Positions 1-33,235 of a DNA stretch of 33,235 nt are shown piece by piece; positions within the stretch are counted from its first letter, which is position 1; each line of letters begins with the position of its first letter. This DNA is from Actinomycetota bacterium (GTDB lineage: Bacteria; Actinomycetota; Acidimicrobiia; Acidimicrobiales; AC-14): positions 1-33,235 of the forward strand of contig JBFMCT010000036.1 in the NCBI GenBank assembly GCA_040754375.1, read 5' to 3'. Position numbers and translations under genes: made by a program. The notes beneath the pieces were generated by a model that was not told the DNA's origin, searched no databases, and saw only the letters and a program-made list of their open reading frames with translations.

Positions 1-87
1 GCCGCCCTCTGCGCCGAACTGAGCTCCACCGACACCGTCTATCCCGGCACCGACCTCGTCCTCCGCTACAGCGTCAAGGCGCCCTGA
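1..87 (+). CDS. 3' end of an unidentified gene
   Basis: An open frame enters from the left edge and ends with TGA at 85-87, giving the last 28 residues of a protein. The tail contains the run YPGTDLVLRYSV, which looks like the final beta strand of a globular protein. Codon use is strongly GC-rich like the neighbours, so it is very likely the end of a real gene. I do not recognise the family from so short a piece. Confidence 0.55.
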   Translation, partial: AALCAELSSTDTVYPGTDLVLRYSVKAP

Positions 88-125
88 GCACCTCAGGGAC
101 TATGGCGCGTAGGTCAGGAGTCCTG

Positions 126-146
126 GATTCCCGCGCAGGTTTCGCG
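126..146. repeat. Half copy of the intergenic hairpin repeat
   Basis: These 21 bases match the right arm of the two tandem hairpin units at 8457-8603 with one difference (CGCGCAGG here, CGCGCGGG there). The left arm is not recognisable, so this is a partial or decayed copy. It lies between two convergent gene ends. Confidence 0.45.
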
Positions 147-159
147 TCTGCCGTCGTGC

Positions 160-179
160 GCGGGCCGCTCCGGGCCCGC
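160..179. terminator. GC-rich hairpin between convergent genes
   Basis: GCGGGCC at 160-166 pairs with GGCCCGC at 173-179 around a 6-base loop. It lies in the 115-base gap between the gene ending at 87 and the leftward gene ending at 203. There is no T run, so termination on either strand is inferred from position and shape. Confidence 0.35.
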
Positions 180-202
180 CCCCGGGCCCCGCCCCCGACG
201 TG

Positions 203-1120
203 TCAGCCGGTTGGCAGTACCAGGCGGCGGACGGGGGGGAGGCCGCAAGCGGCCTCTTCCCACGCGGCCCCCGCGTCGGACGAGGCCCACAGCCGCCCGT
301 CGGGGCCGGCGACCACGGCCTGGCCCGAGGGCGAGCCCACGAGCGAGCCGGTGTCGATGTTCTCGGTGAAGGCCGGCAAGCCGCTGGCACAGGGCTCGAA
401 GGGCTCGTCCGCGGCGGCGCCCAGGGGCCGGCGGTAGACGGCCGCCCGGTCGGTGTAGGGGCCGGTCGAGGCCGACATGAGCAGCCAGTCGCCGGCCACG
501 GCCACGGCCCGGGCATAGGTTCCGTGCAGGCCTCCGGTCGTGAACGTCCAGTTGGCCCCCCGGTCGCGGCTGGTGGCCAGGCCCAGGGCGGTGGCGGCCA
601 CCACGTGGTCGTCGTCCCCGGGCACGACCAGCACCTGGTGGACATCGGCGTCGATGTCGACGGTAGGCACCCAGCGCCCGTCGCCCTCCGACCTCAACAC
701 CCCGCCCACGTGCACGTTGACGTACACCGTGCCGTCGCCGGCCACCGCGATGGTGCGGGTGTCGGGCGGACCGCCCCACGGGGTGTACCACCGGGCCCGC
801 CCGTCGGCCTCGTCGAAGCCGGGCTCGGGCCTGGCTTCCCCACCGGCGACCCGCAACAAGTGGGCGCCCTCGGTGCCCACCAACAGCTCCTCGCGCCCGC
901 CGGCCGCGGCCAGGCAGGTGGCTGCCGGCCCGGTCAGCTCGGCCACCACCCGGCCGTCGCTGGCGAACACCGCCGGTCCGGCCAGCGCCCGCCACCCGCC
1001 GGGGACGGCCACCAGGTCGGCCACGTCCCGGCCCGCCAGGGCCGCCGCCCCTGGCTCGGCCCCACTGGCACCCGCGCCCACCGACCAGACGCCGTCGGCC
1101 GTGGCCGCCAGCACTCTCAC
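203..1120 (-). CDS. BNR/Asp-box beta-propeller protein
   Basis: A 305-residue protein built of repeated propeller blades. Asp-box-like motifs (S-x-D-x-G-x-x-W) are visible as SRDRGANW near the middle and SSDAGAAW near the C-terminus, with RSEGDGRW as a degenerate one. Such proteins are sialidase-fold propellers; many of this type have no known enzyme activity. No signal peptide is visible, so it is probably cytoplasmic. The GTG start at 1120 was chosen because it overlaps the stop of the upstream pirin gene by 4 bases (GTGA), which indicates translational coupling. The frame stays open further upstream, but that part is pirin in another frame. The substrate is unknown. Confidence 0.8.
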   Translation of the reverse strand: MRVLAATADGVWSVGAGASGAEPGAAALAGRDVADLVAVPGGWRALAGPAVFASDGRVVAELTGPAATCLAAAGGREELLVGTEGAHLLRVAGGEARPEPGFDEADGRARWYTPWGGPPDTRTIAVAGDGTVYVNVHVGGVLRSEGDGRWVPTVDIDADVHQVLVVPGDDDHVVAATALGLATSRDRGANWTFTTGGLHGTYARAVAVAGDWLLMSASTGPYTDRAAVYRRPLGAAADEPFEPCASGLPAFTENIDTGSLVGSPSGQAVVAGPDGRLWASSDAGAAWEEAACGLPPVRRLVLPTG

Positions 1121-1833
1121 GCAGTCTCCCAGATCAGGACCTCGGCTCCGTCGGCCCCGGCGACCAGCCCCAGCTCGCCCCCGGCGGCCGTCAGCCGCAC
1201 GGCGTCGCCCGTCCCCAGCTCGCCCGCACCCTCCAGGGTGGCCCCGCCCAGGGCCACGAACAGGTGGACGTGGCGAGCGTCGGGCACGGCCACCCGCTCG
1301 CCCGCCCCGAGCCGGCCCGCCCACAGGACGGCGTCGCGCTGGCGGATGGCCACGGCCGCGTCGTGGCCCTGACCGGAGGCGACGGGCACGAGCCCGCCCC
1401 GTCCGAGCTCGGGCCCTATGTCCCGTTGCTGGTAGCCGGGGTCGACCCGCTCGGTATCGGGCAGCACCCACATCTGCACGAAGTGCACGTCCCGGTCGCC
1501 CCGGGGGTTCATCTCCGAGTGCCAGATCCCCGTGCCGGCGCTCATGCGCTGGGCCAGGCCCGGGTAGATCACGCCCTTGTGGCCGGTGGAGTCCTTGTGC
1601 TCCAGCTCGCCGTCGAGCACCCAGGTCACGATCTCCATGTCCTGGTGGGGGTGGGTCGTGAACCCCGTACCGGCCGAAACCACGTCGTCGTTGCTGACCA
1701 GCAGCAGGCCGTGATGGGTGTTGGCCGGGTCGTAGTGGCGGGAGAAGCTGAACGAGTGGTGCGAGTCGAGCCAGGAGAGCCGGGTGTGGAACCGCCCGGC
1801 GGCCGGGCGCACGTCGATCGAGGGGACGGCCAT
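1117..1833 (-). CDS. Pirin family protein (bicupin)
   Basis: A 238-residue protein with the pirin architecture: an N-terminal cupin holding the metal-binding motif HPHQDMEI at about residues 58-65, followed by HKDS and a downstream GIWHSEMN (His and Glu), then a second, shorter cupin. Pirins bind a single iron through three His and one Glu; some members (YhhW) oxidise quercetin and others act as redox-dependent regulators. The ATG at 1833 gives the usual length. It is coupled by a 4-base overlap to the propeller gene downstream and divergent from the SGNH hydrolase, with 82 bases between starts. The family is clear; the in vivo substrate cannot be read. Confidence 0.92.
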   Translation of the reverse strand: MAVPSIDVRPAAGRFHTRLSWLDSHHSFSFSRHYDPANTHHGLLLVSNDDVVSAGTGFTTHPHQDMEIVTWVLDGELEHKDSTGHKGVIYPGLAQRMSAGTGIWHSEMNPRGDRDVHFVQMWVLPDTERVDPGYQQRDIGPELGRGGLVPVASGQGHDAAVAIRQRDAVLWAGRLGAGERVAVPDARHVHLFVALGGATLEGAGELGTGDAVRLTAAGGELGLVAGADGAEVLIWETA

Positions 1834-1901
1834 GGCGGGTACAACGCCGTTCGGCCCCCCGAACTTCCGCAGCCCGGCAGGGGCCCGGCGGGCCGGGTGG
1901 C

Positions 1902-1907
1902 TACCGT
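1902..1907 (+). promoter_or_regulatory. -10 box TACCGT, leaderless type
   Basis: TACCGT ends 8 bases before the GTG start at 1916, so transcription would begin at or next to the start codon. No clear -35 is visible. The same layout recurs at many genes in this window. Confidence 0.45.
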
Positions 1908-1915
1908 GCCGCTCC

Positions 1916-2623
1916 GTGAGCGACGCCACTGACGGTCCGGTGCCGGTCCCCGGGACGGGGCCGTCGGTCCTGGGCCGGCTCGCCCGGTGGGCGCTGCCCG
2001 GGGTCCGCCGGGTCGAGGCCCAGGTGGCGCCGTACGCCCGCCGGTGGGAGGAGTCCAACGCGGCCGCCCTGGCGCCCGGGGCCTCGGGCCCGCTGTGGGC
2101 CGTCCTGGGCGACTCGGCCGCCCAGGGGATCGGCGCACCGTCGTTCGACCGGGGCTACGTCGGCCAGCTTCGGGACGTGCTCGACCTGCGCCGCGGTGAG
2201 CGGGGACGGTGGCGGGTCGTCAACCTGTCGCGCTCGGGCGCCAGGACGGCCGACGTGCTGGCCGTACAGCTCCCCCGCCTGGCGGAGCTGCCCGCGCCCG
2301 ACCTGGTCACGGTGGCCATCGGGGCCAACGACGTCTACCGGACGCCGGCCGCCCTGTTCCTCTCCAACCTGCGGGCCGTCATCGCCGCACTACCCGCGGG
2401 GGCGGTCATAGCCACCGTCCCCCAGGGCGTGCGCCCCCGCCGGGCGCAGCTGGCCAACGCCGTCATCCGCAGTGAGGCCCCGGCCGCCGGCCTGGTGGTG
2501 GCCGACGTCTGGGCCCGCACCGGTCCTCCGTGGCGGGGCAAGTTCGCACCCGACGCCTTCCACCCGGCCGAGCGTGGCTACGCCGACTGGACGGCCGCCT
2601 TCGCCGACGCCCTCGGCCTCTAG
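1916..2623 (+). CDS. SGNH/GDSL-family hydrolase
   Basis: A 235-residue protein with the four SGNH blocks: GDSAAQG at about residue 64 (catalytic Ser), the block II Gly in the NLSRSGART segment, GAND at about residue 135 (oxyanion Asn) and DAFHP at about residue 212 (catalytic Asp and His). Relatives are lipases and esterases acting on acyl esters. About 60 residues precede the catalytic domain, with no clear signal peptide. The GTG start at 1916 was preferred because the frame upstream runs into the divergent pirin gene and a -10-like box sits 8 bases before this GTG. The family is certain; the substrate is unknown. Confidence 0.88.
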   Translation: MSDATDGPVPVPGTGPSVLGRLARWALPGVRRVEAQVAPYARRWEESNAAALAPGASGPLWAVLGDSAAQGIGAPSFDRGYVGQLRDVLDLRRGERGRWRVVNLSRSGARTADVLAVQLPRLAELPAPDLVTVAIGANDVYRTPAALFLSNLRAVIAALPAGAVIATVPQGVRPRRAQLANAVIRSEAPAAGLVVADVWARTGPPWRGKFAPDAFHPAERGYADWTAAFADALGL

Positions 2624-2633
2624 CGGTCGGGGG

Positions 2634-2639
2634 TAGGTT
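2634..2639 (+). promoter_or_regulatory. -10 box TAGGTT, leaderless type
   Basis: TAGGTT ends 8 bases before the GTG start at 2648, inside the 24-base gap after the SGNH gene. It supports separate transcription of the amine oxidase. Confidence 0.4.
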
Positions 2640-2647
2640 TCGGCCCA

Positions 2648-3745
2648 GTGGGGGATGTGGTCGTGATCGGGGGAGGGCTGGCCGGGCTGACGGCCGCCGT
2701 CGAGTTGCACGGGGCGGGGTGGACGGTCACGGTCATCGAGGCTCGCCCCTTCGTGGGGGGGCGGACGATGACCATGCGGCCCGACGACCTCGGGCCGGGC
2801 ACGTGGTTCGACGTGGGGGCCACGTGGCACTGGGCCGACCAGCCATCGGTACGCCAACTGGCGGCCGAGCTGGGCCTCGAGGTCTTCCCCCAGTACCGCG
2901 ACGGCCTGCTCGTCTACGAGGTCGGCGGCGGACCGGCCGAGGGGGCCGGGCCGCAGCGAGCACCGCTCCCGCCCCCGTCACCGGCCGAGCTGCGCTTCGT
3001 GGGTGGGGCCCAGGGCCTGTGCGAGCGGTTGGCGGCCCGGCTGCCCGGGGGAGCAGTCCGGCTCCAGACCAACGCCGTGTCCCTGGAGCAGGTCCCCACC
3101 GGGGTGACCGTCACGGTGGTCGACGAGGAGGGCCAGGCGTCGGACCTCTCGGCTTCGGCCGTGGTGGTCGCCCTGCCTCCCCGCCTGGCCCGCCAGGACC
3201 TGGCCTTCACCCCCGACCTACCCGAGGACCTCGACCGGGTCATGCAGCACACGCCCACGTGGATGGCCACCGCCCTCAAGTGCGTGGCCGTCTACGAGTC
3301 GGCGTTCTGGCGGGAGGCCGGGCTGGCGGGCGCGGCCATGAGCGAACCCGGCCCGCTGCGCGAGGTGCACGACGGTGGCACCCACGACGGCTCGGCGGCT
3401 GCCTTGTGGGGGTTCGTCTCGCCCCTGCACGAGTTCCGGGACCTGAGCTTCGACGACCGCACCGAGGTCGTGTTCGCCCACCTCGGCCGCCTGTTCGGGC
3501 CGCAGGCGGCCGACCCCCTGCGTTACTACGAACGGGACTGGTCGGGCGACCCCTACACCAACGACGAGACGTTCTGGGCACCCGACGGCCCCCTGCCTTA
3601 CGGCCACCCGGCCTTCGGCCAGCCCCTGTGGGACGGGCGCCTGGTGTGGGCCGGGACCGAGACGGCCGGTGAGGGCGGCGGCCACATGGAAGGCGCCGTC
3701 AACTCCGGCCGCCGGGCCGCCCACCAGGTCATGACCGCCCGCTAG
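2648..3745 (+). CDS. FAD-dependent amine oxidase family protein
   Basis: A 365-residue flavoprotein. The dinucleotide-binding GGGLAGLTAAVEL motif is at residues 8-20 and ends in the acidic residue of VIEAR that binds the ribose. The flavin monoamine oxidase C-terminal signature is present near residues 335-355 (LVWAGTETAG, then GHMEGAVNSG). In this family FAD is used to oxidise an amine or a related C-N bond, giving hydrogen peroxide. It is shorter than typical monoamine oxidases (about 450 residues), as are many actinobacterial members. The GTG start at 2648 puts the FAD motif immediately at the N-terminus, as expected. It follows the SGNH gene by 24 bases. The substrate is unknown. Confidence 0.9.
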   Translation: MGDVVVIGGGLAGLTAAVELHGAGWTVTVIEARPFVGGRTMTMRPDDLGPGTWFDVGATWHWADQPSVRQLAAELGLEVFPQYRDGLLVYEVGGGPAEGAGPQRAPLPPPSPAELRFVGGAQGLCERLAARLPGGAVRLQTNAVSLEQVPTGVTVTVVDEEGQASDLSASAVVVALPPRLARQDLAFTPDLPEDLDRVMQHTPTWMATALKCVAVYESAFWREAGLAGAAMSEPGPLREVHDGGTHDGSAAALWGFVSPLHEFRDLSFDDRTEVVFAHLGRLFGPQAADPLRYYERDWSGDPYTNDETFWAPDGPLPYGHPAFGQPLWDGRLVWAGTETAGEGGGHMEGAVNSGRRAAHQVMTAR

Positions 3746-3757
3746 CGCCCCGCCGCC

Positions 3758-3776
3758 GCGCCGGCTACGCCGGTGC
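3758..3776. terminator. Hairpin between convergent genes
   Basis: The arms 3758-3765 and 3769-3776 pair with one G.T, leaving the loop TAC. It overlaps the stop codon of the leftward membrane protein gene (3765-3767) and follows the amine oxidase stop by 12 bases, a suitable place for a two-way terminator. There is no T run. Confidence 0.35.
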
Positions 3777-4622
3777 CGGGCCCTGCGGCCCTACGGGACG
3801 GGACATGGCCGTGCGGAGGGCGGCGAGCAGGGCGAAGGCCACGACCAGCCCGACCCGCCAGCCCCAGATGAGGCCGTCGCCGCCCACGGTGAACTCGTCC
3901 CAGGCCCGGACGGCGGCGATGCCGATGAGGACCATCCCGATCATGGCTGTCTCGACCACGATCTGGAACGAGCTCCATCGCCGCTCGAAGGCGAAGGCCA
4001 GGTAGGTGACGGCCGGGAAGGCGACGAAGGCGCTGAGCGACCGGCATGTCAGGGGGGTGAGCGTCCAGGGCGACCACCCGATGGCGGCCGTGGGCCGCAC
4101 GAACATGACGGCGGCCACGACCAGTTGGAGCGCGCCCACCGTCCCCATCGTCGCCCGCACCCAGGTGGGTACGAGCCGGTCCCCGGGCGCAGGCAGGCCC
4201 GGGTCGGTGCGCCGGTTGCGGGCCCACAGCCACGGGATCAGCACCGGGGTGGAGAAGTAGAGCAGCGCCCACGCCCAGAACGAAACGTGGCCGTGGTTGA
4301 ACCGGTCCCAGTGCATCACCGTGGCCACCCCCAGCAGGGTGGCGAACACCGTCACCCCCAGGAAACCGACGCCCACCCGGTGCCACTGGCGGACCGTGGC
4401 CGCCCGCACGAAGAAGTAGGCCCCGGAGAGGTAGCCGGCCCCCATGAGCATGGCCGACATCGTGGGGGTGATGGTCCACGACCACAGTTGGCGGGTGCGG
4501 GTCGGGAACAGGTAGAGGATCACGAAGGCGGCCGTCAAGACCGGCACGATGGCGGCCGAGACCGCCTTGGTCACCTTGAGCACGTGGTCGTCGCGGACGG
4601 TCGGCTGCCGGTCGTCGTTCAT
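3765..4622 (-). CDS. Multipass membrane protein, unknown function
   Basis: A 285-residue integral membrane protein with about eight hydrophobic segments (near residues 23-40, 49-75, 82-103, 112-132, 153-175, 190-207, 216-237 and 251-270) and short polar loops. I do not recognise a named family or catalytic motif. The ATG at 4622 leaves a soluble N-terminal tail of about 20 residues. It starts 10 bases after the glycosylase gene stops, so it is probably the last gene of the aldehyde dehydrogenase / glycosylase / membrane protein operon. Whether it shares a function with those enzymes cannot be told. Confidence 0.8.
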   Translation of the reverse strand: MNDDRQPTVRDDHVLKVTKAVSAAIVPVLTAAFVILYLFPTRTRQLWSWTITPTMSAMLMGAGYLSGAYFFVRAATVRQWHRVGVGFLGVTVFATLLGVATVMHWDRFNHGHVSFWAWALLYFSTPVLIPWLWARNRRTDPGLPAPGDRLVPTWVRATMGTVGALQLVVAAVMFVRPTAAIGWSPWTLTPLTCRSLSAFVAFPAVTYLAFAFERRWSSFQIVVETAMIGMVLIGIAAVRAWDEFTVGGDGLIWGWRVGLVVAFALLAALRTAMSRPVGPQGPAPA

Positions 4623-4632
4623 GGAGCCCCTC

Positions 4633-5547
4633 CTACAAGGCGGCGATGGGGTTGAGGGCCATGCGGGGCCCGAACCGGGGCGGTGCCGGTCCGCCGGCCA
4701 TGATCAGGCGTACGACCCGGCCCCGGTGGCCCTGGTAGGGCTCCAGCAGTTCGAGCATGCGGGCATCGTCGGCCCGGGCCTCGCCGGCCAGGGCGAAGGC
4801 CACGTGGTCGGGCAGGTGGAAGTCGCCCACGCTCACGGCGTCGGCGTCGCCCAGGGCGACCATGGCGACCTCGGCGGCCGTCCACGGGCCTACGCCGGGG
4901 AGAGCCAGCAACCGCCGGTAGGCCTCGTCGCGGCCCAGCGAAGCGGCCTCGTCCAGGCGGCGGGCGTAGGTGGCCGCCAACCGGACCGTGTCGGCCCGCC
5001 GGCGTTCCACGCCGAGGCGGTGGAAGACCCACGACGGCGTACGGGCGACCGCCTCGGCCGCGGGCGGGACGAGCAGGCCGGCGCACGGCCCGGGAGCGGG
5101 CTCTCCCAGGCGCCGGACCAGGCCGTGGTAGGACCGGCGGGCCTCGTGGCCCGTCACTTTCTGCTCGATGACGGTGGGCACCAACGCCTCGAACACGGCC
5201 CCCGTCCGGCACAGGCGCAGGCCCGGCAGCCGGCGACGTAGTTCGGCCACGACACCGGTCCCCGGGTCGAAGCCGCGTTCGTCGTCCAACCCCCCGACCA
5301 GGGCCTCGAACCCGTCCAGCGCCCGCTCCGCCCCCGGTCCCCAGGCCTCCATGGCCAGCTCCCCACCCGATGCCGTCACCCGGGCCGTCGCCGGCCCGTC
5401 CGCTGTCCGGGTGGCTCGCCACACCTCGCCGGGCCCGATTCGCATGGTCGGGTCGCCCCGGCCCCGCCGGACGGCTCCCAGGGTCAGGCGCAGGTCCACG
5501 GGGCCGGCCAGGCGCAGCCTCCGCCGCCCGGCCGGTCGGGCACTCAC
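4633..5547 (-). CDS. DNA-3-methyladenine glycosylase II-like (HhH-GPD)
   Basis: A 304-residue protein of the helix-hairpin-helix GPD superfamily, closest in layout to AlkA: an N-terminal domain, then the helical core with VIEQKVTGHEA near residue 130, the hairpin LPGVGPWTA near residue 215, and VGDFHLPD near residue 240, whose first Asp aligns with the catalytic Asp. Such enzymes flip out alkylated bases and cleave the N-glycosidic bond, starting base excision repair. No C-terminal [4Fe-4S] cysteine cluster is present, unlike MutY or Nth. The GTG start at 5547 overlaps the aldehyde dehydrogenase stop by 4 bases; this was preferred over a start 45 bases upstream. The lesion range is inferred. 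Confidence 0.88.
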   Translation of the reverse strand: MSARPAGRRRLRLAGPVDLRLTLGAVRRGRGDPTMRIGPGEVWRATRTADGPATARVTASGGELAMEAWGPGAERALDGFEALVGGLDDERGFDPGTGVVAELRRRLPGLRLCRTGAVFEALVPTVIEQKVTGHEARRSYHGLVRRLGEPAPGPCAGLLVPPAAEAVARTPSWVFHRLGVERRRADTVRLAATYARRLDEAASLGRDEAYRRLLALPGVGPWTAAEVAMVALGDADAVSVGDFHLPDHVAFALAGEARADDARMLELLEPYQGHRGRVVRLIMAGGPAPPRFGPRMALNPIAAL

Positions 5548-6968
5548 GGGAACTGGAGGGCCTTGGTCTCGAGGTAACCCTCGAGACCCCACCGGCCCAG
5601 TTCACGCCCCCAGCCCGACTCCTTGTAACCGCCGAACGGCGCCCACGGGTTGAACCCGCCGCCGCCGCACACGTCGACCTGGCCCGTGCGCAGCCGGCGG
5701 GCCAAGCCCTCGGCCCGGGCCCGGTCACCCGAGAACACGGCGCCGTGCAGACCGAACGGCGAGGAGTTGGCGATGCGCACGGCGTCGCCGTCGCCGTCGT
5801 GGGCCATGACGGCCACCACGGGCCCGAAGATCTCCTCGGTGGCCACCGACATGTGCTCGGTGACGTCCGCGAAGATCGTCGGGCGCACGTAGTAGCCCCG
5901 CTCCAGCCCCGCGGGCGGTTCGGGCCCGCCGGCGACCAGCGTCGCCCCTTCGGCCACGCCCGCCTCGATGGCGGCCCGCACCCGGTCGCGGTGGGGACCG
6001 CTGGCCAGCGGGCCGACGTCGGTGGCCGGCGAGAACGGGTCGCCCACGACCAGTTGCTCGGCCACCTTGGCCGCCAGCCGGGCGGCCTCGTCGTGGCGCT
6101 CGCGGGGCACCACCAGGCGGGACCACGCCATGCACATCTGGCCCGAGTTGAGCATGGCCTGGAGGACGCTGGCCCGTACGGCCTCGTCGAGGTCGGCGTC
6201 GTCGAGGACGATCGAGGCCGACTTGCCTCCCAGCTCGAGGGTGAGCCGCTTGAAGGACGCCCCCGCCACCTGGGCCACCCGGCGGCCCACGGGGGTCGAC
6301 CCCGTGAACGACACCTTGTCGACCCCGGGGTGGGCGACCAGGGCCTCCCCGGCCTCGGCCCCAGTGCCGGTCACCAGGTTGAACGTCCCGGGCGGGAACC
6401 CGGCGGCGTCGACCAACGCGGCCAGCAGGAACAGGCTGAGGGGGGCGACCTCGCTGGGCTTGAGCACCACCGGGCAGCCGGCCAGCAGAGCAGGGGCCAC
6501 CTTGCTCACCGCTTGGAGCAGCGGGTAGTTCCACGGCGTCACGGCCGCCACCACGCCTACGGGCTCGTACACCACCTTGGCGTTGCCCACGGCCTCCTCG
6601 AAGGCGAACCTGGCCGCCAGGTCGACGTAGCTCTCGACTACCACCAGGGCCACTCCCGCCTGGGCGACCATGGCCTTGGCCGCGGGCATGCCCACCTCGC
6701 GGGCGATGAGCTCCCCGAAGTCGACCAGCCGGTCCGCCATGGCGGCGTGGAGGCGGCCCAGGGCGGCGGCCCGCTCGGCTACCGGGGTGGCGGCCCAGCC
6801 CTCGAAAGCGGCGGCCGCGGCGGCCACGGCCCGGTCGACGTCGGCCGCCCCGGCCGCGGGCACCGAGCCCAGGACCTCCCCCGTGGCCGCCTCGCTGACC
6901 TCGACGAGATCGGAGGTGGCCGGGTGCTCCCACTTCCCGCCGATGTAGAGCCGGTCGTGGTCGTGCAC
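5544..6968 (-). CDS. NAD(P)-dependent aldehyde dehydrogenase
   Basis: A 474-residue aldehyde dehydrogenase oxidising an aldehyde to the acid with NAD(P)+. The oxyanion Asn is in TPWNYPL (about residue 148), the general-base Glu in LELGGKS (about 243) and the catalytic Cys in SGQMCMAWSR (about 278); EEIFGPVV and the C-terminal PFGGYKESGWGRELG are also present. The length is normal. The GTG at 6968 was chosen over an upstream start because a TACTGT box ends 6 bases before it and the usual beta-strand start (DRLYIGGKW) follows directly. It leads a three-gene leftward operon. The aldehyde cannot be named. Confidence 0.93.
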   Translation of the reverse strand: MHDHDRLYIGGKWEHPATSDLVEVSEAATGEVLGSVPAAGAADVDRAVAAAAAAFEGWAATPVAERAAALGRLHAAMADRLVDFGELIAREVGMPAAKAMVAQAGVALVVVESYVDLAARFAFEEAVGNAKVVYEPVGVVAAVTPWNYPLLQAVSKVAPALLAGCPVVLKPSEVAPLSLFLLAALVDAAGFPPGTFNLVTGTGAEAGEALVAHPGVDKVSFTGSTPVGRRVAQVAGASFKRLTLELGGKSASIVLDDADLDEAVRASVLQAMLNSGQMCMAWSRLVVPRERHDEAARLAAKVAEQLVVGDPFSPATDVGPLASGPHRDRVRAAIEAGVAEGATLVAGGPEPPAGLERGYYVRPTIFADVTEHMSVATEEIFGPVVAVMAHDGDGDAVRIANSSPFGLHGAVFSGDRARAEGLARRLRTGQVDVCGGGGFNPWAPFGGYKESGWGRELGRWGLEGYLETKALQFP

Positions 6969-6974
6969 GCGCCC

Positions 6975-6980
6975 ACAGTA
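6975..6980 (-). promoter_or_regulatory. -10 box TACTGT, leaderless type
   Basis: Reading leftward, TACTGT is followed by 6 bases and then the GTG of the aldehyde dehydrogenase at 6968. It is the probable promoter of the three-gene operon. Confidence 0.5.
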
Positions 6981-7031
6981 CGCCCGGGGGGGCCTCGTCA
7001 TCGTGGCCTGCCCCGGTTCGCCCGGGTCGAA

Positions 7032-7037
7032 TAGCCT
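7032..7037 (+). promoter_or_regulatory. -10 box TAGCCT, leaderless type
   Basis: TAGCCT is followed by 7 bases and then the ATG at 7045. It lies back to back with the leftward promoter at 6975-6980. Confidence 0.45.
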
Positions 7038-7044
7038 GCCCGCG

Positions 7045-8454
7045 ATGTCCCGGTCGGAGAACGGTCAGACCCGCCTGCCGCTGCTGCTCATGGGGGGCGG
7101 CGGCCTGTTCCTGCTGGCGGCCGTCCTCTACACGTTGTTCGCCGGTGGCTCCAGCTCGTCCGACGACGAGGCCGCCCTCGAGGCGCGCTGCCAGTTCCCG
7201 TCCTGCCGGGCCTCGGCCGACCCCCGCCTGGGCCGCGGGTACGAGGGCCAGTCGGTGGCCGTCAACCCCAACGACGGCAACCACATCGTCGTCACCGACG
7301 CCAACATGGCGGCCGGGCGCTGCACGTTCCACATGACCGTCGACCGGGGCAAGGAGTGGGTCGACGGCGTCTTCCAGGACCCGCCCGGCTACAACGGCTG
7401 CAAGATCAACGGCGCGGCCGGGGGCCACGTGCCCACCGGCCCGGGCGGGGTGGCCTTCGGCTCCTCGGGCACGATCTACGCCGTCTACGGGTCGGCCCAC
7501 CCCGAGCAGGGCACGCGCGAGAGCGTCATCCTGGGCCGGTCCAACGACGGGGGCGAGACATACGTCACGTCGGTGGCCGTGCGGCCCGGAGGCGACGACG
7601 TCAGCTTCGCCCGGCCCCAGATGACGGTGGTGCAGGGCGACGCCGGGGCCGACCGGCTGCTGCTCACGTTCTGGCTGTGCAACCAGGGCGGCCGGTTCTG
7701 CCCGGGGGCCCTGTTCAGCCAGTCCGACGACGGGGGCAACACGTTCTCCGAGCCGGTGGCCGTCCACCCGCCGGCCCTCGGGGTACGCAGCCCCTCCGAG
7801 CCGGTGGTCCTGCCCGACGGGACCGTTCTGGTCAGCTTCATCGCCGACTACGAGGGCGGCGCGTCCGAGCTCCTGCTGGCCCGCTCGGCCGACGGCGGCG
7901 CGACGTTCACGTCGGCCATCATCGATACCCAGCCCCGCATAGGCGACCGCTACGACCCCGCCAAGCTGGCCTTCGACCCCCGGTCCGACGCTCTCTACGT
8001 CACCTACACCGACCAGCGCACCGGCCAGCAGCAGGTCGTGTTCCGCAAGTCGACCGACAAGGGCGTGACGTGGTCGGACCCCATAGGCATCGCTCCCGAC
8101 CAGACGGCCCTGTCCACCGGGTCGTCTCGCACGCCGACCATCGGGGTGGCCCCCGACGGCCGCATCGACATCGTCTACTACCGGCGGCCGGCGGCCAACA
8201 CCGACAACGTGTTCTGGGCCCACTCCGTCGACGGGGGAGTGACGTTCCGCAGCCGCCAGGTGAACGAGCAGCCCATCCGGCGGTTCGAGTTCAACCGGGC
8301 CATCGGCGACTGGTACGCCCCCGACGTCGCCTCCAGGGACGACGGCGCCTGGGTCGTCTGGAGCGACTCCCGCCTGGCCCCCGCCCAAGACGAGAACACC
8401 CAGGACGTCTTCCTGCGCCGCATGGTCCCCGTCACCGCCGACCTCCCGCCCTAA
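7045..8454 (+). CDS. Membrane-anchored sialidase-fold (BNR) protein
   Basis: A 469-residue protein with a single N-terminal hydrophobic segment (about residues 11-33, LPLLLMGGGGLFLLAAVLYT), then a Ser/Asp-rich linker, then a propeller that would lie outside the cell. At least five Asp boxes are visible: SNDGGETY, SDDGGNTF, SADGGATF, STDKGVTW and SVDGGVTF. This is the sialidase / exo-alpha-sialidase fold. I do not see an arginine triad that would prove sialidase activity, so it may instead bind or cleave another glycan or have a structural role. Three cysteines between residues 46 and 75 could form disulphides. The ATG at 7045 was chosen for the -10 box before it and the TM segment just after it. 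Confidence 0.85.
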   Translation: MSRSENGQTRLPLLLMGGGGLFLLAAVLYTLFAGGSSSSDDEAALEARCQFPSCRASADPRLGRGYEGQSVAVNPNDGNHIVVTDANMAAGRCTFHMTVDRGKEWVDGVFQDPPGYNGCKINGAAGGHVPTGPGGVAFGSSGTIYAVYGSAHPEQGTRESVILGRSNDGGETYVTSVAVRPGGDDVSFARPQMTVVQGDAGADRLLLTFWLCNQGGRFCPGALFSQSDDGGNTFSEPVAVHPPALGVRSPSEPVVLPDGTVLVSFIADYEGGASELLLARSADGGATFTSAIIDTQPRIGDRYDPAKLAFDPRSDALYVTYTDQRTGQQQVVFRKSTDKGVTWSDPIGIAPDQTALSTGSSRTPTIGVAPDGRIDIVYYRRPAANTDNVFWAHSVDGGVTFRSRQVNEQPIRRFEFNRAIGDWYAPDVASRDDGAWVVWSDSRLAPAQDENTQDVFLRRMVPVTADLPP

Positions 8455-8456
8455 CC

Positions 8457-8603
8457 CCAACGACCGCAAACCTGCGCGGGAAACGTGGGCGAAACGCCCA
8501 CGATTCCCGCGCGGGTTTCGCGGGGTGGGCCCAACGACTGCAAACCTGCGCGGTTTTCGTGGGCGAAATGCCCACGATTCCCGCGCGGGTTTCGGGGGGT
8601 GGG
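8457..8603. repeat. Two tandem copies of a long-hairpin repeat
   Basis: Two units of about 74 bases (8457-8530 and 8531-8603) lie head to tail between convergent genes. Each contains a long stem-loop. In unit 1 the arms 8468-8491 and 8495-8518 pair over 24 positions with two mismatches around an AAA loop. In unit 2 the arms 8542-8565 and 8569-8592 pair with a few more mismatches, again with an AAA loop. A half copy lies at 126-146. They resemble REP/BIME-type palindromic repeats and could also terminate transcription from both sides. Confidence 0.75.
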
Positions 8604-9398
8604 TCAGTGTTGGTGGCGGGGGCAGGACCAGGTGGTGCGGCCGCCGACGGTCCGGCGGACGAGGGCGGTTCCGTCGCGGGGGCACAGACCCCCCAGACGG
8701 CGCTGGTCCATGAGGTCGCCGGTGTGGGACCCGCCCCGTTCGAGCAGGTCGGCCATCGTGGCCCGCAGGTGGCGGTGGAGGCGGCGGTGTTCGGCCGGTG
8801 ACAGCGACCGGGCTGACCGGGCGGGGTCGAGCCCGGCTCGCCACAGGGCTTCGTCGGCCGCCAGGTTGCCCACGCCCGCGAGGCGGCGCTGGTCCATGAG
8901 ACGGGCCTTGAGCGGGGCGTCGCTCTGCAGGGCACGGACCAGGGCGGACGGCGTGACCGTGAGGGCGTCGGGGCCCAGGCGGGACTCGACGGGCGACTCG
9001 ACGGGCGACAGTTCGACCCCTCCCAGCCGGCGGGGGTCGCGCGAGCGCAGGTCGCCCCCGCCGGGGCGGGCGAAGCGCAGGGCGAACCGGTCCCACTTCT
9101 CCAGGTCCCGGTTGCTGGCGTACACGAGGTCGTCGACCGCCGCCTCGCCGTCGACCAGCAAGCGCCCGCTCATCCCGAACCGCAGGCCGAGCGTAGGCCC
9201 GTCGGTGTGGAGCAGCAGCACCTTGCCCACCCGGCGGGCGGCCGTGACGGTCCGCCCCGTCAGGGCGGCCGTCAAGGTGCCGGCTGTCAGGCCCTTCTTG
9301 AGGTACCAGGCGTCGGGCGCGACCACCTCGGCCACCCGGCGCCCCACCACCCGCTCCGCCAGGCGGCGGTAGGCCTCGACTTCCACCAGCTCCGGCAA
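8604..9398 (-). CDS. Fpg/Nei family DNA glycosylase with altered zinc finger
   Basis: A 264-residue formamidopyrimidine-DNA glycosylase-like protein, a bifunctional glycosylase/AP lyase of oxidised bases. The start is TTG at 9398: it places Pro at position 2 (the catalytic Schiff-base residue) and Glu at position 3, as in LPELVEVE, and a GAGGAG ribosome site precedes it. The hairpin Lys is near residue 58 (GKVLLLHTDG), and the H2TH region has LMDQRRLAGVGNLAADEAL. The C-terminal finger is unusual: instead of four cysteines the sequence reads CPRDG ... CPRHQH, so positions two and four are Asp and His. A 12-base tandem duplication (8983-9006) adds an extra SPVE. Divergent from the P450 gene. 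Confidence 0.88.
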   Translation of the reverse strand: MPELVEVEAYRRLAERVVGRRVAEVVAPDAWYLKKGLTAGTLTAALTGRTVTAARRVGKVLLLHTDGPTLGLRFGMSGRLLVDGEAAVDDLVYASNRDLEKWDRFALRFARPGGGDLRSRDPRRLGGVELSPVESPVESRLGPDALTVTPSALVRALQSDAPLKARLMDQRRLAGVGNLAADEALWRAGLDPARSARSLSPAEHRRLHRHLRATMADLLERGGSHTGDLMDQRRLGGLCPRDGTALVRRTVGGRTTWSCPRHQH

Positions 9399-9516
9399 CC
9401 CTTGCTCCTCTTCCCCTCGTCTGACCGCCAAGGTGTACCAGCGGGACGACCGGTGAGGGCACACGGGCGGCGCCGCCCCGAGCCGGACGGCGCCGAAGCT
9501 GGCAGACTTCTGGCCC

Positions 9517-10917
9517 ATGGGCCGCAAGGCCGTGAGGGCCGATGAGGGCACGAAGGCGCCACCTACGGTGCCCGGCTCGTTCCTGCTCGGTTCGACCAGA
9601 GCGCTCCAGCGCGACCAGCTGGGCACCTACGCCCGGGCCATGGCCGAACACGGCGAGATCGCCCGCTTCCGGGTGGGCCCGCCCCGGCTCGGGTTCAGCT
9701 TCGACGCCGTGTTCACCCCCGACACGGCCCACCAGGTGCTGGCCGCGGACGCCGGCAGCTACGTCAAAGACGCCCCGGTCATCGGAGAGTTCCGCCACTT
9801 CCTGGGCAACGGGCTGCTGGTCAGCGAGGGGGAGCGGTGGCGCCGGCACCGGCGGGTGGCTCAGCCCCTGTTCACCCGGCGGGCCGTCGAGGGCCACCTG
9901 CCCACGGTGGCCAAGGCGGCCGCCGACCTCGTGTCCTGGTGCGAGGACGACGCGGCTGCCGGCCGCCCGGTCGACGTGCACGAACTGTCGATGCGCTACG
10001 CCCTGCACGCCCTGGGCCGTACCGTCTTCGGGGACGACATCGTCGAGGCCGCACCCGTCCTGCGGGCCGCCCTCCCCCCGCTGGGCGAGCATCTCAAGCG
10101 CCGCTCGCTGGCCCCTTTCCGCAGCCCCCATTGGTGGCCCTCGCCGGCCAACCGCCGGGCCGAGCACGCTCGCAGGGTCGTGTGGGCGCTGGCCGACCGC
10201 CTCATCGCCGACCGCCGGGCGAGGGCCGAGCAGGGGGACCAGGGCCACGACCTGCTGAGCCGCCTCCTCGAAGCTCGTGACCCCGAGACGGGCGACGCCC
10301 TCGCCGACGACGACGTGCGCGACGAGGCCATCATCTTCCTCATCGCCGGCCACGAGACGACCGGCAGCGCCCTGGCGTTCACCCTCGACCTCCTGGGCCG
10401 CCACCCGGCCGCCCAGAACAGAGTGCGGGCCGAGGCCCGAGATGCCGATCTCGGACGGGGCCCATCCGCCCTCCCCTTTACGGCCCAGGTGGTCGACGAG
10501 GCCATGCGCCTCTACCCGCCGGCCCACACCGTCGTGCGCCGGGCCCGCGCCGAGACCGAGCTGGCCGGTTGCCCGGTCGACAACGGCCGGATCGTGGCCG
10601 TGAACATCTGGGGCATCCACCATCGTGAGGACCTGTGGGACCGGCCGTTCGAGTTCTCGCCCGAGCGCTTCGGGGCCAGCCGGACCGGGCCCGAGGCCAC
10701 CCGCCGGTCGGCCCGCTACACCCACCTCCCCTTCGGGGGAGGGCCGCGTGCCTGCATCGGAGAGCACCTGGCTGTGGCCGAGCTGGTCGTCGCCACGGCC
10801 GCCCTGGTTCGCCGTTTCCGCCTCACGTCCCTGCTGGCCGAGACCCCGGTCGAGGTCGACCTCGCCCTGCGCCCCGGAGGTCCCCTGCCCTGCCGGCTCG
10901 AGCCGGTCCAGCCCTAA
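9517..10917 (+). CDS. Cytochrome P450
   Basis: A 466-residue haem-thiolate monooxygenase. The I-helix oxygen-binding motif AGHETTGS is at about residue 276, the K-helix ExxR (EAMRLYPP) at about 326, and the haem loop FGGGPRACIGEHLA at about 405-418 with its Cys ligand near 411. There is no N-terminal membrane anchor, as in bacterial class I enzymes, which need separate ferredoxin and reductase partners; none is next to it. The ATG at 9517 gives normal length and is preceded by a possible -10 (CAGACT, 9503-9508). The motif style is like actinobacterial CYP families acting on fatty acids or terpenoids, but the substrate cannot be read. Confidence 0.95.
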   Translation: MGRKAVRADEGTKAPPTVPGSFLLGSTRALQRDQLGTYARAMAEHGEIARFRVGPPRLGFSFDAVFTPDTAHQVLAADAGSYVKDAPVIGEFRHFLGNGLLVSEGERWRRHRRVAQPLFTRRAVEGHLPTVAKAAADLVSWCEDDAAAGRPVDVHELSMRYALHALGRTVFGDDIVEAAPVLRAALPPLGEHLKRRSLAPFRSPHWWPSPANRRAEHARRVVWALADRLIADRRARAEQGDQGHDLLSRLLEARDPETGDALADDDVRDEAIIFLIAGHETTGSALAFTLDLLGRHPAAQNRVRAEARDADLGRGPSALPFTAQVVDEAMRLYPPAHTVVRRARAETELAGCPVDNGRIVAVNIWGIHHREDLWDRPFEFSPERFGASRTGPEATRRSARYTHLPFGGGPRACIGEHLAVAELVVATAALVRRFRLTSLLAETPVEVDLALRPGGPLPCRLEPVQP

Positions 10918-10919
10918 GA

Positions 10920-11043
10920 GGCTGGTGTCTTTCGTGATCGGCGCTTCGCGCCGACGGCCGACCTGCCCCTGACCAGCACCTTGCCATTCAGCCGAGCCGC
11001 AGACGGGGCGGTCGGCCGCCTGAGGAAGGTTTAGGCACCAGCC
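10920..11043. repeat. Nested inverted repeat, possible structured terminator
   Basis: The whole gap between two convergent genes folds as nested arms. Outer arms GGCTGGTG (10920-10927) and CACCAGCC (11036-11043) pair; inner arms CGGCCGACC (10955-10963) and GGTCGGCCG (11010-11018) pair; a third small hairpin GGCGC-TTC-GCGCC sits at 10940-10952. It may be a terminator for both genes, a decayed small palindromic element, or a structured RNA. Confidence 0.5.
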
Positions 11044-11045
11044 AC

Positions 11046-11573
11046 CTAGTGAGCCCCGAGGGCGGCGGCCGCGGCCAGTAGTTGGTCGATCTCGGGACGG
11101 TCGTCGGGGCTCGACGGGCGCATGAGGACCTTCACCTCGCCGGCCACCACCAGGGCGTCCCCGCCGAGCTGGCGGACGTCCTCGACGGGGCGGGCCACAT
11201 CCTCGCCGCGGGCGCGGGCCGCGTCGTAGATGGCCCGGGTACCAGGGGAGAACACCTGGCGGGCGCCGGCCGAGCCGAGGTCGAGGCGGTCGTAGACGAG
11301 GCGGTTCTCGTCCGAGCAGAAGGCGAAGGCCCAGCCGAGATGGCCGGCCAGGGCGGCCAGGGCGTCGGGCGGGCTGAAGCCCACGGCCACCGGCACGAAG
11401 CCGGCGGCCGCAAAGTCACCCGACCGCTCCTGCACCCGCACGAGGTGCTCCTGGCAGGGCAGTCAGTGACGGTGGCGGATGACGGTGAGGAGGGCCCGGG
11501 GCGGCTCCGAACCGAGGTCCAGGTCGCGGCCGCCGACCACGTCGGGCAGGACGATGCCGGCCAGGGTCACCAT
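11046..11573 (-). CDS. Candidate selenoprotein: thioredoxin-fold, peroxiredoxin-like (UxxC)
   Basis: From ATG 11573 the frame is continuous to the stop at 11046 (175 residues) except for one TGA at 11463-11465, codon 37. The context is IRHRH-(TGA)-LPCQEHL. Thioredoxin-fold AhpC/TSA-like (Prx-like2) proteins have CxxC with this same flanking, so the TGA replaces the first redox Cys, giving U37-L-P-C40. The parts before it (MVTLAGIVLPDVV..., a beta-rich N-terminus) and after it (VPVAVGFSPPDALAALAGHLGW, FAFCSDENRLVYDRLDLG) both look like one intact family member. The likely role is thiol/selenol redox chemistry such as peroxide reduction. A stem-loop follows the TGA. Standard calling would start at about 11441 and lose the active site. 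Alternatives: a recent nonsense mutation or a sequence error. Divergent from the acyl-CoA ligase. Confidence 0.8.
11432..11448 (-). promoter_or_regulatory. Candidate bacterial SECIS stem-loop
   Basis: Read leftward, 14 bases after the TGA at 11463-11465, GCACC (11448-11444) pairs with GGUGC (11436-11432) around UCGUGCG. A further U.G pair would leave the loop CGUGC, with G at its second position, starting about 20 bases after the UGA. Known bacterial SECIS elements have a small hairpin whose loop lies about 16-37 bases after the UGA with a G among its first loop bases. The fit is reasonable but the stem is short and unproven. Confidence 0.45.
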
Positions 11574-11604
11574 CGGGGTTTGGGGACGGCCACGGCGCGG
11601 ACGG

Positions 11605-11610
11605 TAGCGT
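11605..11610 (+). promoter_or_regulatory. -10 box TAGCGT, leaderless type
   Basis: TAGCGT is followed by 9 bases and the ATG of the acyl-CoA ligase at 11620. Confidence 0.4.
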
Positions 11611-11619
11611 CCCCCGCCC

Positions 11620-13284
11620 ATGGCCGAGCGCGCCCCCCTGCCCCCGCCGCCCTATCCCACGTTGCGCGCCCTTATCGAGGCCCGGGCCGCGGAGCTCGGC
11701 CCCCGGCCCTTCGCCACCCTGCCCGACGCCACCCTGACCTACGCCGAGATCGACGAACTGGCCAACCGGGTGGCGGCTGTCCTGCTGTCCATGGGCTACG
11801 GCGCGGGGGACGTCGTGATGGTCCGCTCGGGCAACGGCTGGGCGCCGGTGGCGGTGTGGTTCGCGTGCGCCAAGCTGGGGGCCGTCTACCTCCCCCTCAA
11901 CGCACTTCTCACGGGGGAGCCCCTGCGCCAGGTGATGGCCGACAGCCGTGGCCGGGTGGTCGTCGTCGCCCACCAACTGGCCGACGACGTGGAGGCCGTG
12001 CGCGGTGGGCTGCCCGACCTGTGTGACGTCCTGGTCGTGGGCGGCCGCCGCGGCTGCGTACCGGGCCCGCCCCGGCTCGACGAGCTGGTCGAACGGGCGC
12101 CCTCGGGCCCGCCGCCCCCGCTGGCGGACTGCCCGGGGGCGCCAGCCAAGCTCATGTACACCTCGGGCACCACGGGGGTGCCCAAGGGCGTGCTGTGGAG
12201 CCGCCATTGCGAGGCCGTGTGGGCCTGGGCCTACGGCGAGGAGCTGCTGCCCATCGAGGCCGGCGAGGGCCTCTACTGCTGCCTGCCCCTGTTCCACGTC
12301 ACCAGCCAGGCCACGGTGCTGGCCGCCCTTTCCCGCCGGGGCCGGGTCACCATCGACGCCGGGTTCGACGTCGTCAGGTTCTGGCGCCGGGTACGGGAAG
12401 CCGACGCCGCCATGTTCACCTTCGTGGGGACGGTCCTGTCGGCGCTGGCCCGTCGCCCGCCCTCGCCGGGCGACGCCGACAACCCGGTGCGCAGGGCCCT
12501 GGGCGCGGCCACCCCTGTGGACCGCTGGCGGGAGATCGAGGAGCGCTTCGACCTGCACGTGGCCGAGACCTGGGGCCAGACCGAGACGGCGTCGTGCTGG
12601 TCGTGGCCGGCCCGGGGCCTGCCCCAGAAGACCGGGACCGTCGGTGTCCCCAGTGACCGCTGGGACGCGTCCGTCCGGGGCCCCGGCGGCCAGGAGCTCG
12701 GGCCCGGGGAACCGGGCGAGCTGTGGGTGAGGCCCCGGGCCGCCCACGTCATGTTCGAGGGCTACCTGGGCCCGGACGGGCCCGGCCGACCGACACGCGA
12801 GTGCTTCGACGACGACGGTTGGTACCAGACGGGCGACGTGATGGCGTTCGACGGCGACGGCCAGCTGTGTTTCGCCGGGCGCTGGCGCGACGCCATCCGG
12901 CGGGCCGGGGAGATGATCGCGCCGTCCTTCATCGAGGAGGCCGCTCTGCGCCACCCAGCGGTGGTCGAGGCCGCGGCCGTGGGCGTGCCCGCCCTCGACG
13001 GGGTCGAAGAGGAGGTGTTGCTGTGCGTCGTGGCCGACCCTGGCGCCCCCGGCGGGGTCGACCTCGACGACCTGGCCGCCCACCTGGGCCGGCTGCTGCC
13101 CCGCCACCTGGTGCCCCGTTGGCTGCGGGCCCACGACGAGCTGCCCAAGACGCCCACGACCAGGGTCCGCAAGTTCGAGCTGCGCGCCCTGGGCACCGCC
13201 GGTGCCTGGGACGCCCGCCGCCGCCGCTGGGCCGGCGGGCCGGGACCATCCGGTCCGCAAGGGCCTCCGGTGGCCGGGGGCTAG
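11620..13284 (+). CDS. ATP-dependent acyl-CoA ligase (AMP-forming, CaiC-like)
   Basis: A 554-residue member of the ANL adenylating superfamily, which activates a carboxylic acid with ATP to an acyl-AMP and passes it to CoA or a carrier thiol. The phosphate-binding motif YTSGTTGVPKG is near residue 180, the ETWGQTE aromatic-acid motif near 315, YQTGDVMAFDGDG near 405, and the hinge GRWRDAIRRAGEMI near 422. The A10 segment reads LPKTPTTRVRKFELR: the usual Gly-Lys is Thr-Arg, with a Lys two residues further. The layout resembles carnitine/crotonobetaine-CoA ligases. An acyl carrier protein gene starts 12 bases after the stop, so the acyl group may be loaded onto that carrier. Confidence 0.9.
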   Translation: MAERAPLPPPPYPTLRALIEARAAELGPRPFATLPDATLTYAEIDELANRVAAVLLSMGYGAGDVVMVRSGNGWAPVAVWFACAKLGAVYLPLNALLTGEPLRQVMADSRGRVVVVAHQLADDVEAVRGGLPDLCDVLVVGGRRGCVPGPPRLDELVERAPSGPPPPLADCPGAPAKLMYTSGTTGVPKGVLWSRHCEAVWAWAYGEELLPIEAGEGLYCCLPLFHVTSQATVLAALSRRGRVTIDAGFDVVRFWRRVREADAAMFTFVGTVLSALARRPPSPGDADNPVRRALGAATPVDRWREIEERFDLHVAETWGQTETASCWSWPARGLPQKTGTVGVPSDRWDASVRGPGGQELGPGEPGELWVRPRAAHVMFEGYLGPDGPGRPTRECFDDDGWYQTGDVMAFDGDGQLCFAGRWRDAIRRAGEMIAPSFIEEAALRHPAVVEAAAVGVPALDGVEEEVLLCVVADPGAPGGVDLDDLAAHLGRLLPRHLVPRWLRAHDELPKTPTTRVRKFELRALGTAGAWDARRRRWAGGPGPSGPQGPPVAGG

Positions 13285-13287
13285 CGT
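13282..13287 (+). promoter_or_regulatory. -10 box TAGCGT overlapping the ligase stop codon
   Basis: TAGCGT shares its TAG with the stop of the ligase and is followed by 8 bases and the GTG of the carrier protein gene at 13296. It may give an internal promoter within the cluster. Confidence 0.35.
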
Positions 13288-13295
13288 GCCCGCCC

Positions 13296-13544
13296 GTGGA
13301 CGACCAGGTGTGGCAACGACTGGCGGCCGTGGCCGCCGAGGCTCTCGGCCTCGACCCGGCGGAGATCTCCCCTAGTTCGACGTGGGACGAACTGGGGGCC
13401 GACTCGCTCGAGCGGGTCGAGCTGTCGCTGATGATCGAGGACGCCTTCGACGTGCGTCTCCCAGAGGACGCCGAGCCCGAGGAGATGGCTACCCCCGGCC
13501 TGGTCGCGGGCCTCGTGGAGAAGGCACTGGCCGACCGCGACTGA
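13296..13544 (+). CDS. Acyl carrier protein
   Basis: An 82-residue acidic protein with the four-helix carrier fold. The phosphopantetheine site is GADSLERVEL (Ser about residue 35), followed by the usual acidic helix (LMIEDAFDVRLPEDAE). The holo form carries acyl groups as thioesters. It is too short for the early part of a polyketide module and stands alone, so it is a free carrier. The GTG start at 13296 gives standard length. It lies between the acyl-CoA ligase and an ABC importer, not in a fatty-acid synthase operon, which suggests a dedicated carrier for the acid activated by the ligase; that pairing is inference. Confidence 0.92.
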   Translation: MDDQVWQRLAAVAAEALGLDPAEISPSSTWDELGADSLERVELSLMIEDAFDVRLPEDAEPEEMATPGLVAGLVEKALADRD

Positions 13545-13558
13545 ACCACCCGCCGGGC

Positions 13559-13587
13559 TACGCTCATCAACCAATCTTGATGGGAGG
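13559..13587 (+). promoter_or_regulatory. Possible -10, hairpin and ribosome site before the CTG start
   Basis: TACGCT (13559-13564) could be a -10 box. CATCAA (13565-13570) pairs with TTGATG (13577-13582) around a 6-base loop and touches the ribosome site GGGAGG (13582-13587), which lies 5 bases before the CTG start at 13593. The hairpin could modulate access to the ribosome site. Confidence 0.4.
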
Positions 13588-13592
13588 TAGCC

Positions 13593-14630
13593 CTGAACCT
13601 GGACGACATCTCGCGCCGTCGCTTCTTCGGCCTCGCCGCCGGAGGCGCGGCTGCCCTGGCCCTGGCGGCCTGTGGCGACGACGGTGAGCAGGCGACCACC
13701 ACTCCGACGACCGCCTCGGGCACGGGCGCGGGCACGGCGCTCCGTGACTTCGGCGGCCTGACGATCACCACCGCCGTCTACGCCCGCAACCATGCCTCCT
13801 CGCCCCTGTTCTGGGACCGGTTCGCCCCCCCGGGCCTGAGCGTGAGGCCGGTCATCTTCACCGGCGCAGGGGACATCAGCCGGGCGCTGGCCAACGGCGA
13901 TCTCGACTTCGGGTTGATGGGTTACTACAACACGCTGATCGAGGCATCCACCACCGGCCTCCGGTCGCGCATCATCGGCATGTGCTCGCGCCAGGGGAAC
14001 GGTCTCATCGCGCGGGCCGACCGCGGCATACGAACGGCGGCCGACCTGCGGGGCAAGAGGGTGGGTATTCCGTCCCCCGGGATCCAGACCCTGACCATCA
14101 CCGCCGCCTTGGCCAAGGTCGGGCTCCAGCTCGATCGCGACGTCACGGCCGTGCCCCTCGGCTACGCCGAGCACCACGGCGCCCTCGAACGGGGCGACAT
14201 CGACGCCTACGTGGGCACCGAGCCCCCGTGCACCCAGAGCGTGGTCGCCGGTTTCGGGGTGCGCATCGCCGACATCTACGACACCCCTGCGGGCGACTTC
14301 AACACCGCCATATGGGCCGCCCCCAAGCACCTGGGCGACGCCGACCTGCTCACGGCCGTGGCCCGGATGCAGCGTGACGCGGCCGAACTGCTCACTCCCG
14401 GGGGCGTCAACGACCGGGAGGAGTGGCGCAAGCTGCTCGTCGACCAGTTCGAGTACTCCGAGGCGATCTACACCGCGGCGCTCGACAACGTCGGGGCCGA
14501 ATGGCGCTTCGACGACCGCCGCAGGGCCCAGTTCGAGGGGGCGGCCGAGCTCATGCTGGCCCAGGGCGCCATCACGTCCAAGCCCAGGATCGACGACCTC
14601 CTGCTGCTCGACTACCAGCCGGCGAGCTAA
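13593..14630 (+). CDS. ABC transporter substrate-binding lipoprotein (NMT1/THI5-like)
   Basis: A 345-residue solute-binding protein. It must start at a CTG: an in-frame TGA lies at 13578-13580, no ATG, GTG or TTG occurs between it and the signal peptide, and GGGAGG stands 5 bases before CTG 13593. The signal has a twin-arginine motif (SRRRFFG, residues 7-13), a hydrophobic stretch and a lipobox LAAC with Cys at residue 27, so it is probably a Tat-exported lipoprotein. The mature part resembles NitT/TauT-type binding proteins for sulfonates, nitrate or pyrimidine precursors (DFGLMGYYNTLIEA, ADLRGKRVGIPSPG, YAEHHGALERGDIDAY). The permease starts 4 bases after its stop. The ligand is unknown. 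Confidence 0.88.
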   Translation: MNLDDISRRRFFGLAAGGAAALALAACGDDGEQATTTPTTASGTGAGTALRDFGGLTITTAVYARNHASSPLFWDRFAPPGLSVRPVIFTGAGDISRALANGDLDFGLMGYYNTLIEASTTGLRSRIIGMCSRQGNGLIARADRGIRTAADLRGKRVGIPSPGIQTLTITAALAKVGLQLDRDVTAVPLGYAEHHGALERGDIDAYVGTEPPCTQSVVAGFGVRIADIYDTPAGDFNTAIWAAPKHLGDADLLTAVARMQRDAAELLTPGGVNDREEWRKLLVDQFEYSEAIYTAALDNVGAEWRFDDRRRAQFEGAAELMLAQGAITSKPRIDDLLLLDYQPAS

Positions 14631-14634
14631 GCCG

Positions 14635-15516
14635 GTGGCGGTACGCGAGGCCCGGGCCGGAGGGGAGCTGGACCTCGCCGACGAACTGCTGCCCAGCCAC
14701 GCCCCCGAGACCCGCAACCGCCTGAGCGGTTGGCGGCGGGCGGCCGCCGGTGCGGCTGTGCCCGCCGTGCTGGTGCTGGCGTGGTGGCTGGCGGCTGTCA
14801 CCGGCCACCTCTCGCCCCGCCTGCTCCCACCGCCCGGAGAGGTGGTCAACAGTGCCCGCGAGTTCCTGTTCGGCCCTCGGCGGGCCACGATCCCGGGGGT
14901 GGTCCCGTTCCGGGGCGGGGCGTCCCTCCACCTGCCGGCCAGCCTCGGCCGGTGGGTGGTGGCCTACTCGCTGGCCATCGCGGTGGGGGTCCCCCTGGGC
15001 CTTTGCCTGGGCCTGTCGCGGTGGGTGGCGGCTGCCCTCGACCCCCTGTTCCAGGCCTTCCGCTCGGTGCCCATAACCGCCTGGCTGCCCATCTCGCTCG
15101 TCTGGTTCGGCCTGGGGGAAGGGGCGGCCCGCTACCTGGTCTTCGTGGGCGCGGTGTCGCCCATCGTCATCGCCACGGCCGACTCGGTGGCCCGCGTGCC
15201 CCGTTCCCTGGTCGACACGGCCCGCATGCTCGGCACCCCCCGGGTGGCCTTGGCCCGGCGGGTGTACATCCCCTCGGCCTTGCCGGGGATCATCACCGGC
15301 CTGCGCCTGGGGCTGACCCTGGGGTGGATGAGCGTGATCGTGGGCGAGCTCACGGGTACCAGCAGGGGCCTGGGCGCCATGATGTTCGCGGCCCGGGAGG
15401 TGGGCCGCCTCGACCAGATCCTGGTGGGCATGGCCGCCTTCGCCGTCATCGGCCTGGCCGGCGACCTGCTGCTGCGGACCGTCACCCGTCCCCTCGTGCG
15501 GTGGGCCGACGGTTGA
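14635..15516 (+). CDS. ABC transporter permease (NitT/TauT type)
   Basis: A 293-residue binding-protein-dependent permease with about six membrane helices after a cytoplasmic tail of some 35 residues. The cytoplasmic coupling loop, which contacts the ATPase, is VDTARMLGTPRVALARRVYIPSALPGI in the last third; it holds the EAA-like pattern of this family. The GTG at 14635 begins 4 bases after the binding-protein stop. It forms the channel of an importer with the ATPase encoded next, probably as a homodimer. Many relatives import sulfonates, nitrate or aromatic acids. Confidence 0.92.
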   Translation: MAVREARAGGELDLADELLPSHAPETRNRLSGWRRAAAGAAVPAVLVLAWWLAAVTGHLSPRLLPPPGEVVNSAREFLFGPRRATIPGVVPFRGGASLHLPASLGRWVVAYSLAIAVGVPLGLCLGLSRWVAAALDPLFQAFRSVPITAWLPISLVWFGLGEGAARYLVFVGAVSPIVIATADSVARVPRSLVDTARMLGTPRVALARRVYIPSALPGIITGLRLGLTLGWMSVIVGELTGTSRGLGAMMFAAREVGRLDQILVGMAAFAVIGLAGDLLLRTVTRPLVRWADG

Positions 15517-16271
15517 ACGACCCCTCCGCTCCGGCGCCCGCGCTGGCCGCCCGGGGACTGGTCAAGAGCTACGGCCGCCTCCCGGTCCTGTCGGGCATCG
15601 ACTTGGAGGTGCGGGCCGGAGAGGTGGTGGCCGTGCTGGGGCCCAGCGGGTGCGGCAAGTCGACGTTGATGCGCCTGCTGGCCGGCCTCGAGCCACCCGA
15701 CGCCGGCCACGTGGAGCAGGCGGGTCAAGCCGTGCGGGGCCCGTCGCCCCTGCGCCCCATGGTCGTGCAGGGGGCGACGCTGTTCCCCTGGCTCGACCTG
15801 CGGGCCAACCTGGAGTGGGGCCCGCGGGCGCTGCGGCAGCCCGGGCCCGCGGCCCTGGCGTCCTCCCTGCTGGCGGCCACCGGCCTGGAGGGTTCGGGCC
15901 ACCTGTTGCCCCGCCAGCTCTCGGGGGGCATGCGCCAGCGGGCGGCCATCGCCCAGGTACTGGCCGCCGACCCGCCCGTGCTGCTGCTCGACGAACCGTT
16001 CGGGGCCCTCGACGCCCAGACCCGACTGCGCATGCAGGAGTGGCTCGTCGAGCTGCTGGCCCGGCGGGGGGCGGCCACCGTGCTGGTCACCCACGACGTG
16101 GAGGAGGCCCTCCTGCTGGGTCACCGCCTGGTGCGCCTGTCGCACCGCCCGGCCCGGGTGGTGGAGGAGACGGCCGTCGAACTGGCCTTCCCCCGGGGGC
16201 GCCAGACCCTGTCAGAGCCGGCGTTCGTGGCCCTCAAGGCCCAGGTGCTGTCCCAGGTACTCGAGGCTTAG
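15513..16271 (+). CDS. ABC transporter ATP-binding protein (NitT/TauT type)
   Basis: A 252-residue nucleotide-binding subunit. Walker A GPSGCGKST is near residue 43, a Q-loop (VVQGATLFPW) near 87, the signature LSGGMRQRAAIA near 134, Walker B VLLLDEPFGALD near 155 and the switch His in VTHDVEEA near 191. The TTG at 15513 overlaps the permease stop (TTGA), suggesting coupled translation; a GTG 12 bases upstream is also possible. It powers the importer formed by the two genes before it. Confidence 0.93.
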   Translation: MNDPSAPAPALAARGLVKSYGRLPVLSGIDLEVRAGEVVAVLGPSGCGKSTLMRLLAGLEPPDAGHVEQAGQAVRGPSPLRPMVVQGATLFPWLDLRANLEWGPRALRQPGPAALASSLLAATGLEGSGHLLPRQLSGGMRQRAAIAQVLAADPPVLLLDEPFGALDAQTRLRMQEWLVELLARRGAATVLVTHDVEEALLLGHRLVRLSHRPARVVEETAVELAFPRGRQTLSEPAFVALKAQVLSQVLEA

Positions 16272-16284
16272 CGCCCAGGGGCGC
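16271..16284. terminator. Hairpin between convergent genes
   Basis: GCGCC (16271-16275) pairs with GGCGC (16280-16284) around CAGG, directly at the stop of the ATPase gene and 7 bases from the end of the opposing gene. It is short and has no T run. Confidence 0.35.
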
Positions 16285-16290
16285 CTGGCT

Positions 16291-16560
16291 TCAGCCCGTG
16301 CTCGACTCGCTCTTGTCCAAGGGGTCCCACGAGCCGAGCCAGAGCAGGCCGTCGGGCTGGTCCTCGGCCAGCTTGCACATCTCGGTGATCTCCGCGGCCA
16401 GCGGCCCGAGCTGTTCGAGGCAGTCGTCGTGCACGTGGAAGGGGAACTCGCAGGCTCCGACCCGCTTGGGGGCGGTGCCCGCGGCTACCGGGCGGGCACA
16501 CACCTCGCACAGCGGGTCGTCGAGGCCGTCGGCGCTGGCGCTACCGATCGGGTCTTCCAT
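16291..16560 (-). CDS. Small Cys/His-rich protein, possible zinc binder
   Basis: An 89-residue acidic protein. Cys18 and Cys21 form a CxxC (CEVC), followed by Cys37, His42, His44 and Cys47 (FHVHDDCLEQL). This spacing looks like a small treble-clef or zinc-ribbon site. I do not recognise the family. The ATG at 16560 is preceded by AAGGAGAG, a good ribosome site. It is transcribed divergently from the methyltransferase-like gene. Confidence 0.7.
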   Translation of the reverse strand: MEDPIGSASADGLDDPLCEVCARPVAAGTAPKRVGACEFPFHVHDDCLEQLGPLAAEITEMCKLAEDQPDGLLWLGSWDPLDKSESSTG

Positions 16561-16651
16561 GGGCGCTCTCCTTCGGGTGGCGTCGGGCGGGGCCAGCCGA
16601 ACTATTCAATGCACATCCCCGAGCTTATGTTCCGCGGGGGGCCGGGCCGGC

Positions 16652-16666
16652 GGGGACAATGTCCCC
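16652..16666. promoter_or_regulatory. Perfect palindrome GGGGACAATGTCCCC
   Basis: A perfect 6-base inverted repeat around AAT in the divergent 118-base region between two genes, 12 bases before the rightward start at 16679. It may be an operator, and its centre (GACAAT) could also serve as a -10 box. Confidence 0.4.
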
Positions 16667-16678
16667 GGGGAGGTGGTC

Positions 16679-17203
16679 GTGGGCCTGCATCTGAGCGCCA
16701 ACCGGGGCGAGGCGGCCCGGGCGTGGGCCCTGGTGGCCGCCCAGTTCGCCATCCTCGTCGCTCTGCTCGTGTGGTCCCCGGCCCCCGACTTCCGGCCGCC
16801 GCGATGGCTGCAGCGGGCGGCCGACTACGCCGGGGTGGCCGGTGCCCTGTGGCTGGTGCTGGGCCTGGTCTCGCTGGGCCGATCGGCAACCGCCCTGCCC
16901 CTGCCGGTGGCCCACGGGCGGCTCAGGACCGGCGGCCTCTACCGGCTCAGCCGCCACCCGATCTACACCGGCTTGCTGGCCCTGGGTTGGTCGTGGGCCG
17001 TGGGGGCGGCGGCCTACGGCTCGCTGGCCCTGGCCGCCGCCCTGACGGCACTGCTGTGGGCCAAGGCCCGGTTCGAGGAGGCTGCCCTGGCCCGCACCTA
17101 CCCCGGTTACGTCGACTACGCCGAGCGGACGCCCCGGTTCCTGCCCCTCGGCTTCCGCCTGCGCCGGTCCTTCCCGCGATTGCCCGGAGCGGGCCGCGGG
17201 TAG
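16679..17203 (+). CDS. Isoprenylcysteine carboxyl methyltransferase-like membrane protein
   Basis: A 174-residue membrane protein with about four to five helices and the signature of the ICMT/PEMT-like family: RTGGLYRLSRHPIYTGLL (about residues 80-97), then in the C-terminal part ARFEEAALARTYPGYVDY and RFLP. Bacterial members are S-adenosylmethionine-dependent methyltransferases or proteins of unknown substrate; prenylated proteins are not expected here. GTG 16679 lies 5 bases after GGGGAGG; GTG 16673 is an alternative. Confidence 0.82.
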   Translation: MGLHLSANRGEAARAWALVAAQFAILVALLVWSPAPDFRPPRWLQRAADYAGVAGALWLVLGLVSLGRSATALPLPVAHGRLRTGGLYRLSRHPIYTGLLALGWSWAVGAAAYGSLALAAALTALLWAKARFEEAALARTYPGYVDYAERTPRFLPLGFRLRRSFPRLPGAGRG

Positions 17204-17234
17204 GTGAACGGCGTACCGCAAGGGAGGTGCGAAG

Positions 17235-17888
17235 GTGGCTGACCAGCAGCGCCAGGAGCTCGTAGGAGTGTTCAGCAGCCAGGAGAGGGCCGACGCGGCC
17301 GCCCGGCGGGTGCGCGACCTCGGGGTGCCCGAGGAGCTGATCCACATGAACGGTCACGCCGACAAGGAGGCGGCCTTGCGGGGCGAGATGCGCGACGAGC
17401 TCGAACGGAGCTGGTTCAGCCCCCAGGCCGGGTTCCTTCTCACCAAGCGGGCCGTCAAGGGCATGTTGGTGGTGTCGCCCGTCGCCATCGCCCTGGGGAT
17501 CCTGATCGCCCTGCCCTTTGCTTTCCTGCCGTGGGGCCCCCTGCCCTTGTGGGGGCGCCTGCTGGCCGTGGTCCTGCTGGGGTCGGCCTTCGGGGCCACC
17601 GTGGGGTTCATCATCGGGGGCGAAGCCGAGAAGGGGGCAGGTGCCCCCTTGGCCGCCGAGCGGGGCCCGGCTCTACGGGTGGGCGACACCCGGCCCGAGG
17701 TCCGTGAAGCTCTGGTGGCCGAGGAGCCTGTGAGGGTCGACGTCGTGACCGCTGCCGGTTCTCCTGTGGGTAACGTGACCAACGAGAGCGAGACCAACGA
17801 CGAGGGCGTCTTCGAGGACCTCCGCCGGGCGTGGGACGAGCCCGACCGCGACGCCCACAACCGCCACGAAGACCTCTCCGACCGCTAG
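17235..17888 (+). CDS. General-stress-protein-like membrane protein
   Basis: A 217-residue protein. Residues 8-50 (ELVGVFSSQERADAAARRVRDLGV...) look like the ferredoxin-like domain of heat-induced/general stress 17M-type proteins, in which a strand is followed by a helix with alternating Ala and Arg. Two hydrophobic hairpin helices follow (about 75-98 and 104-127, ending in a Gly-rich GFIIGGEAEKG), then a hydrophilic, acidic C-terminal tail. GTG 17235 has the ribosome site GGGAGG 7 bases before it. Function is unknown; a role in envelope or stress response is a guess from the family. Confidence 0.7.
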   Translation: MADQQRQELVGVFSSQERADAAARRVRDLGVPEELIHMNGHADKEAALRGEMRDELERSWFSPQAGFLLTKRAVKGMLVVSPVAIALGILIALPFAFLPWGPLPLWGRLLAVVLLGSAFGATVGFIIGGEAEKGAGAPLAAERGPALRVGDTRPEVREALVAEEPVRVDVVTAAGSPVGNVTNESETNDEGVFEDLRRAWDEPDRDAHNRHEDLSDR

Positions 17889-17902
17889 GGCCGCGACCAG
17901 GG

Positions 17903-17931
17903 CCCCGACCCCGCCATCAGCGGCCTCGGGG
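17903..17931 (+). terminator. Probable terminator hairpin
   Basis: CCCCGA (17903-17908) pairs with TCGGGG (17926-17931), with a further inner pairing CCGC/GCGG around CATCA. It starts 15 bases after the stop of the preceding gene. The following bases contain only a weak T run. Confidence 0.45.
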
Positions 17932-17951
17932 TTCTGGGACACTTTGGCACG

Positions 17952-17981
17952 TACACCTGTTGGGCACCTGGCGTGTAGGAT
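17952..17981 (+). promoter_or_regulatory. vapBC promoter and likely operator
   Basis: TAGGAT (17976-17981) ends 6 bases before the ATG at 17988, as a leaderless -10. Inverted arms TACAC (17952-17956) and GTGTA (17973-17977) flank and overlap it, a good position for autorepression by the VapB antitoxin. Confidence 0.5.
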
Positions 17982-17987
17982 CAGTGT

Positions 17988-18197
17988 ATGGCCCGGGTCC
18001 GGACGAACATCGAGATCGAGGACGACTACCTCAGGGCGGTCATGGACCGCTTCGGCGTCCACACCAAGACCGAGGCGGTCGATCTCGCCCTGCGACACCT
18101 GGCCGGCCAGCCCATGAACCGTGACGAGGCGTTGGCCATGCGCGGCGCCCACGCCATCGTCGAGATCCCGGAGGACGCCCGGCCAACGGAGAGCTGA
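17988..18197 (+). CDS. vapB: VapB-type antitoxin
   Basis: A 69-residue protein starting with the ribbon-helix-helix strand RTNIEIEDDYLRAVMDRFG and KTEAVDLALRHLA, typical of type II VapB antitoxins. The C-terminal part would wrap the toxin. Its stop overlaps the toxin ATG by one base (TGATG), so the two are translated together. It probably binds the TACAC/GTGTA operator just upstream. Confidence 0.9.
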   Translation: MARVRTNIEIEDDYLRAVMDRFGVHTKTEAVDLALRHLAGQPMNRDEALAMRGAHAIVEIPEDARPTES

Positions 18198-18655
18198 TGA
18201 TCCTCGCCGACACCTCGGCGTGGGTCGAGTACGACCGGGCAACGGGCAGCCCGGTCGACATCCGCCTCTCCGAACTGATCGCCGAGGATGGTCCCCTCGC
18301 CGTCACCGACCCCGTCGTCATGGAGGTGTTGGCCGGAGCTCGGACCGAGCAACGAGAGGCGGACCTCCGTCGGTTGCTCCTGCGGTTCGAGTTGCTCCGC
18401 TTCGACGTGGCCGCCGACTTCCACGGGGCGGCACGCATCTATCGCCGCTGCCGGCGGGAGGGCGTCATCCCTCGAGGACTGACCGACTGCATGATCGCCG
18501 CGGTGGCGCTGCGCACCGAGGCCATCCTCCTCGCCCACGACGCCGACATGAACCGCGTCGCCAAGGTGGTCGACATAGAGATGGACCAGGCCTCATACCT
18601 CATCGCTGGGGCGCGCCGGGCGTCGCCGAACGCCGGGTCCTCTGGGCCGAATTGA
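18197..18655 (+). CDS. vapC: VapC-type PIN-domain toxin
   Basis: A 152-residue PIN-domain ribonuclease. The four acidic metal-binding positions are visible: Asp5 (ADTSAWVE), Glu in VVMEVLAGA, Asp in TDCMIAAVAL and Asp in AHDADMNRVA. VapC toxins cleave tRNA or rRNA in a Mg-dependent way when freed from VapB. The C-terminal 20 residues are longer than usual. It is preceded directly by its antitoxin. Confidence 0.92.
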   Translation: MILADTSAWVEYDRATGSPVDIRLSELIAEDGPLAVTDPVVMEVLAGARTEQREADLRRLLLRFELLRFDVAADFHGAARIYRRCRREGVIPRGLTDCMIAAVALRTEAILLAHDADMNRVAKVVDIEMDQASYLIAGARRASPNAGSSGPN

Positions 18656-19025
18656 ACGAACGGCCCGGCAACTGACGCGTCGACGTGGGACGCCTCTGCG
18701 ATCATCTCGCCTAGTTCCGACCTCCAGCGGGCCTCGAGCCCACAGACCCGCACCGACCTCGGCCGTGCCAATCGCGAGTCCGCTGCGGCCAAGGCCCGCC
18801 TCGTTGCCCGTTCCCCCACGACGACCGCCTCCACGCCTCCGCTCCCGCCAAGCCGAGATCGAGGCTGCCCTCCTCCCCGACGAGGCCGAGCCTCGCCACC
18901 TGCGCCCGACCCGGCTCCGGCCCCCGACCGGCCGGGGCCTGAGACTGCACGACCCGGACCCGATATCGGAGCGTGGTGAGGGAACGCCGGCTCACCTCCG
19001 GGGATCCCGCCCTACGCTTCGACGG
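18656..19025. other. Intergenic stretch, no supported gene
   Basis: A 370-base gap between the vapBC pair and the DUF402 gene. Frames are open on both strands, as expected at this GC content, but I see no ribosome site, family motif or RNA structure. A TACGCT box (19013-19018), 7 bases before GTG 19026, is the only clear signal. Confidence 0.5.
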
Positions 19026-19607
19026 GTGGAGGTGGTTCGCATTCGCAAGCGAAAGCGGCCCGAGGGCGTAATGGTCTGGCGTGCCTACGTACTCGGCGAA
19101 GACCGCTTCGGAACGTGGCTCTTCACGCCTCAAGGCTCCATCGTGCGAGGGACATGCGACGGCGAGATCGCGTGCAGCTACGTGGGAGTCCCCGAGGAGC
19201 CGGGCCTCCACGTCCTTCACCTCGCACCGAACGACGGATGGTGGTTCGGGACGTGGACGATCGACGAACTCGGCCAACGGGTCGCCATCGACGTGTGCAC
19301 GCCGCCCGTCCACGTAGACGGGGAATGGCACTTCGACGACCTCGAGCTCGACCTGTACCGCCGTGCGTCGACCCTAGGGGTGTTCGACGAGGCCGAATTC
19401 GCCGATGGATGTGCTGCCGGACACATCACCCCCGACGAGGCTCGCGCCGGCCGAGCAACGGCGTCTGACCTCCACGACCGGCTTCGCCATGGGGACGTGC
19501 TCTTCGACGCCGTTGGGTGGGACCGGCTGCAAGAGGCGATCGCCCTCGACGCCTTCCCCCTGACCGTCGAACTGAGCGACCTCGACCCTGAGAGTGAGGT
19601 CTGTTAG
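19026..19607 (+). CDS. DUF402 family protein
   Basis: A 193-residue protein. The core around residues 15-100 (WRAYVLGEDRFGTWLFTP, HLAPNDGWWFGTWT, then CTPPVHVDGEWHFDDLELDLYRRA) matches the DUF402 barrel, whose members such as FomD bind divalent metal and hydrolyse nucleoside diphosphates or nucleotidyl conjugates. The conserved acidic cluster (DLELD) is intact. The GTG at 19026 was chosen because a TACGCT box lies 7 bases upstream and the domain begins just after it; the frame upstream has no family similarity. Role in this cell unknown. Confidence 0.8.
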   Translation: MEVVRIRKRKRPEGVMVWRAYVLGEDRFGTWLFTPQGSIVRGTCDGEIACSYVGVPEEPGLHVLHLAPNDGWWFGTWTIDELGQRVAIDVCTPPVHVDGEWHFDDLELDLYRRASTLGVFDEAEFADGCAAGHITPDEARAGRATASDLHDRLRHGDVLFDAVGWDRLQEAIALDAFPLTVELSDLDPESEVC

Positions 19608-19647
19608 CGATCGTGCGATGGCCGGCAACCGAGTGCTCCGCCGCGGG

Positions 19648-19858
19648 TCAGCGGTCGTCCGGCGCCGTTCGGTGGTCGACCAGGAATTGCAGCAACACGA
19701 GGTCTTGCCACCGTCCGAACTTCGCCCCGATTTCGGGCAAGCGGGCCACTGATGCCGTCCACGGTTTGGGGTGTGTCGGTCCATTCGATCGTCGTCGTCG
19801 AGACAAAGGCGTTCAGGATGGACGCGATCGCAGCCGCATCGGTGTCAGCCGCCGGCCT
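19648..19858 (-). pseudogene. GNAT acetyltransferase relic with core deleted
   Basis: On the minus strand, 19858 leftward reads RPAADTDAAAIASILNAFVST and on through IEWTDTPQTVDG, which is the N-terminus of phosphinothricin-type N-acetyltransferases. It then changes frame, and LPEIGAKFGRWQDLVLLQF ends at a TGA (19648-19650); this is the C-terminus of the same family (normally GRKFGRWLDLV). About 210 bases remain of a gene normally over 500, so the acetyl-CoA-binding core is missing and the start is lost. Confidence 0.75.
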
Positions 19859-19942
19859 TCATCGACGCCAGGTAGGGTTGCGACGTGTGAGACACCCCAC
19901 GAGACCTGGGCGCATCGATCACGGCGCGTCGTCTTGGGGGCC

Positions 19943-20824
19943 ATGACTCGACCACCGGGCGAAATCGCGGTACCACCGAGGTTGCGGGCCTCGCTGGATG
20001 GCACGCATCACGTCTGGCTTGAGCAGTTACCTCACCTCATCGGTCGCGCCTCGACGCGCTGGCGCCTGGTGGTCGGCCAGCCCTATGTCCCGGGAGGCGC
20101 CTCAGCGTGGGTGGCACCGGTGAGCCTTGCACTCGGCGAGTCACCGGCTGTGTTGAAGCTCGGACATTCCCGACAGGCCATTTCCGAAGAGGCTCAGGCT
20201 CTGCGACTCTGCAATGGCGACGGCATGGTACGGCTCATCGACCACGACGACGAACTCGGTGCGCTCCTCATCGAGCGCTGTAGGCGCGACGCTACCGCCG
20301 AGACCATGAGTAGCAAGCGTGCCATTCAGGTGGCGACGACCCTTCTCTCACAGGTGTGGATGCACGGTGCGAGCGGAGCCCAAGTGGATTCCTTGGCCGG
20401 CAGAGCACCTACGACGCTAGAAGGCATCGGTAGGGAACCGGCGCTGAGCGGTGTACGAGGAGCCGCGGTGGCCGGCTGGGAGTATCTTGTCTCCTCTTCC
20501 GCGGTCGACCTCCTCCATGGCGATTGTCATCCGCGTAACATTTTGATGATGGGTGGAGGTCAGTGGCGGCTGATTGACCCGAAGCCGTTCCTCGGTGACC
20601 GCACGTATGACCTCGCGCAGGTTCTCCTACACTTCGGAGATCCATTGGACGGCGCCCTTCGAAGCCGTGTGCGCTCGGTGGCCGCGTCAACGGGTGTCGA
20701 CATGGAGGTGCTGAGATGCGTCGTCGCGGCGCGGTGTGCGGAGTGGGCCCTATGGTGCCGTGCCCGCGGGCTCGATGGCTCCGCTCGGTGGAACATCGCC
20801 GCGATTGAAAGCGTGATGTGTTGA
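19943..20824 (+). CDS. Aminoglycoside/hydroxyurea-type kinase (APH(6)-like)
   Basis: A 293-residue small-molecule kinase of the family that includes streptomycin 6-phosphotransferase and hydroxyurea phosphotransferase. The catalytic loop LLHGDCHPRNIL is near residue 190 (Asp and Asn), and the metal-binding loop IDPKPFLGDRTYDLA follows near 210. An N-terminal ATP-binding segment contains SPAVLKLG (Lys). These enzymes phosphorylate a hydroxyl of the antibiotic with ATP. The ATG at 19943 fits the family length. Whether it confers resistance or has a housekeeping substrate cannot be read; GC is lower than in the first half of the window. Confidence 0.88.
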   Translation: MTRPPGEIAVPPRLRASLDGTHHVWLEQLPHLIGRASTRWRLVVGQPYVPGGASAWVAPVSLALGESPAVLKLGHSRQAISEEAQALRLCNGDGMVRLIDHDDELGALLIERCRRDATAETMSSKRAIQVATTLLSQVWMHGASGAQVDSLAGRAPTTLEGIGREPALSGVRGAAVAGWEYLVSSSAVDLLHGDCHPRNILMMGGGQWRLIDPKPFLGDRTYDLAQVLLHFGDPLDGALRSRVRSVAASTGVDMEVLRCVVAARCAEWALWCRARGLDGSARWNIAAIESVMC

Positions 20825-20884
20825 GGCGGTTCACGGCAAGTTGGCACACCGTCATTGTGGTGACGTCCTTGCTGGCTCCACGGC

Positions 20885-21120
20885 GTGCGCCTCGTCTTCG
20901 ACGAGATCGTCTTCTGCACCTCCGTTGCCCGCGTCACGTTGCACACGCTGATGAGCGAAGGGCGCGCTCGGACGTACCGGCTCTTCGTTCCTGAGGGGCT
21001 CCCCGACGATCCTCTGATGCCACTCGTGCTCGCGCTGCACGGCAGTGGGAACACGGTCGAGAGCTTCGTCGAAGCAACCCGATCGCTGCAAGGACGACCC
21101 GCCGTCGCCAGCGGAGTCAT
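20885..21120 (+). pseudogene. Truncated alpha/beta-hydrolase (esterase) N-terminus
   Basis: The frame reads SEGRARTYRLFVPEG and PLMPLVLALHGSGNTVESF, which is the opening of a polyhydroxybutyrate-depolymerase/LpqC-type esterase with the oxyanion HGSG. The homology stops soon after, and no nucleophile GxSxG follows before an unrelated toxin-antitoxin locus. It is a relic of a gene normally about 300 residues long. The 5' boundary is approximate. Confidence 0.6.
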
Positions 21121-21215
21121 CCTTGGGCGACGGAACGCAGCCGCTGTTATGCCGGTGTTCGGGGGCACGGCACCGGGGACTCCTTCGGGTGCGCCTGCGA
21201 GACCCCTCCACCGTG

Positions 21216-21240
21216 GTGCTATCATTGGATATCACGGAGG
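21216..21240 (+). promoter_or_regulatory. Operator-like palindrome and ribosome site
   Basis: GTGCTATC (21216-21223) and GATATCAC (21228-21235) form an inverted repeat with one mismatch around ATTG, followed by GGAGG (21236-21240) 6 bases before the ATG at 21247. This is a likely site for autoregulation by the antitoxin. Confidence 0.55.
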
Positions 21241-21246
21241 TGCAGC

Positions 21247-21468
21247 ATGCCGGACATCCTCATCCGAGACGTCCCCGACGACGTTGTCGCCGCGATCGAC
21301 GCGAAGGCGCAGCGGGCCGGGCTCTCTCGAGCCGAGTACCTGAGGCGTGCGTTGTCGCGCGAGCGCACCGACGATCACGCTGGTGTGACGGTCGATGACC
21401 TGGCCCGCTTCGCTCACACCTTCGCTGACCTCGACGACCCGGAGATCATGGGCCAAGCGTGGCGGTGA
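21247..21468 (+). CDS. vapB: Antitoxin, ribbon-helix-helix (VapB/FitA type)
   Basis: A 73-residue protein with an N-terminal ribbon-helix-helix ([21 protein letters not shown], then [11 protein letters not shown]), the pattern of FitA-like VapB antitoxins. The acidic C-terminus ([18 protein letters not shown]) should bind the toxin. It overlaps the toxin gene by up to 10 bases and has its own palindrome and strong ribosome site upstream. Confidence 0.9.
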
Positions 21469-21872
21469 CGGCGTGGCTGATTGACAAATCCGCTCTGGTC
21501 CGCCTGGCTCACAGCGACGATGCCGAAGAGTGGGCAGCAAGGATCGAGCGAGGTCTGGTGCGGATCACGACTGTGACTCGGCTCGAGGTCGGGTTCTCGG
21601 CCCGGTCGGCCGAGGAGCTGCGAGTCAGCGCCGGACGGCCGCCCCTGGCGGCCATGCCGATCGAGCATCTGACGCCCTCGATCGAGGACCGCGCCGTGGC
21701 AGTTCAGGCCGCGCTGGCTGACCGGGGCCAGCACCGGGCGCCCTCCATCCCGGATCTCCTGAACGCTGCGACCGCCGAGCTCGCACAACTCACTGTTCTC
21801 CACGTCGATCAGGACTACGAGCTGATCGCCGACATCACAAGCCAGCCGGTCGAGCGCCTGCGGCTCAGGTGA
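21459..21872 (+). CDS. vapC: PIN-domain toxin (VapC type)
   Basis: A 137-residue PIN-domain RNase: Asp in [11 protein letters not shown], Glu in TRLEVGFSA, Asp in [13 protein letters not shown] and Asp in [10 protein letters not shown]. It may start at GTG 21459 or at GTG 21465; the latter makes the common GTGA overlap with the antitoxin stop. It forms a complete second toxin-antitoxin pair with the preceding gene. Confidence 0.92.
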
Positions 21873-22430
21873 AGGTGTCGGGCGGGTCCACCTCAACCGC
21901 TGGGGCCCAGCGGCGCTCAACCCTGGTGGTCAGCCAGGCCGGTGGACAACTGGCACGCCGCCGTGGGGAATGCGCCCCGCTGGTCTCACGTCGAAAGCGG
22001 TCACGAATCTCCCTCCCGAGCCGCCCCCAAGAATGGCTCGACGCCCGCCCGCAGGCCTCGAACGTTTCTCTGGGGCAGCACGCCCTCCCGAGGCTTGCCA
22101 GTGACAGCATGACAGTCCGGTAATCCGCTTCCGGAGGGGCGCGGACCGGCGGGGATGACGACGCCGGCTCCCATAACGCTCGGGCGCCAAGGGCCCTCGA
22201 GCGCATCCCCGAACGCCGGCTGCGGGACGGTCGCTCGGTCGCTTGTCAGGGTATCGAGTCCACGATGTGGAACGAGACGCCCTCGGTGCGCAGCGCATCC
22301 TCGAGCGGCTGCTGGCCGACGGCGACCTTGAGCAGCAGTACCAGGCGGTGGCGGCGGCATTGTTGCGGATCCGTGGTCCAGGCTCCAGGCCCTTCACGCG
22401 CGTACCCCCGCTGACCCGCGGTTTTGGGTG
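21873..22430. other. Intergenic stretch, possible relics only
   Basis: A 558-base gap between the second VapC gene and the tRNA. On the minus strand a short frame ending at about 22244 (RLVLLLKVAVGQQPLEDAL...) could be the tail of a lost gene, but I cannot assign it. No ribosome site, complete gene or clear RNA structure was seen. Confidence 0.4.
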
Positions 22431-22504
22431 CGCCCCCGGCAGGACTCGAACCTGCGACCCGCTGCTTAGAAGGCAGCCGCTCTATCCAGCTGAGCTACAG
22501 GGGC
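22431..22504 (-). tRNA. tRNA-Arg (anticodon UCU)
   Basis: Read leftward, a 74-base cloverleaf is clear. Acceptor arms GCCCCTG and CGGGGGC pair fully with one T.G; the D arm has GCTCAGCTGGATAGAGC, the anticodon stem GCTGC/GCAGC encloses CTTCTAA with anticodon TCT, and the T arm has GCAGG-TTCGAGT-CCTGC. The 3' CCA is not encoded. It reads AGA codons, rare in this GC-rich sequence. Confidence 0.97.
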
Positions 22505-22576
22505 TTACGAGAAGGCTACGTCTATCGGCCGGCGCTCTGGGGCACCAGGCCGCTGTGTATGTACATCTATGGTCGA

Positions 22577-22582
22577 TAGCAT
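22577..22582 (+). promoter_or_regulatory. -10 box TAGCAT of the truncated vapB
   Basis: TAGCAT is followed by 6 bases and the ATG at 22589. CTAT-GGTCG-ATAG (22567-22579) overlaps it as a possible operator. Confidence 0.4.
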
Positions 22583-22588
22583 GCATGT

Positions 22589-22681
22589 ATGGCGAAACGC
22601 ACGACGATCGAGATCGACGAGGAATTGCTGGCGCGTGCCAAGCGGGCGCTCGGGCGTTCGACCATGTCAATGGCCAAGTGA
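22589..22681 (+). pseudogene. vapB antitoxin truncated by IS21-family insertion
   Basis: The frame begins MAKRTTIEIDEELLARAKR, the typical VapB ribbon-helix-helix opening. After about 25 codons it runs into the IS left end at 22665, and a chance TGA inside the IS at 22679-22681 stops it at 30 codons. The rest of the antitoxin and its toxin are not found beyond the other IS end, so this is the remnant of a third toxin-antitoxin locus. Confidence 0.8.
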
Positions 22682-22689
22682 AAGTCCCC
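22665..22689. repeat. IS21-family left terminal inverted repeat
   Basis: Starts TGTCAATGGCCAAG and ends AGTCCCC. It matches the inverted right end at 25100-25124 in 21 of 25 positions. It cuts the vapB frame. Confidence 0.85.
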
Positions 22690-22728
22690 GGTGGTGGCCA
22701 CCAGAAGTCCCCACCCCTCGGGGTGTGG

Positions 22729-23508
22729 TCAGAGGTTCTTCGGCCCTGGGCGTCCTCCCTTCGATCGGGCGTCCTTCATGCGGAACGACTCTCCTTCGGT
22801 GACCACGACGACGGCGTGGTGGAGCAGGCGATCGAGGAGACTGACGGCGGTGGTGTGCTCGGGCAGGAAGCGGCCCCAGTCCTCGAACGGCCAGTGCGAG
22901 CCGATGCCCAGGGACCGGCGTTCGTAGGCGCCGGCGACGAGGCGGAAGAACAGCTGGGCGCCGGTGGAGTCCAGCGGGGCGAAGCCGATCTCGTCGATCA
23001 GCACCAGGTCGGCGCGCAGGATCGACTCGATGACCCGGCCGACGGAATTGTCGGCCATGCCCCGGTAGAGGGTCTCGACCAGCTCGGCGGCGGTGAAGTA
23101 GCGGACCCGCAGGCCGGACTCGACGGCATGGTGGCCCAGGCCCACGAGCAGGTGGCTCTTCCCCGTCCCCGGCGGCCCCACGAGACAAAGGTTCTCCTTG
23201 GCCCTGACCCACTCGAGGCTCGACAGGTACTCGAAGGTGGCCGGCTTCACCGACGACGTGGCGACGTCGAACTCATCCAGCGTCTTGGTCACCGGGAAGG
23301 CGGCCTGGCGCAGGCGCTCACGGGCGTTGGAGGCGTCCCGGGAGGCGACCTCGGCGTCGATCAGGGTGCGCAGGAACTCCTCCGGCGACCAGCGCTGGGT
23401 CTTGGCCGTGACCAGCAGCTCGGCGGACAGCCGGCGCATGGCACCCAGGCGCAGCCGGCGGAACCCGGCGTCGAGGTCGGCCGGCAGTGCCGGCGGGGCG
23501 GCGCTCAT
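22729..23508 (-). CDS. istB: IS21 helper ATPase IstB
   Basis: A 259-residue AAA+ ATPase. Walker A GPPGTGKSH is near residue 110 and Walker B VLIDEIGF near 168; the C-terminal part (EDWGRFLPEHT, DRLLHHAVVVVTEGESFRMKD) is the IstB-type sensor and tail. IstB binds and bends target DNA and recruits the IstA transposase. The ATG at 23508 overlaps the istA stop by 4 bases (ATGA). Full length, so probably active. Confidence 0.95.
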   Translation of the reverse strand: MSAAPPALPADLDAGFRRLRLGAMRRLSAELLVTAKTQRWSPEEFLRTLIDAEVASRDASNARERLRQAAFPVTKTLDEFDVATSSVKPATFEYLSSLEWVRAKENLCLVGPPGTGKSHLLVGLGHHAVESGLRVRYFTAAELVETLYRGMADNSVGRVIESILRADLVLIDEIGFAPLDSTGAQLFFRLVAGAYERRSLGIGSHWPFEDWGRFLPEHTTAVSLLDRLLHHAVVVVTEGESFRMKDARSKGGRPGPKNL

Positions 23509-24965
23509 GGCCGCTCCTCGCCGATGGCGTAGTCGCTCAGCGGCCGAGTGGGAACGCTGGGCAGGGCCAGCACCAGGGCCTCGCCCGGCGCCGTGGGCCG
23601 GGCCACGCCGGCGCCGGCGGCCAGGATGGAGCGCACGTCATGAGCCCGGAAGCGCCCGAAGGCGACAGCGCGCTCCAGGGCGGCGAGCAGCGCCGCCTTG
23701 CCGTGGGCGGCCTCCATCCCGGCCAGCTCGTCGAGGTCGCCGGCCAGAGAGGTGATGCCCGAGGCGGCGGCGGCCTTGATGAAGGACTCCGCCACCGGCC
23801 CCAGGGCGCAGAACGCCTTCTCGGCCGGCGTCTTGGGCCGCACCGGCCGCTGCGGTGCAGGTCGCGGGCCGCCGTAGTGGTCGTCGTCCACCGACGCCTC
23901 ACCAGGGGCGACGAGGCGGTGGGTAGCCACCACGGCGCCCAGGAGGACGACCTGGACCTCGCCGTCGGCGACGCGGACCTCCACCTGCTTGCCGATGTGG
24001 CGGGTCGGCACCGAGTAGCGGGCCGAGCCGAACCGCACGCAGCTGAGGCGGTCGACCTTTCGAACCACCAGCTTGCCGATGCGGGCCCGCAGCGACGGCA
24101 GCTCCCGCAATAGCGGCGCCTCGACGAGCAGGCGCTCGGCGGGGACGGCGCAGATCTCCGAGTGCTGCGCGGCGTTCACCTCGGCGGCCCACGCCCGCCC
24201 GGCGGCGTTGGCCTTGGCCAGGTCGTCGACCGACAGCGCCTCGGGGACCATGAGGTCGGACTTCACGTAACCGACCAGGTTCTCGGCCAGCCCTTTCGAT
24301 TCGGGATCGGCGCCCTCACAGAAATCAGGGCGGAAGGAGTAATGGTTGGCGAAGCGGACGTAGTCGGCCGTCGGCACCACCACCCCGGCCACGGTGCCGC
24401 CCTTGAGACAGCCCATACGGTCGCTGAGCACGGTCTTCGGCACGCCGCCCAGGGCCTCGAAACAGGAGGCCAAGGCGGCCAGGGTGGTCTCGGAGCGCTG
24501 GTTGTCGGCGAAGCAGACGAAGCGGGCCCGGCTCCAGGCCAGCACGGCGCAGAACACCGACAGCGACCCGATCTGGCCCCAGTCGATAACCAGCATGTCG
24601 CCCGGCGCCCACACGCCGGGACGACGGCCCCGGTGGTGGTCGGCGCGCCAGGCCTTCTTGGTGATGGCCACCAGGCGGCGGAAGTTGCGGGCCGAGCCGT
24701 CGTAGCCGGCGGCCCGGGCGGTCGGGAGCAGGCGCTTGGCCGAGATCAGCCCGTTCGTCTTCGCCACCCGCTCGGCCACGATGTCGGCGACGGTGTCGTA
24801 GTTGTGGGCCACGGCCGGCGCCGGGCCGGTGGCTTCGGCTTCGGCGGCGGCAACGGCCCGCCTCACGGTCTTGGGGGTGGTGCCGCAGAGCTTGGCTGCG
24901 GCCCGGTAGGAGCCCACCTCTCGGTAGGCGGCGTTCATGTCCATGCGTTCCCTCACTGATTTCAT
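23505..24965 (-). CDS. istA: IS21 transposase IstA
   Basis: A 486-residue DDE transposase. An N-terminal helix-turn-helix (YREVGSYRAAAKLCGTTPKTVRR) recognises the end repeats. The catalytic core has Asp in MLVIDWGQ (about residue 127), Asp in VLSDRMGCLKGG (about 181) and Glu in DPESKGLAENLVGYVK (about 226-231). A C-terminal beta-barrel (YSVPTRHIGKQVEVRVADGEVQV) follows. It is intact and long enough to be functional. Confidence 0.95.
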   Translation of the reverse strand: MKSVRERMDMNAAYREVGSYRAAAKLCGTTPKTVRRAVAAAEAEATGPAPAVAHNYDTVADIVAERVAKTNGLISAKRLLPTARAAGYDGSARNFRRLVAITKKAWRADHHRGRRPGVWAPGDMLVIDWGQIGSLSVFCAVLAWSRARFVCFADNQRSETTLAALASCFEALGGVPKTVLSDRMGCLKGGTVAGVVVPTADYVRFANHYSFRPDFCEGADPESKGLAENLVGYVKSDLMVPEALSVDDLAKANAAGRAWAAEVNAAQHSEICAVPAERLLVEAPLLRELPSLRARIGKLVVRKVDRLSCVRFGSARYSVPTRHIGKQVEVRVADGEVQVVLLGAVVATHRLVAPGEASVDDDHYGGPRPAPQRPVRPKTPAEKAFCALGPVAESFIKAAAASGITSLAGDLDELAGMEAAHGKAALLAALERAVAFGRFRAHDVRSILAAGAGVARPTAPGEALVLALPSVPTRPLSDYAIGEERP

Positions 24966-25099
24966 GGGGCGTCCCTCGGTCGGTTCGGTGTTGGGTAGAC
25001 ACCGCCACCGTCACCGGCCGGGGGACTTCACGGGTGGATGCTCAGCGAGGGGTGGGGACTTCTGGTGGCCACCAGCGGGGACCTCAGCTGGCCATAAGT

Positions 25100-25124
25100 G
25101 GGGACTTTCTCATGGCCACGGACA
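25100..25124. repeat. IS21-family right terminal inverted repeat
   Basis: Inverted, it starts TGTCCGTGGCCATG and ends AGTCCCC. It pairs with the left end at 22665-22689. Two further binding-type repeats lie just inside, at about 25045-25095. Confidence 0.85.
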
Positions 25125-25694
25125 CAGCCCCATCGTTCGTCTCGGTCTCGAATCGGAACTCCTAACTCAATTGTAGAGGCTCGCCAGCCGGAGCCGGTAA
25201 CCCGACGGGCCATGACTACCCGCAGGTTTCCCGAGTTGCTGGAACGCGACAGAGCAGACCGGCCGAGCGGTCGCGTGTCGTCCATCCGCTCGGTCGGGAT
25301 TACGGCGACCTTCCCCCATCCTCGTGCTATTCGTGCGGAGTAGCGATCGCAGGCGGTCCACCCACCCGGCTTCGGCACCTGTGCAGCGCGAGGTAACGCG
25401 CGGTAACCACGACGGGCGGACGGCGAAGCGATCTCGGGCGGCCCTGCTGCCACCGTACGCCGGTTACCGGGCGGCTTCTGGTCCGATCGGACGGGCGTTT
25501 GGCCCGTAGTCTGGGCGTCCCACAAACTGCGCTGGCTGTTGACACGCCGCCGCCCATGCTGGCCCACCCCACCTCCCGGCGGTGGAGTCGAGTCCTACGA
25601 GGCGCGCCGCAAACGCACCTGGCGGCGCATGAGCGTCGAACCTCGGACCACCTGACGGGATAACTTCAGGGATCGGTCAGACGAGAGGGATGAC
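25125..25694. other. Intergenic stretch after the IS
   Basis: A 570-base gap. The remainder of the interrupted vapB and any PIN toxin were looked for here and not found. A TTGACA at 25539-25544 has no matching -10 at normal spacing. The last bases hold GAGAGGG, a possible ribosome site for the gene at 25695. Confidence 0.5.
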
Positions 25695-26339
25695 ATGGGC
25701 ACAACTGGTGACGAAGCGGCGCGAGTCGGACGTCGACGGAAGGTGTGGGTGATAGCTGTCTGCGCCTGGTTACTCATCGGTCAGCCACAGTTGGCCGGCT
25801 CACAGGATGTCGATGTCGACGAGCAGGTCGCTGTTTCGCAGATCGATCCGGTGGCGCACGAGGATATTTGCGAGCGTCTCCGGTCGCTGCAGACTACGGT
25901 CGGCGGGTTCCAGACCGTAGACATCCTCACTTCGATCGAGAAGCTTCTCGATTGTTCCCGCTTGATGCCATGGACAACGACGACAACATCAAGTCCTCCG
26001 CAGACAACGACCACCACACTGAGCCCGCCCGCCATGGCCGCATATGCCCACGTTCATGCCGGCGTTCTTGATCCGGCGCGTTCAAGGAATGTCGTTGCTG
26101 TAACGACGGCGCTGGACGCCAGTGGGCGGAGAATCTACTGCTTCGACCTTGGTTTCGTCCCTATAAACGCTCAAGTGACTGCCGAGGGTAGCGACGTAAC
26201 GTCGTCGACGTCTTCCCGTGCATCAGTGAAAGGCACGCCGGTTATGGCAGAGCTTCCGTGTGGAGCCGATGCTGACGCCGCAGTCTCTTATCCGGACCCC
26301 GGAACGAACGCCGGAAGCTTCTACGCTGTCTTTCAGTGA
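25695..26339 (+). CDS. Secreted protein with Thr-rich linker, unknown
   Basis: A 214-residue protein. A basic N-terminus (residues 1-16) is followed by a hydrophobic signal-like segment (VWVIAVCAWLLIGQPQLAGS, about 17-36), a domain with two cysteines, a linker rich in Thr, Ser and Pro (TTTTTSSPPQTTTTTLSPP, about 93-111) and a C-terminal domain also with two cysteines. The layout suggests an exported or surface protein with a flexible stalk. No family is recognised. The GC and codon use are lower than in the first half of the window, consistent with transfer. Confidence 0.65.
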   Translation: MGTTGDEAARVGRRRKVWVIAVCAWLLIGQPQLAGSQDVDVDEQVAVSQIDPVAHEDICERLRSLQTTVGGFQTVDILTSIEKLLDCSRLMPWTTTTTSSPPQTTTTTLSPPAMAAYAHVHAGVLDPARSRNVVAVTTALDASGRRIYCFDLGFVPINAQVTAEGSDVTSSTSSRASVKGTPVMAELPCGADADAAVSYPDPGTNAGSFYAVFQ

Positions 26340-26407
26340 AGGCGCTCTACTTCGGCACTAGCCGAGCGTGCGATAACGCCACCTGACGTATCCCGGAACG
26401 GGATGCC

Positions 26408-26935
26408 CTACAATCGCCTCAGTAATTCGGCCTTCTTGGCCTCGAACTCCTCCTGGCTAAGAACCCCTGCCTCCTTTAGTTCACCGAGCTGCTTGATCTG
26501 ACCGATGATGTCCGGGTGGGCCGTACCGGCTGCACTTGGCGGCCCCGCCTTCGGCCCGCTGACGCGAGCGCGTACGACATCAACCATCTCCTTACCGTCA
26601 TCCTTGTTCACGTTCTTGAGCTCAGTCTTGTTACCACTAGCGAAGATTGCGATCGTCCCAAGCGCTAGGCCAGTGCTCCACTGGACAGACGACACTTTCT
26701 CGAGCGGAAAGTCCTCGCTTCTCTTGGAGATGACTCCATCTTGCAGAAACAGGAGTCGCCGATCAGTGAGCACAATCAGCCCTGTTCCCGCACCATAGGC
26801 ACCGGTCGTCATCCGCTCAACCGTTTCGCCCTCCCAAAGGTGCTCGGTGAGTCGCTTAATCTCTCGGCCGCCACCGAGCCTTGCGCGCATCTTGCTTCTG
26901 GCGGCGGCAATGTCCGGTCGGAGGGTTTCGGCCAT
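26408..26935 (-). CDS. Bacterial PH-domain protein with SHOCT tail
   Basis: A 175-residue cytoplasmic protein. Residues about 30-125 form a bacterial PH-like barrel (LTDRRLLFLQDGVISKRSEDFP, VSSVQWSTGLALGTIAIFASG), and the last 30 residues are a SHOCT motif (IGQIKQLGELKEAGVLSQEEF, then KKAELLRRL). Proteins of this layout are common and mostly uncharacterised; SHOCT is thought to mediate oligomerisation. The ATG at 26935 has GGAGAG 8 bases upstream. It sits alone between hypothetical genes. Confidence 0.85.
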   Translation of the reverse strand: MAETLRPDIAAARSKMRARLGGGREIKRLTEHLWEGETVERMTTGAYGAGTGLIVLTDRRLLFLQDGVISKRSEDFPLEKVSSVQWSTGLALGTIAIFASGNKTELKNVNKDDGKEMVDVVRARVSGPKAGPPSAAGTAHPDIIGQIKQLGELKEAGVLSQEEFEAKKAELLRRL

Positions 26936-27210
26936 CAGTCAGACTCTCCTTCGCCATCTGTTTCGTTCAAGTCTGGCACAGAGGGGCAGACCGTCGCGAC
27001 TCGGGCGACTCCGCTTCAGCCACCCTTCATCGAGCGTGGTCTTGCCCCTCGCGTCAAGCCGGTCGAGATTCACAGCAGTCAGCTCGACTTCGACGAGACG
27101 TTAGAACACTCACCGATTGCTGCTGCTTCGGTGTACCGACACCCGATCGTGATCGTGTCACCGCCGGCCCGGCCGAACGTTTGGGTTGTCTGGGTCCCGC
27201 CAGCGCCAAC

Positions 27211-27531
27211 CTACGGCCAAACCTCGGCGGCGATCGCCGGCGTTGGCGGCCGTACCGGCAGGTCGAAGTCCGGATCATCTTGATCCGTTCCATCAACCGC
27301 CCAAGCCCTAGACGGTGCTCGGAACCCGAGGTGGGCGTACGGACTTCGCATCCATCGCCAAACAACCTGGGACTCGCCTTGGATGCGGACGCCGTTCGCC
27401 CAGCGTGCCGTCGTCCGCCCGGCGTACAGCAGCAGCGGACCGCCGTCCGCAGGAAAGGGATACCAGGGGTCGTCGCTGCGGCGAATCGAGGCAACCGGCA
27501 GGTCGTCGGCCTCGGTCGTCACGCACCACAC
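27211..27531 (-). CDS. Possible hypothetical protein
   Basis: A 106-residue frame (GTG at 27531) with plausible composition: WCVTTEADDLPVASIRRSDD, PWYPFPADGGPLLLYAGRT. Codons in the first half have high third-position GC, suggesting true coding or a recent relic. The frame remains open upstream of the GTG, so the N-terminus is uncertain and it could be the tail of a truncated gene. No ribosome site and no recognised family. The 275 bases between it and the PH-domain gene hold nothing I can support. Confidence 0.4.
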   Translation of the reverse strand: MWCVTTEADDLPVASIRRSDDPWYPFPADGGPLLLYAGRTTARWANGVRIQGESQVVWRWMRSPYAHLGFRAPSRAWAVDGTDQDDPDFDLPVRPPTPAIAAEVWP

Positions 27532-27754
27532 TGAACCACGTTTCTGAACCAGCGGGTCGGCATTCTGGCAGGCGACTCGGGGTATCCCCTGCCCCCTACC
27601 GACAGACCTCGATCAACCTCCCAACCGTCACCTACCGCCGGGTAGGTGGGACACACGCGATCCGCACGAGTTCGGCACAACCGTCGCGCTCGATCAACCG
27701 TCCCCCGTGCGAACGACCGAGGCGACGCTGGACGGTAGCGGGCGCGTGGTGGCG

Positions 27755-28702
27755 CTATGCAACCTCCCCAACGTCAGTCACTGTGGCCAGCGTCAACACT
27801 TCCCCCAGATACAGGTAGGAATTGAAGAATAGAAACCGTGCCTCGTCAATCGACACTTCGCTATGCACACCGGCACTGACACGATCATACAAGTCTGCAA
27901 GAGTCCGCCGAAGCTTGTTGCGACGAGAGTCGCTCTGCGTCCTCTCGCGGATGTACGCGTTCAGGCGGTTTCTCGTGTTGGCCGCGCCGAGCGCGATCTC
28001 CTCCCCGTTGACGGCCAATGCTTGATTGGTTGGTGGGTAGATCGCGTCTGCTACTGCATCTATAAGCCTCCGACAAGTTGTCAAGGCCTGGCTGACCGCC
28101 TCCTCGTCACCCTCGGAGAGTCGCTGGTAGATTGACTCGACCTTGGCGAGAGTGTCGCCGCTGAGCGGTGACAGCAGTACGTCGACCTGTTGACGGACGC
28201 TCTCGAATAGCTCCGCCTGTTTCGCGCTGAACGCCAGCTCGTAGAAGCGACTCACTGCGAATTGGTGGAGCAGCGCCAGGACCTTCGCCCGTGTGCCGGT
28301 GAACCTGCTGATAGCCGTCGCGATCCTCGCTTGAGCCTGCCTCGCCTGCGCTAGCGCCCCAATTAAGCCGTCGCCACTCAGGTTGGCTACTTGAGATGCG
28401 CTGAGCAAGGACTCGTGAGCGGAGATTTGCGCCTCCAGCTCGACGATCCCCTGCCAGTATCCTTGTTTGGCCTTCTCATCGAGCCAGCGCCCCGTCAAGC
28501 TCATATAGCGACGGCCGAGTTCACTGTCGTAGTAGCCATGGAGTTCCATCTCGAGCCATTGCTGAGATGTGCTGTCTCCCACTAGCCGAGCGAGGCGAGC
28601 CGCCTTAAGCACTAGCGCCGATATCGGGAAACGGGAGAGTTCGATATCATCCAGCAACTCTGTGGCCAGCTGCAGTGTGTGCACAGCGAGGCTCGTCGAC
28701 AC
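27755..28702 (-). CDS. AbiTii-domain protein, candidate phage defence
   Basis: A 315-residue soluble protein. Its N-terminal 75 residues (LATELLDDIELSRFPISALVL, then ARLARLVGDS, WLEMELHGYYD) fit the AbiTii domain, named from an abortive-infection protein. The rest is helical (about residues 80-310) and without a known catalytic motif. The GTG at 28702 was chosen over an upstream ATG because TATGGT lies 6 bases before it and because upstream codons run into an IS-end remnant. It probably acts alone or with an unseen effector. Accessory location supports a defence role, which remains an inference. Confidence 0.7.
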   Translation of the reverse strand: MSTSLAVHTLQLATELLDDIELSRFPISALVLKAARLARLVGDSTSQQWLEMELHGYYDSELGRRYMSLTGRWLDEKAKQGYWQGIVELEAQISAHESLLSASQVANLSGDGLIGALAQARQAQARIATAISRFTGTRAKVLALLHQFAVSRFYELAFSAKQAELFESVRQQVDVLLSPLSGDTLAKVESIYQRLSEGDEEAVSQALTTCRRLIDAVADAIYPPTNQALAVNGEEIALGAANTRNRLNAYIRERTQSDSRRNKLRRTLADLYDRVSAGVHSEVSIDEARFLFFNSYLYLGEVLTLATVTDVGEVA

Positions 28703-28708
28703 GAAACC

Positions 28709-28714
28709 ACCATA
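28709..28714 (-). promoter_or_regulatory. -10 box TATGGT, leaderless type
   Basis: Reading leftward, TATGGT is followed by GGTTTC and the GTG of the AbiTii-domain gene at 28702. Confidence 0.45.
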
Positions 28715-28755
28715 GCCACGCCTCATGAGGTAAGGGCCTGCATTCCGGGGATGTC

Positions 28756-28805
28756 TGTCGCCCGCCAGCGAGAAGGGACCACCCTTTCGCCAGCGGCATG
28801 GGACA
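28756..28805. mobile_element. Solitary IS21-type end
   Basis: Begins TGTCGCCCGCCA, followed by GGGACCACCCTTTCGCCAG and CATGGGAC. The same start and repeats occur at 32967-33050. The layout (TGT start, then repeated transposase-site-like units) matches IS21-family ends, but no IS genes follow; after about 50 bases a purC fragment begins. Confidence 0.6.
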
Positions 28806-28944
28806 ACCTTCGGGTCAGACGCCGCCACCTCCGGCGCTGCCAGCCGAGGTCATCGCTGCCTCCCGCGAGCGCTACGTGACCGCGTACGAGCGCCTCACGG
28901 GCCTGCGCTTCGCCGACTGGCCCGGCGTGCCGGGCGGGGCGTGA
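28806..28944 (+). pseudogene. 3' fragment of purC (SAICAR synthetase)
   Basis: The frame ending at TGA 28942-28944 reads [20 protein letters not shown] and [16 protein letters not shown]. This is the C-terminal end of phosphoribosylaminoimidazole-succinocarboxamide synthase, where LPxEVVxxTxxxYxEAYERLTG is conserved. Only about 44 codons are left, joined on the left to an IS21-type end. The full gene is presumably elsewhere in the genome. Confidence 0.7.
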
Positions 28945-29046
28945 GACCGAGCGGGGTCCGAGACTGATCACCGCTGGCACCGGAGCCGGGCACGGTAACG
29001 GATCGACGGTTCCCGCGATCGGCTCCATCGGCTCGACAGATACAGA

Positions 29047-29316
29047 TCGCCGGCGCTGCGCCCCGCCCTTGGCCTGGGCCCGTTGCTGGCGCTGCTCGGC
29101 CTGGCGCTGGCGCTCGGCGGCGGCATCCCGTGAGGGCGGCTTCCCCGAGTTCCCGGAGTTCTGGCGGAGCTGCCGCTCCAGGTCCGCCACCCTTTCCTCA
29201 AGGCGCTGGTTGGTCTGGAGAAGAGCCTCGATCGTCTCGGCCTGCGCCGACACGACGGCCTCCAGCTCGGCGACGCGCTGCTCGTGCCCGGAGGCCGAGG
29301 GCGCGTCGTGTGACAT
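29047..29316 (-). pseudogene. IS66-family transposase N-terminal fragment
   Basis: From ATG 29316 the frame has a coiled coil (VAELEAVVSAQAETIEALLQ, RLEERVADLERQL) and then QNSGNSGKPPSRD, the hallmark N-terminus of IS66 TnpC transposases. After about 90 residues the similarity ends (an intact copy would continue with a GKQPGxxG-like motif), although the frame remains open to 28723. The zinc finger and DDE core are missing. Confidence 0.75.
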
Positions 29317-29398
29317 GTGCACACCTTCGCGACCACCCCGCGCGACCCTGCTTACAACGGTGAATTCTTCAGAGATCCGTGTCAGGCCGCCCGCTGAC

Positions 29399-29410
29399 CT
29401 GAACACTTAC
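29399..29410. mobile_element. Probable IS66 terminal end
   Basis: Inverted, the sequence reads GTAAGTGTTCAG; IS66 ends start with GTAA. It lies 83 bases upstream of the transposase fragment start, at the expected side, so 29047-29410 is likely the surviving end of one IS66 copy. Confidence 0.5.
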
Positions 29411-29699
29411 GCCCAATCGCAGTCGCTTGTGAGCCCGATCCACTGGTTCCCCACGTCGGAAAGCCTCCCACGATGACCACTCTGAGGCATCGCGAAACTC
29501 CTGATCCGCTGCCATCGGGCACGGTCAACCGAACGACGGATATTCGTGACGCGCACCCGGCCCTTGGCCATTCCGAACATGCGCCCATGATGTGCAGCCC
29601 TCGCGGGCGGCTAAGACTGCCCCGTAGAACGCTGGCTGTGCACCACTCCGAGTCGGGTTAGCCAGGCCGCGGGAGGACGCCGCGGCGCTCGTGGCAGGC
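29411..29699. other. Intergenic stretch, nothing recognised
   Basis: A 289-base gap between the IS66 remnant and the DinB-like gene. Short frames exist on both strands but none has a ribosome site or family motif. Confidence 0.5.
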
Positions 29700-30167
29700 T
29701 CAGACTCCGGTCCGTCCGTCGAGAAGCTCCCGAGTCGCGTCGGCATGACCGGCATGCCGGGCTGTCTCTTCGATGAGATGAAGGAGGACCCATCTCAGGG
29801 TGATCCCTGGGTGCTTTGGATGGTCGCAGGGGTCAGCCAGATCAGCGGCGCGGACGATTTGATCCGTGCGATCGGCCCTTTCCCGATACGTGGCGGCCAC
29901 GTCGGCAAAAGGTCGCTCGGTCGGAACCACGAACTCGCCTTCACTCCTTGAGACCGCCTGACCGTGAAGCGCTCCGTCGATCCAGCGCCACTCGAGGTGG
30001 GCGAGGTGGTTGACGATGCCGGCGATGGAGATCAGCTTGCCATCGGGCCGCCATCTCACCTGAGTCTCATCCAGGCCCTCCGCCTTGCGGAGGACCGCCT
30101 CCCGAAGGCATTGGAGCCAGGCAAGAAGCAGTTCTCGTTCATCGTCCGAGGGTTGCGGTAGCACCAC
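29700..30167 (-). CDS. DinB / DUF664-like protein
   Basis: A 155-residue four-helix-bundle protein of the DinB/YfiT-like superfamily. The metal-binding histidines are visible in IVNHLAHLEWRWIDG (about residue 55) and in LLHLIEETARHAGHADATRE (about 130-145). Actinobacterial members include mycothiol-dependent enzymes and proteins of unknown role. The GTG at 30167 was chosen since TACGGT (30175-30180) lies 7 bases before it; an ATG at 30200 is possible. Divergent from the methyltransferase gene, sharing a 135-base region. Confidence 0.82.
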   Translation of the reverse strand: MVLPQPSDDERELLLAWLQCLREAVLRKAEGLDETQVRWRPDGKLISIAGIVNHLAHLEWRWIDGALHGQAVSRSEGEFVVPTERPFADVAATYRERADRTDQIVRAADLADPCDHPKHPGITLRWVLLHLIEETARHAGHADATRELLDGRTGV

Positions 30168-30174
30168 GAGCACG

Positions 30175-30180
30175 ACCGTA
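30175..30180 (-). promoter_or_regulatory. -10 box TACGGT, leaderless type
   Basis: Reading leftward, TACGGT is followed by 7 bases and the GTG at 30167 of the DinB-like gene. Confidence 0.4.
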
Positions 30181-30302
30181 ACGCCGTGCACGTGCGCCAT
30201 GACGCCCAATTGCACGGGGTTTCCGTCGCAGTGGGTAACCGGCTTGGGGAGGCCCCGGGGAATTGCCGGCGCCTACAGGCCCACGTGCGTCATCCTGGCC
30301 CG

Positions 30303-31013
30303 GTGTACGAGCTCAGCGCAGATGTGTACGACCTGATCCACCGCGCCCGGGGCAAGAGCTACGCCGCCGAGGCCGCCCAAGTCTCCCGTGAAGTGCGAGC
30401 GCGTCACCCAGGCGCGGCATCGCTTCTCGATGTCGCGTGCGGGACTGGCAGCCACCTCCTACACCTGAGGAGGCACTTCTCCGTCAGCGGTGTCGAACTC
30501 GCGTCATCCATGATCGACGTGGCCCGAAGCCGTCTCCCTGATGTGGAGCTTCACGCCGGCGACATGCGAACCTTCGACCTGGGACGTCGCTACGACGCGG
30601 TCATCTGCCTCTTCTCGGCCATCGGCTACATGCTGCGACGTGAGGACCTCGACCTCGCAATGACGATGATGGCTCGGCATCTCAGTCCCGGAGGGGTCCT
30701 CGTGGTCGAACCCTGGTTTCACCCAGAGCGGTGGTTCGACGGTCACGTCGTCGCCGACGCCGCCAACGAGGCCGGTCTCGCGGTCGCCCGTGTGAGCCGG
30801 TCCACCCGTGACGGCAACATCAGCCGGTTCGAGTTCCGTTACGCGGTCGCCCGCCCCGAGGGCATCGAAACCTTCATGGAACCCCATGTCATGGGCCTAT
30901 GGACGGTCGAGGAGTACAGCGCGGCGATGCAGTCGACCGGTCTCGCGGTCGAGCACGACCCCGTGGGCCTGATCGGTCGGGGCCTGTTCATCGGAGTCGC
31001 CCCGACGGGGTGA
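30303..31013 (+). CDS. SAM-dependent methyltransferase (TylM1/DesVI-like)
   Basis: A 236-residue class I methyltransferase. Motif I LLDVACGTGSHLLHL is near residue 42, the acidic ribose-binding position is in VSGVELASSMIDVAR, and GDMRTFDLGRRYDAVICLFSAIGYM and GGVLVVEPWFHPERW follow. The N-terminal VYDLIHRARGKSYAAEA and the overall pattern resemble N,N-dimethyltransferases of amino-sugar antibiotics such as TylM1 and DesVI. No sugar biosynthesis genes are nearby, so the substrate is open. GTG 30303 gives the family's usual length; a longer form from 30186 would add an unrelated tail. Confidence 0.85.
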   Translation: MYELSADVYDLIHRARGKSYAAEAAQVSREVRARHPGAASLLDVACGTGSHLLHLRRHFSVSGVELASSMIDVARSRLPDVELHAGDMRTFDLGRRYDAVICLFSAIGYMLRREDLDLAMTMMARHLSPGGVLVVEPWFHPERWFDGHVVADAANEAGLAVARVSRSTRDGNISRFEFRYAVARPEGIETFMEPHVMGLWTVEEYSAAMQSTGLAVEHDPVGLIGRGLFIGVAPTG

Positions 31014-31241
31014 GCGGGCAGCTCTGCCTCGCACCTCTCCAGGGGTTGAGTCGGTCCGTCGCCTGGCTTGGTTTGTCGCGCGGTAGCCTTCGAGTGGCGC
31101 ACCCAACGCCGAGCCTTGAGGTCCCGCTCCAGCCGGGCCTCGCCGGGCGAAGGGGGGAGGAGCCCCTCGGGTCGAAGTCGTCCGGCCTTTGCTGCTGCAA
31201 GGTGCTGCTGGAGAGCAGGTTGCGGATCAGCGGGGTGAGAG

Positions 31242-31859
31242 ATGACTCGACGGCGAGACTTCAAGCGGTTGGTGCGTGGCCGCATGGAGGCAACAGGCGA
31301 GCCGTACACCGCTGCCCTCAGTGCGCTTCGCGGGCCGGACGCTCCTGCACCGTCGACCGAGCAAGGAGAACCGCCCATGACCCACACCGGGCCTGATCCG
31401 ACCGCGGCGCCGAGCGCCGTCGAGGGGACCTCGATCCCCGTCCTGCCGGCCCGCGACATCCCCGAGACGTTGGCCCTCTTCGAGCAGTTCGGTTTCACCG
31501 TCCGCCACGACGAGGAGAACGACTACGCCATGGTTCGCCGGGGCACGATCGAGCTGCACTTCACAGCGAGCCCGGGCCTCGACCCGTGGAACGGCGCCGG
31601 GATCGCCTTCGTGCGCCTCAACGACGCCTCGGCGCTGTATGAGGAGTTCCTAGCCGCCGCGGCGGTGCCGCTCGTGGCCCTGCCGCGCTCGGAGCTGCGG
31701 CCCGCCGAGCGCCTTCGTGACGAGCTCCGAGCCAGGTGGGACGCCGGCAAAAGCATCGCCCGCATGGGAGAGCTGGTCGACCAGCCATGGGGGATCCGGG
31801 AGTTCCCGCTCCTCGACTGCAACAACAACCTGATCCGGTTCGGGGAAGTCCTGGGCTGA
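31242..31859 (+). CDS. VOC/bleomycin-resistance-like protein with N-terminal extension
   Basis: A 205-residue protein in two parts. Residues 1-29 (RRRDFKRLVRGRMEATGEPY and TAALSAL) form a short basic helix segment found at the N-terminus of several unrelated actinobacterial proteins. Residues 60-205 are a vicinal-oxygen-chelate domain like bleomycin-binding proteins (IPVLPARDIPETLALFEQFG, RRGTIELHF, GIREFPLLDCNNNLIRFGE). Such proteins bind drugs or small metabolites. A second ATG at 31377 with GGAG upstream could start the VOC domain alone (160 residues), so two products are possible. Confidence 0.8.
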   Translation: MTRRRDFKRLVRGRMEATGEPYTAALSALRGPDAPAPSTEQGEPPMTHTGPDPTAAPSAVEGTSIPVLPARDIPETLALFEQFGFTVRHDEENDYAMVRRGTIELHFTASPGLDPWNGAGIAFVRLNDASALYEEFLAAAAVPLVALPRSELRPAERLRDELRARWDAGKSIARMGELVDQPWGIREFPLLDCNNNLIRFGEVLG

Positions 31860-32099
31860 CCGGGCGACCCCCCGGCCGTGGGGAGGTTGAGGGCTCTGAA
31901 CAGGGCCACACGGGCTGTGTGTAGCGGGCCAGGAGCACGAAGTTGCCGGCGGATAGACGTCTTCGGCGCGGCGATGAGCTGCTCGGCAGCGGGCGTCGTC
32001 GGGCGAGGCGCTGGTGCGCGCCTGATTGCAACTGTCCCGTATGGCGGCTGGCGGATTGGGGCCGTTGCGTGCAAGGCGGCGATCGTGGAATCCGCGTCC

Positions 32100-32877
32100 G
32101 GCGCAACCGATGTCGCCATCCCCGCCTAGGTGCTCGTGTTGGCCTGTGGCCGGCCGGCTCGGGTGGTCTGGCGCAACGGCGTCGGTGGGGTCACGTGCGA
32201 GTACGGCGAGGGCTATGGACGGCGGTTCGTGAAGTGTCACCCGCCGACAGCGTCGACCTGGCGGCTGAGGCGACTCGGCTCGACTGGGCAGTACAGTTCG
32301 TCCGGGTCCCGGTGGTCGTCGATGCTGGATCGGATGATGATGGTTCCTGGATGGTGACGTTGCCCCTCGCCGGCGAGAACGCGGTGGCGAAGCGTCGGGT
32401 CGGCGATCCGGCCTCCGCCACCAGAGCGATTGGTGAGGGCCTCTCCGGGCCTTGCACGACACACTCCCCGTGGACTTGTGCCCCTTCTCGTGGTCGGCGG
32501 CCGAACGTTCGCCGACGCGCACGAGCGAGCAGAGACCGGACGAATCGACCCTGCCGAGTGGGATGAGCCGCACCGACCGCTCGACCTCCGAGCGGCGCTT
32601 GGCCTCGTCCGGGACATCCCCGCCGTCGACAAGCTCGTCGTATGTCACGGCGACACTTGCGCACCGAACACCCTCATCGACGACCGCGGGAACTGGTCGG
32701 GACATGTGGATTTCGGCAGCATGGGAATCGCCGACCGCTGGGCGGACCTCGCCATCGCCACCTTGAGCACGACATGGAGCTACGGGCCGGGCTGGGAGCA
32801 GTCAGTGCTCGACGCCTACGGGATCGAGGCCGACCCGGGGCCGCTACTACCGAGTGCTGTGGGACCTTGATCCGTGA
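32100..32877 (+). pseudogene. aph(3')-like aminoglycoside phosphotransferase, frameshifted
   Basis: Pieces of one kinase lie in order in changing frames: GRPARVVWRNGVGGVTCEYG with RRFVK (frame 1); LAAEATRLDWAVQFVRVPVV ... VTLPLAGENAV ... ATRAIGEGL; LHDTLPVDLCPFSWSAAER; FADAHERAETGRIDPAEW ... VCHGDTCAPNTLIDDRG ... HVDFGSMGIADRWADLAIA; and finally RYYRVLWDLDP ending at TGA 32875-32877. Frame changes occur near 32245, 32447, 32510 and 32840, and a TAG (32127-32129) breaks the start. The catalytic HGDxxxxN and metal Asp remain. Each module matches APH(3') enzymes, so it was a full gene once. Confidence 0.82.
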
Positions 32878-32966
32878 CCCGCAGCCTCAGACGTGACCAC
32901 CGGGGAACACGACGCCTGATCGGCGGCACTGCCTCCTGGGCGCCGATAATCCCGGCTGGCCTCGGG

Positions 32967-33050
32967 TGTCGCCCGCCAACTGCATGGGACCACTTTGAGG
33001 TGAGTTTCGCCAGCAGCATGGGACCACCCTTTCGCCAGTGATGGGACCAC
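32967..33050. mobile_element. IS21-type end with three binding-like repeats
   Basis: Begins TGTCGCCCGCCAACTGC and carries ATGGGACCAC three times (at about 32983, 33018 and 33041), two of them preceded by TTTCGCCAG. It matches the solitary end at 28756 in sequence and direction. It may be the left end of an element continuing past the window, or another solitary end. Confidence 0.55.
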
Positions 33051-33235
33051 GGTCGTAGACGGTCCTCAGCGGAGGTCGGGGGAAGGCCCCCCAGAACATG
33101 TGAGCAGATTCGGGTCCTGGCGGACACTCGGGTCCACGGGGTTGCATGGAGGCCCCGGCTGGTTCGGGGGGAGGCGAGAGGCTTGACTGAGGGCGGCGAA
33201 CGGGTCGTGCCTCGGAAGTGTGAATGCCTCCTCCG

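Follow-up and report, generated by a model that had tools for sequence, protein, structure and literature searches.

We conclude with great confidence that the minus strand at 11046-11573 carries a selenoprotein gene in which UGA is read as selenocysteine (Sec) at residue 37 of a SelL-related thioredoxin-fold redox protein. The gene lies within the window, the 33,235-nt stretch of DNA analysed here, which is contig C36 of a 3.5 Mb genome that is 97% complete. One frame of 176 codons runs from an ATG to a TAG (11048-11046), and its sole internal stop is the TGA at codon 37 (11465-11463), where the sequence reads IRHRH-U-LPC-QEHL; a preliminary description of the sequence had given the same frame, stop and context. 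The features of the gene itself are as follows:

11046-11573, minus strand: gene for a SelL-related/AhpC-TSA-like thioredoxin-fold selenoprotein, 175 aa including Sec37, ending at a TAG stop
11463-11465, minus strand: in-frame TGA for U37, the first residue of the UxxC motif (U37-L-P-C40)
11454-11456, minus strand: TGC codon for Cys40, the presumed resolving cysteine

GC3 is 94% upstream of the TGA and 93% downstream, such that both flanks look coding. Mechanical ORF calling returned only a fragment of 131 aa (11046-11441) with a GTG start downstream of the TGA, the misannotation that had been foreseen for standard gene calling. The reading given here is therefore a correction, since standard annotation would yield a 131-aa fragment without the catalytic residue. 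The gene stands alone between a convergent cytochrome P450 gene on its 3′ side (9517-10917, plus strand) and a divergent AMP-binding (acyl-CoA synthetase-like) gene upstream (11620-13284, plus strand). Elsewhere, the window includes a tRNA gene at 22431-22504 on the minus strand (Rfam RF00005, 68.6 bits).

We aligned 98 sequences, comprising the window, 31 loci from searches of genomes of the class and family, and 66 loci from genome contigs that were found with a five-member alignment. In a few cases one gene entered the alignment as two loci (e.g. L028 and L067), which leaves the picture unchanged. A search of genome contigs with the single protein as query matched no relative, because a pattern built with Cys cannot match a TGA and because the query is divergent. 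The codon in column 37 of the alignment is TGA in 93 of the 98 sequences and TGC or TGT in five, with no other codon; leaving out the window, 92 of 97 homologues have TGA and five have Cys. The TGA homologues come from many genomes in several phyla. Given that column 37 always holds a TGA or a Cys codon, chance placement of the TGA is excluded, in agreement with the earlier argument that a nonsense codon was unlikely to fall on the catalytic Cys by chance; the alignment of this position that had been proposed as a check returned only Sec (TGA) or Cys. Column 40 is Cys in 94 of the 98 sequences and TGA in one, L119. This locus (1501-1935; Myxococcales MAG, JAAFIF010000110.1) has TGA at both motif positions, LRHLR-U-LA-U-MAH, giving a UxxU form similar to SelL, in a genome with selA.

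The closest relatives of the window protein, from Pseudonocardia, Actinomycetospora and a Nocardioidaceae MAG, are 50-58% identical to it; all have the TGA, and they share the motif (I/M)RHRx-U-LPCQ(E/Q/R)H. The window protein clusters in the tree with seven close relatives from the same three groups (support 100/99). The 296 genomes of the class include many family members, and most of the good matches have exactly one internal TGA. Within the window's own family, a match to the protein was found in only two of ten genomes, the window's own genome counted, which makes for a patchy distribution that transfer or loss might explain.

The genome has the full machinery for Sec insertion. We found selB (273 bits, over the cut-off), selA (409 bits, beside selB on contig C9), selD (347 bits) and a tRNA-Sec with the anticodon TCA, which are all the components that the preliminary description had named for a search. 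In addition, a formate dehydrogenase alpha gene of the same genome has an in-frame TGA, in ENQARI-U-HSSTVPG; formate dehydrogenase alpha is among the verified selenoprotein families, with a Sec that precedes His (UHxP; PMC13188914). This TGA, together with the machinery genes, indicates that the Sec system of the genome is present and apparently in use, elsewhere as well as in the gene described here. A partial second FdhA-like frame has a TGA in NRT-U-HAPSV (L126 1501-1953; C17:8014-8466 of the same genome), and the matches adjoining it, L127 and L131, fall in a different open frame, 547 aa long; this gene may be frameshifted or split. The SelA gene lies at C9:53809-54933. Most SelA matches of the window's order begin at model position 50-73, and those in other families of the class mostly begin at model position 1-3; to judge from these sequences, the N-terminal region of SelA appears to have diverged or shortened in the order.

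Across the 296 genomes of the class, selA was found in 54 of the 58 with a TGA homologue, as compared with 147 of the 238 others (Fisher p 1.3e-6, in a test that ignores relatedness and rests on listed hits only). All four of four further TGA carriers have selA in their genomes. Of the four genomes with a TGA homologue and no selA match, three are 70-90% complete, and the fourth, G205 (locus L025), is 96% complete yet has a TGA homologue; the missing selA in G205 may reflect a gap in the assembly or a Sec gene that has been left stranded.

Bacterial SECIS elements are located directly 3′ of the UGA (PMC9312934). Two structures were noted at this position in the window:

11421-11465, minus strand: SECIS-like stem-loop starting at the UGA, from folding energy
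11432-11448, minus strand: alternative apical hairpin, GCACCU-CGUGC-GGGUGC, whose loop contains GU, from comparison with close relatives

The 48 nt from the UGA onwards have a minimum free energy (MFE) of -24.0 kcal/mol, and synonymous recodings reach this stability in only 0.8-1.5% of cases; the dinucleotide z is -2.4. Set against all 48-nt stretches of the GC-rich window, 8% of which are as low, this energy is not extreme. The close relatives have a common hairpin, GCACCUG-GUC-CAGGUGC, 17 nt into the segment, and the alternative hairpin of the window occupies the same position, with a U-G replacing a U-A pair. When the hairpin with GU in the loop was forced, the energy was -20.5 kcal/mol, 3.5 above the MFE; the MFE hairpin of the window is not exactly that of its relatives. 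The folding signal across the TGA homologues is weak (mean synonymous z -0.7), and Rfam gave no match at the stem-loop. Taken on sequence and folding energy, a SECIS-like structure downstream of the UGA is plausible.

Modelling with AlphaFold2, using a 21-row alignment and Cys for residue 37, predicted a thioredoxin fold with a pLDDT of 94.7. The predicted strand 26-31 is followed by a helix, 38-49, directly after U37, which places residue 37 at the usual redox position. A PDB search with the single protein sequence found no match, whereas a profile search did: after a human synthase that is compared below, both the profile and the model match peroxiredoxins and ResA, and the fold matches to all three have a probability of 1.00. 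Pfam gave borderline matches to AhpC-TSA_2 and AhpC-TSA (25.9 versus 26 bits for PF00578). The fold type named in the preliminary description, Prx-like/AhpC-TSA-like, is thus upheld, and the label is sharpened to the NCBIfam name 'SelL-related redox protein'. Together, the Sec/Cys column, the Sec machinery and the predicted fold strongly support the earlier proposal of a UxxC selenoprotein.

We considered three other explanations for the TGA. Cys codons are a single base away from TGA and five relatives have Cys in column 37, so a former TGC or TGT might have become TGA in a pseudogene or through a sequencing error. However, the same TGA is present in 92 homologues from separate assemblies and several phyla, and recurrence in so many separate assemblies argues that it is not a sequencing error; moreover, both halves of the gene are intact with coding GC3, and the genome retains full Sec machinery. 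We therefore regard a decayed or misread Cys codon as highly improbable. The mechanical 131-aa ORF would fit a functional gene that starts at the GTG at 11441, with the TGA genuinely terminating an unrelated frame upstream. Against this, the 36 codons upstream of the TGA have aligned counterparts in the homologues, with an invariant Arg33 and a nearly invariant His34 among them, and the residues that they encode supply the first strands of the thioredoxin fold in the model; a downstream start thus has very little probability.

Near-cognate suppression, in which a residue other than Sec would be inserted at the TGA, is the least probable of the three, to the point of being negligible, since the standard mark of Sec insertion is just such an alternation of Sec and Cys at a redox site, in conjunction with tRNA-Sec(TCA), SelB, SelA, SelD and a stem-loop. 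We infer from the anatomy of the gene and the machinery present that Sec is inserted at residue 37. SelB bound to the stem-loop just 3′ of the UGA (11463-11465) would deliver Sec-tRNA(Sec), giving a 175-residue thioredoxin-fold protein in which Sec37, like its counterpart in CxxC relatives, immediately precedes the helix after the redox motif. Judging by fold and motif, redox chemistry of Sec37 and Cys40 is likely: Sec37 would attack a disulfide or peroxide, Cys40 would resolve the intermediate as a selenenylsulfide, and a thioredoxin or mycothiol system would then reduce it.

The protein matches NCBIfam NF040769 (SelL-related redox protein, SelL_rel_redox; E 3.8e-24) over model positions 25-172 of 173, and all 21 aligned members match this model; its score of 85.3 bits does not reach the curated cut-off of 120 bits. 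Most clear relatives in the class likewise score below the cut-off, so the window protein is better described as a divergent relative than as a strict member. It has U/C-x-x-C at the same place as NF040769, other members of which carry TGA in this analysis, but differs in belonging to a divergent branch whose motif, (I/M)RHRxULPCQ(E/Q/R)H, it shares with Pseudonocardiaceae. This branch (the window's actinobacterium, Pseudonocardia, Actinomycetospora and the Nocardioidaceae MAG) might form a selenoprotein subfamily apart, acting on a substrate of its own and perhaps linked to the actinobacterial mycothiol system, that has gone unnoticed because it scores below the cut-off, an idea that we offer tentatively and consider rather unlikely. 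Actinomycetospora cinnamomea DSM 45771 and Pseudonocardia nigra DSM 104088 each carry a member, so the branch is testable.

SelL of animals and bacteria has a UxxU motif. The window protein resembles this name-giving relative in having its redox motif at the same place, and the relative L119 has both TGAs; it differs in being UxxC with a single Sec, the second position being Cys40 (TGC). Human prostamide/prostaglandin F synthase (9us9, 9usa) is the top solved match by profile (1.8e-13) and by fold, with a CxxC (C44/C47). However, it has Cys for Sec and only 18% identity, and there is no ground for assuming a common substrate. NF040769 is not named in the 2026 review PMC13188914, and a search of the available papers for the name 'SelL-related' found none. 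Prx-like thiol:disulfide oxidoreductase selenoproteins (PF00578, UxxC/UxxU) are listed in PMC13188914 and PMC9312934; those with UxxC have in common with the window protein an AhpC/TSA-type fold, the UxxC, a bacterial origin and a predicted redox function, although the match of the window protein to PF00578 is borderline. We conclude that, given the NCBIfam model and the UxxC Prx-like selenoproteins in these reviews, this kind of UxxC selenoprotein is already known, and that what is new amounts to little more than a divergent branch in actinobacteria that scores below the curated NF040769 cut-off.
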